Source of the DNA: Dehalococcoidia bacterium
Lineage (GTDB): Bacteria > Chloroflexota > Dehalococcoidia > Lucifugimonadales > SHYT01
Reading direction: 5' to 3'
DNA: 64,000 nucleotides
Assembly: GCA_009692665.1 (NCBI GenBank)
Contig: SHYT01000001.1
Span: 1-64,000 of the forward strand
Shown here: positions 1-64,000 of the stretch, piece after piece
Position numbering within the stretch: the first letter of the stretch is position 1
How the letters are laid out: each line of letters starts with the position of its first letter
Notes under the pieces: generated by a model
Told to the model about the DNA's origin: nothing
Databases searched by the model: none
What the model saw: the letters and a program-made list of their open reading frames with translations, nothing else
Made by a program: the position numbers and the translations under genes

Positions 1-1
1 G

Positions 2-118
2 CGCTTTGGGTCCTACAAGCAGCTGGCCGCCTCCAGCGCTTTCCGCTTCGCCCACCCTAACCAGCAGGCCGCCGGCGCACCAAAGCCCCCCACTATCCAG
101 GCGCAGAGGCCCGCATGA
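2..118 (+). CDS. 3' end of an unidentified protein (partial)
   Basis: An open frame enters from the left edge and runs 38 codons to a TGA at 116-118. Codons favour G or C at the third position, as in the real genes here. The stop overlaps the ATG of the next gene as ATGA, the usual arrangement of translationally coupled genes. The visible tail is rich in Ala, Pro and Gln and shows no motif, so the product cannot be named. The coupling is the main support, because the start lies outside the window. Confidence 0.5.
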   Translation, partial: RFGSYKQLAASSAFRFAHPNQQAAGAPKPPTIQAQRPA

Positions 119-468
119 GAACCGTCCGCATCGCTCCCTTCGGTTCGGAACAGGAGGCACTTTGCCAGCAACTCCTCTGGCGGGGAGTCGCCTTCATACA
201 GAAAGAGCATATCCCGTCTAGCATCTGGCAGCGGAGCCGCAACGCGCCGGGCGGTTATGCAGAGAACTGGATCATAAGGCTAGAACGCGCCCTCACGCCC
301 CCGGGCACATACGTACCGGCTGACGCGATGCGTGTGGTAAAGTTCCACCTTGCGTTCATCCACCAGTTCGGGATTGAACGCTGGCTTGAAGAGGCGTCTA
401 AGAACGCGAAACAGCCATCGGACTTCTTTGAATGGCAGGCAGAGGAAGAAAAGGACGCCATTAGCTAG
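115..468 (+). CDS. hypothetical protein, 117 aa
   Basis: The ATG at 115 overlaps the stop of the upstream frame, and a strong hairpin lies just after the TAG, so the gene looks like the last of an operon. The product is a soluble, mixed-charge protein with several Trp residues and an acidic C-terminus (QAEEEKDA). There is no signal peptide, membrane segment or known motif. I do not recognise a family. Good third-position GC and the operon context support it being real; function is unknown. Confidence 0.6.
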   Translation: MRTVRIAPFGSEQEALCQQLLWRGVAFIQKEHIPSSIWQRSRNAPGGYAENWIIRLERALTPPGTYVPADAMRVVKFHLAFIHQFGIERWLEEASKNAKQPSDFFEWQAEEEKDAIS

Positions 469-492
469 AAGGCATTGGAGTACTGCTTGCAT

Positions 493-527
493 AATGAGCG
501 CCTCTGTACATTGCAGAGGCGCTCATT
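493..527. terminator. bidirectional hairpin terminator
   Basis: A 14-bp perfect inverted repeat (AATGAGCGCCTCTG at 493-506 and its complement at 514-527) lies between two convergent genes ending at 468 (+) and 530 (-). It probably serves both. Confidence 0.8.
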
Positions 528-529
528 CA

Positions 530-838
530 TTAATCGTCAAGCGGCCTGTCAACATCATCGCGCCAAAGGCGCACCACCGCCCGCCCCTGAACGTAGGGAT
601 CCATGCGGCGCGTCGTTTCCAGGCGATCTGGATTCTTAGACCATGCTTCCCACGATGCGATATCGGCCCACTGCGTGACCGTCATTACGATAGCCGGGCT
701 ATACATATCCACAAGCGTTCGGCCAGAGACAAAGCCCTGTTGGCGCACAGCTTTTGACCGGAGCTCTCGAAGCAGCTCTACGACTTCCTCTTGCGTGCCT
801 GGAATGATCTTCCGTTCAACGAACAACCACACAGCCAT
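530..838 (-). CDS. antibiotic biosynthesis monooxygenase (ABM) domain protein
   Basis: This 102-residue protein has the size and pattern of the dimeric ferredoxin-like ABM fold. An N-terminal strand (VWLFVERKIIPGT) is followed by a helix, the central 'GFVSGRTLVD' strand, and a Trp-containing 'WADIASWEAWSKNPDR' helix. Family members include cofactor-free monooxygenases, haem-degrading enzymes and many uncharacterised proteins. Nothing here fixes the substrate. The gene stands alone on the minus strand and ends at the shared hairpin. The fold is fairly sure; an enzymatic role is only possible. Confidence 0.8.
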   Translation of the reverse strand: MAVWLFVERKIIPGTQEEVVELLRELRSKAVRQQGFVSGRTLVDMYSPAIVMTVTQWADIASWEAWSKNPDRLETTRRMDPYVQGRAVVRLWRDDVDRPLDD

Positions 839-1024
839 GTAGTCCGCCTCCAGTCGTGCGTGGCACCATCAGCAAGCACCGTTCTGAATGTCCACCGATA
901 GCCAGAGAGAAGTCTGGAACCCAAAGCGATACTCGTAGTGAAGCACGTACGCTCATGGATGTCTACAGAGCTTCTCGTCCTTCCACAGAGAAGCTATTGC
1001 CAGAAGCGGACCGAGAGAGAAGAG

Positions 1025-1101
1025 TGGTAGCGCGTACGGGAGTCGAACCCGTGGTCTCCACCTTGAGAGGGTGGCGTCCTTGGCCACTAGACGAACGCGC
1101 C
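1025..1101 (-). tRNA. tRNA-Glu (anticodon CTC)
   Basis: Read on the minus strand from 1101, the sequence folds as a cloverleaf. The 7-bp acceptor stem contains one G-U pair, the anticodon arm is CCACC-CTCTCAA-GGTGG with anticodon CTC, and the T arm contains GGTTCGACTCC. The 3' CCA is encoded (1025-1027). CTC reads GAG, giving glutamate. Confidence 0.95.
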
Positions 1102-1168
1102 AAGTTGCTGAAGCGTGTATATTGTAGCCGATATGCCACGCACCGCCAACCGCACAGGAGGCCCCGCC

Positions 1169-2191
1169 ATGCAAGTAATCACCGGCTTCGAGGCGCGCCA
1201 GCTTACAGATCTAGCATCCCAGGCAAAGCTGGCCGAACAACTCGGTTTTGATGGCCTGTCCTTCGCCGAGGCAACCATAGATCCGTTCCTCCCCTGCACC
1301 GTCGCGCTGGAGCACACACAGAGCATTGCGGTTGGCACCAGCATCGCGCTCGCATTCCCGCGCAGCCCCATGTCCATGGCGTACACCGCCTGGACGCTTC
1401 AGGCGCTGGGCAAGGGGCGGTTTACCTTGGGCCTCGGCACTCAGGTGCGCGGGCACATCCAGCGGCGCTACAGCGTGCCATGGGTAGCCCCTGCGGCCCG
1501 CATGCGCGAGTACATCCTCTCCCTCCGCGCCATCTTTGCCTGCTGGCAAAGCGGCACGCCCCTTCAGTTCGCGGGCAAGCATTACCAATTCAGCCTGATG
1601 ACGCCGGATTTCAGTCCATCCAAGCTGGACACCCACCCTCCACGCATTGCTGTTGCCGCCGTTGGACCAGCCATCACGCGTCTAGCAGGAGAGATGTGTG
1701 ACGGTGTCATCCTCCACCCATTCACCACCGCCAAGTATGTACAGGAGGTGACCCTGCCAAACCTGGAACAAGGTGCGCAGCGTGCGGGTAGAGGGTTGCG
1801 AGATGTAGCTATTACCGGTGGAGGCTTCATTATCACCGGCCCAAGCCAGGCGGACGTAAACCAGCGGTACGAAGAGGCCAGGCGCCGCGTGGCGTTCTAC
1901 GCTTCCACACGTTCGTACCATGGCGTGCTGGAAGTCCACGGGTGGCGAGACATCGGCGTTGCGCTCTACAGGCTGTCTGTTCAAGGACAGTGGGACAAGA
2001 TGCCCGCCCTGGTGTCAGACGCGATGATGGACGCCTTCTGTGTCACCGGCACCTATGATGTCATCGCGCGCAGAATCCGTGATAGGTACGCCAGCTACGC
2101 CACGGCGATCAACCTCTCGCTCCCACCGTCAGCGGCGGCTGCCGACCTGGCTGCGGTGCGGCAAATTATTAAGGACATACACACAGCATAA
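1169..2191 (+). CDS. LLM-class F420-dependent oxidoreductase
   Basis: This 340-residue protein has the luciferase-like (alpha/beta)8 barrel signature: 'AKLAEQLGFDGLSFAEATIDPF' early, 'TSIALAFPRSP' strand 3, 'GRFTLGLGTQ' and a C-terminal 'DVIARRIRDRY' helix. Such enzymes usually move hydride between reduced coenzyme F420 and an organic substrate. It most resembles the actinobacterial/chloroflexal F420 group rather than FMN luciferases. I place the start at 1169, behind AGGAG at 1156-1160; an in-frame codon at 1115 would add 18 unlikely residues. An NADPH:F420 reductase gene 3 kb away supports F420 use. The substrate is unknown. Confidence 0.85.
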   Translation: MQVITGFEARQLTDLASQAKLAEQLGFDGLSFAEATIDPFLPCTVALEHTQSIAVGTSIALAFPRSPMSMAYTAWTLQALGKGRFTLGLGTQVRGHIQRRYSVPWVAPAARMREYILSLRAIFACWQSGTPLQFAGKHYQFSLMTPDFSPSKLDTHPPRIAVAAVGPAITRLAGEMCDGVILHPFTTAKYVQEVTLPNLEQGAQRAGRGLRDVAITGGGFIITGPSQADVNQRYEEARRRVAFYASTRSYHGVLEVHGWRDIGVALYRLSVQGQWDKMPALVSDAMMDAFCVTGTYDVIARRIRDRYASYATAINLSLPPSAAAADLAAVRQIIKDIHTA

Positions 2192-2470
2192 ATGTGGCGT
2201 GCGTCACATGGTCTATGAGCACTGCGGCAGCGCGGTACGACCTTAGTCCACTTACCTCGCTGAGCTCCGCCCCCTCTAGAGCGTGGCTCGGTTTCCACTC
2301 CAAGCTTGACCACTTCGCCATCACTGGTGTGTGTGCGAAGTGTGCTGCAAAGCAACAATAGCAAGGCTCATACCTCACTTTTGTCACGATAGTTGGTTAT
2401 GACATCTCTGTGAAAGCTTTTGCTCGTTTCCGTGAGACCTAGTTGACCCCAACTAGACTGTTTGCACTAA

Positions 2471-2641
2471 ATGGAAACGCTGGACATCACCCTCGCGGAT
2501 GGCGCTGGCGGCCCGGCGCAGGCCCCTACAGACTATGTGTACGGTGACCACCGCGAGCCATACCAGGAGGCGGGGCTATGGGGCATTCTCCGCGTCCTTC
2601 TCCCAGGCAACACCCTCATCAAAAAACTAGGCTCCCCGTAA
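2471..2641 (+). pseudogene. possible C-terminal remnant of a multicopper oxidase
   Basis: A 56-codon frame with coding-like codon use encodes 'DYVYGDHREPYQEAGLWGIL' and a short tail. The pattern of a 'GDH' turn followed by 'GLWG' recalls the last cupredoxin strand and C-terminus of some multicopper oxidases. There is no ribosome binding site, and the rest of the gene is absent upstream. It is therefore most likely a leftover 3' fragment. The family call is from memory of the pattern only; it could be a small orphan gene. Confidence 0.4.
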
Positions 2642-2781
2642 GCTCCCAAACATGTCGTCACTCCACCGTGTGCTGCCCTCTCACAAGCCAACCACCTTTG
2701 GAGTACACCCCGCCGAAGTGACATACGCAGCCTTCATCCGTGTCATAAGCACCCAACACCAGCCAGCGCACCATGGGGCGC

Positions 2782-2787
2782 TATAAT
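2782..2787 (+). promoter_or_regulatory. candidate -10 element upstream of the acyl-CoA dehydrogenase gene
   Basis: A perfect TATAAT lies 51 bases ahead of the start codon. There is no good -35 match at the right spacing, so this is tentative. Confidence 0.35.
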
Positions 2788-2837
2788 GGCCGCATCACAT
2801 GCAAGCCGTATCGCGCGCTTGTTGCCAGGGAGGCCCC

Positions 2838-3986
2838 ATGGCAGACATCATGCTGAATGAAGAAGAACGCATGCTCCGCGCCGCGGTGCGTGAGTTTGCC
2901 GAGAGAGATGTTGCTCCCCACGCTTCTGCTATTGATGAAGCCGAGTACTTTTCCATGGACACCTGGAAGGGCATGGCCCGCATGGGTCTCTTCGGCCTTG
3001 CTCTTGATCCCAAATTTGGCGGCGGCGGCGGCGGCATCAAATCCGTCGCCGTCGTCACGGAAGAGATTGCCAGAGTTTGCGCCGCCACCGCCGTCACGTA
3101 CCTTGTGCAAGTTGCCCTTGCAGGCTACCCCATTAGCACCTTTGGCAACGACAAACAGAAAGCCCGCTGGCTTGCCCCCATAATCTCCGGCGAGACAATT
3201 GGCGCTTTCTGTCTTACCGAGCCCACCAGCGGCAGCGACGCTGCAGCCGCCTCCACTATCGCCAAGAAAGTGAATGGCGGCTACTCGCTCAGTGGCAGCA
3301 AGACGTTCATCACGAATGGCTCCGTCGGCAACACCCTTGTCGTTTTCGCCACTACGGATCGGAAGCTCAAGCACAAAGGGTTCGTGTCACTTGTCTTGGA
3401 CCGCCAGATGAAGGGCATCACAGCTCAGAAGATAACCGGCAAAATGGGCATCCGTGGCTCAGACACGGCCACCATCTTCTTCGATAATGTGGAAGTACCG
3501 GAGGACCACCGCCTTGGCAATGAAGGCGACGGGTTCAAAGTAGCCATGCAGACCCTGGACCACAGCCGCATCGCCATCGCCGCACAAGCCGTCGGCATCG
3601 CACAGGGCGCTTACGAAGAAGCCGTGCGCCACGCCAAGCAGCGCCAGGCCTTCGGCAAGGCCATTGCGGAGTTCCAGGCCATCCAGTTCTACCTGGCGGA
3701 CATGGCCATGCGCCTGGAAGCCTCCCGGCTCCTCACCTACCAAGCCGCCACCCTCAAAGACAGCGGCCAGCCCTTCGTGAAGCACGCCTCCATGGCAAAA
3801 GCCTTCGCTTCAGAAAGCTCCGTCTTCATCACCGATCGGGCCGTCCAAATCTTTGGCGGCTACGGCTATATCCGCGAGGCCAAGGTGGAGCGGTTCTACC
3901 GTGACGCTCGCGTCACCCCTATCTATGAAGGCACTTCGGAAATCCAGCGCCTCATGATTACCCGCTACCTCTTGCAAGAAACCTAG
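2838..3986 (+). CDS. acyl-CoA dehydrogenase
   Basis: This 382-residue flavoprotein oxidises an acyl-CoA to the trans-2-enoyl-CoA, passing electrons to ETF. The whole family pattern is visible: N-terminal helices, the FAD/substrate segment 'FCLTEPTSGSDAA', the beta domain with 'KTFITNG' and 'MGIRGSDTA', the 'RQAFGKAI' helix, and the C-terminal 'QIFGGYGYIREAKVERFYRD'. The catalytic base is the Glu of 'IYEGTSEIQR' (about residue 364), the position used in short- and medium-chain enzymes. I start at 2838 behind AGGGAGG; the frame also opens 13 codons earlier. The thiolase 110 bases downstream suggests one degradative module. Chain length cannot be read. Confidence 0.93.
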   Translation: MADIMLNEEERMLRAAVREFAERDVAPHASAIDEAEYFSMDTWKGMARMGLFGLALDPKFGGGGGGIKSVAVVTEEIARVCAATAVTYLVQVALAGYPISTFGNDKQKARWLAPIISGETIGAFCLTEPTSGSDAAAASTIAKKVNGGYSLSGSKTFITNGSVGNTLVVFATTDRKLKHKGFVSLVLDRQMKGITAQKITGKMGIRGSDTATIFFDNVEVPEDHRLGNEGDGFKVAMQTLDHSRIAIAAQAVGIAQGAYEEAVRHAKQRQAFGKAIAEFQAIQFYLADMAMRLEASRLLTYQAATLKDSGQPFVKHASMAKAFASESSVFITDRAVQIFGGYGYIREAKVERFYRDARVTPIYEGTSEIQRLMITRYLLQET

Positions 3987-4096
3987 GTGCATCGCAGAAT
4001 ACAAGAGCGCATCACATATGTGCAGAGTACACTCATACCACCTTTTACAAGGAAGGGGTGAGGGTAGGTCCAGGCACCCAAAAAGGAGAGCACACC

Positions 4097-5278
4097 ATGG
4101 AACAAGCAGTTATCGTTAGCGCCGCCCGCACCCCTGTTGGCAGCTTCGGCGGGAGTCTCGCCGAAATCCCTGTCCACAAGCTCGGCTCAGTCGCTATTGC
4201 CGAGGCCGTGAAGCGCGCCGGCATTCAGGCCGACCAGATTGAAGAGGTCCTTATGGGCAACGTCCTCAGCGCGGGCGCAGGCATGAACGTGGCCCGCCAG
4301 GCCGCGCTGGACGCCAAGCTACCGATTAGCGTTCCCGCAACCATTATCAACAAGGTCTGCGGCTCCAGTATCAAAACGGTTGCCCTTGCCGCGCAGGCTA
4401 TCCGCGTCGGTGACGCCGATATCATTGTGGCGGGCGGCATGGAGAGCATGAGCAACGCGCCCTACCTGCTTTCCAAAGCCCGCTACGGCTACCGCCTTGG
4501 TCACGGCGAGCTCCTGGACTCCATCCTCAGCGATGGGCTCACGTGCAGCATCGCCCACTGCCACATGGGCATTACCTCGGAAAACCTTTCCACCCAGTAT
4601 GAAATCTCCCGCGATGAGCAGGACCGTTTCGCGCTGACCAGCCAACAGCGCGCGGCCAAGGCCGTGGCCGATGGCAAATTCAATGATGAAATTGTGAAGG
4701 TTACCGTGCCGCAAGCCCGCGGGGAGGCAAAGGTTGTGGACAAGGACGAGCACCTCCGCCCAGACACGTCCATGGAACGCCTTGCGCGCTTGCGCCCTGC
4801 CTTTAAGGAGGGTGGCACGGTCACTGCCGGCAACGCGTCCGGCATCAACGACGCCGGGGCCGCCTTTGTCGTCATGTCCACCACTCGCGCCCAGCAACTC
4901 AACATGAAGCCCATGGCTATCATCCGCAGTTACGCCTCCGCCGGCGTCCAGCCGGAGATCATGGGCATTGGCCCTGTGCCCGCCATCCGCAAGGCGCTTG
5001 AGAAGGGGGGGCTACGGCTGGAGGATATGGACCTTATCGAGCTGAATGAGGCTTTCGCCGGCCAGTCTCTGGCTGTCGGTCGTGAGCTGAACCTTGACTG
5101 GAACAAGGTCAACGTCAATGGAGGCGCCATCGCGCTCGGCCACCCCCTCGGCGCTAGCGGTGCGCGCATCCTCACCACTCTCCTCTACGAGATGAAACGC
5201 CGCCATAGCCACTATGGCCTGGTCAGTCTTTGCATCGGCGGCGGTCAGGGCATCGCAATGGTCGTCGAGGCGGCCTAA
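4097..5278 (+). CDS. acetyl-CoA C-acetyltransferase (thiolase)
   Basis: This 393-residue thiolase II-type enzyme condenses or cleaves acetoacetyl-CoA and 3-ketoacyl-CoA. The nucleophile Cys88 is in '[11 protein letters not shown]', the catalytic His349 in '[10 protein letters not shown]' and the acid/base Cys379 in 'CIGGGQG', and 'NEAFAGQ' is present. Length is normal for the degradative/biosynthetic thiolases. The start at 4097 follows AAAGGAG with an 8-base spacing. It sits behind the acyl-CoA dehydrogenase on the same strand and ends at a strong hairpin, so the two probably share an operon for fatty-acid or branched acyl-CoA turnover. Direction in vivo is not evident. Confidence 0.93.
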
Positions 5279-5283
5279 AAGCA

Positions 5284-5325
5284 GTACGCAGGAGCGTTCT
5301 TCCGTGGAAGAACGCTCCTGCGTAC
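5284..5325. terminator. 20-bp perfect hairpin terminator
   Basis: Arms at 5284-5303 and 5306-5325 are exact complements. The hairpin sits between the convergent thiolase and NADPH:F420 reductase genes and probably stops both. Confidence 0.85.
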
Positions 5326-5346
5326 CAAGACAGGCTGGGCTGCCTA

Positions 5347-5994
5347 CTAGAACCCTACAAACTTAATGCTCGCGTGCGCCTTATAAATCCGGTTGATCCG
5401 CAAGATAAGCGTCGTCAGGTCTTCTACAATTGACGCATAGTCCAACTGCCCGCCATCCACCGCGCGCACGCCTTTGACCTTCTGGGCCAGCGCCATGATC
5501 TTGCCCTTTGCCTCCCGGTCGTCGCCGCAGACAATTACGTCACACTCCAGCGCCTTGTCCGGAATCAGCAGTTCCTCAGCGCTTAGGTTCTGGAACGCGG
5601 CAACCACTTTCGCCGATGGCACAATCTTCTGCGCCTGCTGCGCCGCGGAGCCCTCCGGCACCCGCACAACCCTGGGGCGCCCACCTTCAAAGACCAGGGG
5701 CGCCACCACATCCAAGATTAGCTTGCCATCAAGCTGCGCCTTTAAGCCCTCGATTGTAGACTTGTGGCCGTCGTACGGGACAGAGATGCAGACAATATCA
5801 GCCTTCGCAGCCGCCGTCGCATTATCCGCGCCAGTGATGTTCACGCCACCGCGGACTGCTAGCAACTCTTTCGCAGCCGCTTCCGCACGTGCCGCATCCC
5901 GCGAGCCGATAATGACATGCTCGCCGCCCATGGCCCATCGCAAGGCCAGTCCACGTCCCTCGGGCCCAGTCCCACCAATAACCGCTATTGTCAC
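5347..5994 (-). CDS. npdG: NADPH-dependent F420 reductase
   Basis: This 215-residue Rossmann protein starts 'TIAVIGGTGPEGRGLALRW', the NADP-binding motif characteristic of Fno/NpdG. It continues with 'HVIIGSRDAARAEAAA', a two-Arg segment typical of NADPH specificity, and 'DIVCISVPY'. The enzyme exchanges hydride between NADPH and F420, supplying F420H2 to enzymes such as the oxidoreductase at 1.2 kb. I choose the GTG at 5994 because GGGAGG lies five bases upstream and the protein then begins directly at the first beta strand. The frame extends five codons further. It is a single-gene unit. Confidence 0.9.
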   Translation of the reverse strand: MTIAVIGGTGPEGRGLALRWAMGGEHVIIGSRDAARAEAAAKELLAVRGGVNITGADNATAAAKADIVCISVPYDGHKSTIEGLKAQLDGKLILDVVAPLVFEGGRPRVVRVPEGSAAQQAQKIVPSAKVVAAFQNLSAEELLIPDKALECDVIVCGDDREAKGKIMALAQKVKGVRAVDGGQLDYASIVEDLTTLILRINRIYKAHASIKFVGF

Positions 5995-6117
5995 GTTTGC
6001 CTCCCGCACGCACAGAGACCACTATGATCCCGCGCTGCATACGGTACCACAAATGGATGCTTGCGGGCCAAACTAACGTGGTGTCTGCAAAAAGAATCTG
6101 GCTCAAACTATAAAGGA

Positions 6118-6143
6118 AAGGAGCGGGCATATGCCCGCTCCTT
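6118..6143. terminator. palindromic hairpin terminator
   Basis: A 26-base perfect palindrome (AAGGAGCGGGCAT and its complement) lies downstream of the YtxH-like gene on the minus strand. Confidence 0.75.
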
Positions 6144-6171
6144 CAGATTCCAAAGACCAGTACCGCCTATA

Positions 6172-6369
6172 TTAGGTTCCGGTGCGCTCTTCGCTACCAG
6201 CAAAGCGCTCACGCACCTGCTTCATGCCGTCCTGTGCCTGGTCGCGCCACGACTTCGCATTTTCCGTAAGACGCGTTCGCGTTTCGCTCCCAGGTGCAGG
6301 CGCCAATAAGACGCCAGCCGCAATACCGGCCATCGCACCAATGACAAACCACCCAAACTCACTGCGCAT
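6172..6369 (-). CDS. YtxH-like small membrane protein, 65 aa
   Basis: The protein begins 'MRSEFGWFVIGAMAGIAAGV' and continues 'LLAPAPGSETRTRL', the glycine-rich single membrane helix and 'LLAPxxGxETR' turn typical of YtxH-domain proteins. A charged amphipathic helix with 'RDQAQDGMKQVRERF' follows. YtxH proteins are often stress-linked in Firmicutes, but a molecular role is not known. The start at 6369 follows GGAGG with good spacing. A hairpin closes the gene. Confidence 0.8.
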   Translation of the reverse strand: MRSEFGWFVIGAMAGIAAGVLLAPAPGSETRTRLTENAKSWRDQAQDGMKQVRERFAGSEERTGT

Positions 6370-6604
6370 CTTGTACCTCCTTATCACATCACCACATCCG
6401 ACTTGGCCTGCCAATACATCCCTACTATAAGCGCCTTGCAGGCTACTCATCTTCGCATAAAAAGACGATGCTGCAGGTGGCGTTTCGCCAACCTTGCCAT
6501 CGAAGCGCTTGTGTTCAAGTCGTCCTTGGCCAGCGATTACGCCCCGCCAATCCCTCGGGGTCTTATGCGATTAACGCTTCTCATTCATAGCAGTAGGAGA
6601 CGTT

Positions 6605-6904
6605 ATGTCTATGCGTCAGATAACAGAGGCTAAAGAGGAAACAGTACGGGCAAGGAGGGATATTGCTATGGTGAGCCGCCCAGATTTCTCATATGGCAAA
6701 GACCAAAAGGAACAAGTCAAATCGCCAGTGCCAAAAGTATCTCCGGAGGATAGAGAAGAGCTTGTGAACGAGCCTGACGGTATTCAGACAGTAGCTGAGA
6801 CGCAGGGTGACATCACAGTAATCAATCGCGATGTGCTTCCCCCGGAGAATCCCCAGTCCGATGAGATCACCACCGTAGCTCATGAGCGTCGGGAAGCGGC
6901 CTAA
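6605..6904 (+). CDS. hypothetical hydrophilic protein, 99 aa
   Basis: The ATG at 6605 follows AGGAGA at ideal distance, and a hairpin with a T-run lies 36 bases past the stop, so the unit is well bounded. The product is highly charged, low in hydrophobic residues and probably disordered: 'EETVRARRDIAMVSRPDF' then many Glu, Asp, Pro and Thr. No cysteine or recognisable domain is present. Its proximity to the YtxH-like gene (divergent) hints at a stress role, but that is speculation. Confidence 0.6.
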   Translation: MSMRQITEAKEETVRARRDIAMVSRPDFSYGKDQKEQVKSPVPKVSPEDREELVNEPDGIQTVAETQGDITVINRDVLPPENPQSDEITTVAHERREAA

Positions 6905-6939
6905 GTCCCCGACTGAACGAACACCGGGTATAGACGCTG

Positions 6940-6979
6940 AGACCGCTAGACTGTAGAAAACGGTCTGGCGGTCTTTCTT
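6940..6979 (+). terminator. hairpin terminator with T-tract
   Basis: AGACCGCTAGAC (6940-6951) pairs with GTCTGGCGGTCT (6963-6974) with one wobble, followed by a T-rich run. Confidence 0.75.
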
Positions 6980-7088
6980 TGCGGCAATCTTTTGCTGAAA
7001 AGAGAGCGTACCTTCTTTTGGTTCTCTTTCTCTACCCCGGTGTCTACTTTCTTTGCTATGCTATGCCAACCCCGTAACCAGGTGACCA

Positions 7089-8543
7089 ATGCTCAACGGC
7101 AACACTGCCCGCACCACTTTATGGCTGCTCACCATTGCAGCGGCCACGCTCATAGCCATTACATCTGCCTGCTCACCAACCCCCGCGACATCCACCACGG
7201 CGGCCTCGCAGAATCCGGCCATCTCGACAGCTGTGCCTGCGCTGCATGTCCACTCTGAACCTGAGGTAGCGCCTGCACCAACGCTACCAGAACACGTCCA
7301 CCCAGTGCCCACAGCTACCCCAACACCTCCGCCGCTTCCACAGCCACCACCACCCGTGCCAGTGGCAGGACAGCGCACGCCAACACTCCCTTGCACAAGC
7401 ACCCAACTTTTCCCGCAGCGCACCCAGCGCTCGCTTGCCGTGGACCCCACCAACGAACAGAAGCTGTACATAGGCGTAGAGCAGGACGGCTTTTTCAAGA
7501 GCACCGACGGTGGCAAGACCTGGCAGCGCGCCACCAACGGCCTTAAGGCCTGGCAGCGCACAGACGGCACCGGCCCCTGCTACGAGGAGTTCTATGAGAC
7601 GGTCATCAACCCCAAGAACCCTGACCAGATGTGCATTGCCATGGCGGGCGGGCCGGGCATTGTGAGCACGCCGGCAATGCCCACCAACAACGGGGTGTAC
7701 TGCTCCCAGAACGCGGGCGCCACGTGGACGCAAATGGTCTCGCCGACCATGAACCTGGCGGTGTATGCGCTCGTGGCTGACCCGCGGGACTTCAACGTCA
7801 TGTACGCGGGCGTCAACGGTGGGCCGTGCTCCAACGGGCCGCCCATCTGCGCGGTTGACCAGTACTTCAACACCACCGGCGCCATCTACAAGACCACCGA
7901 CGGCGGCAAGACGTGGACAGAGCTGAACGCGCTCTACACCGCGGACATGCGCGTTATCGTCCTCAAGCTGGACGAGCTCAACCCGGACGTGGTCATAGCC
8001 GCCACGTTCTCCAAGCTGCCGCCTGTGCAGGCGGGGCCGGGTGCGTTTGGGGACTTGAAGCAAACGGGAGTGCTCCGCAGCACGGACGGCGGCAACACGT
8101 GGAAGTCATCCATAACTGGCATGACCACGAATAAAAATGAGCAGGCGTTGCTGATGATGGCCTCGGCCCCAACCAACGGCAACAACGTATACGTTACCGC
8201 GTCAGCCAACCAGGGGTACTACTCCACGGACGGCGGCGTCACGTTCACCAAGTCGACCCGCCTGGACACCTACGCCTATGACCCGCACGATCCGTCCGGA
8301 ATGCACATGCTGGGCGCAAGCGAGACCATTCGAGAGAGCATGGACGGTGGCAAGACGTGGACCAACAAGTCGCCTGTACCGGGGCTTGCAGTCGGGAGCC
8401 GCGCGGTGCCCACGGACATTGAGTTCGGCCGCATTACTCCGGGCTTGGTCTACCTGGCAGGGCCGAACGCCACGCTCTACAGATCTTCCAACGGTGGCAG
8501 CACCTGGGTCCAAATCCTCTCGGCAGACAAGCTGCCCAAGTAG
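7089..8543 (+). CDS. lipoprotein with Asp-box (BNR) beta-propeller
   Basis: A lipoprotein signal ends in the lipobox 'ITSAC' near residue 28. An Ala/Thr/Pro linker of about 70 residues follows, then a globular domain. The domain carries at least six Asp-box motifs of the form S-x-D-G-G-x-T-W, for example 'KSTDGGKTWQR', 'KTTDGGKTWTE', 'RSTDGGNTWKS', 'ESMDGGKTWTN' and 'RSSNGGSTWVQ'. Such motifs cap blades in sialidase, sortilin and YCF48-type propellers. No sialidase Arg triad or Tyr/Glu pair is obvious, so binding is more likely than hydrolysis. It is anchored outside the membrane, stands alone, and its ligand is unknown. Confidence 0.85.
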   Translation: MLNGNTARTTLWLLTIAAATLIAITSACSPTPATSTTAASQNPAISTAVPALHVHSEPEVAPAPTLPEHVHPVPTATPTPPPLPQPPPPVPVAGQRTPTLPCTSTQLFPQRTQRSLAVDPTNEQKLYIGVEQDGFFKSTDGGKTWQRATNGLKAWQRTDGTGPCYEEFYETVINPKNPDQMCIAMAGGPGIVSTPAMPTNNGVYCSQNAGATWTQMVSPTMNLAVYALVADPRDFNVMYAGVNGGPCSNGPPICAVDQYFNTTGAIYKTTDGGKTWTELNALYTADMRVIVLKLDELNPDVVIAATFSKLPPVQAGPGAFGDLKQTGVLRSTDGGNTWKSSITGMTTNKNEQALLMMASAPTNGNNVYVTASANQGYYSTDGGVTFTKSTRLDTYAYDPHDPSGMHMLGASETIRESMDGGKTWTNKSPVPGLAVGSRAVPTDIEFGRITPGLVYLAGPNATLYRSSNGGSTWVQILSADKLPK

Positions 8544-8750
8544 CTTACGTACCTGGTCTACGACTGCGTGTGCGCCTGTCAGTGGTGGTGGTAGGCCTTC
8601 GTCACGCTCTCGATCTCATCTTTTCAGCTTAGAGCGCGGACTGTCGGCCTCTCCCGTGGCGCTCCCTCAATTCCACCAGCTTCCAATGTGCAACCGATTG
8701 CAAGTAGAATACGCGTAATCACAGTGACCAGACTGTCTGGGGTACAGAGC

Positions 8751-8984
8751 ATGCCTACATACGATTTCAAATGCCCGCACTGCAACCTGCAATTCGAGGT
8801 CTCCCGTTCCTTCAGCCAGTCCAGCACGCCCGCCAAATGTCCTATAGACGGCACGGAAGCCACACGCGTCTTCACCATGCCAACCACCTTCACCAACAGC
8901 GGCACCAGCGACCTCTTGCCCCCACCTCCACCACCCGGCGCAGGGCACGGGCATACCCACGGCCCTGGCACGCATACCCACTAA
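8751..8984 (+). CDS. FmdB-type zinc-ribbon protein, 77 aa
   Basis: The start 'MPTYDFKCPHCNLQFEVSRS' is the classic FmdB-family opening, with one zinc knuckle (CPHC). The second knuckle is altered: 'KCPIDG' keeps one Cys but has Asp where the fourth ligand is expected. The tail is a poly-Pro run followed by a His-rich 'HGHTHGPGTHTH', which may supply metal ligands or store metal. I start at 8751; the frame begins earlier but the family start is unambiguous. FmdB proteins are thought to be regulatory, with no settled biochemistry. Confidence 0.85.
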   Translation: MPTYDFKCPHCNLQFEVSRSFSQSSTPAKCPIDGTEATRVFTMPTTFTNSGTSDLLPPPPPPGAGHGHTHGPGTHTH

Positions 8985-9011
8985 AAAGGCCCGCCAAATG
9001 GCAGGCCTTTT
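8983..9011 (+). terminator. hairpin terminator
   Basis: AAAAGGCC...GGCCTTTT arms flank a short mismatch and loop directly after the FmdB-like stop codon. It may also serve the adaptor gene converging from 9147. Confidence 0.7.
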
Positions 9012-9146
9012 CCACACCGTAGGCTCCAAGAGAGCACTACCTTTGTCCAGTGATGGCTTCGTTTCGACCTGAGCAGTGCCACCAGCCTCAATAATCGCCG
9101 CACAAGACAAGCCTAAAAGCCAATGTCTTCGGCGCTGGAGCTACCG

Positions 9147-10967
9147 CTACGGTTGCGTTTGCCCGGAAGTCACATCCCCTGACCTCAGCTGGCTTAATGC
9201 GTCTACAACAACCGCGTCTCCGTCATTCAACGAGGCTTGGCCTGTAATCACCACCTGCTCCCCCGCTTTGACACCGGAAACAATCTCCGCGTTCCGGTCG
9301 TCAATCAGCCCAGCCTGTACCTGGCGCACGCTCACCTTGCCGTTAAGCACAACCGCCACCAGGTCTTGGCTCTGTCCACCTTTCCGGAATACTGCTTCGC
9401 GCGGCACCGCGACCACGTTCTCATGGGAGGTGATCACAGTCGCGTTCGCGGACGCACCGGGCCGCAGCCCTGGCACCGCTGAGTCCGGCGTAAGCTGCAC
9501 CAGGAATGTATGCGCCCTGTCATCCCCGGAGGGCGCAATCGCGCTGACCCGCATGGCAATGGTCTGGCCGGGGAGAGATGGGCTGGTCAGGTTAACGAGC
9601 AGGCCGGTCTTCACAGAGTTGATGGCCGCTTCCTCAACCCGAATCGTTGCCACCACATCTTTGCTGACTATACTCACGATAGGTGTTTGCGTGGACGCAA
9701 ACGCGCCGGGGCTCAGCAGCCGCTGGCTAACGATGCCTTCAAACGGCGCCACAACTTTTGTATCTTCTATCTGCTGCTTGACCAGGTCCACCGCCGCCTG
9801 TGCCTGATCCACCTGTGCGCGGGAGCCACTTAAGCCTTGCTCTGCGGCAACGACCACGGACTCCGCCATAGCAATGTCAGACGGCGAAGGGTTCTTCAAG
9901 GCGCTCAGTTTCGCAACCGCGGAGTCGTAGGCCGCCTGCGTGGAGGCTACGCTGTTCTTAGCGTCCGTGACCTTGTCCGCTGAGGGGCGCAGCAAGTCGT
10001 TCAGCTTTGCCTGGGCGGAGTCCACGGACGCCTGCGCTGACAATTCGGTCGATAGCGCAGTTCTTACGCCAATGTCAAGCAAGACTTGCTGCTCGGCAAG
10101 CGCTGTATACAGCTGGGGCCAAATCAGATTGACCTGCTGCTGCGTCTTGTCCACTATCGCTTGCTGTACCGCTTTTTCCTCCGCTGACGGCGGCCTGCCC
10201 AAACGTAACTCAGGATTGTTGAGGTCATTAATATGGGAGCCCGCCAGCGTTCGCAATGACGCCAAAGTCGTATATGCTTGACTGATTTGCGACGAAGGTG
10301 CACCTCTGCTTACGGTGGATAGTGCAGCAGTCAATGCTGCCTGAGCAGTCAACAGCGTAGAATTCGCAGCGCTGATTGCAGCCTGCTGCGCGGAAACGTC
10401 CGCCTGCGCCGGCGTTTGCAATTGCCGCAGTTTAATCTGGGCAGATTCCAGTGTCGTCTTGGCTGCGGCCAGCGCACTCTCCGCCACCTGAATATCGGAT
10501 ATGCTAGGCTTTCGCAGTTGCGCCAGCTTGGCCTTTGCCGCCTCTACCGCCGCTTGCGCCCGCTGCTGCTCTTCAGCAGTCGTACCAACGCGTGACTGCG
10601 CCAGCCTGAACCCCGCTTCAGCCGACCTAAGTTGCACGTCAAGCGCGGTATGGTTCAACTCGGCGAGAAGTTGGCCTCTCTTCACTTCCGATCCCACATC
10701 AACCAGCACACGCTCCACGCGGCCGGCAGCATTTGGCGCCACGTTCACCGCGTCCTTGGCCTGCACTTGCGCAGCGTACGCAGTGCTCACCCTGACTATA
10801 CCCATAGAGGCCTGCACCACCCGTACAGACGTCCCACGCGCGGCAGAGCCTTGGGTTGGAGCGCTGGATTGCGGCGCAGGCGTGCTCGTACCGCTACAAG
10901 CCACCATCCCAATCAGCGTAATGACGACAAATAAGGGCGCTCGAACTGACCAAGTCTTGCTTATCAT
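9147..10967 (-). CDS. HlyD/RND-type membrane fusion (adaptor) lipoprotein
   Basis: The roughly 606-residue protein starts with a signal ending in the lipobox 'GMVAC'. It has split biotinyl-lipoyl halves ('AGRVERVLVDVGSEVKRGQ' and 'VVAPFEGIVSQRLLSPG'), a long alpha-helical hairpin rich in Ala and Gln between them, then beta-barrel and membrane-proximal domains. The hairpin is about 330 residues and internally repetitive, longer than in typical RND adaptors. The adaptor links an inner-membrane pump to the outside. No pump gene adjoins it, but an RND permease lies 5.3 kb downstream on the same strand and may be its partner. I start at 10967, which gives a clean lipoprotein signal. Confidence 0.88.
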   Translation of the reverse strand: MISKTWSVRAPLFVVITLIGMVACSGTSTPAPQSSAPTQGSAARGTSVRVVQASMGIVRVSTAYAAQVQAKDAVNVAPNAAGRVERVLVDVGSEVKRGQLLAELNHTALDVQLRSAEAGFRLAQSRVGTTAEEQQRAQAAVEAAKAKLAQLRKPSISDIQVAESALAAAKTTLESAQIKLRQLQTPAQADVSAQQAAISAANSTLLTAQAALTAALSTVSRGAPSSQISQAYTTLASLRTLAGSHINDLNNPELRLGRPPSAEEKAVQQAIVDKTQQQVNLIWPQLYTALAEQQVLLDIGVRTALSTELSAQASVDSAQAKLNDLLRPSADKVTDAKNSVASTQAAYDSAVAKLSALKNPSPSDIAMAESVVVAAEQGLSGSRAQVDQAQAAVDLVKQQIEDTKVVAPFEGIVSQRLLSPGAFASTQTPIVSIVSKDVVATIRVEEAAINSVKTGLLVNLTSPSLPGQTIAMRVSAIAPSGDDRAHTFLVQLTPDSAVPGLRPGASANATVITSHENVVAVPREAVFRKGGQSQDLVAVVLNGKVSVRQVQAGLIDDRNAEIVSGVKAGEQVVITGQASLNDGDAVVVDALSQLRSGDVTSGQTQP

Positions 10968-11011
10968 CAGATACCCTGTCCTATGCACGTCGAACAAAAG
11001 CCTTGGCCTAC

Positions 11012-11046
11012 AAAGAAGGGAGGCCCCAAGTATGCGGCCTCCCTTT
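11012..11046 (-). terminator. hairpin terminator
   Basis: AAGGGAGGCC (11016-11025) pairs with GGCCTCCCTT (11036-11045). It follows the stop of the minus-strand gene at 11070 and has T-rich DNA beyond. Confidence 0.7.
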
Positions 11047-11069
11047 CAGAAACTTAGAAGTGCTATCAG

Positions 11070-11345
11070 CTACCGAGCGTGCGCCGCTAGTTTCTTTATC
11101 TGGTGATAGCTAACCTGAAACCCTATGGGCGCCGGGTTCGGTGATGCGGCCATCATCGCTTCCATATCCGCCAATACGCGCTTCGCCTGAGCCGCATCTT
11201 TCATATCCAGCACGCGGGTCGCCAGCGCCTGTAACTCTGCCATTTTGGAGCGGACGTACACTTTATCAGTGCCAAGACCCCACACAACACCAAAGCCCAA
11301 AACCATGCAGATGCCGATAAGCACTATAGACAAAAAAACGACCAC
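11070..11345 (-). CDS. small membrane-anchored hypothetical protein, 91 aa
   Basis: The frame opens with GTG at 11345, preceded by AGGAG. An N-terminal hydrophobic helix of about 25 residues ('VFLSIVLIGICMVLGFGVVW') is followed by a charged helical segment 'KMAELQALATRVLDMKDAAQ' and a short tail. It is probably a single-pass protein with a cytoplasmic helix. No family is recognised. A hairpin follows, so it is a single-gene unit upstream of the adaptor gene. Confidence 0.6.
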   Translation of the reverse strand: MVVFLSIVLIGICMVLGFGVVWGLGTDKVYVRSKMAELQALATRVLDMKDAAQAKRVLADMEAMMAASPNPAPIGFQVSYHQIKKLAAHAR

Positions 11346-11489
11346 GTAATACTCCTATGTCCTAGCTGTCCCAGCCAACCGCCATTGCCCGCGAAATTGT
11401 AACGAAACCGCGCCCTCATCGCAAGCCAACACTTTGCCCCCATCCTGAGCCTCACCCGCTCCTCGCGGAACGGGTGCAAGCTTTACATG

Positions 11490-12101
11490 CTAGCAGCCGG
11501 TGGGCATGCCTTGTTCATGAGGGATGCCCTTGTAGGTCGTGATAAACGACCGGAGTGCCTGCTCGTCCAACGAGTCCATTCTCAACAGCCGTTGCCAAGC
11601 CGTGATCGCGATCGCGCTGTCCATCGTTGGATACGGTGCCATGAGCAAATAATTCGGATAGCCTGGAATACTCTCCCCGATTGAGCGGAGCTGGCCCACC
11701 AGCGCTGGATCGCTCGATTTGTACTGGACTACTACAAAGCCGTGCTCAAGATTATGGACCTGCTGCTCGTTGGGAATTGGCGTGTCATATATCCCGCACG
11801 GCAGCACCGAGGGCCAGTGCGGCCCAGACGTTGGTGGGACCGAGTTGTACGACCCCGCAAATGCTGCTCGCCCTTGCGGAATGTGCAAGTGCCCTCTGTC
11901 CGCCAACTTCTCGCCAGGCCCGTTAGGGATAGGGGGCAGCCCTCCGTTCAAGCTGTTGTTCCGGACAATTTGCCAGACTACAAGCCCAACAACCCCAACC
12001 ACCACCATCAAAATACCCGCAATCGCAATGTATCCGTTCCGCTTGTTTCGCTTGCGCCTCTCTTCGCGCCGTTTGTCGCGAGCGGTCTTCTTTGTCGTCA
12101 C
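11490..12101 (-). CDS. DUF3105 membrane protein
   Basis: The 203-residue protein has a very basic N-terminus ('KKTARDKRREERRKRNKRN'), one membrane helix, and an extracytoplasmic domain. That domain carries the DUF3105 landmarks 'NSVPPTSGPHWP', 'CGIYDTPIPNEQQVHNLEHG' and a C-terminal 'GIPHEQGMPTGC'. The conserved His pairs and the two Cys suggest metal or redox chemistry, but no function is established. The GTG start at 12101 follows AAAGGA. The gene stands alone. Confidence 0.85.
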   Translation of the reverse strand: MTTKKTARDKRREERRKRNKRNGYIAIAGILMVVVGVVGLVVWQIVRNNSLNGGLPPIPNGPGEKLADRGHLHIPQGRAAFAGSYNSVPPTSGPHWPSVLPCGIYDTPIPNEQQVHNLEHGFVVVQYKSSDPALVGQLRSIGESIPGYPNYLLMAPYPTMDSAIAITAWQRLLRMDSLDEQALRSFITTYKGIPHEQGMPTGC

Positions 12102-12502
12102 GAGTTCCTTTGCCTCCGAACATCTTGGTGCCGGCGTCTCACATTCATGCAGATTGACCCACTACCATCAAAAGTCCCTACAAGCATCGTGATTCAGTGT
12201 ACTTAAAGTCGCACTCATGGGGGCTTCACTGGCCCGGCTCGCCAAGAGCGCGAAACTCCGCACGTAACTCCTCGGCCCGGCTCGGGGTCTACGACGGAGT
12301 CTGCGACTCTAGTCCAAAGAGATTCCCACTGCTACTCCAACATTTACTTCCCATCTCCCTATGTACTTCGATCTCGCACGTGGCTACACTACTCTCTACC
12401 GTATCGTGCCAAATGGATAGTGAGGCGGGATACCATGAACATTCGGCCCTCAGTGGACAGCGGCCTGAGCCTAGCCTACACCCTGCACGATAGCCGGGTG
12501 GC
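12102..12502. other. intergenic, with partial repeat-A sequence
   Basis: Near 12268-12310 there are fragments of the dispersed repeat ('CTCGGGGTCTACGAC', 'GTCTGCGACTC'). No gene is convincing. Confidence 0.5.
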
Positions 12503-12844
12503 ATGAAGCACATGACGGCGCACCACCTGGTGGAGTTCCACAACGGTTGGAAACTTCACGCTGACCCTATGTCCGGCGCTGTGTCGCTGTGCGGCAAAAT
12601 CACCGTGGTTGCGCCCTACACGTGCCCTACCGGCCGTGGCACCGCAAAAATTGGAAATACCACCGTGCACTTGCAACTCGACAAATCGGTGCTCCAGCAC
12701 AGCCAAGCGCGCACCTACGAAGTCACCTGTTCCGGCCGCGCTGACCTCTCCACCTGCCCGCCACGCGGCTGGGTAGACATCCGCCTCCAGCTCAGCGACG
12801 GCACGTGGTGCCGCTTCGAGCATATGGTGGACATCCACTCCTAA
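12503..12844 (+). CDS. hypothetical protein with conserved-looking cysteines, 113 aa
   Basis: A stop codon four codons upstream fixes the start at the ATG at 12503, or the next ATG at 12512. Codon use is clearly coding. The protein is beta-rich with five Cys ('SLCGK', 'YTCPT', 'VTCSG', 'STCPPR', 'TWCRF') and several His near the N-terminus ('HMTAHHLVEFH'), suggesting a metal site. It has no signal peptide. I do not recognise the family. Confidence 0.55.
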   Translation: MKHMTAHHLVEFHNGWKLHADPMSGAVSLCGKITVVAPYTCPTGRGTAKIGNTTVHLQLDKSVLQHSQARTYEVTCSGRADLSTCPPRGWVDIRLQLSDGTWCRFEHMVDIHS

Positions 12845-13428
12845 ACGTTTAGATCTCCATCCCATTTGGCTGGCCCCCTATAGCAGTACGTACCCATCTC
12901 CGTGGGGCCTTGCACAAAAGTCGGACGTTTCTCGGCTCGGGGTCTGCGACTCAGAACAATGCCGCTAAGGCCTACTCGGAATCCTTCATGTTCTTGCGAG
13001 AGCGCCGCTCCGGATGAAAACGTTGCTTCCTAACGGAGGGTGGGCTACAAGGGCAAGAGTGGGACGGGACGGGAGCGGGAGAGATCCTTCGGCGTGTCCT
13101 CAGGATGACAGACAATAGAGGGTGGTTAGTGAAGGCGGAAGGTGGATAGGGCGAAAGGCCTAGAAGTGGGTTTGAAACCCGCCCCTACAAAACCGCACAC
13201 ACGTCTGCAAGCGCGTATTTTCAGGGCAATGACAACGGAGGTTGTGTGGATGGCGGCGGCTTTTCGTGCCCCTCGACTCGGCCCTACTGTTGGCAGTCGA
13301 GTAATACTCGGAGTCTGCGACACCGAGCATTTTTTTGGCAAGGCCATCTCCACGCTCGCGCATCTTGTACCCACAGGCGCGTACACTAGAGAGATTCCCT
13401 CCCTGAAGAAATACGTGGGGAGAAACAC
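12845..13428. other. repeat-rich intergenic region
   Basis: This 584-base gap contains a partial repeat-A piece near 12930-12960, a repeat-B half palindrome at 13163-13188 and a nearly complete repeat-A copy at 13228-13345. No gene is supported until the ATG at 13429. Confidence 0.7.
13228..13345 (+). repeat. dispersed repeat A, copy 1
   Basis: It matches the copy at 20140-20259 over about 110 bases, including the core 'CCCTACTGTTGGCAGTCG' and the downstream 'GTCTGCGACACCGAGCATTT'. Confidence 0.8.
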
Positions 13429-13659
13429 ATGGCCGACGTACCAATCGTCTATACCATTCGCGGCTGCCACGCCTGCACCGTGCTGGTTGAGAAGTGGACG
13501 AAAGAAGGGATCCAGTTTGAAGAGCGCCGTGCTGAAGAGAGCGACGCCGTGATGGATGAGGCCCGAAGCCTCGGCACCATGGTTCCCATCGTCGTCTGGC
13601 CAGACGGCAAGATAGACGATGGCTACTCCGTGGACGGTGCGCACGGCTGCTACATTTAA
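13429..13659 (+). CDS. glutaredoxin-like protein, 76 aa
   Basis: The protein reads 'VPIVYTIRGCHACTVLVEKW', a thioredoxin-fold strand leading into a CHAC active site. The fold continues with 'GIQFEERRAEESDAVMDE' and a cis-Pro loop 'GTMVPIVVWPDG', as in glutaredoxins and NrdH. The CxxC and cis-Pro indicate dithiol redox activity, probably glutathione-independent in this lineage. Length is normal for the minimal fold. It is the first of two closely spaced genes (20 bases to the next). Confidence 0.8.
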   Translation: MADVPIVYTIRGCHACTVLVEKWTKEGIQFEERRAEESDAVMDEARSLGTMVPIVVWPDGKIDDGYSVDGAHGCYI

Positions 13660-13679
13660 CCTACTCTACCTGAGGGAAC

Positions 13680-13877
13680 ATGGCAGCACTCAAAGACATC
13701 ATCGCTCGCATCACGGGCCGCAGAAAGTCTGCCCGGCGGCTTCATGGCTCGCTCAGCAACCCGGACATGGAAGCGCATTTCCAGCAGCTCAGCGGTTGTT
13801 TTGACGATGAATACCTCGTCCGCCACCTGTACGATATCGCCGGCTTCTACAACCAGAAGCCCCCACCTCAGGACTGA
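13680..13877 (+). CDS. hypothetical protein, 65 aa
   Basis: It starts 20 bases after the glutaredoxin-like gene behind a GAGGGA ribosome binding site, so the two are likely cotranscribed. The product has a basic N-terminus ('MAALKDIIARITGRRKSARR') and a helical C-terminal half with 'FDDEYLVRHLYDIAGFY'. No known domain is visible. The context may point to a redox-linked role. Confidence 0.55.
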   Translation: MAALKDIIARITGRRKSARRLHGSLSNPDMEAHFQQLSGCFDDEYLVRHLYDIAGFYNQKPPPQD

Positions 13878-13968
13878 GAAAGGCCATATGGCAACACTGC
13901 CAAGACTATTCGCCCAAACTCTGGCGCAAACGCGCCGGCACCCAACGCCTGCGCGCTATGCCTACACA

Positions 13969-14442
13969 CTAGGACGAGGAGTTCTGATGGTACGCAACCG
14001 ATACGTCCCCTTCCCGGATTTCTTGCCAGCGAAATCGTGAGTCGACGTAGCGACTTGTCTCATGGGGACTTTCAATGACTTGTCCAGCTTCAGTAAAAAC
14101 CGCGTACCAATATTCAACCAATTGACCTGGTCCTTTATTAGTCATGTCAATACCAGAGATCATAGTGGTTATTTGCCCGTTCCTAGTAATCAATGGCTCC
14201 GCATCCGCAATCTGCTGACGACGGTTCATCTGGTAACGGAGCTTCGCATCTCGGATTGGCAACTCGCTATTGAATACAGCTTCAAGCATTAGACCTTTCG
14301 GGGAGTCGCTGCGAGCACTGGAGGAGATGAGCGTAATCGGCCCAAGGGGCATGGTAGCTTGCGCGCTGCCGATTTTTGCGTCGCGCTGGCTACATCCAGA
14401 CAGCAAGATGAGTCCTGCTATCATAAAGATTGCGGTGCGCAT
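13969..14442 (-). CDS. small lipoprotein, 157 aa
   Basis: From the ATG at 14442 the protein begins with a short signal 'MRTAIFMIAGLILLSGC' ending in a lipobox. An unrecognised beta-rich domain follows, with 'ISSSARSDSPKGLMLEAVF' and 'VEYWYAVFTEAGQVIE'. The longer frame to 14613 would put 57 residues ahead of the signal and is unlikely. It would be anchored on the outer face of the membrane. It is divergent from the peroxiredoxin gene. Function is unknown. Confidence 0.65.
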   Translation of the reverse strand: MRTAIFMIAGLILLSGCSQRDAKIGSAQATMPLGPITLISSSARSDSPKGLMLEAVFNSELPIRDAKLRYQMNRRQQIADAEPLITRNGQITTMISGIDMTNKGPGQLVEYWYAVFTEAGQVIESPHETSRYVDSRFRWQEIREGDVSVAYHQNSSS

Positions 14443-14554
14443 AGGCAGAAGTATACTCGCGGTGTATATCGCAGTCCAAGGCAGATCGGCGCTACAATAG
14501 ACTAATCCCTTAGTTGGATCAAATAGGGGCACGGGCATAAAGGGGGGGAATACC

Positions 14555-15019
14555 ATGTCGCTCAACGTTGGAGACACGGCGCCTGAGTTCAGCCTTCCGT
14601 CCACCACAGGCAAAGACGTTAGCCTGAAAGACCTTAAGGGGAAAAAGGTCGTCCTCTATTTCTACCCCAACGATGACACCACGGGCTGCACCAAGGAAGC
14701 GTGCAGCTTCCGGGACGGCCAGACCGCGCTCCGAGCGGCCGGCGTAGAAGTCCTTGGCGTGAGCGCCAACGACATGGACTCGCACCACCGCTTCACGGCC
14801 AAGTACAACCTCAACTTCCAACTGCTGGCAGACGTCTCCACCCAGGTTGGCACGGCCTATGGCGCCTGGGGCGAGCGCGAGGTCCGCGGCCAGAAAATCA
14901 TCGGCATGCGCCGCATCACGTACCTTATTGATGAGCACGGCAAAATCGCAAAGGTCTGGCCCCAAGTGACGCCAGACGACCATGCCAATGAGGTGCTCGC
15001 GGCCATCAAGAGCAACTAA
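14555..15019 (+). CDS. bcp: thioredoxin-dependent peroxiredoxin, Bcp/PrxQ type
   Basis: This 154-residue protein reduces hydroperoxides. The peroxidatic Cys45 lies in 'PNDDTTGCTKEAC' and the resolving Cys50 is five residues later, the atypical 2-Cys arrangement of PrxQ. The conserved Arg is in 'MRRITYLIDEHG'. It starts at 14555 behind a G-rich binding site and ends before a hairpin. It probably receives electrons from a thioredoxin, and the glutaredoxin-like gene 1 kb upstream is a possible partner. Confidence 0.93.
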   Translation: MSLNVGDTAPEFSLPSTTGKDVSLKDLKGKKVVLYFYPNDDTTGCTKEACSFRDGQTALRAAGVEVLGVSANDMDSHHRFTAKYNLNFQLLADVSTQVGTAYGAWGEREVRGQKIIGMRRITYLIDEHGKIAKVWPQVTPDDHANEVLAAIKSN

Positions 15020-15048
15020 GCACACAAACAGCACAGTAATTATGTTGC

Positions 15049-15088
15049 AGAACAGGGTAGACCCTAGGTCGTACCCTGTTCTCGTTTT
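15049..15088 (+). terminator. hairpin terminator
   Basis: AGAACAGGGTA (15049-15059) pairs perfectly with TACCCTGTTCT (15072-15082), followed by CGTTTTG. It lies downstream of bcp. Confidence 0.85.
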
Positions 15089-15242
15089 GTAACCGCGTAG
15101 TAATGCTCAGCGTTCAAACGCAAAGATTTTGCAATACACGGTGCTCATGCCGCTCATTGTCTTGACGGTGCCTAATGGAAGCCGCTCCAATATGAGCGGT
15201 TACCCGTACGAGTCAGACTCCGCAGGACGGATAGTATCGTAG

Positions 15243-15671
15243 ATGGCAACACCGGCAAGCGTTCCGGCTCCAGCCTCGGCCCACGACCACATGCCAGCGA
15301 TTCTTAAGCGCCTTGGGCTGCTGCCGAGCTACACCGTTGAGTGGGCCTGGGTCACGGGCCGCATCATCGTGGCGCTGGGCGTCATTGTTGGAGCTACACT
15401 GGTAGCCCAAGAGTCCCCGGCATACCCACTGTACATAGGCATATGCGTAGTCTTCCTGGGGTGCGCCGCTTTCATGGCGGTACTTCTTATGCGCCACCAG
15501 CTCTTCGCCGTTTTTCTCATCGGCAGCTTCATGGAGAACGCGCTGCCCTACAAGGCTTCTCCGTTCGGCTGTTCGGTAGTGTATCAATTTGGGAAACGCT
15601 GCCTTCTCCTGTGGTGTCCGTTCATCCTTCGACTTCGCTGCGCTTCGCTCAGGACGAACGGGCTGAAATGA
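15243..15671 (+). CDS. small membrane protein whose 3' end lies in an inserted element
   Basis: The first 110 residues look genuine. A short Ala/Pro-rich N-terminus is followed by two membrane helices ('VTGRIIVALGVIVGATLVA' and 'LYIGICVVFLGCAAFMAVLL'). From 15573 the frame enters the 208-bp inverted-repeat element and the remaining residues are encoded by repeat DNA, so the original C-terminus has probably been replaced. No family is recognised. It may be non-functional. Confidence 0.5.
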   Translation: MATPASVPAPASAHDHMPAILKRLGLLPSYTVEWAWVTGRIIVALGVIVGATLVAQESPAYPLYIGICVVFLGCAAFMAVLLMRHQLFAVFLIGSFMENALPYKASPFGCSVVYQFGKRCLLLWCPFILRLRCASLRTNGLK

Positions 15672-15780
15672 GGCTCACCACGAACAGGGAAAACAAATGA
15701 CTGCGAAAGAGGGCAAGGGGCCGGGCGCCCTGTTCGCCGCGTCGAACAGATAATCACATATCAAATTGATACACTACCGA
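15573..15780. mobile_element. 208-bp MITE-like element with 19-bp terminal inverted repeats
   Basis: TCGGTAGTGTATCAATTTG at 15573-15591 has its exact reverse complement at 15762-15780. CTGT lies directly outside both ends (15569-15572 and 15781-15784), as expected for a 4-bp target duplication. The interior has no transposase frame and includes a repeat-C hairpin near 15619-15661. Both flanking frames end inside the element. I classify it as a non-autonomous element; the parent transposon is not in the window. Confidence 0.7.
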
Positions 15781-16202
15781 CTGTTCGCCTTCAGCCCACA
15801 CGTGGAGCCGCCAAACCGGAATCGGTTCCTCGCAAACCATGCGTATGCCAGGTCCTCGATTCGGCGCAGCAGTGGCAGATAGTACAACCAGCCTAACAGC
15901 CGCCAGCCAATATGCCGTGCACCCGGCAGCGCCCGCAGCGCAAAATTCACAGCGCCGGCCCCGCGATACACCCGGACTACGGCACCATCATCCAGGCAGT
16001 CCTGGCCCAGTCCGCGGTCGTCCACCACATATGCGGCACACTGGCAATCGTGGGGCGTCAGTCCCGCCAGCCCCATCTGCGGCGGCGCGTCCTGGTAGGT
16101 GCGGAACGCCAGCGTGCGAGCGGCGCCACGCCGTTCCAGCCACCGCACCGTGGCTGCGCACACACCGCAGCTCCCATCATAGATCAGTGTTGGCAACTCC
16201 AT
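15774..16202 (-). CDS. DCC-family (DUF393) thiol-disulfide oxidoreductase-like protein
   Basis: The protein starts 'MELPTLIYDGSCGVCAATV', the D-x-x-C-x-x-C motif that defines DUF393/DCC proteins. It continues with 'ALPGARHIGWRLLGWLYYLP' and 'RNRFRFGG', typical of the family's C-terminal half. Predicted membrane association and thiol redox activity come from the family and are unproven. The TAG stop is supplied by the inverted repeat of the inserted element, so the last residues may differ from the ancestral end. Length (142) is close to normal, so it may still work. Confidence 0.82.
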   Translation of the reverse strand: MELPTLIYDGSCGVCAATVRWLERRGAARTLAFRTYQDAPPQMGLAGLTPHDCQCAAYVVDDRGLGQDCLDDGAVVRVYRGAGAVNFALRALPGARHIGWRLLGWLYYLPLLRRIEDLAYAWFARNRFRFGGSTCGLKANSR

Positions 16203-16267
16203 AGTTCTGGCCTCACCCGCTCTACCATTATGGTCGGACTACGCGCAAACGGATTTCTAGCAGACAT

Positions 16268-19200
16268 CTACCGCTTGCCCACCACCTCACGGCTCTCCGG
16301 GGTGGGTTGTGGAGAAGGCCGGCGGCCAAAGGACAGCACTCGCCGCGCAGCGCGCTTGGACCAGTTGGCCCAATCTTCCAAAACGGTATAGCCAACAGGG
16401 GTTACCAGCAGGGTCATTATGGTGGAGCTGATCACGCCGCCCATCAGAACAACAGCAATAGGCGCGCGGGTCTCACCACCGGCCTCCAGCTTAAGGGAAA
16501 GCGGGATCATCGCGAAGACGATGGTGGCAGACGTCATGAGAATGGGCCGCAGACGGGTCGCGCCCGCTTCAGCAATGGCATCCGCGCGGGACATGCCGCG
16601 CTGGCGCAGTGTATTGGTGTAGTCAATGAGCAGAATTCCGTTCTTGGCCACCAACGCCATAAGCAGGATCATGCCAAGCATGGCGAAGATGCTGAACGAG
16701 TTGCCGGAGACCATCAACCCCAGCAACGCACCCACAATCGCCAGCGGCAGCGAGAGCATGATGGCCAGCGGCTGTGTGAAGCTCTGGTACAGGCCCACCA
16801 GCAGCATATACATCAAGAGAATAGAGAGGCCAAACGCCAGGAAGAGCTGGATGAACACCTCGTTATTCGCAGCCGCGCTGGTGTAGTCAATCCGGTAGCC
16901 TGGCGGCAGCACAATATCCCTTGCCGCAAGCTGGATACCCGTCTCAATCACGCCCACCGTGCCGCCCGTGATGTTGGCCTCCACGCTCACCTGGCGCTGC
17001 AAGTCAGCGCGGTCAATCTGGCTTGGGCCAATGGCCCGGTTCAACGTTGCCACCTGGTCAAGCCGCACGGCGCCGCCCGTGACGGGCGAGAACACCGGCA
17101 GTGCGCCCAGTTGCCCCACCGACATCTGGTCCGCGCCATCCAGGAGCAGCACGATGCTGGACTGGGTGCTGTTGCCACGGTCAAACCGGCCGACCTTTGC
17201 GCCGTTCACCGCGGTGCGTAACGCGCCCGCAATGGCCGCCGGGGTCACGCCTAGATTGGCGGCCTGCGTGCGGTTCACCTCAACCTGCACCTCCGGCGCG
17301 GGAGCCTGCTGCGCCAGCTTCACGTCCGTGGTATTCGGCACCGTGCGCATTGCCGCCGCAAGCTCGTTGGCAATCCTCGTCAGGGTGTTAAAGTCATCCC
17401 CAAGCACGCGGATGCTGATCGCCGCGCCAGGCGGGCCGAAGCCGGTGGCCGCTGAGCCTGTGACCTCCATACCGGGGACCAGCGTGTTGGACCATTCGCG
17501 CACGCCCGCCAGTACTTCCAGCACTGACTGTTTGCGTTCGCCCTTGTCCACAAGCTGCACACTAACGTTGCCCGTGGCCGACCCGCCAACGCCTATGAGC
17601 CCGCCGCCACCGGAGCCCACGGTGCTGAATAGGTACTTCACTGCAGGCATCTGGAGCAAGCGATTTTCCAGCGTTCCCATAGCGTTGCTGGTAGCCGCCA
17701 GCGACGATCCGGGCGACATCTGCACGTCCAGCGTGAACAGCCCATCATCCGCCGTCGGCGCAACCTCAAATCCAATCACCCCAAGCGGGAGCAGCGCGAC
17801 CGTGAACACCAGGGTCATGGCCGCTGCCGCCAGCGTGATGACGCGGTGCCGCAGCGACCAATGCAGCGCCCCGCGATACCACTCCTGCAAGCGCTCCAGC
17901 CTGGCGTCAAACCACGGCCCAAACCGCGCGAACGGAGCCATCATCCCATGCCGCACGCGGGTGTTCAGCTTGTCCACGTTCTCCGGCTTCAGCCAGTGCG
18001 CCGCCATCATGGGCGTCAACGTGAACGATATGAACAGCGACAGCAGCGTGGCGCTGACGATCACCAGGCCGTACTCCTTGAAGAATGCGCCCGTCACGCC
18101 GGAGAGGAAGGCCATGGGCGCGAACACCACTACGTCTGTGAGCGTGATGGCGAGCGCCGCCGCGCCAATCTCCATGCGCCCGTTCAGCGCTGCCAGAATT
18201 GGCTCCTCTCCCATCTTCCGATGGCGGTGGATGTTCTCCAGCACCACAATGGAGTCATCCACCAGGATGCCCACCAGCAGCGCCAGGGCCATGAGGGATA
18301 TGACGTCCAGCGTGAAATTCAGGAAGAACATCCCCAGGAACGTGGTAATCATGGACGTGGGAATGGCGAGCAGCACGATGACCGTGTTGCGCCAGGTGTG
18401 CAAGAACAGGAGCAGGGTCAGGCCGCACGCCAGCACTGCCAGCACCAGGTCGCGCTGCACTGCCTGAATCGAGTTCTTCGTGTACTCCGTCGTATCGGCC
18501 GTGATCGTATAGGTCACGCCCGCGGGGAGGGAGCTTCCCAGGCGCGCCAGCTCTTTGCGCACCCCGTCCGCAGTGGCAACGGCGTTTGCGTCGCTCTGCT
18601 GCAGGATGGTGAGGCCCAAGCTGGGCTTGCCATTAAAGCGCAGGATGGTGCTCTCCGTTGCGTGCGTGTCCTCCACGCGCGCAAAGTCGCCAACCTTCAC
18701 CACGCCGCCGGTGGTGGTGGAGACAACGACCTGCTCAAACTCTTTAATGGTCTTAAAGGAAGAGGACGTGCGCAGGTTGAACTGGGTCAACCTCTGCCGC
18801 ACCGTGCCGCCGGGACTGCTGAGGTTGTCCGACGCAAGCGCGCCCTGCACCTGCTGCATGGTCAGCCCGTAGGCTTGCAGCTTTACGGGATCCACCAGCA
18901 CATGCACTTCCGATTCCTGCCCGCCCACAATCCGGACCGTAGCCACGCCCGGCACGGTTTGCAGCCTGGGCTGGATGGTGTTCTTGGCGAAGTCGTAGAG
19001 CTGCGCGGGCGTTTTGTCCCCTGCGAGGGCAACGTTCATGATGGGGAAGGCCGCTGTGTCGGCCTTGATAATCGTGGGCGCAAGGCTGTCCGCGGGCAGG
19101 CCGCCGCGTATGGACGAGAGCGTGCGGTCAATGTCAATGGCGGTCCTGTTGACGTCCACATCATCGTTCAGGTTCACCGTGATGATGGACGAGCCTTCAC

Positions 19201-19453
19201 GGGAGGTTGACACGATGTTCTTCACACCGGATACACCGTTCAGGGCGCGCTCCACAGGATCCGTGACGAGCTGCTCCACCTCTTGCGCGGACGCCCCCGG
19301 AAATCCAATGACAACAGCAACCACGGGGAAGTTGATATTGGGAAAGCGGGACACCTGCAGGTTGGTGTAGCCCACAACCCCCATGATGACCATTGCGAGG
19401 ATGAACATGATGATGGTGAGAGGCCGCTGAATAGCTAACCGGGTGATACCCAA
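16268..19453 (-). CDS. RND efflux permease, HAE1/AcrB type
   Basis: This 1061-residue inner-membrane pump has the full RND pattern. It opens 'TRLAIQRPLTIIMFILAMVI', contains the large periplasmic loops (for example 'SAQEVEQLVTDPVERAL'), and has the proton-relay aspartates in 'GILVDDSIVVLENIHRHRK'. A second repeat half carries 'LMALVAKNGILLIDYTN'. Energy comes from proton import; substrates are probably hydrophobic or amphiphilic compounds. The start is TTG at 19453 behind GAGGAGG. No adaptor or outer channel adjoins; the HlyD-type adaptor at 9.1-11.0 kb is the likely partner. Confidence 0.93.
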   Translation of the reverse strand: MGITRLAIQRPLTIIMFILAMVIMGVVGYTNLQVSRFPNINFPVVAVVIGFPGASAQEVEQLVTDPVERALNGVSGVKNIVSTSREGSSIITVNLNDDVDVNRTAIDIDRTLSSIRGGLPADSLAPTIIKADTAAFPIMNVALAGDKTPAQLYDFAKNTIQPRLQTVPGVATVRIVGGQESEVHVLVDPVKLQAYGLTMQQVQGALASDNLSSPGGTVRQRLTQFNLRTSSSFKTIKEFEQVVVSTTTGGVVKVGDFARVEDTHATESTILRFNGKPSLGLTILQQSDANAVATADGVRKELARLGSSLPAGVTYTITADTTEYTKNSIQAVQRDLVLAVLACGLTLLLFLHTWRNTVIVLLAIPTSMITTFLGMFFLNFTLDVISLMALALLVGILVDDSIVVLENIHRHRKMGEEPILAALNGRMEIGAAALAITLTDVVVFAPMAFLSGVTGAFFKEYGLVIVSATLLSLFISFTLTPMMAAHWLKPENVDKLNTRVRHGMMAPFARFGPWFDARLERLQEWYRGALHWSLRHRVITLAAAAMTLVFTVALLPLGVIGFEVAPTADDGLFTLDVQMSPGSSLAATSNAMGTLENRLLQMPAVKYLFSTVGSGGGGLIGVGGSATGNVSVQLVDKGERKQSVLEVLAGVREWSNTLVPGMEVTGSAATGFGPPGAAISIRVLGDDFNTLTRIANELAAAMRTVPNTTDVKLAQQAPAPEVQVEVNRTQAANLGVTPAAIAGALRTAVNGAKVGRFDRGNSTQSSIVLLLDGADQMSVGQLGALPVFSPVTGGAVRLDQVATLNRAIGPSQIDRADLQRQVSVEANITGGTVGVIETGIQLAARDIVLPPGYRIDYTSAAANNEVFIQLFLAFGLSILLMYMLLVGLYQSFTQPLAIMLSLPLAIVGALLGLMVSGNSFSIFAMLGMILLMALVAKNGILLIDYTNTLRQRGMSRADAIAEAGATRLRPILMTSATIVFAMIPLSLKLEAGGETRAPIAVVLMGGVISSTIMTLLVTPVGYTVLEDWANWSKRAARRVLSFGRRPSPQPTPESREVVGKR

Positions 19454-20324
19454 GAAAAGCCTCCTCTACATGCCAGGGCCGCCACATACCGGATGCGCCA
19501 AAAACACGTGCTTTCCATTGTACCGCTGATACTTCGAGGGATGCGTAGTACATGGGGTTTGGGCTTTCAGCGGGACTTTTGCTTGCGCCTGCCGCGACGG
19601 AACCCGTCAGAGTAGCTGCTGGTAACGGCGAATGTTTGCGTGTTGTGTAATAACTGGCCCGCGTAGGCCCAGGTGCTGAGGGGCGACAGAATGCTTTGGC
19701 GTGGTTGGCTTGTGCCCCTGAAGGGAGCAAAGACAGCGGGGCGCGACTCCCAGTCTGAGAGGACTGTTCGCTGCGTTTCTCAAGACCTATATCTATCTGC
19801 ACAGGATGATTACCTCTGCTTTGGGCTGGCTTCTGGCCGACCGCTGACTTCTTGGAGTGGGGTGCTTGCTGGAAGTAGAAGGACGCATGTCTAGCATGCA
19901 GCCGCGCGTGTGTGGGCGCAAGAATTGGCTGTCCGGATTTGGGGGGTAAGGGGAGCCGCTCTCCTGGCCGTTCCCCCTCTTCCCATTCGACTCTGGACTC
20001 GGCCTTGCAGAAAAGTCGTATTTCGAGTTGTTTTGCACAAAAGTTGGGAGGTGTCTTGCGATGCACGTGGGGGTTATACGTGAGGGGTAACGGATTCCCA
20101 TCGATGCGCACTCGGGGCAGGCTTTCGGCGTGTCCTCAGCATGACAATTGGGGGTGGTGTGGATGGCAGCGGCTTTTTCGTGCCCCTCGACTCGGCCCTA
20201 CCGTTGGCAGTCGGGTAATACTCGGGGTCTGCGACACCGAGCATTTTGGGGACAAGGCTAATGCAGATGCAGAGGGGGAGACTGACCGTCTCCCCCTCTG
20301 TCGTAGGCCACGAAAAAACCCGGC
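19454..20324. other. repeat-containing intergenic region
   Basis: The 870-base gap shows no credible gene. It holds repeat-A copy 2 near its right end and a 'TTTTGCACAAAAGTTGGG' stretch near 20030 that recurs in degenerate form at about 12910 and 52050. Confidence 0.6.
20140..20259 (+). repeat. dispersed repeat A, copy 2
   Basis: It matches the copy at 13228-13345 along most of its length. Both contain the segments 'GGTTGTGTGGATGG'/'GGTGGTGTGGATGG', 'CGTGCCCCTCGACTCGG' and 'GCGACACCGAGCATTT'. Confidence 0.8.
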
Positions 20325-21176
20325 TTACCGCGCTGGGCCGCCAGAGTAGTCGCCCCAGGGGCCGTCCCGCCATGCTAGCGCAGACTTCAGTCCTTGCTCA
20401 CGCACGAGGCGGCTGAACTCGCCGTTGCTTGGCCGGTGGCCACCCACGTTGTGCACGTCTCCGCCCGCGTCAATCGCCGCGAAGTACCCCATGATCTCGT
20501 ACGCGCGATGCACGGAGCGCTTCAAGAGTGCCAGCTGGTCAATTGGAATGTTCGTAATCTGCTTGGCCAGCTTTTCCGCCTCTGCCGCAAGCTGATCGGC
20601 GGGGTAGCTCATCGTCGCCATTCCCCAGTCCGCAGCCTGCTTTCCGGTGAACGACTTGCCGGTAAGCATCACGTACATCGCCTTGGCCATAGGCAGCCGC
20701 CAGGGCGCCCACTGCACGTCCGGCGTGTTCTGCGCTCGCACCGGGGGATAGCCGATGACCGTATCGTCTGCCACCAAAATGATGTCGCACTGCGACATGA
20801 GCTCTGTGCCACCGGCAATCACGTACCCGTGCGCCTGCGCAATAACCACCTTGTGGCACTTCCAAAGGGTCGTCCAGGTCTGCGCCACGTGGCGCGCAAA
20901 CCCGTCGATGGCCTTGTCCAGCATTGGGCTGACGTAGCCGCCGTCCGGCGTATTTTCGTAGCCGGACGCCGTCAGGTCATAGCCGGCGCAGAAGGCCCTG
21001 CCGTTTCCTTTAATGAGGATGCAGCTTACGCCTTCATCGCGCTCCGCCATTTTAATGGCCGTCAGGAATTCTTCGCGGAGCCGCAAAGAAAGAGCGTTCA
21101 GCTTCTCCGGCCGGTTCAGGGTAATGTGCGCAACCTTGTCCTTGACCTCATAGATAATGTTCTTGAACTCAGCCAC
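20325..21176 (-). CDS. enoyl-CoA hydratase/isomerase family protein
   Basis: This 283-residue crotonase-fold protein shows 'VAHITLNRPEKLNALSLRLR', the first oxyanion-hole segment 'AFCAGYDLT', and the second 'VIAGGTELMSQCDIILVADD'. The active-site glutamates of classical hydratases are not obvious, so hydratase, isomerase or hydrolase activity is open. The start is GTG at 21176 behind AAAGGAG; the longer frame to 21341 reads through repeat A and is rejected. It is a paralogue of the protein at 42972, sharing 'GTE..SQCD' and 'GxPPVR'. Role: CoA-ester degradation. Confidence 0.88.
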   Translation of the reverse strand: MAEFKNIIYEVKDKVAHITLNRPEKLNALSLRLREEFLTAIKMAERDEGVSCILIKGNGRAFCAGYDLTASGYENTPDGGYVSPMLDKAIDGFARHVAQTWTTLWKCHKVVIAQAHGYVIAGGTELMSQCDIILVADDTVIGYPPVRAQNTPDVQWAPWRLPMAKAMYVMLTGKSFTGKQAADWGMATMSYPADQLAAEAEKLAKQITNIPIDQLALLKRSVHRAYEIMGYFAAIDAGGDVHNVGGHRPSNGEFSRLVREQGLKSALAWRDGPWGDYSGGPAR

Positions 21177-21250
21177 AGTAACTCCTTTCGTGTCGTGCGT
21201 CCGACAATCAGGGCAGGACATCCTTGTGCCGCTACAGGGCAGCCCGCGCC

Positions 21251-21293
21251 CGGCCCTACTGTTCGCAGTCGGGTAACACTCGGGGTCTGCGAC
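21251..21293 (+). repeat. dispersed repeat A, copy 3 (core only)
   Basis: The 43-base core differs from copy 2 at only a few positions and stops at 'GTCTGCGAC'. It lies upstream of the enoyl-CoA hydratase gene. Confidence 0.75.
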
Positions 21294-21399
21294 GTGAGGG
21301 GAAGCCGCCCGATTATGAACTGCCGTGAAGAGGGCTGTCAATCAAAAGGGAAAGCATCCGTCAGCATGACAATTGGGGAAGCAGTGTTACACTAGCCGC

Positions 21400-22725
21400 A
21401 TGCCTGACGGACCGGCGAAACATACCGTGCGGACATTCCTGCCCAAACAGATCCTCCAGCGCTCGCAGAAGGTGTACTACGGCTGGTGGATGGCCATTGC
21501 GGGCATGGTTATAGGCACCTTTGGCGCGCTGAACAACTACGGCTTCAGCATCTTCTTCCTCCCGGTCACGACCGAGCTTGGCCTGAGCCGCGCACAGACA
21601 TCGCTGGTATTCTCGGCGGCGCGGTTGGAAGGCGGCATCGAAGCGCCAATTGCGGGTTGGCTGACGGACAGGCTTGGCCCGCGCACGATGCTGCTGATAG
21701 GCAACACGATGACCGGCGTGGGATTCATCCTGCTGGGCACGGTGGCCCATAGCTTCTGGGCGCTGTTCGTCATCTGGGTGTTCATCATTTCCGTGGGGTT
21801 CCAGACGGGGTTTTTCACGGCGATGGTGGCAACCATGAACATGTGGTTTGTCCGGCGCCGGGCCACGGCAATAAGCCTGCTGAGCTCCTCAAACCGCCTG
21901 GGCGGCGTGATCTGGGCGCCAGTGCTGGGGTACCTAGTGGTGGCGCACGGCTGGAGGACGACCTCAGTCATTGCAGGCATACTCATCCTGCTGGTGACGA
22001 TACCGATGAGCCTGCTGTTCCGGACGTCACCGGAGAGCATGGGGCTGCAGCCGGACGGCGATACGGACGCCACCCAGGCCACGAGCGAAGGCACGAATCA
22101 GAAGGCACGCCACATGACGGTGGGCGCTGACCACACGGTGAAGCAGGCGGTCCGAACGCGCGCGTACTGGCAGTTCACTCTGGCGACGGCCTTCCAGATG
22201 GCGTCCATGGGAGCCATCAGTGTCCACCTGATTCCGATCCTGGTGTGGAAGGGACAGAGCCAGCAGACGGCGGCGTACATGCTGGGGCTGGTAGGTTTCA
22301 TCGGCACCGGGATGACGCTGGTGTGGGGACAGCTCAGCGACCGGTTCGGGCCGGTGCGGATGCAGGCGCTGGCCGGGGTATTGGGCGCGCTGGGACTGGT
22401 GACGCTGGCGCTGGGCGACGGGCCGCTGGTGTACGTGTTCCTGGTGCTGCATGCGGTGGCCGAGTCCGCCAGCGCGCTGACGATCGCGACGACGGGGCTG
22501 TATTTTGGGCGTAAGCATTTTGCCACGGTGCGCGGGGTGCTGACGTTCACCAACGCGCCAGTGGGGTTCGCGATGCCCATCTTTGCCGGCTGGGTGTACG
22601 ACCAGACGCAGAGCTACTGGTGGGTGATTGTTCCGCTGGTAGCCTTCCGTGCGATGGCGATACCGCTGTACCTGCTGATGCCGAAGCCCAGCGCGCCCGG
22701 CGGCTCCGCTGCGAAGGTGTCGTGA
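21400..22725 (+). CDS. major facilitator superfamily transporter
   Basis: This 441-residue protein has twelve predicted helices and a central loop, with MFS landmarks. 'GWLTDRLGPRTMLLIG' is the loop 2-3 motif, and 'GQLSDRFGPVRM' is its repeat in the second half. The opening 'YYGWWMAIAGMVIGTFGALN' resembles the oxalate/formate-antiporter and monocarboxylate branch, so a carboxylate substrate is plausible but unproven. The ATG at 21400 lacks a clear binding site. The gene at 57396 is a distant paralogue. Neighbouring CoA-ester genes fit uptake of an organic acid. Confidence 0.87.
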   Translation: MPDGPAKHTVRTFLPKQILQRSQKVYYGWWMAIAGMVIGTFGALNNYGFSIFFLPVTTELGLSRAQTSLVFSAARLEGGIEAPIAGWLTDRLGPRTMLLIGNTMTGVGFILLGTVAHSFWALFVIWVFIISVGFQTGFFTAMVATMNMWFVRRRATAISLLSSSNRLGGVIWAPVLGYLVVAHGWRTTSVIAGILILLVTIPMSLLFRTSPESMGLQPDGDTDATQATSEGTNQKARHMTVGADHTVKQAVRTRAYWQFTLATAFQMASMGAISVHLIPILVWKGQSQQTAAYMLGLVGFIGTGMTLVWGQLSDRFGPVRMQALAGVLGALGLVTLALGDGPLVYVFLVLHAVAESASALTIATTGLYFGRKHFATVRGVLTFTNAPVGFAMPIFAGWVYDQTQSYWWVIVPLVAFRAMAIPLYLLMPKPSAPGGSAAKVS

Positions 22726-22758
22726 CTGCTGCTTCCCAGACTAAAGCCCGCACCATGT

Positions 22759-22790
22759 ATGTAGGGGCGCAGCATGCTGCGCCCCTACAT
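22759..22790. repeat. 32-bp perfect palindrome, repeat B-like
   Basis: Two 16-base complementary arms contain GTAGGGGCGCAGC. A degenerate copy lies at 25246-25274. It is placed between two genes and may act as a terminator for the MFS gene. Confidence 0.75.
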
Positions 22791-22927
22791 ATCCGCAACC
22801 GCTTGCCCAAAAAGTCCGCGCCTCCCAGTTGACTTTCTTGGGTGAAATATTAGAATTGTCTTTGATTGCGATGACCCGCTCGACGGGTTCGGAGATGCGC
22901 GGGGTTGCCCGTGAGAAAGATAGGAAC

Positions 22928-23404
22928 ATGCAAAAGCCAACCGACCTGAAGCTCATTGACCTCGGTCCCGCCACAGATGCCAGCGCCTCACGCCTGGAGG
23001 AGGCCGGTCAAGATGCAACCCGCCGCCTGGCCACCGCTGCTGAGCAAGCCGTCCGCCGCTTGGAAGCAGCGGACGACGTTGCCCAGGAGCTCACGGAGCT
23101 GGTGAAGGAGGCCAACCGCTACATCGCCGCCGCCGCGGAAGAGGCCACGCAGCACGTTGCGGACGCCAGCGAGGAAGCCAACAAGCATTTGGAAGCAGTT
23201 GCACAAGAGATTGCCAAGCATCCCGCCGTTGATCCCAAGGAAGTGGCCAGGCAAGTCCACCGCGCGGCGGAACAAGTGAGCAAGCACATGACCAAGGCCG
23301 CGCTAGAAGCCGCCACACACGTCGCTAAGGTGACCGAGCAGACCACCAAGCGGATGGCCCACCGCGCCAAGGAGATCAGCCAGCGCAAGCTCGCGCGGGT
23401 GTAA
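22928..23404 (+). CDS. Ala/Glu-rich helical repeat protein, 158 aa
   Basis: From the ATG at 22928 (weak AGG upstream) the protein is almost wholly helical. It has repeated heptad-like units such as 'EEATQHVADASEEANKHLE' and 'AAEQVSKHMTKAALEAATHV', resembling apolipoprotein, LEA or phasin-type amphipathic repeats. There is no signal or membrane helix. Such proteins coat surfaces or granules, or protect during desiccation, but nothing here decides between these. A strong hairpin ends the gene. Confidence 0.7.
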   Translation: MQKPTDLKLIDLGPATDASASRLEEAGQDATRRLATAAEQAVRRLEAADDVAQELTELVKEANRYIAAAAEEATQHVADASEEANKHLEAVAQEIAKHPAVDPKEVARQVHRAAEQVSKHMTKAALEAATHVAKVTEQTTKRMAHRAKEISQRKLARV

Positions 23405-23427
23405 AAAGCCCCGCCAATCAGGGCATG

Positions 23428-23463
23428 AAAAAGCCCCGAAGGCTCATTGCCTTCGGGGCTTTT
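23428..23463. terminator. hairpin terminator between convergent genes
   Basis: AAAAAGCCCCGAAGGC (23428-23443) pairs with GCCTTCGGGGCTTTT, leaving a five-base loop. It serves the helical-repeat gene and probably the malic enzyme gene. Confidence 0.9.
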
Positions 23464-23486
23464 CTAGTGTCTGAGAAGAGTGCGAC

Positions 23487-24659
23487 TTACCGTTTGGCGC
23501 CAGTCCCGGCCAATTCCTTCTTCCACGCGTCGCTCACGGCCTTCGCAACCGCGGGGACCACGGCCCGGTCAAGCGACCAGGGAATGACCTTCTCCGGCGT
23601 TGGCTTGCCTACCAGGTCGGCCAGCGCCTTGGAAGCGGCTACCTTCATGCTCATGGTAATGCGCGGTGCGCGGACATCTAGCGCGCCACGGAAAATGCCG
23701 GGGAAGCCCAGGCAGTTGTTGATCTGATTGGGGAAGTCGCTGCGGCCCGTGCCAATGATCACCGCGCCGCCCTTCCTGGCCAGGTCAGGCATGATCTCCG
23801 GAATGGGGTTCGCCATTGGGAAACAGATTGCATCCTTCGCCATGCTCCGAACCATCGCCTCGGACACAATGCCCGCCATGGACAGGCCAATGAATACGTC
23901 CGCGCCCTTCATCGCATCCGCCAGGCCGCCCTTGATGTTCTCCAGGTTCGTTACTTCCAGCATCTCAATCTTGTAAGGGTTCAGGTCTGTGCGGTCCTTC
24001 TGCACGATGCCCTTGCTGTCGATGAGGACGATGCGGCGCGCGCCAAACGCGTGCAGCAGCTTGCAGGTAGCAATGGCCGATGCGCCCGCGCCGGAAATGA
24101 CAATGCGGGCCTCTGACAGCTTCTTGTTCACCACTTTCAGCGCGTTCACGAGGGCAGCCACGGCTACCACGGCAGTGCCGTGCTGGTCATCGTGGAACAC
24201 TGGAATGCCAATATCCTGCAGCCCGTCTTCCACTTCAAAGCAGCGCGGCGCGGCAATGTCCTCAAGGTTGATGCCGCCAAAGCTGGGCGCCAGGTACTTC
24301 ACTGTCTTGATGATTTCCTGCGCGTCCTGCGTAGCCAGACAAATAGGAACACAATCAACGCCGCCCAGCACCTTAAAGAGGATGGCCTTGCCTTCCATCA
24401 CTGGCATCGCCGCTTCAGGACCCTGGTTGCCAATGCCCAGGACTGCGGAGCCGTCACTGACCACTGCAATCATGTTTGCGCGGGCGGTCAGCTCAAACGA
24501 CTCTCTCAGGTCGGCGTGAATGGCGTGGCACACAGCCGCCACACCTGGGGTGTACGCAATTGACAGATCGTCAATGTTCTCCAGCGGGAACTTGGAGACG
24601 ATGGCGACCTTGCCATGCATTTCTCGATGGCGCTTGATTGATTCCGCGTTGTAGTCCAT
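23487..24659 (-). CDS. NAD(P)-dependent malic enzyme
   Basis: This 390-residue enzyme decarboxylates malate to pyruvate. It has the short bacterial form: 'LSIAYTPGVAAVC' with the catalytic Tyr, 'VVSDGSAVLGIGNQGP', 'GGINLEDIAAPRCFEVE' and the metal-binding 'IPVFHDDQHGTAVV'. A Rossmann segment 'IVISGAGASAIATCKLL' follows. There is no phosphotransacetylase domain. I start at 24659, where AGGGGAGC precedes the ATG, rather than 27 codons upstream. It links the C4 pool to pyruvate and acetyl-CoA. Cofactor preference is not evident. Confidence 0.92.
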   Translation of the reverse strand: MDYNAESIKRHREMHGKVAIVSKFPLENIDDLSIAYTPGVAAVCHAIHADLRESFELTARANMIAVVSDGSAVLGIGNQGPEAAMPVMEGKAILFKVLGGVDCVPICLATQDAQEIIKTVKYLAPSFGGINLEDIAAPRCFEVEDGLQDIGIPVFHDDQHGTAVVAVAALVNALKVVNKKLSEARIVISGAGASAIATCKLLHAFGARRIVLIDSKGIVQKDRTDLNPYKIEMLEVTNLENIKGGLADAMKGADVFIGLSMAGIVSEAMVRSMAKDAICFPMANPIPEIMPDLARKGGAVIIGTGRSDFPNQINNCLGFPGIFRGALDVRAPRITMSMKVAASKALADLVGKPTPEKVIPWSLDRAVVPAVAKAVSDAWKKELAGTGAKR

Positions 24660-24926
24660 GCTCCCCTTCTTTTTCTTCCCCACAGCGTGATAGCCGTAGG
24701 AAAGACAGTTTGATTCTGCATAGGATACCACGTCCGTCAAAGGCTCTGCAGGTGAGAGTCCGCCGCTCTCTCAAAGAAGATGGGGAAGATAAGGAACAGG
24801 GGGAACAGTACACGTCAAAGAGGCATCCGACGTAGGGGAAAGCCCTGCATAGGGGCGAAGCAGAATCGAGTCCTTGGCAAAGATGCTGACAAAACGTGGC
24901 CGCCCCGCCACGGCTATCATAGAGCT

Positions 24927-25142
24927 ATGAATCTTACGAGCTTGCTTATTATTCTGGGCATCTTCCTGTGGTGCGCCACCTTCATCGGCGGGGGCATCAT
25001 GCTCATTGGCTGGGCCAGCACCAAGACTACCCGGCGGGCGCCCTACTGGGCCAAGTCCGTGGGCACTACCCTCCTTGCAGTGGGGCTCGGGCTGGGCATT
25101 GCCCTGCTCTATTTCTGGGCAAAAAACGCCCCCCCCAGATAG
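24927..25142 (+). CDS. small two-helix membrane protein, 71 aa
   Basis: The protein from the ATG at 24927 contains two hydrophobic helices ('LLIILGIFLWCATFIGGGIM' and 'GTTLLAVGLGLGIALLYFW') joined by a short basic loop 'TKTTRRAPYWAK'. The longer frame to 24780 has an implausible Arg-rich leader. It has no recognised family. It is divergent from malic enzyme. Confidence 0.5.
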   Translation: MNLTSLLIILGIFLWCATFIGGGIMLIGWASTKTTRRAPYWAKSVGTTLLAVGLGLGIALLYFWAKNAPPR

Positions 25143-25483
25143 GCCGTCCAAGCACGTCCTCATTGCACATCCTCTCCAGCCAGATGTGCAGACCGCAACC
25201 TACTTGAAGGGCCTCTGGAAAGCAACCGCTTGTGAATGCCAACCGGTAGGGGCGCAGCATGCTGCTGCCCCTACACGAAACCTCAGACAAAAGTAGTAAG
25301 CGGTTTGAAACCCGCTCCCTACTTTACATATCCCAATCGCACGGCGTTCTGTCTGTCTGTGCTTCCTATGCCTTGGTACTACGTTATGGCAGGAATAGCG
25401 CCTACAGATGCCTGGTTAAAACAGAAGAAGGGCTCTCCTTCCATGAAAGACAGCCCTCCCATCCCCTGACTAGTGGCCTCTCT
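25143..25483. other. intergenic region with repeat-B palindromes
   Basis: It contains palindromic repeats at 25246-25274 and 25292-25323 (GTAGGGGC... and AGCGGTTTGAAACCCGCT-like). No gene is supported. Confidence 0.6.
25246..25274. repeat. repeat B-like palindrome, degenerate copy
   Basis: GTAGGGGCGCAGCATGCTGC followed by the complementary arm with a small change; related to 22759-22790. Confidence 0.6.
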
Positions 25484-25690
25484 CTACGAAGCCAGCCGCT
25501 CTTGCACCACTGAAACGCTTCTTGCTAGAGAAGCCAAGCCCTCAATAGGAGCCTGTAAATGGAGGCCGCCACGCAGCCCAACGTCGGTGCCCACTTGAGC
25601 GCACTCGTACCAGCACCAGACGCAGGTCAACTGGTTGCCCTGCCGCTCCATTGGTACTTCACACGATGGGCACATACGACGTTGTTCCAT
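25484..25690 (-). CDS. short zinc-ribbon protein, 68 aa
   Basis: The ATG at 25690 has GGAGG six bases upstream. The N-terminal half is a zinc knuckle pair, 'MCPSCEVPMERQGNQLTCVW' followed by 'CWYEC', with CxxC at both ends. The C-terminal half is Ala/Leu-rich and featureless. Similar mini-ribbons occur widely as transcription-associated or unassigned proteins. It stands alone. Confidence 0.6.
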   Translation of the reverse strand: MEQRRMCPSCEVPMERQGNQLTCVWCWYECAQVGTDVGLRGGLHLQAPIEGLASLARSVSVVQERLAS

Positions 25691-26028
25691 AGCAGCCTCC
25701 TTTCTACCCTCGTTGCACTCCAATCGGCGCGTCCAAATCACCACTATTCCGCATGCTCTTATGCGCCTTTTGGGTAGACATAGTTAACAACGCGCACCAT
25801 CCCATCTAGGGTAGTGCCCGCCCCAGAGGGGCCAGCTTAAAAACAGCCGTGCTCCCACACACCCCCTCGGCTGACCCCGGTCGTGCTGGAAAAGGACTCT
25901 TTAAAGCACAGCTTGCGGCACCTTGCCCTTGTCCAGTCGATAACCGCCGCTCTTGCCGCATGGCGTTCGTGTACTAGATACACAATTTGGTATATAGTGC
26001 TGAGAACCCTGGCAGGAGTGAACAAATA
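25691..26028. other. intergenic region upstream of the solute-binding protein
   Basis: A 'TATATAGTG' stretch near 25991 may be a -10 region for the downstream gene, but the -35 is unclear. Nothing else is recognisable. Confidence 0.4.
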
Positions 26029-27963
26029 ATGACGTGTCCCGTACCGAAGCTTTGGATACTTCTAGGGATCATGTTCCTAGCAGCACTTGCGCTCGCCTGC
26101 GGACGGCCGCAAGAGGTGGCTGCACCGGCTCCCAGCGCCAAACCCGCTGCGGCTCCAACGGCTGCGCCGGTACCGGCGCCAGCTCCAGGCGCAACGCCAG
26201 CCGCAGCGCCAACTGCGCCTGCGGCACCGGCAGCGCCCCAGGGGCCACAGCCGTTGGTTCCAGGCGGGCCTGTGTTCTACCGGCAAGAGTTTGAGAGTTC
26301 ACCGGCCGGGCAGTTCCTCCGCGATTATGATTTTCGCAAGTGGCCTCTGTGGACAAAGGCTTCGTACGGTGGCGAGCTCAGGGGCGCTGGTGGCGGCGCC
26401 TCGCTCACACCAATGTTGAGCTTCCTTACCACCCAGGCCATCAGCCGCATGACCGTTGCGGGCATGCTCCTCCTTCTGGACGAGGGGGTGTGCAGCATGA
26501 TAGGACGCGACGCCGATTTCTCCACGTGCAACGGCCAATACAGCCGCAGTTCTGATGTCGCAATCGTTCCTGGCTTGATTGTGAAGTGGGAACAGCCGGA
26601 CCCCCTCACGTTCAATCTCACCGTCCGCAAGGGTGCGCTATGGCCGGCGGTCGCGCCCATGACTCGCACTGACCGGGAGGTCACGGCAGAGGACATTGCG
26701 TGGTTCTTGGACATCACCAAAAAGGAAGGGATCATCAGGGACAACCTTGCGCTGGCGCAGTCATTCACGGCTGTGGACCGCTACACGGTCCGCGTGAAGA
26801 TGTCAGCGCCCCAAGCGGAGTTTATTCACAACCTTACCAACCTTTCCATGGGCACCTTCCCCAAGGAGTGCTATGACGAGAAGGGTTGCCTGGGCGGCAA
26901 ACAGATATCCCCGGCGCCTTTTCTGCTGAAGGAGTCAGTAGCCCAGCAAAGGACTGTCTATGAGAAGAACCCAGAGTTTTGGATGAAGGGGCTGCCCTAC
27001 CTAGACCGGATCGTAGCGCTCGCTATCACGGACACGGGGGCCCAAAAGGCGGCGCTGAGCACCGGACAGATAGACATGGTCGGCTTCCAGGGTGTGGGAG
27101 AGGCGGCGTTGCTGACGAAGCAGACGCCCGGCGCTCGCATGCAGACCGAAGCGATTTTGCAGGGCACCCAGTCTCTTGAACCCAAGTATACCGGCCCCTT
27201 TGCGGACGTCCGGGTCCGGCGGGCTATGGCTATGGCCATGGACCACAAGACCATCTGGTCGGCTGCTGAAGGATTCAACTGGTTTCCTACCATCACGCCT
27301 CGGCACCTCTTTGGGCCAGTGGGCCCTAATGCGCCGTACGCATTCCAGATCAGCCTAGAGAACCAGGTGTCAGAGTGGTACAAGTTCAATCCGGCGAAGG
27401 CGAAGGCGCTGCTGGCGGAAGCGGGCTACGCGAATGGCTTTAAGACTGAGATGACGACGAGCACCTGCTCCGGAGCCAACTACGATATGCTCCTGGTCCT
27501 CCAAGCCAACTGGCTCAAATATCTGAATGTGGACGCGTCCATGAAATGCATAGATGCCGCGGCCTATACCGTGGCGCTGAACGGAAACAAGTGGGGTGAC
27601 GGCATCCTCTACGTGCGGCAGCAGAGTCTGACGTTGTGCGGATGCGTGGACCTGGCTATGGCACGCATGGTCACTGGCGCTACGGTGAACTTCCAGAAGA
27701 TGAGTGACCCGGTGATTGACGATTTCTTTAACAAACAGCGGGGCGAACTGGACCCGGCAAAACGCGTAAAGATCTTGTGGGACTATGAGCAGTATGAAAT
27801 GAACCAGGTCTACGTGTGGCGGATGGCGTGGACATGGGGTGTCATGGTGAAGAATGGCTGGGAGATCAACTGTGCGGGCCACGAGCTCGCGTACTGCGGC
27901 CCAACAAATGGCCCTGGCTGGCTCAGCATGATGGATCCAGCCACATACCCCAAGAATAGGTAG
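26029..27963 (+). CDS. ABC transporter solute-binding lipoprotein, peptide (family 5) type
   Basis: From the ATG at 26029 (AGGAG upstream) the protein has a lipoprotein signal ending 'LAALALACG'. An Ala/Pro linker of about 45 residues follows, then an SBP_bac_5 fold. Visible landmarks are 'LTFNLTVRKGALWPAVAPM', 'VTAEDIAWFLDITKK', 'VDRYTVRVKMSAPQAEF' and 'VRRAMAMAMDHKTI'. At 644 residues it is a normal size. It captures oligopeptides or similar ligands for an ABC importer. No permease gene adjoins it; family-5-type permeases appear only at 62.6-64 kb, so that pairing is possible but unproven. A hairpin follows. Confidence 0.9.
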   Translation: MTCPVPKLWILLGIMFLAALALACGRPQEVAAPAPSAKPAAAPTAAPVPAPAPGATPAAAPTAPAAPAAPQGPQPLVPGGPVFYRQEFESSPAGQFLRDYDFRKWPLWTKASYGGELRGAGGGASLTPMLSFLTTQAISRMTVAGMLLLLDEGVCSMIGRDADFSTCNGQYSRSSDVAIVPGLIVKWEQPDPLTFNLTVRKGALWPAVAPMTRTDREVTAEDIAWFLDITKKEGIIRDNLALAQSFTAVDRYTVRVKMSAPQAEFIHNLTNLSMGTFPKECYDEKGCLGGKQISPAPFLLKESVAQQRTVYEKNPEFWMKGLPYLDRIVALAITDTGAQKAALSTGQIDMVGFQGVGEAALLTKQTPGARMQTEAILQGTQSLEPKYTGPFADVRVRRAMAMAMDHKTIWSAAEGFNWFPTITPRHLFGPVGPNAPYAFQISLENQVSEWYKFNPAKAKALLAEAGYANGFKTEMTTSTCSGANYDMLLVLQANWLKYLNVDASMKCIDAAAYTVALNGNKWGDGILYVRQQSLTLCGCVDLAMARMVTGATVNFQKMSDPVIDDFFNKQRGELDPAKRVKILWDYEQYEMNQVYVWRMAWTWGVMVKNGWEINCAGHELAYCGPTNGPGWLSMMDPATYPKNR

Positions 27964-28020
27964 GCATCGGCTCTCAGTGCGTTCGCTCCGACAATTGCGG
28001 GCGAGCCAGTGGTGAATCAA

Positions 28021-28057
28021 CAAGAGAAGGAGAATGCTTGGCATTCTCCTTCTCTTG
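28021..28057 (+). terminator. 17-bp perfect hairpin terminator
   Basis: Arms at 28021-28037 and 28041-28057 are exact complements around a three-base loop, after the solute-binding protein gene. Confidence 0.85.
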
Positions 28058-28221
28058 TGTTAACGCAGCCCAATCCTCATTCCCCCTGCCATTGGTACAT
28101 CGCGCGCGGATGGCCGATGCGGTTAGTCGGTCGTACGCGGCTGCTCCTCCGGCAATGTGTTAGCGGACGCGGGTCAATTCGCCATCGTTAAGATGGGTTT
28201 CTACCCTACAGGGAGGTAGCG

Positions 28222-28353
28222 ATGCCTGCGAAATCAGAGAAGCAGCGGAAGTTCATGGGTGCTGAGCTGGCCCGGAAGCGGGCCGGCAAGAAGACACAGA
28301 CAGGCATGAGCGAAAGGCAGCTTGAGGACTTTGCAAAGAAGAAGGCGGCGTAG
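28222..28353 (+). CDS. small basic protein, 43 aa
   Basis: The ATG at 28222 follows GGGAGG. The product starts 'MPAKSEKQRKFMGAELARKR' and ends 'MSERQLEDFAKKKAA'. This 'MPAKS.KQ..FMGAEL.RKRAGK.T.TGMSE.QL.DFA' pattern recurs, to my recollection, in small conserved proteins of bacteria and phages with no known function. It is rich in Lys and Arg and probably binds nucleic acid. It is too short for common gene-length cutoffs and easily missed. Confidence 0.75.
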   Translation: MPAKSEKQRKFMGAELARKRAGKKTQTGMSERQLEDFAKKKAA

Positions 28354-28627
28354 CGAGAAAAAGGACTGCCTATACAACTTGACGTGGCCGGTTCGACGCG
28401 CGTCTATTTGGCCTTGGGCAAGCAACGGATTCATTAGTGCATTGGTGCGGTACTTCCGGCCCTATTCATCGATTCACCGATCCCACCTTCCACCTGACAA
28501 TGGGGTGTCCATGTGTGGGCAGATGTGAGGGGACGCGGAGTGGTTGCAGTTGTGGGTACTCTAGCCCACACGAGGCCGCAGGCGACCGCCCTTGACGCTC
28601 CCACGCCGCGCCTGCTAGCGTGGCTGC

Positions 28628-28849
28628 ATGACACAGTTCGTGCGCATTGTCCTGGTGGCGGTTGGCATCATCGTCGCGCTTGCGGTCGTGGTAGCGCTGT
28701 TCAGCGTGTTCATAGCCGTTGCCGTTGTGGGCGCAGTGATCGCGATTGCCTACGCGCTCTACCGCAGGCTGTTCCCAAGGCGAGAGCCGCGCGTGATCAT
28801 CATCCCGCCGCCGCAGCGGCCGCAAGACCAGCTCCCACAGGATCGATAG
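28628..28849 (+). CDS. small membrane protein, 73 aa
   Basis: The protein is one long hydrophobic stretch ('IVLVAVGIIVALAVVVALFS' onward, about 40 residues, so probably two helices). A basic, Pro-rich C-terminal tail follows, with 'RREPRVIIIPPPQRP'. No family is recognised. It is first in a run of three small membrane protein genes spaced 11 and 2 bases apart, very likely one operon. Confidence 0.6.
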   Translation: MTQFVRIVLVAVGIIVALAVVVALFSVFIAVAVVGAVIAIAYALYRRLFPRREPRVIIIPPPQRPQDQLPQDR

Positions 28850-28860
28850 AAAAGAGACGC

Positions 28861-29106
28861 ATGCTCCGTATGATGCTCCTCTGGCTGCTGGCCGCGCTCG
28901 TGCTCTCTGTCGCCGTCCTCTTCCTCCTCGCATGGCTGGACCTGCCGCAGATAAGCTGGCTCATTTATGTCGTGCTGGTGGCGGCCAGCGGTGTAGCCCT
29001 CTTTGCGTGGGCATCGCGGCGGCAAGCCCAAAGCCAAGCCGGGGGGCAGACCGAGAGCGAGGCCGGGGGCCCAGCCAAGAACCCCGGCCAAGAACAGGAG
29101 CAATAG
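28861..29106 (+). CDS. small membrane protein, 81 aa
   Basis: Two hydrophobic helices ('MMLLWLLAALVLSVAVLFLL' and 'LIYVVLVAASGVALFAWAS') are followed by a polar tail rich in Gln, Glu and Gly, probably disordered. The ATG at 28861 lies 11 bases after the previous stop with a weak AAAGAGA upstream. It is the second gene of the trio. Function is unknown. Confidence 0.6.
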   Translation: MLRMMLLWLLAALVLSVAVLFLLAWLDLPQISWLIYVVLVAASGVALFAWASRRQAQSQAGGQTESEAGGPAKNPGQEQEQ

Positions 29107-29108
29107 CC

Positions 29109-29318
29109 GTGCACCGCCGCGCGCTCATGGTCGCCAGCATCATCGTGGGATTCGCGCTGGGGTTCGTCTTCCCGAGTGTGTACCTGCTGCCGTGGGGCGT
29201 TGGCTTTGCCATGGCGTTCGTGCTGATGTGGCCGGAGCTGAAGGCGGGCTACTCCCGCCGGGCGGAGCGCACCGTGGGCCGGGGACGCGACAATGGAAAG
29301 CCGGTTAAACCGCCTTAA
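29109..29318 (+). CDS. small membrane protein, 69 aa
   Basis: I choose the GTG at 29109, two bases past the previous stop and behind AGGAG inside it, so translation is probably coupled. The protein has two helices ('LMVASIIVGFALGFVFPSVY' and 'WGVGFAMAFVLMWPELK') and a basic tail. It completes the trio. No homologue is recalled. Confidence 0.55.
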   Translation: MHRRALMVASIIVGFALGFVFPSVYLLPWGVGFAMAFVLMWPELKAGYSRRAERTVGRGRDNGKPVKPP

Positions 29319-29500
29319 GCGGGGCCGCCCTAAGCGGGCAGCGTGCTCTTTGTCAGGCAGAAGAGGTCAGGCCGGCACGGCGTTGCACCAGGGAAGTCGC
29401 CTGACCCATACGGCGCATCTCGTTGCGGCTGCACTCCGCCCATTTGACAACAAAGAGGCCAGCGAACACTTGCAGCACACGCCGCGCGGCGCTTTCCTTT

Positions 29501-29563
29501 AACTAAACAAGGCGGGGTAACTAAACGAACAGGGCGGGGTACCTAACAAACAAAGAGGGATGT
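29501..29563 (+). repeat. three degenerate direct repeats of about 20 bases
   Basis: Units at 29501-29518, 29519-29540 and 29541-29563 share A(A/C)CTAA-CAA...G(G/A)GCGGGGT-like sequence. They sit directly upstream of the ATG at 29564, so they may be regulator sites or remnants of slippage. Confidence 0.5.
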
Positions 29564-29854
29564 ATGGAGCCACTGCACCTGCCACCATCGCTCACCCGTG
29601 GCCGCCGTGAGTTCGCATGCACGTCGTGTGTTGACGCGCAGACGTGGCTGGAGCGCGGCGATGCGGTGGTGCAGACCATGCGCCGCGTCCTGGATGAAGA
29701 CGCCTTCAAGCGCGGGTACCTGCTGAAAGACCCCGTGGTAGCGCGCACCCAAGAAACGCAGCACGGCCCATCTTCACACATGGACGAGGAGTGCGGATGT
29801 CTGTCACGTCCCAGAACCAATGGGTGTCCAAGGCACCGGACTTTCCGTGTTTGA
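29564..29854 (+). CDS. hypothetical protein, 96 aa
   Basis: The ATG at 29564 follows AGAGGGA. The first 75 codons have strong coding character: 'EFACTSCVDAQTWLERGDAV' with a CxxC, then 'MRRVLDEDAFKRGYLLKD'. The last 24 codons are less convincing and overlap an opposing gene by about 150 bases. It might be a small zinc-binding protein. One of the two overlapping frames could be false; I cannot decide which. Confidence 0.45.
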   Translation: MEPLHLPPSLTRGRREFACTSCVDAQTWLERGDAVVQTMRRVLDEDAFKRGYLLKDPVVARTQETQHGPSSHMDEECGCLSRPRTNGCPRHRTFRV

Positions 29855-30095
29855 GGGCTCCCCTGCTGAGGTGAAGCGTGACCTGGGCGCCGGGTTGCAG
29901 GCCCGTTACCTCTTCCCACACCTTGCCGTAGTAGTGGGACGGATAACACGAGCCAAGGGTGGGCTCTGTCTCCATGTCCCAACCCTGGCCGCTGTGGGCT
30001 CGGCCGATGCGCCGCACGGTGGTGGCAACTGCTCTGGTTGCCGGTTCTTTGGTCCGCTTTGCAGCGGGGCTCCGTTTTGCTGCGGCTACGAGCAT
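29706..30095 (-). CDS. hypothetical protein, 129 aa
   Basis: The ATG at 30095 has AAAGGAGG at ideal spacing, among the strongest binding sites in the window. The N-terminus is Lys/Arg/Ala-rich ('AAAKRSPAAKRTKEPATRAV'). The second half, 'YYGKVWEEVTGLQPGAQVTL' to 'DTHWFWDVTDI', looks like a small beta-barrel. It could be nucleic-acid-binding, given the basic tail. No family is recognised. The last part overlaps the opposing frame at 29564-29854. Confidence 0.5.
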   Translation of the reverse strand: MLVAAAKRSPAAKRTKEPATRAVATTVRRIGRAHSGQGWDMETEPTLGSCYPSHYYGKVWEEVTGLQPGAQVTLHLSRGALKHGKSGALDTHWFWDVTDIRTPRPCVKMGRAAFLGCALPRGLSAGTRA

Positions 30096-30453
30096 GTGGT
30101 GGCCTCCTTTCGTGTCTGCCTTTCCCCACTTCCACATTGGGGGGCGGCGAGGAACGCTGGGGGAAGACGCCCTCGCCGCCGCAGGAGAGGCTGCACCGAG
30201 CTGCGTACGCCCGGAGGAACCTCGCCATGAGATGTACTGTATTGATAGCACATACATTCTGTCAACGGGCAGGTGTCCAGTTGGGGTTTTGGGAGGTACG
30301 GTTCGTCAGTAAACGAATATGGGGTGGAGCTAACTACCGTTTGCGCCAATCACAGGGAGGCGGTCGGTTGGCGGTGTGCCGCGGAGTATGGTAGATTCAT
30401 ACGTAGATAGCTTTTCCCTGACGCAGTGCCACGGGGATGTGCAGGAGGCATGT
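30096..30453. other. intergenic region upstream of the XRE regulator
   Basis: A short inverted repeat GTATG-N7-CATAC lies at 30386-30402, a possible operator for the regulator downstream. Otherwise there is nothing clear. Confidence 0.4.
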
Positions 30454-30939
30454 ATGGCAGTGAAACAGGCAAAGCCGGCACGGACTGCCGTTGGCCGCAC
30501 GATCCAGCGGAAGCGGGAGATGCTGGGTTGGAGCCGGCCGGAGCTTGCCCGCCATTCAGGTGTCTCCACATCCATGGTGCAGCGGATGGAAGAGGGCGCG
30601 CGCAGCCCCTCACGCGAGACGGCTGGGAAGTTGAGCCGCGCGCTGGGAATGAACGCCGTGGATCTGCTGCGGCAGGCGGGCCACTATCCGGAGCTCACCC
30701 AGTCGCCTTTGGATGCTGAGGAGCAGACGCTGGTGGATCTGTTCCGGCAACTGTCGCCAGCCTTCCGTCGAGCAATGCTTGCAGGAGCGCGGGCGTACCT
30801 GCAGCAGGCGGTCCGAGCGTCACGGCCACCAGCGGCAGGGAAGCCAGCCACTCAGCCCCGGCAGCCCCGGCAGCCCGTGCAGGCCCGTGCCGAGCGGGCG
30901 CGCGCTGCCAACGGGCCGCGGCGGCCGCGGGGACGGTAA
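30454..30939 (+). CDS. XRE-family helix-turn-helix regulator, 161 aa
   Basis: From the ATG at 30454 (CAGGAGG upstream) the protein has a Cro/CI-type domain: 'VGRTIQRKREMLGWSRPELA', then 'SGVSTSMVQRMEEGARSPSR' for helices 2 to 4. A linker leads to a helical segment 'EQTLVDLFRQLSPAFRRAML', which may dimerise, and the tail is Pro/Arg/Ala-rich and disordered. It binds DNA as a dimer. There is no phage gene nearby, so autoregulation or control of the adjacent accessory genes is the simplest guess. Confidence 0.85.
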   Translation: MAVKQAKPARTAVGRTIQRKREMLGWSRPELARHSGVSTSMVQRMEEGARSPSRETAGKLSRALGMNAVDLLRQAGHYPELTQSPLDAEEQTLVDLFRQLSPAFRRAMLAGARAYLQQAVRASRPPAAGKPATQPRQPRQPVQARAERARAANGPRRPRGR

Positions 30940-31094
30940 GCTCCAGGAGGAGCCGGACAGGCTGGGGCGTGGGATGGGATTTTTTCATTCTGCCGTTTTC
31001 CTCACACGGGCACCTCAAAGAACGAAGGAGGATTTGTGGTGGTGGGAAAGCCGGTGGGGACAGCGGGCAGAGCCTACACTCTCACACTATTGCC

Positions 31095-32147
31095 ATGACT
31101 GCTATTGCCTTCCAAACGCCACCTGGTCTTTCGCTGCTGCAGCGTCACGCACGCGCTCTGTCGCTCATTGCGCAGTACGGCTCCAACCACCTGGCGTACC
31201 TGCACAAACGGCCTGGCATGACCGTCTTTTTCGACAGTCAGCAGCACGCCTGCCTGGCATGGCGTCGTTCCCGCCGCTTCGCCGTCGTCCTCGGCGACCC
31301 CATTGGTCCGCGAGACGCGCTGCCGCGCCTTGTCCAGGAATTCTCGCAGTACTGCAGGGCCAACAGACTGCGCGACACGTATTGCGGCCTTTCCAGCCAG
31401 GCTGCGGTGCTCATCCGCGCTATGGGCTACCGCCTCCTGTACGTCGGCGATGAAGCGGTTATGGAGTTCCCCATGGGGGACCTCAGCGGCGGCGACTGGC
31501 GCGAGTGCCGTGTTGCCCGGCACCGTGCGTCCCGCCAGGGCTATGAGATTCGCGTCTTCCGTCCAGGGCTGCGCGATGTCGGCCTGCTCACGCAGCTCCA
31601 CCGCGTCTCCGACGACTGGCTCGCCCGGCGCAAGCTGCCGGAGCTCGGCTTCGCCATGAGTACGTCACATGACATTGCCGACCCCAACACGCTGCTGGCC
31701 GCCGCCTACGGCCCCTCTGGCTCCATTAAGGCGTTCACCACCTGGAATCCCAATGTTGTGCGGCACGGCTGGTGTCTGGACCTCATGCGGTACCGCCACG
31801 GCACTGTAGCCGGGCTCATGGACGCTGTCATTGCCCAGTCCCTGCTATGGATGGAGGAGAACGGCTACCACGCGGCCAGCCTGGGCGGCACGCCCCTCTC
31901 CAACGAGTCCGGCAACCGCCAGGGCGTCTTACGGCTTGCTATGGACACGGCCTTTAAGATCGTCACTCGCCCGTACGGCTTTAAGAGCCTGCACCACTTC
32001 AAACAGAAGTTCAATCCGCACTGGCAGCCGCTCTATGTAGCCGCACCACACGGCGTGTCCATGGTTGCCGCCACCTACGCCATCGCCAAAGCCGTTGCGC
32101 CAACGGCCAGCGCGCTCCGCGTGGCCTGGATGGCGCTGCGCCGCTAG
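31095..32147 (+). CDS. MprF-like lysyl/alanyl-phosphatidylglycerol synthase domain protein (DUF2156)
   Basis: This 350-residue soluble protein matches the C-terminal aminoacyl-transferase half of MprF. The tandem GNAT fold shows 'RRFAVVLGDPIGPRDALPRL', 'ELGFAMSTSHDIADPNTLLA', 'HGWCLDLMRYRHG' and 'HAASLGGTPLSNESGNR'. Full MprF adds Lys or Ala from aminoacyl-tRNA to phosphatidylglycerol and flips it with an N-terminal membrane domain. That flippase is missing here. It may modify another acceptor or only the inner leaflet. The ATG at 31095 lacks a strong binding site; it follows the XRE gene by 155 bases. Confidence 0.83.
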   Translation: MTAIAFQTPPGLSLLQRHARALSLIAQYGSNHLAYLHKRPGMTVFFDSQQHACLAWRRSRRFAVVLGDPIGPRDALPRLVQEFSQYCRANRLRDTYCGLSSQAAVLIRAMGYRLLYVGDEAVMEFPMGDLSGGDWRECRVARHRASRQGYEIRVFRPGLRDVGLLTQLHRVSDDWLARRKLPELGFAMSTSHDIADPNTLLAAAYGPSGSIKAFTTWNPNVVRHGWCLDLMRYRHGTVAGLMDAVIAQSLLWMEENGYHAASLGGTPLSNESGNRQGVLRLAMDTAFKIVTRPYGFKSLHHFKQKFNPHWQPLYVAAPHGVSMVAATYAIAKAVAPTASALRVAWMALRR

Positions 32148-32243
32148 CTGCTCCTGTTTTCAAGCCTTGAGACAAATGGCGATGAACACGGTAAAGAGGA
32201 TAGTCTGCTTGCGTCCGTCTGCCGCCGCTGCTACCATGCTTCT

Positions 32244-32339
32244 ATGGTGAATCTCTATCAGTCCGTCCTCATGCTCGTCATCAGTGCTGCCATCATTGGC
32301 GGCGTTATCTGGATCACCCGCAAAGGGTACAAGGGCTAA
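32244..32339 (+). CDS. possible 31-aa single-helix membrane peptide
   Basis: A short frame encodes 'MVNLYQSVLMLVISAAIIGG' followed by 'VIWITRKGYKG', a typical single helix with a basic C-terminus. There is no good ribosome binding site. Small membrane proteins with this shape are real in many bacteria, but chance is possible. Confidence 0.3.
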   Translation: MVNLYQSVLMLVISAAIIGGVIWITRKGYKG

Positions 32340-32671
32340 CGCCCGGTCTTCTGACTCCCCGTTCGTTGCCTCCGTATCGTATGTGGCCATTCAGCAGTTT
32401 TACCGCGTTGCCGCCCTGTCCCTTGGCCTAACATGACGCTCGCCTAAGTCACGGAGCGAAGTCGACTCCAACAAAAAAGAAATGGGCGAATTTTGTCCTC
32501 AGTGTTCCGAAATGACGCGCCCGAGTATAATTTCCTAAGCTGTTGCCCTCCCACGGAAGCCAAACGCAGCCCTGGGAGCATATTTCTTAACGGCTCGCGC
32601 ATTATTGCGACAGCGGGCTCAAACTCCTCCTACCAGAAGAGAGTGCCAATTAAGGTTGAGGTGCGGGAAAT
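32340..32671. other. leader and intergenic region ahead of the TIG-repeat gene
   Basis: A perfect TATAAT at 32526-32531 suggests a promoter with a leader of about 135 bases. A small stem (CTCCCA at 32548-32553 with TGGGAG at 32573-32578) is followed by a T-rich run. A -35 is not clear. Confidence 0.4.
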
Positions 32672-35600
32672 ATGGCTGTATCTGTGGCGCAGTGGCGCCG
32701 TATTTCTAGAATCCTAACGGCTGCCGCTGTTGTCTCCCTATTGGTGTCTTGGCTTGCTCTCCCAGCCAGCCCGGTGCTGGCCGCTGGGACCTTCAACCTT
32801 TCTCCCACCTCTGGAATGCCTGGTAGCACAGTAACCGTTACAGGCTCCGGCTTTGTAGCAATTGGTACGACAGCTGTGGTCACGTTTGACGGAACGCAAG
32901 TGGCTACGCCCCCAATTTCGGGTACGGGTGATGTGTCCTTTTCCTTTAACGTGCCTGCTGCGGTGCCCGGGGGTCCGCACACGGTTACGGTTACTGCTGG
33001 AGCGGAGGCGCCCGCCCAGCAGTTCCAGGTCACTAGCGTCGCCGCGCTGTCCGCCAACTCCGGCCAGCAAGGCCAGCTTATTAATATTTCCGGTCAAGGC
33101 TTTACCGCCTCGCAAGCTATTCAAATTAAATTCAACGGCGCTCTCGTTGCCGCCACTACTGCCAATGCGCAAGGCACTGTTTCCGCAGGATTTGTTGTTC
33201 CACCCGTACCGGCAGGCTTCTATCCAGTCATTGTTGGAAGCGCCCCTCCCCTTACATTTATGTTGAACTCGGGCCTCAACATTAGCCCATCCAGCGGCCC
33301 CGTGGGCGCCAGCGTTGGCATGACCGGCACGGGATTTAGCGCCGGCACCTCTATCACTATCACCTTCGATAGCGTGACGGTGAAGACCGTGCAGACCGAC
33401 GCCAACGGGAGCTTCAACACCACTTTTGTGGTGCCTGCTAGTGCCGGAGGTCCCCATGCCATTGCCATTTCTGGTTCCTCCGTCGGTACTAGCCAGGCCA
33501 CGTTTACTGTGAATCCCTTGATCGTGCTCGATAAGCCGAACGCCGCGCCTGGGAGCTCAGTAGGCATAACGGGCAGCGGCTTCGCTGCTAATGAAACGAA
33601 CATCAGCATCACGTTTGATAACCAGACTGTAGCCTCAGGCATTACCGCGGACTCGCAGGGCCGCTGGTCCGGTACTTTTACAGTGCCCGCCGGTGTTGCA
33701 GGTTCCCACTCAGTCCGCGCCAGCGGTGCGCAGAGCACCGGCGCCACCGTGCCACAGGTGACCATTAGCCTCTCTGCCGGCCTGCGATTCGACCGCGCTT
33801 CCGGCACTCCGGGCTCAAAAGTCCGCATCAGTGGTCAAGGCTTTCCAGCAGCCGCGAGTGGCATCTCTCTTGTCATTGGTGAGACCACAGTCGCGGGCAA
33901 CATCTCGTCCGACAGCTCCGGCCAATGGACGCTGGATGTCACTATCCCCACTGCGCCAAGCGGGCCAATCGCCGTCCGCGCGATAGTTCCCGGCAGTACG
34001 CCAATAGATACTGTGTTCACCATCACGCCTGGCTTTACCATCTCCCAGAGCAACGGTCAGCCGGGGACGCAGCTCACCATTGCAGGCAGCGGCTTCAGTG
34101 CGAACCAGAGCGGTATTACCTTGAATCTCGCCAGCGCAAACGCCGCCGTCAGCGCAAGCGCCCAGGGTTCCTGGATCGCCACGCTCACGGTGCCTCCCGC
34201 GCCCAAAGGCGGCTACTCCGTCAAAGTTGGCGGTTCCGCTACGGCGCCCGAGCAACCCTTCAACGTCATTCCAGGCGTGAGCGCCGGTAGCAACCGGGGC
34301 GCGCCCGGCACATCGCTCGTCGTTGTAGGCGGCGGGTTCTCCGCCAACGAGCGTGGTATCTCTGTCATCTTCGATAGGACGCCAGTCGCCACTGGCTTGA
34401 GCGCTAACGCAGAAGGCTCCTTCACTGCTACTTTCCCCATCCCACCTGTGGCGGCAGGCAACCACTTTATTTCTGCGAGCGGGACAGTATCATCCGGCGC
34501 CGGCGTTCAGGGGGACAACTTTAGCATCGGCGCGGGCATTACCGCCAACCCGTCCAAAGCAGGGCCGGGCGTCACTCTCTCCATCCAAGGCGGTGGCTTT
34601 GATGCCAATGAGAAGAACATCAACATTACCTATGACGGCACGCCTGTCGTCTCCGGCATCACCGCTGACCCCATCGGCGCGTTTGCAGCTGCATTCGTGC
34701 TGCCCCCATCAACGGGCGGCTCGCACAGCATCAAGGCCTCCGGATCGGTCACTACCGCCGCCGCTGCTGCTGAGTTGGCCTATCAAGTCACACCCACAAT
34801 CAGCTTCAATCGCGCAACCAACGCTCCAGGCTCGCCTATCACTGTGAGAGGCTCCGGGTATCGCGCCAACGAGACGGGCATCATCCTCACTTTCGATGGC
34901 GCCCCCGTAGGCCAGCCCGCCACCGCTGACTCGCAAGGCTCCTTCACCTTAACATTCCAGGCGCCCGCTGCTCCTGCAGGCACGCATCGGCTCGCCGCCG
35001 CCGGCGCAACCGCCATTGGCGACACCCGCGGTGAGCAAACCTTCAGCGTCGCGCCTGCTGTGCTCCTGAGCGCCCCCAGCGGTAGCGTGGGGATGAATGT
35101 GGACATCATCGGCAGCGGCTTTGCGGCTGCCTCACCCATCACCGTGACGTACGATAGCGGTGCCGCTCGCGCCTCTGCTACCACAGACGCAACCGGCAGC
35201 TTCCGCATCGCCATGCCTATCCCCAAGTCCCGTCATGGCGAGCACCCCATCGCCGCGCAGGATGCGGCCGGCAACAGCACGCAGGTAGTGTTCACGGTGG
35301 AAAGCACTGCGCCTTCCGCGCCTAATCTCCTCTCGCCATCAACTGGCAAGAGCGGCGGCTTGTTCGGTGGCTTCCGGCCCGCGCTCCGCTGGGCCGCATC
35401 CGATGATCCCAGTGGCGCCACCTATCAATTGCAAATCGCTGAGACCGCGGACTTCGCCAGCCCGGTGCTTACCAAGAACGATCTCACTGCCGCCTCCTAC
35501 ACGCTGAACGAGCAGGAGGCGCTCCCGCGTGGTAAGTATTACTGGCGCGTCAAGCCTACTGACCTGGCGTCCAACGAGGGCCAATGGTCCAGCGCCTTCG

Positions 35601-36571
35601 TAGTGCAGTCCGGCATCATTCCGTTCTGGTCGCTTCCTCTCATCCTCGCGCTGCTGCTGGCGGGCGCTGCGGGTGCGTACTACCAGTACGTCTACAAACC
35701 GCGCAAGGCGCGTGCAGAGCCCGTCTACGTGCCGGTCACCGGCCAGATCAGGGATATGCCCAACCCGGAAGCTTCTGGCCTTGCGCTCTCCTCTGGTCGA
35801 GGCCAAACCCTGGCCACGCCACTACCCAGGCTGGCGCTTCCCGCACCTGCACGCAGAGGCCGTGGCGGCGTGGCCCCGGAAGACATGGCGCGGTTTCAAA
35901 TGGTCATGGACTTCGTGCGCTCCATACCGCTGCTGGAACTCACCGCTGACCTGGCGTGGCTTGATGAGATCATCATCTCCACAGACGGCGCGGACCCGCA
36001 TGAGAACGCGCTCTCAGGCACGGCATCCGTCCGCTACCAGCCGGCTTGGGCACAGCATCCCACCTATGCCGATCTCCAGCGTTTGCTCCAGGGACAGCCC
36101 TTCCAGCAGCGTCTGGACGAATACATGACTGCTGTAGACGCTTGCGCCACGGAGGCGTTGGCTCTCATTCAGGACGCCCACAGCCACCTCATGACTGCCA
36201 TATCGCCGGATGCTCCAACGGACCACCGCTGGAAGCTGTCCGTCGCTGTTGCGCAGGACTCCATCGCCTGGTTCCGTGGCACCTTCCTGAAAGCGCCCTC
36301 GCAGCGCGACTACCTCATCAAATCACAAGCTGCCGCCAATGAAGCGTTCAAAATCGCTACCCTGGCCGGCGCCGATGAGGCTCCGTTCCGCGATCTGCTC
36401 ATCGAGGACATCGCAGAGGCGGACGCCATTTCCTATCGGAATACCCACGTGCTGGTGCGCACTACCTACCGCGCCAACGAGCGTGCCCGCCTCCTGGCAG
36501 CCAAGATCGTCCACGTGGAAGTCCTCCGAGAGCAGCTCCAGCGGACCATCGCGCAGCTAGACCAGCGCTAA
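32672..36571 (+). CDS. large surface protein with ten IPT/TIG repeats and a cytoplasmic domain
   Basis: This 1299-residue protein has a signal peptide (to about residue 38). Ten Ig-like IPT/TIG modules of about 80 residues follow, each opening with a form of 'SG-PG-xVxITGSGF' and carrying 'ITVTFDG' and 'ADxxGSFxxTFxVP'. A fibronectin-like module ('PSAPNLLSPSTGKSGG' to 'GKYYWRVKPTDLASNEGQW') precedes a membrane helix near 985-1007 ('LPLILALLLAGAAGAYYQYV'). About 290 cytoplasmic residues follow, ending in helices ('LLAAKIVHVEVLREQLQRTI'). I recognise no family for this last part. The repeats fit adhesion or an S-layer; an external array joined to an internal domain could signal. It ends at a strong hairpin. 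Confidence 0.88.
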   Translation: MAVSVAQWRRISRILTAAAVVSLLVSWLALPASPVLAAGTFNLSPTSGMPGSTVTVTGSGFVAIGTTAVVTFDGTQVATPPISGTGDVSFSFNVPAAVPGGPHTVTVTAGAEAPAQQFQVTSVAALSANSGQQGQLINISGQGFTASQAIQIKFNGALVAATTANAQGTVSAGFVVPPVPAGFYPVIVGSAPPLTFMLNSGLNISPSSGPVGASVGMTGTGFSAGTSITITFDSVTVKTVQTDANGSFNTTFVVPASAGGPHAIAISGSSVGTSQATFTVNPLIVLDKPNAAPGSSVGITGSGFAANETNISITFDNQTVASGITADSQGRWSGTFTVPAGVAGSHSVRASGAQSTGATVPQVTISLSAGLRFDRASGTPGSKVRISGQGFPAAASGISLVIGETTVAGNISSDSSGQWTLDVTIPTAPSGPIAVRAIVPGSTPIDTVFTITPGFTISQSNGQPGTQLTIAGSGFSANQSGITLNLASANAAVSASAQGSWIATLTVPPAPKGGYSVKVGGSATAPEQPFNVIPGVSAGSNRGAPGTSLVVVGGGFSANERGISVIFDRTPVATGLSANAEGSFTATFPIPPVAAGNHFISASGTVSSGAGVQGDNFSIGAGITANPSKAGPGVTLSIQGGGFDANEKNINITYDGTPVVSGITADPIGAFAAAFVLPPSTGGSHSIKASGSVTTAAAAAELAYQVTPTISFNRATNAPGSPITVRGSGYRANETGIILTFDGAPVGQPATADSQGSFTLTFQAPAAPAGTHRLAAAGATAIGDTRGEQTFSVAPAVLLSAPSGSVGMNVDIIGSGFAAASPITVTYDSGAARASATTDATGSFRIAMPIPKSRHGEHPIAAQDAAGNSTQVVFTVESTAPSAPNLLSPSTGKSGGLFGGFRPALRWAASDDPSGATYQLQIAETADFASPVLTKNDLTAASYTLNEQEALPRGKYYWRVKPTDLASNEGQWSSAFVVQSGIIPFWSLPLILALLLAGAAGAYYQYVYKPRKARAEPVYVPVTGQIRDMPNPEASGLALSSGRGQTLATPLPRLALPAPARRGRGGVAPEDMARFQMVMDFVRSIPLLELTADLAWLDEIIISTDGADPHENALSGTASVRYQPAWAQHPTYADLQRLLQGQPFQQRLDEYMTAVDACATEALALIQDAHSHLMTAISPDAPTDHRWKLSVAVAQDSIAWFRGTFLKAPSQRDYLIKSQAAANEAFKIATLAGADEAPFRDLLIEDIAEADAISYRNTHVLVRTTYRANERARLLAAKIVHVEVLREQLQRTIAQLDQR

Positions 36572-36582
36572 CAAAGCCCCAC

Positions 36583-36620
36583 AAAAAAGGGGGCCGGAGT
36601 AAACTCCGGCCCCCTTTTTT
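36583..36620. terminator. 18-bp perfect hairpin terminator
   Basis: AAAAAAGGGGGCCGGAGT at 36583-36600 pairs exactly with 36603-36620, giving a U-tract on either strand. Confidence 0.95.
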
Positions 36621-36646
36621 GAGAACCTATGCCAATGAAGAACCCT

Positions 36647-37077
36647 CTATGCCGCCTTCCGCTCCTCATAAGATTCCTCATCTCCAAACGGTTGTTTACC
36701 TTCCTCACGCATCCCAAGGCCCGTGAACGATCCAATATCCACGCCTATCAGCACCACCCTGTCACGGTACTGCTGGTACGCAGCCTCTAAGTCCGGCATC
36801 TCTTCCCGGCACGGTGGGCAATTACCAGCGTAAACATTCAGCACTACCAGCCTTCCGCGCAACTGGACAAGGGATACCATATCCCCGCCAAGCTGTGTTG
36901 CGCCCTAATACACGGTGAGCGTGAAGTCTCCCGCCAGGCTTCGCTCGATCGTCACTGCGCGGTCTGCTGCCTTCGCCTCGGTGGCCTGACTAGCGCCACT
37001 GCTGCCGGTGCCTTGGTGCAGCCAAGCACCACAAGTAGTCCACCAGCGCAAGCATATACCAACCAAGACGTCTTCAC
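36647..37077 (-). pseudogene. decayed TlpA/ResA-type thioredoxin lipoprotein
   Basis: The best-preserved piece encodes '[20 protein letters not shown]' with the CPPC active site and '[14 protein letters not shown]', as in TlpA proteins. Upstream, the same frame reads 'SLAGDFTLTVY' then an in-frame TAG at 36905-36907. A GTG at 37077 opens a lipoprotein signal ('VYACAGGLLVVLGC') in another frame, so a frameshift separates signal and domain. After the CPPC helix the frame ends early, lacking the cis-Pro half. Two lesions plus truncation make an active product unlikely. A short thioredoxin-like fragment from 36880 might still be translated. Confidence 0.75.
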
Positions 37078-37181
37078 ATCGCGCCCCAGCAAAATTCCCC
37101 TAGAACTATCGGAGTCGGAGAGCTAGAGTGTGAGGCAGGAGTGGGCATTCCGGTTCTTTCTACGGGCTATCCGTCCGAACG

Positions 37182-37216
37182 GCGAGAGGAGCGGGTTTTA
37201 GAACCGCTCCTCTCGC
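37182..37216 (-). terminator. hairpin terminator of the groESL operon
   Basis: GCGAGAGGAGCGG (37182-37194) and CCGCTCCTCTCGC (37204-37216) form a 13-bp stem just after the groEL stop. Confidence 0.85.
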
Positions 37217-37237
37217 TGCTTGCGTAAAGCCTCGCCG

Positions 37238-39171
<1,934 letters not shown>

Positions 39172-39366
39172 GTGTCCCTCTTTCTCCTCGCGGCCGCAAA
39201 TGGCCGTGTTTCCGTACGCTAATTTGGATGTTGGCCTCCAACGGCCTCCCACACGGAAAGCTATTGGACATACCGCCACTAAAAAGCACTGCTGTGAGGT
39301 CTGGGGCCTCGCGACCCATTGGTTACTCCGCAGACACTACATGATAGCAGTCGGAGGGCGAAACTG

Positions 39367-39924
39367 CTAACTACGCTCCGCTGAAAGCTGGGCCGCCTTG
39401 GAAGTCGGCAACGATGGCCGCCGGATGAGCCAACGGATAATCGCCCCACACATGCTCATGGTAGCGATGACGGTGAACGCCAGGGTATAGCTGCCCTGGA
39501 AGTCGAACAGCAGCGCGGTCATCATCGGCGAGAGCGCCATGATAGTTGCCTGCGCCGGCTGGAGCAGCCCGCGTATCGCGCCAAGATTTCTTGTCCCAAA
39601 GAAGTCCACCTGCACGATGATTTGCGTGGGCCCAATTGCGCCGCCAAAGAACGCCACCAGTGGTATCCCGGCAAACAGCAGCGAGGTTGGCAGCACTCAG
39701 ACGTTGCCAAGTACCATGGCTCCGAACATGAAGAAGCCTAGACCAAGCACGTACTTGGGGTGAACGTAGTTTGAGACCAGTCCCCAGAACGGCTTGGTAA
39801 CTGTGTCGGCGATAGCAAACATGGTCAGCGCAAACGCCGCGGCAGTTGGAGAAAGCCCGAGGTCGTGCCCAAAGGCGGGAATGCAGAACAGGCGGTTGCC
39901 CCAAATGTCAGCTAAAATACCGAC
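39367..39924 (-). pseudogene. remnant of an MFS transporter (C-terminal half with an in-frame stop)
   Basis: One frame reads from 39924 through 'AAAFALTMFAIADTVTKPFW' and 'YVHPKYVLGLGFFMFGAMVL', hits TGA at 39697-39699, then continues in phase as 'SLLFAGIPLVAFFGGAIGPT' to the end near 39367. The helices and the 'KPFWG' loop are MFS-like. Everything upstream is missing: a stop lies at 39925-39927 and repeat D begins nearby. A nonsense mutation and a lost N-terminal half mark it as dead. It may be the partner of the N-terminal MFS scrap at 41524, though the frames are not continuous. Confidence 0.7.
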
Positions 39925-39936
39925 TTATAAGGCAAA

Positions 39937-39981
39937 GCCCTCCAACAGGGAGAGGGACCGATGGAGAGGTCGGCGGGGAGT
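39937..39981 (+). repeat. dispersed repeat D, copy 1
   Basis: A 'CCCTCCAACAGGGAGAGGG' hairpin is followed by 'GGAGAGGTCGGCGGGGAG'; related copies lie near 40070 and 52192. Confidence 0.65.
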
Positions 39982-40069
39982 GGCGCGTCACCCCGCATCT
40001 TGACAATTCCCCCCGTACTGCACATAGTCTGCCGTGCCGTCTCACGCGAGCCGAACGGGTCGCAGACCC

Positions 40070-40112
40070 CTTCCCTCTCCAGCAGAGAGAGAGATTAAGA
40101 GGGAGAGGTCGC
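40070..40112 (+). repeat. dispersed repeat D, copy 2 (degenerate)
   Basis: 'CTTCCCTCTCCAGCAGAGAG' is followed by 'GAGATTAAGAGGGAGAGGTC'. It lies just ahead of the serine hydrolase start. Confidence 0.55.
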
Positions 40113-40129
40113 AAAAGAAAGGTGCAGCC

Positions 40130-41299
40130 ATGCTTGACGCAAAATTCGTGGCCAAGTCCCCCGCAGACATCGGCATTGACCAGGCGCGATTGAAAAAGCT
40201 CTATGACTACGTGGAGTCTCAGGGCCTCTCCAGCGCCCAGGTCGCCCTCGGCCGCCACGGCAAAGTCGCCGGCTTCCACGCCTTCGGCAATGCCAAGCAC
40301 GGCGATACCACCAGCCCCGCGTCGGCAAGCGACCTCTATTTCCTCGGCTCCACCACCAAGGTCGTCGTCGGCGCTGCGGTCTGGGGCCTCATCGAGGACA
40401 ACAAGCTCAAGATCAGCGAGCGCGTCATCGACATCGTCCCTGAGTTCTGCGTGGAAGCCACAGACGATCTGACAGTGAAGCATCGCGGGGATCTGACGGT
40501 CGAGCACGTCTTGCTCCACAAAGGCGGCTTCACCACTGCCCCCATGAACCCGCTGCTCTGGGAGGACCGGGAGGGCCGCGCAAACCGCATGCGCCGATGG
40601 CGCCTCAACTGGGCCCCCGGCACCAAATGGGAGTACCACCCCAACACCGGCCACTGGGTCCTCGCTGAAATCATCTTCCGCCGCACCGGCAAAGACTTCC
40701 GCGACTATATTCGCGAGCGCATCACCGTCCCCATGGGCGTCCCCGAACTCTGCGTCGGTCTGCCCGATAGCCTCCATCACCGCGCAGCCGACATCGTCTA
40801 CATGGAGACCGTTGAGCCGCCTCCCGGTGGCTGGGGCGAGGTCAGCCCGCAAGCGATCCTCAACTTCAACACCCCCAGCTCACGCCGCTCCGGTAACCCC
40901 GGCGCGGCAGCCTTGGCGAGCGCCGCCGAACTCGCGCTCTTCTTCCAGCGCCTCGTCAACCTCAAGGAGTCAGCCCCCTACACACCCTTGAAGGCCGAGA
41001 CCATCAAAATGGCCACCCAGGTCCGCACCACCAAAGACGACAAACAGAACGGCGTCCCCGTCAACCGCGGCCTCAGCATCGTCATCGCCGGTGCGCAAGA
41101 CAACCAGCGAGAAGGCTCCTTCGGCTCCAAAGTCTCCCCGCAGACCATCGGCCACGGCGGCGCCGGCGGCCAGATTGCCTGGGGCGACCCCGTCAGCGGC
41201 CTCTCCTTCGGCTTCGTCACCAACGGCTTCGTCGCCAACGAAAAAATCCGCGCCCGCGGCCACATGCTCAGCACCCTCGCCGCTGAGTGCGCCCTCTAG
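40130..41299 (+). CDS. serine hydrolase, beta-lactamase/class C family
   Basis: This 389-residue protein has the S-x-x-K nucleophile motif in 'FLGSTTKVV' (Ser74-Lys77), the Tyr motif 'WEYHPNTGHWVLAE' (Tyr169) and a C-terminal 'GHGGAGGQ' in place of the KTG triad. This is the beta-lactamase-related esterase or peptidase group rather than a true lactamase. It lacks a signal peptide, so it is probably cytosolic. I start at 40130 behind AGAAAGGTG. It ends in a strong hairpin. Substrate is unknown. Confidence 0.88.
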   Translation: MLDAKFVAKSPADIGIDQARLKKLYDYVESQGLSSAQVALGRHGKVAGFHAFGNAKHGDTTSPASASDLYFLGSTTKVVVGAAVWGLIEDNKLKISERVIDIVPEFCVEATDDLTVKHRGDLTVEHVLLHKGGFTTAPMNPLLWEDREGRANRMRRWRLNWAPGTKWEYHPNTGHWVLAEIIFRRTGKDFRDYIRERITVPMGVPELCVGLPDSLHHRAADIVYMETVEPPPGGWGEVSPQAILNFNTPSSRRSGNPGAAALASAAELALFFQRLVNLKESAPYTPLKAETIKMATQVRTTKDDKQNGVPVNRGLSIVIAGAQDNQREGSFGSKVSPQTIGHGGAGGQIAWGDPVSGLSFGFVTNGFVANEKIRARGHMLSTLAAECAL

Positions 41300-41322
41300 C
41301 CCGACCCAAGTGGCCACTAACT

Positions 41323-41353
41323 AAAGAAGGGGGCGCTTAGCGCCCCCTTCTTT
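41323..41353 (+). terminator. hairpin terminator
   Basis: AAAGAAGGGGGCGC pairs with GCGCCCCCTTCTTT around a three-base loop, directly after the serine hydrolase gene. Confidence 0.9.
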
Positions 41354-41523
41354 GTATCGTTGTCATTCTGGAGGCCACAGCTGAGCGGAGCGAAACCCGA
41401 CTCGCTTCGAGTAGGGCCAAGAATCCGTGCCCCCCCCGCCCCTGCGCCTCCGCCCGGCCTACAACAAGTCCAACACAAAGGAGAGCCGGATATTGGCTCT
41501 CCTTTGTGTTCCAATCCCTTCTC

Positions 41524-41769
41524 CTAGGGTCGTAGATCCTGAGTATTACCCGACTGCCAACAGTAGGGCGAATTGGAAAGAACCTTGTTGTCCATATTCC
41601 AAATGGCAGTGGAACTGAAGAAGTTTCCAAGCCACAGATAGCGGAAGTTACGGAACTGGAAGGCCTGGAAAGTGCCGAGGCTTGTGCGTTTGGAGGGTAT
41701 CTGGGTGGTGTCTGTGCTGGTTGCTGAGGAGGCCCCTGCTCTGGCCTCGGTATCCGGACGCTTGTGCAT
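41524..41769 (-). pseudogene. N-terminal fragment of an MFS transporter truncated at repeat A
   Basis: The first 55 residues from 41769 read like an MFS exporter opening, with 'TFQAFQFRNFRYLWLGNFFS' leading into helix 1. The frame then passes into an inverted copy of repeat A (41531-41570), encoding meaningless residues up to a stop. The rest of the transporter is missing. The end of the reading frame thus marks where the gene was cut or recombined at a repeat. Confidence 0.65.
41531..41570 (-). repeat. dispersed repeat A, copy 4 (inverted)
   Basis: The complement reads 'CGCCCTACTGTTGGCAGTCG' and then 'GGTAATACTCAGGATC', as in copies 1 and 2. Confidence 0.75.
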
Positions 41770-42108
41770 GAACCCCTAACTTGTTTCCCTTGGACCTAGG
41801 TATCGTGGACCAGGTATCGTCGTACATCCAAGCGTACAATCACTCTTTCGGAATCCAAAATAGTACCTTGGGAAATAGTAGCCGCTTGGAGTGCAACGGT
41901 CACGTGCGCGCGTTGCGGTTTATATACCTTGAAGTCTATGAGCGGGTGGCCCTAGCGTGGGGGGGGCTTGGTGGCCGACTTTGGGCGGCGTCTCATTCGC
42001 GTAGCTCCGTCTGGTCGTCGGGAATGAGGGCGAGGGACTTGGCACTTGACACACTAGCCCAGTCTGGGTCACATTGATGCGGATTTCGGATGTTTAAGGG
42101 GGATGCCT
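41770..42108. other. intergenic region, nothing recognised
   Basis: About 340 bases upstream of the dienelactone hydrolase gene with no convincing gene, hairpin or repeat. Confidence 0.5.
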
Positions 42109-42873
42109 ATGCCGTATACCACTGACCAGTATGAGGGGATGCTTTCCGAGACTATTACGATGCCGGGGAACAAGGGCGACACGATTCATGCCTATATGGC
42201 CAAGCCGCTGGGCAGCGGACCATTTCCCGGCGTAGTGCTCATCTCGCACGCGCCTGGGTGGGACGAGTTCTTTAAGGAGACCGCCCGGCGGTTTGCGCAT
42301 CACGGGTACATTGCGGTTGCACCCGACATCTGGTGCCGGACGGGGCACGGAACGGTGGACGATGTAGTGGCGAAGGCCCGCGCGGCCGGCGGGCTGCCGG
42401 ACGACCAGGTCGTCGGCGATGCGGCGGGCGCGGCGAAGTACGTCAAGTCGCTGCCGACGTCCAACGGCAAAGTGGGTGTGATGGGGACGTGCTCAGGCGG
42501 ACGCCACACATTCTTGGCAGCGACGCGGACGAAGGGCGTCTTCGACGCGGCGATTAACTGCTGGGGCGGGAACGTGGTGCAGCCTGCGGACAGGCTCACG
42601 CCCGCGCAGCCCGTATCGCCGGTTGACTATACAAAGGACCTGTCCTGCCCGCTGCTGGGGCTGTTTGGGAACGAGGACGCGAACCCGCCGCCTGCGCAAG
42701 TGAACCAGCTTGAGGCAGCGCTGAAGCAGCACAACAAGAATTATGAGTTCCACCGGTACGACGGCGCGGGCCACGGCTTCTTCTACTATGACCGCCCGAT
42801 GTTCCGCCAGGAGGCAGCTGCGGACGGGTGGAAAAAGGTATGGGACTTCTTTGGCAAGTATTTGGCGAAGTAG
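42109..42873 (+). CDS. dienelactone hydrolase family protein
   Basis: This 254-residue alpha/beta hydrolase has a cysteine nucleophile in 'VGVMGTCSGGRHTF' (Cys128), an acid in 'GLFGNEDANP' and a catalytic His in 'YDGAGHGFFYYDRP'. The G-x-C-x-G-G nucleophile elbow is diagnostic of dienelactone hydrolases, which open lactone intermediates of aromatic degradation. Many homologues act on other esters. I start at 42109, six bases after a GGGGG site; an ATG at 42103 is also possible. An enoyl-CoA hydratase gene follows 100 bases on. Confidence 0.9.
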   Translation: MPYTTDQYEGMLSETITMPGNKGDTIHAYMAKPLGSGPFPGVVLISHAPGWDEFFKETARRFAHHGYIAVAPDIWCRTGHGTVDDVVAKARAAGGLPDDQVVGDAAGAAKYVKSLPTSNGKVGVMGTCSGGRHTFLAATRTKGVFDAAINCWGGNVVQPADRLTPAQPVSPVDYTKDLSCPLLGLFGNEDANPPPAQVNQLEAALKQHNKNYEFHRYDGAGHGFFYYDRPMFRQEAAADGWKKVWDFFGKYLAK

Positions 42874-42971
42874 GCGGGCGCAAGCAACTTCTTTCGCCTC
42901 TAAGCAACCAGTCGTACTATACTCGTTCCGAAACCAGCGCTAAGCAAGCGGCATAAGAGAAGGAGGAGCAC

Positions 42972-43943
42972 ATGGTTATCTATGAGTCCCATTACGACAA
43001 GCCTTTGGACTACAAGGATATCATCTACCAGAAGGAAGCACCCATTGCCCGCATCATCTTGAACCGGCCAGAGAAGATGAACGCACTCCGGCATCAGCTC
43101 CGCGGCGAGGTATTCCACGCTCTCAAGGTCGCCGAGCTGGACAAAGACGTTCGCGTGATCATTATCAAAGGGAACGGCCGCTGCTTCAGCGCAGGTTATG
43201 ACTTGGGCACCGGGAACGACGGGTTTAGGCTTCCTGACGTAGGCCCCGTCTTTGCGAAGTGGCCCGATGGATCAAACCAGCATCTGGTCTCAGGTTGGCA
43301 ACAGCTCCGGGACATTGAGAAGCCGATCATTGCGCAGGGGCATGGATACGTCCTGGCGGGCGGCACCGAGTTCGCCTCGCAGTGCGACCTGTTCGTTGTC
43401 GCTGACGACTGCCAGATCGGCTTCCCTCCAGTGCGAAGTATGACCGTGCCGCACATCCAGTGGTTCCCATTGTTGATGAACAGGCGCAAGGCGTACGAGT
43501 ACATGTTCACCGGTGACTCCTTTACGGGGACCGAGGCCGTGGAGCTCGGGGTGGCCAACTATGCAGTACCACTCGCGGAACTGGACGAGTTCACCACCAA
43601 GCTGGCCAAGCGGATTGCCCTGATTTCTCCACACATGCTGGCCCTGTCCAAGCGACAGCTCAACAAGGCGTTTGAGGCCTTGGGCCACGATGCGGCGATT
43701 TCACAGGCCGCTATCTACGACATGCTGGGGGGGCTACGGCCTGACGCAGGCGATTTTGGGCGCATCCGCGGGGAGAGTGGACTGAAGGCCGCTCTCAACG
43801 ACCGAGACGAGAAGTTCGGCGACTACGGGACGACTACGACGGCGCAAATGGCGCGCGACGCACGCAAGCGCGGGCAAAGCGCTGATAAGGCGCCACAGAG
43901 GTCTGCTACCACTGCGAACAAATCACCTAAGGCCGATTATTAG
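42972..43943 (+). CDS. enoyl-CoA hydratase/isomerase family protein
   Basis: This 323-residue crotonase-fold enzyme has 'IARIILNRPEKMNALRHQLR', oxyanion-hole segment 'CFSAGYDLG' and 'VLAGGTEFASQCDLFVVADD'. It is longer than typical (about 260), with an insertion after 'DLGTGNDGFRLPDVGP' and a Lys/Ala-rich tail. It closely parallels the gene at 20325, and the two are probably ancient paralogues. The start at 42972 follows AAGGAGGAG. It probably acts on a CoA ester in the same pathway as the preceding hydrolase. Confidence 0.88.
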   Translation: MVIYESHYDKPLDYKDIIYQKEAPIARIILNRPEKMNALRHQLRGEVFHALKVAELDKDVRVIIIKGNGRCFSAGYDLGTGNDGFRLPDVGPVFAKWPDGSNQHLVSGWQQLRDIEKPIIAQGHGYVLAGGTEFASQCDLFVVADDCQIGFPPVRSMTVPHIQWFPLLMNRRKAYEYMFTGDSFTGTEAVELGVANYAVPLAELDEFTTKLAKRIALISPHMLALSKRQLNKAFEALGHDAAISQAAIYDMLGGLRPDAGDFGRIRGESGLKAALNDRDEKFGDYGTTTTAQMARDARKRGQSADKAPQRSATTANKSPKADY

Positions 43944-44002
43944 GAGGCATTCACTCCCAGCGATCTTGGAAGCCCAGCCTTAGGGCGGTACGGAGGACCA
44001 GT

Positions 44003-44293
44003 ATGTGCAGCAACATTGTGGAGATCGGCTCCATTGCGGGGTGCGGGCGTGGGCCTGACGGGTGGTTTGATTTGAAGCAGGCCATTGTTTCGTTTGACCA
44101 CCCCGTACACGCGGACGCGGAGCATGCGATCAACATTGACTTTGTGAACCACGATAAGGGCATAGGTGCGCGGGTAGCGGTGGAACTAACGGCGGAATCA
44201 GCGCGCGAGCTGATTAAGGTGCTGGAGGCCGCCCTGGCTCGCGGCGAGGCGGAGCACCTGACGATGGGCAGCACGGCGCAAGTGGCGCGCTAG
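44003..44293 (+). CDS. DUF6295-like protein, 96 aa
   Basis: The protein 'MCSNIVEIGSIAGCGRGPDG' followed by 'WFDLKQAIVSFDHPVHADAE' and 'HAINIDFVNHDKGIGARVAV' matches, from memory, the DUF6295 pattern of about 95 residues. It has conserved Cys, His and Asp that could bind a metal. No function is known. It starts with ATG at 44003 and ends before a long palindromic terminator. It may be cotranscribed with the enoyl-CoA hydratase 60 bases upstream. Confidence 0.7.
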   Translation: MCSNIVEIGSIAGCGRGPDGWFDLKQAIVSFDHPVHADAEHAINIDFVNHDKGIGARVAVELTAESARELIKVLEAALARGEAEHLTMGSTAQVAR

Positions 44294-44312
44294 CGCGCAG
44301 GAGCGACGAAAG

Positions 44313-44355
44313 GCAATGGTACGGGGCGGCCCTTAGGGCCGCCCCGTACCATTGC
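44313..44355 (+). terminator. 19-bp-stem palindromic terminator
   Basis: Arms starting GCAATGGTACGGGGCGGCC are exact complements across 44313-44355, a short distance after the DUF6295-like gene. Confidence 0.85.
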
Positions 44356-44515
44356 GGGCCATAGAAGTCTGTCTTGCGTATACTTCCTTGAATGCTCATG
44401 CCACGCTTTGGTCCTCGACCCTAGCTGGCGGAGGTCAACGATGGTATCACGCTTCTTATTCGTCCTTAGTTTCGTCGCAGTTGTGTTGACCATACACACA
44501 CAATGAGGAGCGTAG

Positions 44516-44944
44516 ATGAACGAGTTCAAGAAGTTCTTGCTTCGGGGCAATGTGCTGGACCTGGCGGTGGGCATCATTGTCGGCGCGGCGTTTGTGGCCG
44601 TCATCAACTCGCTGGTGAAGGACATGCTTACCCCGCTGCTGAGCATTCCGGGCAAGGTGGACTTTGCGGATTTGGCGTTTACCGTCAATGGCAGCACATT
44701 CCGGTACGGGAACTTTCTCAACGCCGTCATTGCATTCATTGCGATTGCGGCCGTGGTGTTCTTCTTTGTAGTGCTTCCCGCCAACAGTATGATTGCCCGG
44801 ATGCGCAACGCGCCCGCGCCAGCGGACCCGACGACGCGCAAGTGCCCGGAGTGCTTGAGCGAGATCCCGCTTGCCGCCAGGCGGTGCGCGCACTGCACCA
44901 GCGCGGTGCCGCCCGCGCCGCCGCCGACGATTGCTAGAGCGTAG
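44516..44944 (+). CDS. mscL: large-conductance mechanosensitive channel MscL with C-terminal zinc ribbon
   Basis: This 142-residue protein starts 'MNEFKKFLLRGNVLDLAVGI', the MscL N-terminus and first gating helix. Helix 2 is 'FLNAVIAFIAIAAVVFFFVV'. It releases solutes under membrane tension, protecting against hypo-osmotic shock. Instead of the usual C-terminal helix bundle, residues 110-127 form a zinc ribbon, 'CPECLSEIPLAARRCAHC', followed by a Pro-rich end. Similar tails occur, to my memory, in some actinobacterial and chloroflexal MscLs. A GAGGAG site precedes the ATG at 44516. Confidence 0.93.
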   Translation: MNEFKKFLLRGNVLDLAVGIIVGAAFVAVINSLVKDMLTPLLSIPGKVDFADLAFTVNGSTFRYGNFLNAVIAFIAIAAVVFFFVVLPANSMIARMRNAPAPADPTTRKCPECLSEIPLAARRCAHCTSAVPPAPPPTIARA

Positions 44945-45003
44945 GACAACGAAAGAGGGGCGTCCAGTAGGCCGCCCTTCTCATCCCCAAAGGGATATGT
45001 GTC

Positions 45004-45177
45004 CTACGCGGCTTCTTCCTTCTTATGGTAATCAGACGGGTTTTCCAAGAAATTGTCGAAGCAATCGTTTGAGCAAAAATAGTACTTGTCACCCTCGTAC
45101 TCATGGGTCATGGCAGCCGTGTGAGGTTCAAATTGCATCCCGCAGACTGGATCCTTAACGGTTTCAATTTCGGCCAT
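45004..45177 (-). CDS. YHS-domain protein, 57 aa
   Basis: On the minus strand from an ATG at 45177 behind GGAGG, the frame encodes 'IETVKDPVCGMQFEPHTAAM', then 'YYFCSNDCFDNFLENPSDYH'. This is the complete YHS/TRASH-like pattern: 'DPVCGM', then 'YEGxxYYFCSxxCxxxF'. These small domains bind metals, often copper, and occur next to or inside heavy-metal transporters. No metal ATPase is nearby, so it may act as a soluble chaperone or sensor. It is shorter than the usual length cutoff and easily overlooked. Confidence 0.85.
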   Translation of the reverse strand: MAEIETVKDPVCGMQFEPHTAAMTHEYEGDKYYFCSNDCFDNFLENPSDYHKKEEAA

Positions 45178-45364
45178 TACTACCTCCTCATTCCACTCGT
45201 GCTACATTGAGACTCCTAGGCGATCGCGCTAGATGCACGGCTCCTTCCTCCACCATCGCCCAAGTTGCGATCTGGATGCATGGCGCAAATGGACGAAGCG
45301 TGCGGCAAGGATGATTACGCCACTTTATGTAGAGTGCTAAGTGGCATAACTTTCCTTCCTTTTC
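45178..45364. other. intergenic region between divergent YHS and collagen-like genes
   Basis: No gene is seen. It contains a GAGTGCTAA 9-mer near 45333 that equals half of a CIRCE site, but there is no partner half. Confidence 0.4.
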
Positions 45365-45394
45365 TTACATTTTACCTATCTTTTGTGCTATAAA
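45365..45394 (+). promoter_or_regulatory. sigma70-type promoter of the collagen-like surface gene
   Basis: TTACAT (45365-45370), an 18-base spacer and TATAAA (45389-45394) resemble a vegetative promoter. Transcription would start near 45401, leaving about 95 bases of leader. Confidence 0.5.
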
Positions 45395-45405
45395 TACGTC
45401 AGAGG

Positions 45406-45476
45406 GGTGGCAGTCCTACGACGCCCGCAAGGCGTTTTGGATGGGCCGCCTATATTTTTGTGTGGCAAAGCCGCAC
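45406..45476 (+). promoter_or_regulatory. structured 5' leader with possible attenuator hairpin
   Basis: A long imperfect hairpin pairs GGTGGC (45406-45411) with GCCGCC (45445-45450), GTCC with GGAT, and ACGCC (45421-45425) with GGCGT (45431-45435). It is followed at once by TATATTTTTG, which looks like a terminator tail. A second stem, GTGTGGC-AAA-GCCGCAC (45460-45476), lies ahead of the ribosome binding site. I do not recognise a known riboswitch class. Confidence 0.5.
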
Positions 45477-45494
45477 AACCAATAGGAGTACCTA

Positions 45495-46754
45495 ATGGCA
45501 AAGATACGGTTCTTTCTTATCACCCTATTCGCGCTTGCCCTCACGTTGGCACCCTCTGTAGCTTTGGCCCAAAACCCAACCCCGCAAGCATTCTGGGGCA
45601 TTGCAAGAATTGACGGCGCGCCCGTGCCTGCGGGCACGAAGGTTGCCGCGACGGTCGATGCGGCCGAAGTAGCGTCAACCATGACCGGTGCTACGGGCAC
45701 GTATACTCTCCTGGTCCAGGAAAGGACGATGGGAGAGTTCACCGGCAAGATGGTTGGCTTTAAAGTAGGCGCGCTCCCGGCTAAAGAAGCTGTGCCGTTT
45801 ACGGCGTTCAACTCCGGCACGGTAGACTTGACGGCGTCCAGCGCAGCACTGCCACCGCCTCCGACACCAAGCCCAGTCACGCCGTCCGTAACACAGCCGA
45901 CGGGGCCCGCCAGCTTGACCCTGCTGACCACGGCAAGCCACTCAAGCGTGCTGCTAGCTGTCGGCAATAATTTCATCACTGGTTCCCCAGTAACGTTCTC
46001 TGTCACACCCCAGACCATCACAGTTCCGCTCAATCCGGGGAAGGACGGCTCCACTGGGACTCAAGTGGGAACTATCACCTTCACCGTAAAGAGTGCATCC
46101 AGCTTTGAGGTGACGGCGAACGTCCTCCCGGTCGTAGCGCCACAGCAGCCCATCGACATCTCTTCAGGGAGCTGCGCCAGTCCCGGCATTCCTGAGACCC
46201 CCCTGAACAATCTGGTGGATGGCAAGTCCATCACCACGGTAAATAAACCGCTCACCTCGTTCTTGAAGAGCGGGTTGGTCGTCAACGTCCACAAGTCGAT
46301 CCCGGAGAGCGCAGCGTACATGGCGTGCGGGGGGCTGCCTGACATGAGCCAGTTGACCGCTGCATCGGCCAATGTCTCAGCCAATGGCGACGGCATGTTC
46401 AAAGCGCTGGTGATTCTCTCCACCGGCACACCCGGCACGTACCAGATAACGGCAATGGATGCGACGGGACGCTCCACGTCCGGGATGTACACAGTCCTTC
46501 CAGGGACGCCAGGGCCGCAAGGTCCAGTCGGCGTGATAGGCACCGTAGGCTCACAGGGACCGCAGGGGGTACAGGGAGTCGTCGGACCCGCGGGCCCACA
46601 AGGCAATGCCGGTCCGGCAGGCGCGGCTGGCCCCCTGGGCGATACGGGAAAGAACCTAGGTCAGTGGATAGCAGTCATCGCTTTGATGGTGGCGGCTGCC
46701 GCAGGCATCTTTGCTATAGCAAGCGGGTTGGGTATGAGGCGGCCTCGGTCGTAA
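45495..46754 (+). CDS. secreted/membrane-anchored protein with collagen-like segment
   Basis: This 419-residue protein has a signal peptide ending 'APSVALAQN', an N-terminal beta domain, a Pro linker and a central domain. A collagen-like Gly-X-Y stretch follows (about 17 triplets, such as 'GPQGPVGVIGTVGSQGPQGV'). The C-terminal helix 'WIAVIALMVAAAAGIFAIAS' is followed by a basic tail that anchors it in the membrane. Bacterial collagen-like stalks form extended surface projections. The ATG at 45495 follows AGGAG. It is a second large surface protein besides the TIG protein. Confidence 0.85.
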   Translation: MAKIRFFLITLFALALTLAPSVALAQNPTPQAFWGIARIDGAPVPAGTKVAATVDAAEVASTMTGATGTYTLLVQERTMGEFTGKMVGFKVGALPAKEAVPFTAFNSGTVDLTASSAALPPPPTPSPVTPSVTQPTGPASLTLLTTASHSSVLLAVGNNFITGSPVTFSVTPQTITVPLNPGKDGSTGTQVGTITFTVKSASSFEVTANVLPVVAPQQPIDISSGSCASPGIPETPLNNLVDGKSITTVNKPLTSFLKSGLVVNVHKSIPESAAYMACGGLPDMSQLTAASANVSANGDGMFKALVILSTGTPGTYQITAMDATGRSTSGMYTVLPGTPGPQGPVGVIGTVGSQGPQGVQGVVGPAGPQGNAGPAGAAGPLGDTGKNLGQWIAVIALMVAAAAGIFAIASGLGMRRPRS

Positions 46755-46775
46755 TCGCAGCCGTTTCAAGAGCAC

Positions 46776-46815
46776 AGAGGGCCCCCCGCGGTTGGCGGGG
46801 TGCCCTCTCTTTTTT
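46776..46815 (+). terminator. hairpin terminator with T-run
   Basis: AGAGGGC-C-CCCCGC and GCGGGG-T-GCCCTCT arms with a TTTTTT run follow the collagen-like gene. Confidence 0.85.
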
Positions 46816-47010
46816 AAGGAGCTTGCCAGGCGTATGCGCCGGCCTCTGAATGCTATCAACGAGATCATCAACGGCAAGAAGGCGATTACAGCCGAGACTG
46901 CCGTGCAGTTGGAGGCGGTCATGCCGGAAATTCCCGCCCGGTTCTGGATGAACCTGGAAATGGATTACCAACTCATCAAGATACACGTCAAGAGGCGCAA
47001 TAAGGGATAG
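46816..47010 (+). pseudogene. truncated HigA-type antitoxin (XRE) remnant
   Basis: The frame reads 'KELARRMRRPLNAINEIING' then 'KKAITAETAVQLEAVMPEIP' and 'ARFWMNLEMDYQL', the second half of a HigA antitoxin helix-turn-helix domain with its 'FWxNLE.xYQ' signature. The first two helices are missing, and the frame begins inside the terminator of the previous gene. No HigB toxin gene is nearby. A short product from an internal ATG at 46834 is possible but would lack the complete fold. Confidence 0.65.
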
Positions 47011-47023
47011 CGGTTGGGTTACT

Positions 47024-47097
47024 TGGCTGGCCCGCCTGGATTCGAACCAGGGTTAGAAGATCCAAAGTCTCCTGTGCTACCGCTGCACCACGGGCCA
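47024..47097 (-). tRNA. tRNA-Gln (anticodon TTG)
   Basis: Read from 47097 the acceptor stem TGGCCCG pairs with CGGGCCA, the anticodon arm is GGAGA-CTTTGGA-TCTTC with anticodon TTG, and the T arm contains GGTTCGAATCC. CCA is encoded. TTG reads CAA, giving glutamine. Confidence 0.95.
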
Positions 47098-47394
47098 ACG
47101 ACCTGTTTGCGAGGTTTCATTTTAGCAGCTTGCCACGCAGACAGCGACTACAAGCTCCTTTTCAGGCATCAAATACTGCTCTCGAAAACTTGGTGCTGCA
47201 ACTATAAACATGCTCCCTTATACTTGCGTTGTTTCTGTAGATGCGATTACCGCCGTTCCGCTGACTATCGCTGGCAGGTTAGCGGCTTCAGGCGAGGTGC
47301 TGGCCACTATCACAAGATGAGTAGCTAGGATGACTGCCGTTCGTACCAACGGATGCACACCCGGCTGTGCGATGGCTGGTTTACGGCTCGCATC

Positions 47395-47685
47395 TTACCG
47401 CAGCAACCCAAACTGTAGCTCTAGCGCCAGGATGCCGACGGAGAGCAGCAGCGTCACCACCGTGACCACGAGGCCCACGCGCAGGAACTCGCCAAAGGGC
47501 AGTGATGCACCTTCACGGCTGGCTACTTCCGCCACGATGATGTTGGCCACCGCGCCGATGATCGTCGCATTGCCGCCCAGTGTTGCGCCCGCGGCCAGGC
47601 TGATCCACAGCACGTCGCCGGGCACGTTCTGAATGGCGGGGATGACCAGCATGGTCATCGGAATGGCACGTGCAGCATGGAGGAG
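47395..47685 (-). pseudogene. C-terminal remnant of an ArsB/CitM-type permease
   Basis: The conserved tail of the ion transporter superfamily is clear: 'DVLWISLAAGATLGGNATII' followed by 'GAVANIIVAEVASREG' and a last helix. Full proteins are over 400 residues, but here an in-frame stop lies at 47686-47688 and only about 95 codons remain. Nothing of the remaining helices is found upstream; the DnaI-like gene ends at 47697. The fragment is therefore a relic. Confidence 0.7.
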
Positions 47686-47696
47686 TCAGCAAGTGA

Positions 47697-49127
47697 CTAG
47701 GTGCGCGGCCGGCGTGAGGAGTCTCCGCCTTGTGAACGGCGCGGGGGACGATCTGGTGTTGGGGGCTCCCGCTTGGTGGAGCTGGTGACCCACAATTCCG
47801 CAAGAGAGATGTCCCGCAAGCGGGTGCCGATAGTCTGTGGCAACTCATCAAACAGCCTGTCGAATGGCAGTTGTGTGGTCACCACGGTAGGCAGCTTCTC
47901 TGCCAGGCGGTGACGAAGAATATCGCTGAGGCGGTCAATTGCCCAAGGCGTCATTTGGAACGCACCAACATCGTCTACGATGAGCACTGTGCAGTCTTTG
48001 GCCCGTTGCACTACTTGGTCGTGGCGGGCGCTGTTGCTTGATGCAAGGGCGTCACGTAATTCTCCGATGAGCGCTGGGAAGTCCACAAATCCCACGGCCA
48101 TGCCTGACCGTTTGCGCTGGTCAAATATGGCTGCCGCCAGATGATGATTGCATCGACCCGTGGCGCCAGAAATCACTAACGTTTTTTCGGCTGCACCGGC
48201 AAATTTCTTACAAGCATCCAGTGCCTCCACCAAGAGTACTCGCTCCGGCGCGTCCGCTGTCAGCCAGTCCTTGAAAAAAGACTCGAACGTCAGCGCCGCC
48301 AGGCTACCTTCAATATTTGCGGGCAGACAAAAGGTTTCGGTAGCTACTGCGCGGCCGACTTCCACCAGCCTGGTGACTGCGGCGTCCGTAAGACGGGAGC
48401 GTATCCGTTCGTCCAGGCGCTCCAGCGGAGTGCTCACCGTAATCACTGTCGGCAGCAACAAGTTGTATCGGTGGTTTATCAATTGAAGTAACTTTTCCTG
48501 AGCCCACGGTGTGGCGCCGTGGGCTCCCATGTCGTCCAGGATGAGCAGTGGCGTGTTCCGGATGCGCTCAGACAAGTCGTCGTACGGCAAATCACTGTTG
48601 GGTGAGAAGCTGGAGCGCAACCGATCCAACAAGTCCGCAACAGTGACGAAGAACGCCAGTTGTCCCCGCTCAATGGCTGCGTGGGCGATAGCTGCGGCTA
48701 AGTGCGTCTTGCCGGTACCGCTGGAGCCGGTGAGCACCAGCCAGCCCTTTGGCTGTTCCGCGTAGCTCTTGCAAATCGCTAACGTGGTTCGGAACAAGCG
48801 CTGCGCCGTAGGGTCTTTGCCGCGGCCGTCCGGATTGAGCGTCTGGAATGTGAAACGCGTCATGTCTGAGAGGCCACTGTAGCGGATGAGCACGCCCTGG
48901 CGCTCAGCCTCCATCTTTTTCACGTGGCATTGGCAGGGAAATAGTTTCCCGAAGTCGGCATGGCCAAGGGGCACGTCATGCCGGACCCAGCCGCCACCAT
49001 GACAGATCGGGCAGTCGTCTTCAGGATGCTCCGATGGCTGGCTAGGAACGCCGCTTGACGTACCGCTCGTAGCCTCGGCGATATTCTTCAGGGTCAATTT
49101 TTTGAGCACGTCTCCCAGACGTTCCAT
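47697..49127 (-). CDS. tandem AAA+ ATPase related to the DnaI/DnaC helicase loader
   Basis: The 476-residue protein has a zinc-knuckle region ('CPIC' and 'CQC', residues 39-67) and a first AAA+ module of the DnaI/DnaC/IstB type. Walker A is 'GSSGTGKT' (134-141) and Walker B 'LLILDDMG' (194-201). A second, shorter module follows, with Walker B 'VLIVDDVG' (381-388) but a broken P-loop 'GATGRCNH' (321-328), lacking the Lys and Thr. A typical loader is about 270 residues, so the second half is extra. It overlaps the DnaD-like gene by 86 bases, supporting a role in loading DnaB. Confidence 0.82.
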   Translation of the reverse strand: MERLGDVLKKLTLKNIAEATSGTSSGVPSQPSEHPEDDCPICHGGGWVRHDVPLGHADFGKLFPCQCHVKKMEAERQGVLIRYSGLSDMTRFTFQTLNPDGRGKDPTAQRLFRTTLAICKSYAEQPKGWLVLTGSSGTGKTHLAAAIAHAAIERGQLAFFVTVADLLDRLRSSFSPNSDLPYDDLSERIRNTPLLILDDMGAHGATPWAQEKLLQLINHRYNLLLPTVITVSTPLERLDERIRSRLTDAAVTRLVEVGRAVATETFCLPANIEGSLAALTFESFFKDWLTADAPERVLLVEALDACKKFAGAAEKTLVISGATGRCNHHLAAAIFDQRKRSGMAVGFVDFPALIGELRDALASSNSARHDQVVQRAKDCTVLIVDDVGAFQMTPWAIDRLSDILRHRLAEKLPTVVTTQLPFDRLFDELPQTIGTRLRDISLAELWVTSSTKREPPTPDRPPRRSQGGDSSRRPRT

Positions 49128-49746
49128 CTACTCGCCCTTCTTCCTGCCAGCGGCGCAAAATGGCGGACACGTACGCCCAGCTGCGCTTATTCTGTCGCAC
49201 CGCCTCCTTGAAAGCGTCTTCAGTCCAGTCCGCAGGATACTCTTTTTCCGCGTCTTTAAGCTCATCGCCAATGAGCGGAGTAATCACTCGCCCAATGGAC
49301 TTTTCGTAAAGGTCAAAGATGGAAGGGCGCTGCACCGCCGGCTCCGTAACCTTGAGCACCGTGAACGGCGGTAGCGTAGCCTCGCCCTTCCGCAACTGCT
49401 CCACCAGCCTCTGCTCTTTAGGGGTGTTCACAAAGAAGACATCTTCGGCGCCGCTCCCAGCTTCTGCCGTCACATGCAGCAGGACGCACCGCTGCGCAAG
49501 CGCCAGTGTTGCGCTGCGAACAGCATTTTGCGAACCGCCCACGCTGACCGACAAAATGGGGTCTGCAAGCATCTCGCTCATCGTGATGCAGCGGACAGCG
49601 CCCTTCTTGCGGTGCAGCAAATAAAAGAAGCGCAGCGCGCACTTCAACTCCGTCAGGTCAGTGACCTGTTCTAGCATAGTGCTGAAGAACAGGTTTGGCA
49701 GCGGCGTCGCGTCTGACGTTGAGGGGAAGCCGTCAAAGCCTGCCAC
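49042..49746 (-). CDS. DnaD-like replication initiation protein
   Basis: The 234-residue protein has an N-terminal winged-helix-like region ('LKCALRFFYLLHRKKGAVRC') and a C-terminal DnaD/DnaB2 domain. That domain shows 'FDLYEKSIGRVITPLIGDEL', 'YPADWTEDAFKEAVRQNKRS' and 'WAYVSAILRRWQEEGR'. In Gram-positive systems DnaD acts with DnaB and DnaI to load the helicase at the origin or stalled forks. The GTG start at 49746 follows GGTGG. It overlaps the next gene, the DnaI-like ATPase, the expected partner. Confidence 0.85.
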   Translation of the reverse strand: MAGFDGFPSTSDATPLPNLFFSTMLEQVTDLTELKCALRFFYLLHRKKGAVRCITMSEMLADPILSVSVGGSQNAVRSATLALAQRCVLLHVTAEAGSGAEDVFFVNTPKEQRLVEQLRKGEATLPPFTVLKVTEPAVQRPSIFDLYEKSIGRVITPLIGDELKDAEKEYPADWTEDAFKEAVRQNKRSWAYVSAILRRWQEEGRVDGTSGRRAQKIDPEEYRRGYERYVKRRS

Positions 49747-50079
49747 AGTTGCACCACCGTACTGCTAATGGCTGTCTCACGCACCAATATCGACCTGCCA
49801 TCTACAGTAACGGGTGGAGCGCTGGCACGCTAGTCCTCCCTGACTTCAAGTCTCTCCCTTTTAGAGCCTGCCCTGAGTGTTACCCGACTGCCAACAGTAG
49901 GGCGAAGACGAAGAGGAGAGGTCGGAGCGGGGTGGGTGTGGCCCAGGTATCTAAGAAGGCAGTCGTTCTGTAATCAGTCCTTAATACCCAGGCAATGGAT
50001 TGTTTATATATGCGGCGCACAATAAGAGAAAGCCGAGTCATCGGCGCGAATATACGGAAGTAGATATGGAGGCACTCCT
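49747..50079. other. intergenic region with repeat A
   Basis: Repeat-A copy 5 lies at 49870-49904, inverted. Otherwise nothing is recognised. Confidence 0.6.
49870..49904 (-). repeat. dispersed repeat A, copy 5 (inverted)
   Basis: Its complement reads 'CGCCCTACTGTTGGCAGTCG' followed by 'GGTAACACTCAGGG'. Confidence 0.75.
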
Positions 50080-50301
50080 ATGGATGCTTTGGACAGAGCG
50101 TTTGACTATTTGGCCCCTGATTTTCCCTATCACCGCTCCATTGAGAAGTTTGAGCATCGCCCGGTTTGGCTGAGGCCGCAGACTGCTCCCAAGAAAAAGG
50201 CCGCTCGTCCTTCTGGCGAAGCACGGGTGCTGAGAGGCAGTGAGACGTGGTATGGCCAGACCTTGGATGAGTGGAAAGAGCAGACGCTGCGGACAGCGTA
50301 A
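50080..50301 (+). CDS. hypothetical protein, 73 aa
   Basis: The ATG at 50080 follows a GGAGGCACTCCT stretch containing a strong binding site. The protein has an aromatic N-terminal part ('RAFDYLAPDFPYHRSIEKFE'), a Lys-rich middle and 'ETWYGQTLDEWKEQTLRTA' at the end. No family is recognised. It converges on the ABC-F gene with only a 24-base gap. Confidence 0.55.
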   Translation: MDALDRAFDYLAPDFPYHRSIEKFEHRPVWLRPQTAPKKKAARPSGEARVLRGSETWYGQTLDEWKEQTLRTA

Positions 50302-50325
50302 CCGGCAGCCGGCCTTTCGCGCGGC

Positions 50326-51939
50326 CTACTTTTTCTTCTTAGACTGCTGCTTCACCGGTATTGGCATCGTGATGATACGTGTGTTCACACACGCGCCGCC
50401 GCGTACCTCGTACACATGCGTGGCAACGCTATCGAGAATGTCCTGGTCATGGGTAGCGCACATGATCGTGCCGTCGTAGCCCTTGAGCGCCGTCACCAAA
50501 CTCTCGCGCGTGGCGCGGTCTAGGTGGTTTGTGGGCTCGTCCAGCAGCAGCACATTTGTTGGCTGAATCAGGAACTTCGCCAGCGCCACGCGGCTGCGCT
50601 CTCCGCCAGAGAGCACGGAGACCGGCTTGAATACGTCATCGCCCTTGAACAGGAATTTGCCCAACACGTTGCGGACTGTGCCTTCTGTGGCAGTGCCGGC
50701 AACGGACTGCACCTCTTCCAGAACGGTCCGCTCCGGGTCCAACGCCTCGTCCTGATGCTGCTCGTAGTAGCCAAAACGGGCGTGCTCTGCCCACGCGACC
50801 GTGCCTTCCAGCGGTTCCACCTGCCCAGCCGCAATGCGCAGCAGCGTGCTCTTGCCGCTGCCGTTCGGCCCAACCAGCACAACTTTTTGGCCGCGCTCCA
50901 CGGTGAGGCTCACATCTACCAGCACAATGTCGTCGTCATACGCATGGCTGACGGACGCGAGCGTGACTACCTTTTGCTCCACACGCCCCAGTGACGTAAT
51001 CGAGAATCTGGCGGTTCCCGCTTCCCTAGGCCGCTCCAGCCGCACTACCTTGGCTAGCTGCTTTTCCCGGCTTTGCGCCAGGGAGGCTTTGGTGCCGGCG
51101 CGGAAGCGGTTGATGAACACTTCTTGCTTGGCTATCTTGCGCTCCTGGCGGCTGGCCGCTTGCTCTTGCAGCACACTCCGTTTCTCTTTCTGTTGCAGGT
51201 ACTTGGTGTAGTTGCCGGTGTAGGAGGCGACGCCGGAATCGCCGACCTCCAGAACACGCTTCACTACCTTGTCAAGAAACGCGCTGTCGTGCGTCACCAG
51301 CACCAGGGTGCCCTGGTAGTCCGTCAGCTCCCGTGCCAGGTAGCCGCGTGCGCTCTCGTCCAAATGGTTGGTTGGCTCATCCAGCAACATGTGGTCAGGG
51401 CGCCGCACCAGCACTTTGGCCAGCGCGATGCGCATGCGCCAGCCGCCGCTGAAAGCGCCGCAGAGCTTGGCGCGGTCGGTGGTCTTGAAGCCCAGTCCTC
51501 GAAGCACTCGGTCAACGCGCACGCCTATGGTGTGGCCGTCTAGCAGGTCATACCGTTCATACAGGCCCAGTTGCTCCGTGCTGAGTGCGGCGGCGTCAAT
51601 GGCAGGATCATCTGCCGCATCAACAAGGCGGCGTTCGACTTCTTGTATGCGGAGCTCAATGGCGCGCGCCTCAGGGAACGCAGTCCATGCTTCCGCCTCA
51701 AGTGTGTTGTCGGGGTCGAATCCGGACTCCTGCTTCAAGTAGCCCAGGGAGCCGCCGCGGTGTCCAGCGGAGCCGGACGTTGGCGACTCCTCGTCCGCCA
51801 GCATGCGCAGCAGCGTGGTCTTCCCAGCGCCGTTGCTGCCTACGAGCGCCACGCGCTCGCCGGCGGCGATACTAAACGAGACGTCCTTGAGCAGGTCGCG
51901 AGACCCGAATGATTTGGTAAGACGATCAGCAAATAACAT
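50326..51939 (-). CDS. ABC-F family ATPase
   Basis: This 537-residue protein has two ABC domains and no membrane helices. Domain 1 has Walker A 'GSNGAGKTTL', signature 'FSGGWRMR' and Walker B 'HMLLDEPTNHLD'. Domain 2 has 'GPNGSGKSTL', 'LSGGERSRVALAK' and 'VLLLDEPTNHLD'. The inter-domain linker includes a long charged helical hairpin near 'EKRSVLQEQAASRQERKIAK'. ABC-F proteins bind the ribosomal E site and tune translation or protect against antibiotics. It ends in a Lys-rich tail. Which subtype it is cannot be told. Confidence 0.92.
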   Translation of the reverse strand: MLFADRLTKSFGSRDLLKDVSFSIAAGERVALVGSNGAGKTTLLRMLADEESPTSGSAGHRGGSLGYLKQESGFDPDNTLEAEAWTAFPEARAIELRIQEVERRLVDAADDPAIDAAALSTEQLGLYERYDLLDGHTIGVRVDRVLRGLGFKTTDRAKLCGAFSGGWRMRIALAKVLVRRPDHMLLDEPTNHLDESARGYLARELTDYQGTLVLVTHDSAFLDKVVKRVLEVGDSGVASYTGNYTKYLQQKEKRSVLQEQAASRQERKIAKQEVFINRFRAGTKASLAQSREKQLAKVVRLERPREAGTARFSITSLGRVEQKVVTLASVSHAYDDDIVLVDVSLTVERGQKVVLVGPNGSGKSTLLRIAAGQVEPLEGTVAWAEHARFGYYEQHQDEALDPERTVLEEVQSVAGTATEGTVRNVLGKFLFKGDDVFKPVSVLSGGERSRVALAKFLIQPTNVLLLDEPTNHLDRATRESLVTALKGYDGTIMCATHDQDILDSVATHVYEVRGGACVNTRIITMPIPVKQQSKKKK

Positions 51940-52343
51940 GAACTACTAGTATATACCGTGGCTAGCTCGTGACCTAATCCACGGTGCTTAGCGTGATTTC
52001 TTGAAAGCGCTTCCCATTTGACTCCTCGCGGTGCTCGACGGCCTTGCACAAAACATACTCGCACGAAAAAGCCGCCGCCATCCACACGCCCCCCCCTTTG
52101 TCATTCTTGTATCTTAGGGATGGTGAGCGGAGCGGAGTCGAAGCTTGCCCTGGGAATAATTAACTATCAATCTACCAACTGCCAAACAAATTTCCCTCTC
52201 CAGCAGGGAGAGGGACTAAGGGAAAGGTCGGCGGGGAGGGGGGGCGCAGACCTCAAACTGAGCCGAGGGGTCACAGATTCCAAGCCGTGCCAAGGAGGAG
52301 AAACGTCCCGACTTTCAGGGCAAGCCCATTTGCCTGACCCTCG
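51940..52343. other. repeat-containing intergenic region
   Basis: It contains an inverted piece resembling the 5' part of repeat A (about 52050-52107), a repeat-C-like 'GGAGCGGAGTCGAAG' stretch and repeat D at 52192-52245. No gene is supported. Confidence 0.6.
52192..52245 (+). repeat. dispersed repeat D, copy 3
   Basis: 'CCCTCTCCAGCAGGGAGAGG' forms a hairpin and is followed by 'AAAGGTCGGCGGGGAGGGGG'. Confidence 0.7.
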
Positions 52344-53411
52344 CTACGATTCCGGAGTTTCCTGAGGTTCCTCGTGAGGTGCAGCTACTAACTCTGGCAG
52401 TAGCTTGCCCTCCCCGCTGACCAGCTTGAACTCTCCCGTCGGCTGCATCTCATACACGGCCGATGCTGTGTTCTTGGGAAGGTCTCTAATCGGCTTTCCC
52501 GGCAGTTGCACCACGCCACCTTCCGGCAGGTTTTGGAAATTCTCCACCGCCCGGCGCAACGCATGCCGGCCGTCCAGTCCCATCTTCGCCAGCGCGGGGT
52601 TCAAGACCTGGTTGATGACGTCCCGGGCCGACCCCATGCCGGCCGCCAGCACAGCCTCAACAAACTGGTCGCCATTGGGCAGTTGCACTGCGGGCATCCT
52701 GTACCGGTTTGATACCTTCATGAGCGATTCCAGCGCCTGGTCCGGCAAATACTTTAGGTGAATGCGGACAATGCTGCTGAAATTCCCCTCGTGCGCGCCC
52801 TCGTCAGTTTCCGGGAACCTGATGGCGCCCGCAATGGCCGGGAAGACCTGCCGTCCTGCCTCGTCCACGGGGCTGCCGTATTCATTCCACAGGCGCATCC
52901 GCAGCGCCGTGTAGTTCCAGCGTGTGTGCCGTTCCTGGAAGATGGCGTATGCGGCCCCGTCCAGCGGCGACCCCTCAAAGCCCATTTGACGTTGGAACGT
53001 CCAGTGGTCGTCCGCGGCCTGCGCTAGGTATTTGTCCACCCACTCCTGTGTATAGAGGCCAGAGTCAATCAGCGCGTGCCGGAACGTCTGTCCGTGGCGC
53101 CGTTCCTCAAATCCCCACTGGACGTAAATCTCGCGTGTATCCACGGTGTTCCCGGCAGCGTTGATGCCGGCGAATACGTAGTCGTCCACAAACGACTCAA
53201 CGCCTAAGAACCCAAGCAGGATCTCGCGAGAGTCGTTGCTGACCAAATGACTGTACTTGGCCATCTCTTTTCTCTGAGGCAGCCTGTCAGGGAACCACAT
53301 GCGCGTCTTAGCGGCCTGCGCAAAGTAGGCTTCGTAGTGTTGCCTGACTTCTCGTTGAATGGCTGCCTGCTTGGCCTGCATCGTGAACGGGCCTGGAATG
53401 ACTGTTACCAC
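52344..53411 (-). CDS. acyl-ACP desaturase-like di-iron protein
   Basis: This 355-residue helical protein carries two iron-ligand motifs of soluble acyl-ACP desaturases: 'WGFEERRHGQTFR' (Glu103, His106) and 'FPETDEGAHEGNF' (Glu204, His207), plus the helix 'LGFLGVESFVDDYVF' with Glu72. Such enzymes insert a cis double bond into ACP- or CoA-bound chains using O2 and a ferredoxin. No ferredoxin gene is near. The GTG start at 53411 follows AAAGGA. A charged C-terminal extension of about 100 residues is unusual. Confidence 0.85.
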   Translation of the reverse strand: MVTVIPGPFTMQAKQAAIQREVRQHYEAYFAQAAKTRMWFPDRLPQRKEMAKYSHLVSNDSREILLGFLGVESFVDDYVFAGINAAGNTVDTREIYVQWGFEERRHGQTFRHALIDSGLYTQEWVDKYLAQAADDHWTFQRQMGFEGSPLDGAAYAIFQERHTRWNYTALRMRLWNEYGSPVDEAGRQVFPAIAGAIRFPETDEGAHEGNFSSIVRIHLKYLPDQALESLMKVSNRYRMPAVQLPNGDQFVEAVLAAGMGSARDVINQVLNPALAKMGLDGRHALRRAVENFQNLPEGGVVQLPGKPIRDLPKNTASAVYEMQPTGEFKLVSGEGKLLPELVAAPHEEPQETPES

Positions 53412-53474
53412 AGGAGTCCTTTCATTGTCTTTGGGTGGTAGGGTAGTGGTCTTCGGTCAATATGACGGAATGGC

Positions 53475-53798
53475 CTAGCCTGCGGGTGCGCTTGGTACTG
53501 CGATGTCCTCGGACGCGAACACTGCTTCTCGCAGAATTCGCTCGCGGTACTCCTCCCTGAGTGCGTCAGACGCCACTAGGTCTACCGATCGTCCCAAAAG
53601 GTCCTCCAGATATTGCTGGAGACCGATAAACGTTAAGAGACCCACAGGTTTCTCAAAATCCACCAGAATGTCCACGTCGCTGTCTGGCCTGGCCTCTTCA
53701 CGGGCAACTGAGCCAAAGAGGGACAAAGAACGCACATCAAACTTTTTCAGTTCAGTGCGATGCGACGCTAACAACTTCATGATCGCATTTCTGTCCAT
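53475..53798 (-). CDS. MNT-type minimal nucleotidyltransferase (MntA-like)
   Basis: The 107-residue protein has the pol-beta signature 'SLFGSVAREEARPDSDVDIL' with two Asp for metal, then 'LTFIGLQQYLEDLLGRSVDL' and 'RERILREAVFA'. MNT proteins usually pair with a HEPN RNase as its neutralising partner, AMPylating it. No HEPN gene is adjacent on either side, so this is an orphan or acts with a distant partner. AGGAG precedes the ATG at 53798. Confidence 0.88.
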   Translation of the reverse strand: MDRNAIMKLLASHRTELKKFDVRSLSLFGSVAREEARPDSDVDILVDFEKPVGLLTFIGLQQYLEDLLGRSVDLVASDALREEYRERILREAVFASEDIAVPSAPAG

Positions 53799-53847
53799 AG
53801 TAGTCTCCTGCATTCTAGCTTAGAGTCTACACTTTTTGTTGGCGCGC

Positions 53848-55251
53848 CTATCCCGCCGTTGGTGCGCTCGGCGCATCCTCAAACCGCACCAGCCGGTTAT
53901 TGAACCGTAGGTACACGCTCCCAACCGGCCCGTGCCGGTGCTTGGCCACGATGATCTCTGCGATGTTCTCCGGGTAGGGCCGCTCAGGGTGCATTTGTTC
54001 CCATTCTTCAGGCTTCACGTACATGTCTTCTCGGGAAATGAACATCACCACGTCCGAGTCTTGCTCAATGCTCCCGCTGTCCCGTAAGTCGGATAGCTGT
54101 GGCTTGTGGCCGGTCCGCATCTCCACTGCGCGGTTCAGCTGCGAGCATGCCAGCACTGGAATATTGAGCTCCCGCGCCAGCGCTTTCAGTGACCGGGATA
54201 TCTCTGAGATTTCCTGCACGCGGTTGTCTGATCGGGCGTTTGGCCCGCTGATAAGCTGCAAGTAGTCAACAATGAGCAGGTCCAGCCCGTGCTGCATCGC
54301 CAGGCGGCGCGCGCGGCTGCGTATTTCCATCACCCGCAGCATCGGCGTATCGTCCATGTAGAGCTTCAGCTCGGACAGCTTCCCTACCGCATCAATGAGC
54401 CGTTCCGCTTCGTACTGCCCGTACAGGCCCGCCCGCATGCGCGCCCACTGCCGCCCCTCAATGCCCGTCTCGGCCGCCAGCAGCCGCAGCGCTAGTTGCT
54501 CCTTGCTCATCTCCAGGCTAAAGAACCCCACGGACGCCCCTTCGGCAGCCGCGTTCCGCGCCATGTTCAGAGCTAGCGCGCTCTTGCCCACGCTTGGCCG
54601 TGCCGCCAGAATGACCAGGTCGGAACGCTGCAGTCCACCCAGCAGCTCGTCAAGCTGCACCATCTTGGTGCGAATAGGCGCTGTGCCGGTGCCGAGCGGG
54701 CCGCTCACTTCCGCGTTCGTCATCTCGCCCAGGAAGCGGTCCAGGATTTCCCGCAACGGCACAAAGTCGCGGGTTCCCTGGTTGGTGCGGAGCTTGAAGA
54801 GCAGGTCCTCCGCCTGGTTGAGAGCGGCTTCGGAGTCAGCCGGCCCCTCATAGCCAATGGCCGCTATCTCTGACGCTGCTCTAATGAGCCGCCGCAACAG
54901 CGCTGTGCGCGCCACAATCCGTGCGTACTCTTCGATATGGACAGACGTGGGAACGCCCGCAATCAGGCTGCTCAAGTAGGCTGGCCCACCCGCGTCCTGC
55001 AGCCACTCGCGGCGGGCAAGCTCATCGGTGACGGTACCCTGGTCAATGACCGTGCCGCGCTGAAAGAGCGCCAGGCATGCCTCAAAGCAGCGACGGGTGT
55101 GCTGGTTGAAGAAATCGTCTGGACGCAGCAGGTCAGCAACGCGGGCGATGGTTTCACCGTCCAGCAGCAGCGACCCTACGACGTATTCTTCGTTTTCAAG
55201 ACTATGCGGGGGAACCCTCTCCGCGTACATCGACAGCCGCGCCCTCCGCAT
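53848..55251 (-). CDS. dnaB: replicative DNA helicase DnaB
   Basis: This 467-residue helicase unwinds DNA at the fork as a hexamer. It has the N-terminal primase-interacting domain ('LENEEYVVGSLLLDGETIAR'), Walker A 'AARPSVGKSALAL', the 'SLEMSKEQLALRLL' segment, Walker B 'LDLLIVDYLQLI', and 'RDSGSIEQDSDVVMFI' near the end. It overlaps the rplI gene upstream by 50 bases, the common rplI-dnaB order, so the two are cotranscribed. Its loader is likely the DnaI-like protein 4.7 kb downstream. Confidence 0.96.
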   Translation of the reverse strand: MRRARLSMYAERVPPHSLENEEYVVGSLLLDGETIARVADLLRPDDFFNQHTRRCFEACLALFQRGTVIDQGTVTDELARREWLQDAGGPAYLSSLIAGVPTSVHIEEYARIVARTALLRRLIRAASEIAAIGYEGPADSEAALNQAEDLLFKLRTNQGTRDFVPLREILDRFLGEMTNAEVSGPLGTGTAPIRTKMVQLDELLGGLQRSDLVILAARPSVGKSALALNMARNAAAEGASVGFFSLEMSKEQLALRLLAAETGIEGRQWARMRAGLYGQYEAERLIDAVGKLSELKLYMDDTPMLRVMEIRSRARRLAMQHGLDLLIVDYLQLISGPNARSDNRVQEISEISRSLKALARELNIPVLACSQLNRAVEMRTGHKPQLSDLRDSGSIEQDSDVVMFISREDMYVKPEEWEQMHPERPYPENIAEIIVAKHRHGPVGSVYLRFNNRLVRFEDAPSAPTAG

Positions 55252-55726
55252 TTTCGCTCGTAGGTGCTGGTTGGCCAGATGCTTCCACGTTCACGGTAAC
55301 AGTGGCAGACATATCGGCGTTGAACTTCACGGGTACCTTGTAGGTGCCAAGCGCGCGGATGGGGTCAGGCAGCTCAATGAGGCGGCGGTCAACTTCCAGG
55401 CCAAGCTCGCGCTTGATCTGGTCCGCAATGGACATGTTTGTGATCGAGCCATAGAGACGGCCGCCCTCGCCGGCGCGGGCGCGAAGCGTTATCGCGGAGC
55501 CCTCAATGCGCTTCACCAGGTCAGACTGCTTCAGCACCAGCACTTTGCGCTTTTGTTCTGCCACGATCTTCACCTTGGCAATGCGCTTCATGTGCTCGGG
55601 CGTGGCTATCACTGCCAGGCCCTGCGGCACCAGGTAGTTGCGCGCGAACCCCCGCTGCACTTCTTTCACCTCGCCGGCCATGTGGCGAGGCGGAACGTCT
55701 TGCACAAACAACATACGAATACGCAT
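55202..55726 (-). CDS. rplI: 50S ribosomal protein L9
   Basis: The protein from the ATG at 55726 (AAGGGAG upstream) reads 'MRIRMLFVQDVPPRHMAGEV' and 'VQRGFARNYLVPQGLAVIAT', the L9 N-domain, with a long helix and a C-domain containing 'GRLYGSITNMSIADQIKREL'. L9 helps keep the reading frame on the ribosome. At 174 residues it exceeds the usual 148 by a C-terminal extension (Ser/Ala/Gly/Glu-rich) that reads across the dnaB start. The longer frame to 56230 is not the gene. Confidence 0.95.
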   Translation of the reverse strand: MRIRMLFVQDVPPRHMAGEVKEVQRGFARNYLVPQGLAVIATPEHMKRIAKVKIVAEQKRKVLVLKQSDLVKRIEGSAITLRARAGEGGRLYGSITNMSIADQIKRELGLEVDRRLIELPDPIRALGTYKVPVKFNADMSATVTVNVEASGQPAPTSENAEGAAVDVRGEGSPA

Positions 55727-56260
55727 GAAAACTCCCTTGTTTTTGCCCCGTTTTGGTAAAATTAGAACTTGCGTTCTAGTAGCGGTTGACTGACAATAGT
55801 ATACACGAACTGGACTCGCTCTGGCGTACTCAGTGTCGCGGGAGGTTCCTATGGCAGTCAAGTGTTCAGTGACATGTCTTCCGCTTTCTTCCCTTCTCTC
55901 TTCACGAGAGGAGGAACCATCTGTAGCGCCAATTCCATGTCCTGAGCGAAGTCGAAGGAATGAATTGGCGGAGGACAAATGCCAAGCCCAACGTGCGCCA
56001 ATCCACACCGCAGAGCATCCTGTCACCTCCTCCGCACGTGGTCCAATGCCACCCAGTTGTTGCAAGATGCTCTCATTCACATACGTTCCCGAGCAAAAAA
56101 CGGCGGAACTCGTCAGCACGAACAGCAGGCGAAGTGGCCCTCCGCAAGCCCCCTCATCGAAGCGCAGTAAGGACTTGGTAACCCGAATGTCATAGGCCCG
56201 ATTGTCATAAGAAGATGTGGATGGTAGCATCGGGCTGCCATCCTAAAAGAGAGGAGCACA
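55727..56260. other. intergenic region between rplI and recA
   Basis: The 534-base gap holds an inverted-repeat unit at 55928-55969 (repeat C). No gene or recognised LexA site was found. Confidence 0.6.
55928..55969. repeat. dispersed repeat C hairpin
   Basis: GCCAATTCC...GGAATGAATTGGC arms surround 'TCCTGAGCGAAGTCGAAGG', a short sequence repeated in inverted form inside the element at 15573-15780. Confidence 0.6.
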
Positions 56261-57340
56261 ATGGCATCAATGGCAACTACAGATAAAGAGAAGGCAGAAC
56301 GCAGGAAAGCCCTGGACTTGGCGCTGGCGCAAGTGGAGCGGCAGTTTGGCAAGGGCACCGTGATGCGCCTTGGTGAGGCGGACCACCTGGAAGTGGAGTC
56401 TATCTCCACCGGCTCGCTGTCACTGGACATCGCCCTGGGCGTTGGCGGTGTACCACGCGGCCGCATTATCGAGATTTACGGCGCTGAGTCCTCCGGCAAA
56501 AGCACGCTGGCGCTCCAAGTGGTAGCGCAGGCCCAGCGCGAGGGCGGTACGGCGGCGTACCTGGACGTTGAGCACGCACTTGACCCGGCGTACGCAAAGA
56601 AGCTGGGCGTAGACATAGATGAGTTGCTCATCTCGCAGCCGGACACCGCGGAGCAGACGCTGGAAGTGGCGGATTACCTGGTGCGCAGCGGCGCCGTTGA
56701 CGTGGTCGTCATTGACAGCGTGGCCGCGCTCGTGCCCAAAGCAGAGCTCGAAGGCGAAATGGGCGACGTGCACATGGGCCTGCAGGCGCGGCTCATGTCG
56801 CAAGCGCTGCGGAAGCTGACGGGTTCCATTGCCCGCTCCAGGACCGTGGTCATCTTCATCAACCAGCTCCGCGAGAAGATAGGCGTAATGTTCGGCAATC
56901 CTGAGACAACCTCCGGTGGCCGCGCCCTCAAGTTCTACGCGTCCGTCCGTATTGACCTGCGCCGCACTGAGACCATCAAGCAGGGGAACGATGCGGTTGG
57001 CGCGCGCGTGAAGGCGCGTGTGGTGAAGAACAAAGTGGCGGCCCCGTTCCGCGTAGCGGAGTTTGACATCATGTTCGGCCACGGCATTTCCAAGTCCGGC
57101 GACTTGCTGGACCTGGGCACAAACTTTGGGATTCTCAAGAAGAACGGCGCCTTTTACTCCTTCGGTGAAGTCCGGCTCGGTCAGGGCCGTGAGGCCTCCC
57201 GCGATTATCTGGAGAAGCATCCTGAAGTCGCCGGCTCCATCGAGAAGCAGATCCGCGCCGCGGCAAGCACCCACGCAGCCACGCTCATGGGCGGGGCCAC
57301 GCCTGAGGGCGAGGAAAGCGAAGCAGAAGAGAAGGAGTAG
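56261..57340 (+). CDS. recA: recombinase RecA
   Basis: This 359-residue recombinase catalyses strand exchange and stimulates LexA cleavage. Visible are the Walker A '[16 protein letters not shown]', '[10 protein letters not shown]', '[17 protein letters not shown]', loop L2 '[16 protein letters not shown]', and an acidic C-terminus '[10 protein letters not shown]'-like tail. The start at 56261 follows AGAGGAG. A hairpin-like repeat B follows the stop. It stands as a single gene next to replication genes. Confidence 0.97.
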
Positions 57341-57357
57341 CCCTCCTGGCTGATTAC

Positions 57358-57386
57358 GTAGGGGCGGGTTTAAAACCCGCCCCTAC
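57358..57386. repeat. repeat B palindrome, best-preserved copy
   Basis: GTAGGGGCGGGTTT and AAACCCGCCCCTAC flank one base. It lies between convergent recA and an MFS gene and could act as a terminator for both. Confidence 0.75.
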
Positions 57387-57395
57387 CACAGAGGA

Positions 57396-58673
57396 CTAAG
57401 GTGTCATCTTCGTCGTGCTCGGAACTGGCCGTTGTGCAAAGAAGTACGCGATGAATCCAACCAGGCTCGCTACGGCCAAAATAGTCAGCGCCGTGGTATA
57501 GCTCCGCGTCGTGTCATACGCCCAGCCCGCGTAGACCGGGCCAATAACGCCGCCCACAGTACCAAAGGCTTGCATGGTACCGCTAATCGCACCAAGCGAC
57601 TTGCGCCCAAAGTACTCCCCGCGTACCGCGAACTGCACCGGGACAATCCCCTGCCCAACGCCATAAAGAAATGCGTACAGATGAATCTGCGGCGTAGATG
57701 TTGCGTGCGCCAGCGCGAAGATGCCAAGCCCCTGCACAATAACCGCTATTGCAAGCAGGCGCCGCTTGGAGAGGAAGTCCCCCAGCCAGCCCCAGAGAAG
57801 GCGGCCCGCCATGCCCCAGAGGCTTGCGAGTCCAATGTAGTTCGCCGCGGTCTGGGCTGCCATGCCTTTATCCGTCAGCAGCGGAATGGAGTGGATAGCC
57901 ATGGAGCTCACCGCCAAGTTGGATAGCATGAGTCCCATCCCCAGGAGCCAGAACGACTTTGTCGCCAGCGCCTGGCGCAGCGTGAAATCAACTTCCTTGG
58001 CCTGCTCCCGTACCGGACGTTTGACGTTTGCGGCGGCTGGCGCTGCGGGACCGCCGTCCGGTTGCAAGCCGTACTGCTCTGGGCTGCGGTGCATAAACGT
58101 GGTTACGGCCATGCCAACAGCGCACACGGTAAAGCCCATAACCAGTGCGGCGTTTCGCCAGCCGTAGTTGCTTACCAACCAGCCTATAAGCGGTGTCAGT
58201 GCTGCGCCGCCCAGCGCAAAGCCGGTGGTCAAAATAGCGAAGGCGCGGGACCGTTTGCGAATAAACCACTTGCCTACCGTTGCTTGCCCTGGAAGCTGCA
58301 CAGTACCAGTGCCAAGCGAGATGAGCGGGACAAAAGCAAGGTAAAACAACCACAGAGAGTCCACAAAAAACAGCAGAATGAAACCGGCAGTGGCCAGAAC
58401 GAAGCCGCCCCACATGACGATTCTGGGGCCATACTTGTCCGCCAGGCCGCCCACAACCAGGCCTTCAATAGCTCCCTGCATGGACCCCAAAGACGCCGCG
58501 CCGGACACAGCACTGCGCGACCACCCGAACTGCTCCGTAATGGGTTTCAAAAAGACGCCAAACACGCCAAAGCGAATCCCACCAGCCAGGAAGTATGTGA
58601 CCGTTGCCGCCGCGAGAATGATCCAACCGTGGAAGACCTTAACACCGAAGACAGACCCACCTGGTTTCAGCAC
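57396..58673 (-). CDS. major facilitator superfamily transporter
   Basis: This 425-residue twelve-helix protein opens 'FHGWIILAAATVTYFLAGGI' and has the MFS loop 'GGLADKYGPRIVMWGG', 'GWRNAALVMGF' and the second-half loop 'LGDFLSKRRLL'. The opening and the 'RSPEQYGLQPDGGP' central loop match the transporter at 21400 ('TSPESMGLQPDGD'), so they belong to one subfamily, probably for an organic anion. The GTG start at 58673 follows GAGGAG. It converges on recA. Confidence 0.87.
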   Translation of the reverse strand: MLKPGGSVFGVKVFHGWIILAAATVTYFLAGGIRFGVFGVFLKPITEQFGWSRSAVSGAASLGSMQGAIEGLVVGGLADKYGPRIVMWGGFVLATAGFILLFFVDSLWLFYLAFVPLISLGTGTVQLPGQATVGKWFIRKRSRAFAILTTGFALGGAALTPLIGWLVSNYGWRNAALVMGFTVCAVGMAVTTFMHRSPEQYGLQPDGGPAAPAAANVKRPVREQAKEVDFTLRQALATKSFWLLGMGLMLSNLAVSSMAIHSIPLLTDKGMAAQTAANYIGLASLWGMAGRLLWGWLGDFLSKRRLLAIAVIVQGLGIFALAHATSTPQIHLYAFLYGVGQGIVPVQFAVRGEYFGRKSLGAISGTMQAFGTVGGVIGPVYAGWAYDTTRSYTTALTILAVASLVGFIAYFFAQRPVPSTTKMTP

Positions 58674-59073
58674 AGCGGAAAACTCCTCGCAGTATTGCAG
58701 TTTTTAGGAATCAATACGCCATCGCTCATTCTTGTCGGAAAAATGCATTGATTGGCGTGGATGAAAGCGATGGTCATGACTCGGAGTAGGGTAGCATCCG
58801 CCCGCGCCAAAGACAACGTACGGGGCCGCTCGCAGCGGCAACCTTAGGGGCGTGCGCCGGTAAGGCGCTTGGTGAAGAAGGCTGCCCTGTAGCGCGCGGA
58901 CGGCCCAATGCCCGTCCAGTGGGACGCCCGCTTCATGTCTCGCCAGCCTAATGCAAAGTGGGCACGAGTGTAGCACCACTCACTCGATTTGGCCAACCAT
59001 TTCTGGCGGGCGGTACTACTGGCAGGCTACAATGGGCAGGACACACAAGATACCAGAACGGAGGACACGGCCC
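58674..59073. other. intergenic region, no recognised feature
   Basis: About 400 bases lie between divergent genes. ORFs here lack coding character. Promoters for both sides must lie here but are not obvious. Confidence 0.4.
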
Positions 59074-59871
59074 ATGCCTATCCTTTCTGACCAAGACAAG
59101 AAAGCGCTCGAGGCCAAATTCAAGGCGGAGCTCAAGGATGAGGTCCTACTGCGGCTGTTCACGGTGCGCGCCGCAGGTCTCCTGGTGCTGCCGGGCCGCG
59201 ATTGCCCAACCTGCCCGCAAGCCAACGAGCTGCTCACTGAACTTGCGTCCCTCAGTCCCAAAATCAAGGTGGAAGCATACGACTTCTACATGAAGCCGCA
59301 AGAGGCCCAGGCAGCGGCCGTTGACCGCGTTCCATGCATAGTCATCAGCCGCAGCAAGGACAAGGCAAACAACATCAAGTTCTACGGCATCCCGTCCGGC
59401 TACGAGTTCATTACCCTGTTAGAAGCAATCATGGCGCTCTCCAAGGGGCTAAATCCGCTCAAGCCGCTCACGCGTAAAGCCTTAAGGATGCTGGACAAAG
59501 ATGTGCGCATCCAAGTCTTTGTCACTCCCACCTGCACTTTTTGCCCGCAGATTGCCAGGCTGGTGCATGCAATGGCGATGGAGACTGAGCACATCAAAGC
59601 GGACGTTATAGAGGTACAGGAGTTCCCGCACTTGGCGCAGGCGTTCCGCGTGCAGTCCGTGCCCAAGACTGTTATCAACGGCCTGACCGAAATTGTGGGT
59701 GCGGTGCCGGAAGAGACGTTCATCCAAAGGCTGCTCACCGCCATCGGCCGTGAGGACCTGCTGGAAATAGCGCGTGTGCCGGGCGATACAGGGCCCGTAA
59801 ACGCGCCCTCATCATTAGTTGGACGGGAGCCCCAGCAGCAAGGTGCCCCTGGTGGAAGGAAGTTGGTCTAA
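59074..59871 (+). CDS. protein disulfide oxidoreductase-like protein with two thioredoxin folds
   Basis: This 265-residue protein has two glutaredoxin/thioredoxin folds, each with a CxxC: 'GRDCPTCPQA' (Cys44, Cys47) and 'TPTCTFCPQI' (Cys154, Cys157). Cis-Pro turns are 'DRVPCIV' and 'QSVPKTV'. This is the layout of the PDO proteins of archaea and Thermotoga-like bacteria, which oxidise, reduce or isomerise disulfides. There is no signal peptide. I start at 59074 behind GGAGG. The stop overlaps the next gene's ATG (TAATG), so translation is coupled to a secreted peptidase. Confidence 0.88.
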   Translation: MPILSDQDKKALEAKFKAELKDEVLLRLFTVRAAGLLVLPGRDCPTCPQANELLTELASLSPKIKVEAYDFYMKPQEAQAAAVDRVPCIVISRSKDKANNIKFYGIPSGYEFITLLEAIMALSKGLNPLKPLTRKALRMLDKDVRIQVFVTPTCTFCPQIARLVHAMAMETEHIKADVIEVQEFPHLAQAFRVQSVPKTVINGLTEIVGAVPEETFIQRLLTAIGREDLLEIARVPGDTGPVNAPSSLVGREPQQQGAPGGRKLV

Positions 59872-61289
59872 TGCACTGGAGCCGTTTCGCGTTTCTAGTT
59901 GGCGTGATGCTTGTTATCGGCGCGCTAGCCGGCGGCTCTTGGCGTAGCGTGGCGCAGGCGCAGAGCGCGCCGGCGGTGCAAGTGACGGATAGCAGCGCGG
60001 AGAGCAAGTTCCCCAGCGGTATGCAGTTCAAACTCAAGCTCAATGGCGCGGCCGCCGTCAAAGAAATTACTGTCCGAGTAAGCGTCATGGGCGCGAGGGT
60101 GCAGCAGTACGGCACCATGCCACTGCCGCAATCGGGCTCTAACGAGCCGCAGTTGCTCTTCAGAACGGACACGGGCGATCGCTACATACCACCCGGCTCG
60201 CTGGTGACCTACTTCTTTGAGGTACGTGACATGGCCGGCAACATCACTACAACGAAACCGAAGCAGTTTATCTATGACGATCCGCGCTTCACATGGCAGG
60301 AGCTGAAGAAGGGGAATACCACCATTCGCTTTTACGGCCCGGTTCAGCGGCGCGCGGAGACGGTGGCGGACGCCATTCAAATCACCATAGATAAAATAGG
60401 CAAGGGCCTGTTTGGGCTGACGGACGCGCAAATCAGCCCGGTACGGATCACCATGTACAACAGCTGGCACGACGAGCTTTCCGCCCTGCCGTTTGAAAGC
60501 AATGCGAAGAACCGGGAGCTTGATGTTGAAGGCGTGACCTTCTCACAGTTCAAAATGATTCTTCTTCACGCAGACGTGCCCAACGTGCGCGGGGTCGCAT
60601 CGCATGAGATGACGCACTTCTTGCTAGGTGATGCGCTTGGCCAGTTAGTAGGTTTGGTGCCGGCGTGGATGAACGAGGGGTTGGCGGAGTACGGGAACCT
60701 GGAGCCAGGGCAGCAATATGAGCAGTTCCTGGCGCTGGCGATTGCGCGAGGGACGCTTAAGCCACTTACCTCCTTGACCGTCATGCCTGGTGTCGCCCTG
60801 GACGCCATCACGGTCTACGGGCAGGGGCATAGTGTGATGGACTACCTCATTTCAACCTACGGGACGGACAAGTTCCGCCTGATGCTGCAGACAATTCGAC
60901 AGGGGCAGTCCATCGATACATCCTTGAGAGCGGCCTATGGGGTTGACCGGTTTGGCCTGGACCAGCAGTGGCGCGCTCAGATCGGTGCACCGGCGCTCCA
61001 GACGGACGCCCGCAGTGGCGCGCTACCGCCATCTGCCCCGCGACCAACCGTGGAGCCATTCCAGCTGCCCAACCCGTCGTCCCCTTCGACCACCGCGCCG
61101 TCCAGCCCGCCTGCCGGGACACCTGCTAGCACGCCTCCCGCGGTGCCTACCGCAAGCGACGAGGCGCCTCGTCGGGAAGGTGGCGGAGCGTGCATGCGTG
61201 CGGATGGGCCGGTCACGCTGGACCTGGGGATGTGGCTAGGTCTGGGTGGCGCTCTTGCATTCGTGGCAGTAAAGCGCAAGCGCTTCTAG
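59871..61289 (+). CDS. secreted HExxH metallopeptidase with C-terminal membrane anchor
   Basis: This 472-residue protein has a signal peptide (to about residue 30), a beta-rich N-domain and a peptidase-MA-like catalytic region. The zinc motif is 'ASHEMTHFL' (His245-Glu246...His249), and the third ligand is probably in 'WMNEGLAEYG'. A Ser/Pro/Thr-rich linker of 80 residues leads to a C-terminal helix 'LGMWLGLGGALAFVAVKRKR' that anchors it outside the membrane. Its ATG overlaps the stop of the two-thioredoxin gene, suggesting linked roles, for example in folding or turnover of exported proteins. Substrate is unknown. Confidence 0.87.
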   Translation: MHWSRFAFLVGVMLVIGALAGGSWRSVAQAQSAPAVQVTDSSAESKFPSGMQFKLKLNGAAAVKEITVRVSVMGARVQQYGTMPLPQSGSNEPQLLFRTDTGDRYIPPGSLVTYFFEVRDMAGNITTTKPKQFIYDDPRFTWQELKKGNTTIRFYGPVQRRAETVADAIQITIDKIGKGLFGLTDAQISPVRITMYNSWHDELSALPFESNAKNRELDVEGVTFSQFKMILLHADVPNVRGVASHEMTHFLLGDALGQLVGLVPAWMNEGLAEYGNLEPGQQYEQFLALAIARGTLKPLTSLTVMPGVALDAITVYGQGHSVMDYLISTYGTDKFRLMLQTIRQGQSIDTSLRAAYGVDRFGLDQQWRAQIGAPALQTDARSGALPPSAPRPTVEPFQLPNPSSPSTTAPSSPPAGTPASTPPAVPTASDEAPRREGGGACMRADGPVTLDLGMWLGLGGALAFVAVKRKRF

Positions 61290-61427
61290 GGCGACTAACA
61301 CGATAGCGTTGCTCAGGAGTCGTCCCGGGAGGCCCCTTACATTTGCCGCTACCACGTTTTGAAAAACGCAAAGGCAGCGCACGGACATACCGCGCCTCTG
61401 TCATTCACAAATGTCCAGCAACATAGG

Positions 61428-61661
61428 TCAGAAGCCTGTCGAGGCCTTCTCGAGTGGCTCTTTTATCTGGCTCTCGCCAAGCTTAATGAGCTCGCCAATC
61501 GCAATGTGCGTCAACTCAGGACGCCGTAAAGGCTGGGCGTGCAAAATCTCGTACCGATTCCTTCTGCCGACCTTGACCTTGCGGATGTAGCCCGCCATTT
61601 CAAGGTCCTTGATGATGGGCAACGCGGCAGGGCCAATATGCTGCGGAAGCCAAGATATCCA
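61428..61661 (-). pseudogene. remnant of a winged-helix regulator
   Basis: The frame reads 'IIKDLEMAGYIRKVKVGRRN' followed by 'RYEILHAQPLRRPELTHIAI', the recognition helix, wing and 'GRRNRYE' tail of an ArsR/MarR-like regulator. The first helices of the domain are absent, and upstream codons run into the dead response regulator. It is probably a leftover of a deletion that joined two genes. Confidence 0.6.
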
Positions 61662-61664
61662 AGG

Positions 61665-62374
61665 TTATGGGCCAGTCTTTTCCAGCAAATAGCCAACGCC
61701 GGCCCTGGTAAGAATGTACTTCGGCTCGCGGGCGTCGTCGCCCAGCTTCTGCCGGAGCCTGGCTATGGTCACGCGGAGCAGGTGCGCTTCGCCAATGTAT
61801 TCGTGCCCTACACATGCTCCAGAATTAGGTCTGGAGTGACCATCCGGCCCGCATTAGTCGCAAGGTACAGCAGCAAACGGCGCTCGGTAGCGGTCAGTTG
61901 CAGCTCTTGCGCGCCCATGCTGACCCGGTTGCGGTCAAAGTCGATAGTTAGGTCATGCAGTCAGAAAGGTGGAACACTGGAGAACGGCGCACCGTCCTGC
62001 GGCACAGCCCGGCGCAGCACAGCCTTCACACGGGCCAGCAGTTCCCGGGAGAAAAACGGCTTAATAACGTAGTCGTCCGCGCCAATCTCCAGGCCCCGCA
62101 CACGGTCTTCGTCGCCGCCCTTGCCGGTTACCACAATAATGGGAACTTGAGAGAACTCGCGTATGCTGCGGCAGACGCTGAACCCGTCCATGCCCGGCAT
62201 GGCAACGTCCAGCAACACCAGCGATGGAGGCGTCTCAGCTACAATCTGGATGGCTTGCGGCCCATCCTGCGCCGCTACCACCGTGTAGCCTTGCGTCTCA
62301 AGGATGCTGCGTTCAAGCTTCAGGATACGCGACTCATCATCCACGGTCAGAATAGTGATACGTCCCTGGGTCAT
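61665..62374 (-). pseudogene. inactivated OmpR-family response regulator
   Basis: The receiver domain is intact: 'ITILTVDDESRILKLERSIL', phospho-acceptor Asp in 'SLVLLDVAMPGMDGF', and 'VPIIVVTGKGGDEDRVRG'. The ATG at 62374 follows AGGAG. Then comes an in-frame TGA (61961-61963). The DNA-binding half continues in phase ('LTIDFDRNRVSMGAQELQLT'), meets TAG at 61808-61810, and a one-base frameshift is needed to reach 'VTIARLRQKLGDDAREPKYI' and 'AGVGYLLEK'. Three lesions make it dead as a regulator; a receiver-only protein of about 137 residues could still be made. No kinase gene is nearby. Confidence 0.82.
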
Positions 62375-62573
62375 GCTGCTCCTCAGAACCATGCTTTTGC
62401 AGCGACGGACTTCTAGGGGCTTGATACTTTGCCGCATACTTCCACAGGAATTCCAGATCTATGTCAAGGTGTAAAACCGCAGCATGCAGTGCTACCACTC
62501 CCGAACATACGAATGGACACGTTGTGGGGATTGGAAATCTTGTCGCTGTGCGAGCTATCAGGAGGAAGTCAAG

Positions 62574-63542
62574 CTAGCGAGTGCGCGGGTTCAGCACGTC
62601 GTTGAGCGCGTCCCCCAGCAGATTCCACGCAAAGATGATAACCATGAGCACAATCACTGGGGGCAGAATGATCCATGGTTGGTTACGCAGAATGGTCAAG
62701 TTCTGCCCTTCTCCAATCATTCTCCCAAGTGAAGGAATGGGCGGCTGGATGCCAATTCCCAAAAAGCTGAGCGTGGCCTCTGCAGCGGCAACAGACCCGA
62801 AACCCAAGGACACGGCCACAATGATGGGCGGAAGCGCGTTGGGCAACAGATGCACAACCATGATGCGCCATACCGATGCACCTGAAGCCCTGGCTGCATC
62901 CACAAATTGGGTCTCTTTGAGATAGAGGATTTGGCCACGCACCAGACGGGCCATACCCACCCAGCTAAAGGCTGCAAGGGCGCCAAAGACAACGAGATAG
63001 TCCACAATACCCCATCGGACAAGGCCGGTGATGCCAGTACTATCTTCAAAGTTACGGATCATGTCTAACACGCGAGGTCTGATGGTAGCCGCAATGATGA
63101 TCATAAGGAAGATGTGAGGGAACGCCATAAACACTTCGCCAACCCGTGAGATGAGGGTGTCCACCCACCGGCCATAGTAGCCCGCCAAGAGTCCCAGGAT
63201 GAGACCGATGAGCAAGGTTCCGGTGATAACGGATACAACTGTGAGGATGAGGCTGGTCCGCATGCTAAAGACGAGTCTGCTGAATATGTCCCGCCCAATG
63301 TAGTCCGTTCCCAAAAGATGCTGCGTGCTGGGCGCCTGGCGCACCTGTGTGACGTCCTGATGGTTGTAGTCGTAAGGGGCGATAACGTTTGCAAAGATGC
63401 CAGATGCATAAAGGATGGCGAGCAGGGCAATGGCAATGACTGCCTTAGGCCTTCTTAAAAGGCGGCGCGCGGCAATAGCCCAGAGGCCGCGATTTTGCGC
63501 CGGCTTGACGCCTAACGATTGTTCAGCTGGTGTAGTGGCCAC
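62574..63542 (-). CDS. ABC transporter permease, DppC/OppC type
   Basis: This 322-residue inner-membrane protein has the N-terminal helix, 'HLLGTDYIGRDIFSRLVFSM' (the OppC signature), and several helices. The EAA loop is 'FVDAARASGASVWRIMVVHL' followed by 'LPNALPPIIVAV', which contacts the ATPase. It pairs with the DppB-type gene just upstream to import oligopeptides or related solutes. The start at 63542 is eight bases from the upstream stop. A solute-binding lipoprotein of the right family lies far away at 26 kb. Confidence 0.92.
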   Translation of the reverse strand: MATTPAEQSLGVKPAQNRGLWAIAARRLLRRPKAVIAIALLAILYASGIFANVIAPYDYNHQDVTQVRQAPSTQHLLGTDYIGRDIFSRLVFSMRTSLILTVVSVITGTLLIGLILGLLAGYYGRWVDTLISRVGEVFMAFPHIFLMIIIAATIRPRVLDMIRNFEDSTGITGLVRWGIVDYLVVFGALAAFSWVGMARLVRGQILYLKETQFVDAARASGASVWRIMVVHLLPNALPPIIVAVSLGFGSVAAAEATLSFLGIGIQPPIPSLGRMIGEGQNLTILRNQPWIILPPVIVLMVIIFAWNLLGDALNDVLNPRTR

Positions 63543-63549
63543 CGCTCAC

Positions 63550-64000
63550 TTACCTGTACCTGATTCGCGGGTCAGCCACGGCGTAGAGGATGTCCGCAAT
63601 GAGATTGGCAACTACGAATGCGGTCGCGCCCATAAGCGTGGTGCCCATGACTACCGGGTAATCTCTCTGTGACACCGCCGTAAGAGCCAAGTTGCCAACC
63701 CCAGGAATGCCAAATAGCAGCTCAATGATGACTGCGCCTGAGACAAGCCCAGCCAAGGAGAGCCCTGCCGTCGTGATAATCGGGATGAGCGCATTACGGA
63801 GCACGTGGCGCGTCTGGACAACGAATTCAGGCAGGCCCTTTGACCGCGCTGTCCGGACGTAATCCTGGCTCACCACTTCCAAGGCACTTGCTCGGGTATA
63901 CCTAACGTAGACGGCCACTTCGGGCAGGCTCAGCACAAGCAGCGGCAAGACGATTGCCGGGTGGAAAAGTCCATACCAACCGCTTGCCGGAAACAAATGG
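63550..64000 (-). CDS. ABC transporter permease, DppB/OppB type (partial)
   Basis: The visible 150 residues are the C-terminal half of a DppB-type permease, with 'YVRYTRASALEVVSQDYVRT' then 'ARSKGLPEFVVQTRHVLRNA' (EAA motif) and a last 'ANLIADILYAVADPRIRYR', the family ending. The gene continues past the right edge, so its start is not seen. It is the first of two permease genes transcribed toward lower coordinates, with 7 bases between them. Confidence 0.92.
   Translation of the reverse strand, partial: HLFPASGWYGLFHPAIVLPLLVLSLPEVAVYVRYTRASALEVVSQDYVRTARSKGLPEFVVQTRHVLRNALIPIITTAGLSLAGLVSGAVIIELLFGIPGVGNLALTAVSQRDYPVVMGTTLMGATAFVVANLIADILYAVADPRIRYR

Follow-up and report, generated by a model that had tools for sequence, protein, structure and literature searches.

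A ten-repeat TIG-array membrane protein of Dehalococcoidia with a conserved C-terminal domain of predicted cytoplasmic location

A gene in the window, the 64,000-nucleotide stretch of DNA analyzed here, encodes a 1299-aa protein in which a signal peptide, ten TIG units, an Ig/FN3-like domain, a transmembrane (TM) helix, a linker, and a C-terminal domain follow one another in that order. Judged from sequence and profile comparisons, the C-terminal domain appears to be undescribed in the libraries searched. The protein represents an uncommon, long-tailed version of a TIG-stalk format that is common in, and specific to, the class Dehalococcoidia, and it is tentatively interpreted as a membrane-spanning envelope strut that would tie a surface coat to a cytoplasmic partner.

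Layout of the protein

The features of the gene, with the basis of each assignment, are as follows.

32672..36571, + strand: whole gene, TIG-array type I membrane protein, 1299 aa
32672..32788, + strand: signal peptide, aa ~1-39 (hydropathy; cleavage site by inspection)
32789..35305, + strand: ten TIG (IPT) units of 78-88 aa each, aa 40-878 (Pfam; own-repeat HMM)
35303..35615, + strand: juxtamembrane FN3/Ig-like domain, aa ~878-981 (weak PF25788 match, A6 alignment, identity, PDB 3afl/3a0o)
35615..35686, + strand: single transmembrane helix, aa ~982-1005 (hydropathy)
35687..35827, + strand: basic stop-transfer (KPRKAR) followed by a linker rich in proline, aa ~1006-1052 (modelled at low confidence, disordered)
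35828..35842, + strand: linker motif RLALP, aa 1053-1057 (alignment of 13 homologues)
35867..36568, + strand: cytoplasmic domain (predicted location), aa ~1066-1299 (alignment, AlphaFold2 models)

The ATG is preceded by GAGGTG, a plausible ribosome-binding site. Hydropathy indicates an export signal, an N-terminal hydrophobic segment at aa 14-36; the predicted signal peptide has its hydrophobic core at 14-32 and an AxA-type end, VLAAG. The Pfam TIG family (PF01833) matches the protein with E 2.5e-37 in eight separately scored stretches, seven units passing the Pfam cut-off singly and an eighth together with its neighbours. When the repeats of the protein itself are used to build an HMM, a partly circular procedure in that the units scored are those from which it was built, ten back-to-back units are resolved (aa 40-122 ... 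796-878). Besides the signal peptide, hydrophobicity peaks at aa 982-1000 (KD 2.16), with KPRKAR after it; a borderline segment, 659-677 (KD 1.72), falls within a TIG unit. Pfam, the own-repeat HMM, and hydropathy thus confirm the ten TIG units and one transmembrane segment recognized in the initial annotation, and its count of about 290 residues after the helix is borne out by the ~295 found here. Elsewhere in the genome containing the window, the sole other TIG match is in a protein of 357 aa whose N-terminus is lipoprotein-like (L028:715-1788, contig C19; TIG E 8e-10).

Application of the positive-inside rule to the sequence predicts that the array lies outside and the tail inside the cell. 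The opposite placement, with the C-terminal region serving outside the cell as an ordinary anchoring or wall-binding domain, is highly improbable: positive residues occur soon past the TM helix in the homologues, there is no second TM helix, a known anchoring domain was rejected because no such family matches, and nothing was found in favor of this placement.

Between the array and the TM helix lies a conserved Ig/FN3-like domain that was absent from the initial description. At aa ~878-981 there is a weak match to PF25788, the Ig/FN3-type domain of the Rha78A enzyme family, with E 0.023, below the cut-off, and the family profile of the domain matches the oligo-alginate lyase structures 3afl and 3a0o in the PDB with E 8e-4. 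No other part of the family is as conserved as this juxtamembrane domain, which has a mean pairwise identity of 49% compared with 39% for the cytoplasmic domain and a mean identity of 38% for the last TIG unit across the long-tailed family. Profile A6, which covers the juxtamembrane domain and the TM helix, matches the window protein with E 8.5e-66, a value that includes a self-match since the window sequence is itself among the rows of the profile; the other 12 rows of the alignment have 33-47% identity. A 2790-aa open reading frame in another genome (G293:C130) contains several tandem domains of the juxtamembrane type, so that the domain can also be found in array form.

The C-terminal domain and the long-tailed family

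The tail begins with a linker bearing the motif RxALP, in which R, A, and L are invariant in 13/13 homologues and P is present in 12/13 (R1053, A1055, L1056, and P1057 are thus each kept in at least 12 of the 13). The domain of ~235 residues that follows is predicted by AlphaFold2 to consist of helices, a three-stranded beta insert, and two long C-terminal helices. Invariant residues in the domain are W1096, Y1122, P1124, W1126, H1129, P1130, W1200, G1203, P1209, Y1214, G1233, F1239, H1259, and R1263; beyond this set W1187, F1201, R1212, D1213, and Y1266, among others, are kept in at least 12 of 13. For the window tail the model has a mean pLDDT of 83, the greater part of the domain exceeding 90, and a pTM of 0.74, and a member 36% identical to it yields the same order of elements with a pLDDT of 89 and a pTM of 0.83; both predictions take the 13-row alignment as input and, sharing rows, are not fully independent. 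The tail had been described initially as long amphipathic helices. Its helical character is retained, and the remainder of that description gives way to a disordered linker of ~50 residues and a compact domain with the three-stranded beta insert.

Searches of Pfam, NCBIfam, PHROGs, and PADLOC with the C-terminal domain return no match beyond chance, a single PHROG match of the window tail at E 0.046 being judged a chance one, and PDB sequences give no match. PDB profile matches at E 0.7-2.4 were likewise attributed to chance. Foldseek comparison of two models with the PDB yields best E values of 1.0 and 0.93 at probability <=0.11, none of them significant, and the best match among viral models (E 0.03 at TM 0.16) was also set aside as chance. 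No recognizable cytoplasmic output domain, either signaling or catalytic, is found in Pfam, NCBIfam, PHROG, or PADLOC, and a defence system was rejected on the empty PADLOC result. The profile searches and structure prediction that the initial annotation proposed for the tail therefore give a confident fold that matches no family in these libraries and no PDB fold; with the positive residues after the TM helix, these results support its view of an unrecognized internal domain.

Protein and profile searches of order, class, and phylum samples recover 13 loci in 12 genomes, all of the class Dehalococcoidia and all with an identical order of parts. This recurrence refutes the reading of the gene as an artefact, an assembly fusion or a chance open reading frame, whose probability is virtually negligible even for a window that comes from a fragmented 31-contig assembly. 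The own-repeat HMM scores 6-13 TIG units in the 12 long-tailed homologues, and since order is kept while TIG number varies, the stalk differs in length within the family and the membrane-proximal and internal parts stay constant. The long-tailed protein occurs in 7/393 genomes of the class sample and in 3/400 genomes of the phylum sample, all three being Dehalococcoidia, and within the samples searched the C-terminal domain is seen solely in TIG-array proteins. Restriction of the domain to this lineage, which the initial annotation proposed to survey, is thus upheld for the order, class, and phylum samples. The window tail alone has no match among the genome contigs; the family was recovered through the 13-member profile.

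Distribution within the class is patchy. The window's family is represented by two further genomes, and neither yields the long-tailed protein; it was also not found in a genome whose completeness is rated at 100% and which shares its genus with a carrier. Such rarity and patchiness would be odd for a structural necessity. The tree of long-tailed proteins has two well-supported clades; one of them consists, apart from a single genome of the window's order, of other families outside that order, and the window protein pairs with a genome of another order (support 94/91). Horizontal transfer and old paralogy with loss both fit this tree. One genome (G209) has two long-tailed copies, L023 and L026, which are sisters in the tree. 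Phages, plasmids, and scanned viral contigs contain no relatives of the domain, and an origin from any of these was ruled out on that ground. A literature search for TIG in Dehalococcoid or Chloroflex bacteria found no reports.

An all-against-all comparison of neighbourhoods at the 13 loci finds nothing common to more than 3/13, and the genes that recur to that extent encode generic enzymes. A conserved operon or partner was accordingly rejected, and the co-occurrence with conserved neighbours that the initial annotation proposed to survey was not found. In the window, a gene for a protein with a phosphatidylglycerol lysyltransferase C-terminal domain (30969-32147, + strand; PF09924, E 4e-57) lies ~520 bases upstream and is preceded by an HTH gene (30376-30939); it might modify lipid charge in a cell without a wall, and it is not conserved beside the homologues. 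Downstream, groEL and groES (37238-39279, - strand) are convergent with the TIG gene. The homologue in L041 likewise has a groES-groEL pair, at a distance of ~3.5 kb; this is probably a coincidence, and the arrangement is common to these two loci only. A VUT/YhhQ-like transporter gene adjoins the gene solely in two related genomes (L024:4048-4755 and L025:8690-9403).

These properties bear on the reading of the protein as a fibrillar adhesin with a passive anchor, in which the array would bind particles or cells and the tail would only keep the protein from being drawn out of a wall-less membrane. Surface proteins commonly contain TIG arrays, the array length varies here, and in a cell that has no wall, and hence no sortase-type wall anchoring, a heavy tail could resist pulling. 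However, no distinct adhesive tip domain is present, the first TIG unit starting at aa 40 right behind the signal peptide, and a passive plug needs no set of >20 invariant residues across 13 divergent members. An adhesin of this kind is clearly unlikely.

Short-tailed relatives and the absence of peptidoglycan

Profile A6 matches 132/393 genomes of the class, 99 of them at E <=1e-20 and across 32 families; the 99 strong genomes include long-tailed carriers. The common, short-tailed format consists of a signal peptide, a TIG array, the same juxtamembrane domain, one TM helix, and a stub tail. Examples are mostly 500-700 aa long and end a few to ~20 residues past the TM helix, and they are also present in single-contig genomes of 1.5-1.7 Mb from one family of the class. 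The initial statement that most TIG-array proteins end outside the cell needs amendment for this class, in which the common form crosses the membrane and then ends in its stub. The window protein departs from the stub-tail feature, and its 12 homologues share the long tail; it is the frequency of the A6 format (99/393 strong) against that of the long tail (7/393) that marks the latter as the rare variant.

The short-tailed proteins also bear on the possibility of a contact or ligand sensor, in which the array or the juxtamembrane domain would bind a ligand, a change in shape or clustering would cross the TM helix, and the cytoplasmic domain would bind or modify a partner. The juxtamembrane domain is better conserved than either the cytoplasmic domain or the last TIG unit, which is needless for a spacer; H1129, H1259, and R1263 are invariant polar residues of the cytoplasmic domain and R1212 and D1213 nearly so; and a patchy distribution suits an accessory function. 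On the other hand, the juxtamembrane domain is equally typical of stub-tailed proteins, which are unable to signal through a cytoplasmic domain, no known signaling, output, or catalytic domain is present, and the gene stands alone with no conserved neighbour. A sensor is therefore considered somewhat unlikely.

In the genome containing the window (assembly 91% complete) there is no match to FtsW/RodA/SpoVE, and FtsW/RodA is not found in the 11 other carriers either (0/12). The search works in this class, 168/393 genomes being positive. Among the strong A6 genomes 1/99 has FtsW/RodA compared with ~42 expected (Fisher p 1e-27, a value that ignores descent). The lone genome with both, G464, could reflect contamination or be a real intermediate. 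Peptidoglycan is inferred to have been lost a single time in Dehalococcoidia, ahead of the radiation of Dehalococcoidales and of the marine lineages (PMC10284905). Treatment of the exclusion as many independent events was rejected, since peptidoglycan loss was probably one event (PMC10284905) and the association largely follows this ancestral loss. What can safely be said is that the A6 format hardly occurs outside the peptidoglycan-free part of the class. S-layers have been reported in members of the class that lack peptidoglycan (PMC10284905), and cultured SAR202 have an S-layer-like coat (PMC10444878).

A possible envelope strut and its comparison with known systems

The reading of the protein as a membrane-spanning strut between surface coat and cytoplasmic partner is favored here, with a probability that falls short of even. 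The ten-TIG array would be a stalk reaching outward from the cytoplasmic membrane of a peptidoglycan-free cell, where it would contact or hold the surface coat, presumably an S-layer. The conserved juxtamembrane domain would seat the stalk at the membrane, and the flexible, RxALP-bearing linker would tether the compact cytoplasmic domain, which may dock on an internal protein, perhaps via the RxALP motif, thereby linking coat and cytoplasm. The relatives with stub tails, which have no such internal link, would serve simply as coat anchors.

Counted for the strut are the constant order of parts at 13 loci with varying TIG number, the existence of a comparable single-TM stalk in Sulfolobus SlaB (PMC6911244), the occurrence of the domain only in TIG-array proteins, the same confident topology in two models, the almost complete mutual exclusion of the A6 format and FtsW/RodA, the S-layer or S-layer-like coat in the class, and the lack of a signaling domain and of a conserved signaling neighbour. 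Counted against it are the rarity and patchiness of the cytoplasmic domain, the descent of the FtsW association largely from one ancestral loss, and the invariant H, R, Y, and W residues, which could equally be explained as a ligand-binding or active site. Between a possible scaffold or anchor and a possible contact sensor, the scaffold is somewhat better supported. A more far-reaching proposal is that the tail is a new fold, in the sense of new relative to the PDB, and would form the inner half of a system dedicated to coupling the coat of peptidoglycan-free bacteria to the cytoplasm, mechanically or informationally; this proposal, under which the system would take the role that wall-spanning complexes have in other bacteria, is doubtful.

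Little is known of how peptidoglycan-free bacteria hold their coat, keep their shape, and transfer information across the envelope. Dehalococcoidia of marine and subsurface habitats, SAR202 included, are abundant and mostly uncultured. A family that is predicted to cross the envelope and has a defined internal domain offers a concrete handle on a wall-less envelope. The domain of ~235 residues is expressible and has a confident model, and its invariant residues and the linker motif are available for mutation or for use as bait. The short-tailed family, given its near confinement to FtsW-less genomes, provides candidate surface-coat anchors of the class.

Among known systems, the window protein resembles other IPT/TIG (PF01833) array proteins in its ten tandem units. 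It differs from generic TIG modules in that the array is fused, via the Ig/FN3-like domain and the TM helix, to a conserved cytoplasmic domain that belongs to no family. With the short-tailed TIG-Ig/FN3-TM proteins of Dehalococcoidia it shares the signal peptide, the array, the juxtamembrane domain, and the TM helix, and it adds ~295 residues predicted to lie inside the cell. Sulfolobus SlaB is a single-TM stalk of beta domains that serves as membrane anchor and distance ruler for the S-layer (PMC6911244). It resembles the window protein in having a Sec signal, tandem beta-sandwich domains, one TM helix, a role as coat spacer, and a wall-less cell (PMC6911244), a likeness of the stalks that is taken as functional analogy only, with no homology claimed. 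SlaB, however, is archaeal and has a coiled-coil stalk, and the passages on it describe no internal domain (PMC6911244); in the window protein a coiled coil before the TM helix is absent, and the Ig/FN3-like domain occupies this position. Fibrillar adhesins (PMC9210967) share with the window protein a repeat stalk on a surface protein; compared with them, the window protein has no separate tip domain, and its anchor consists of the TM helix together with the folded domain predicted to lie in the cytoplasm.
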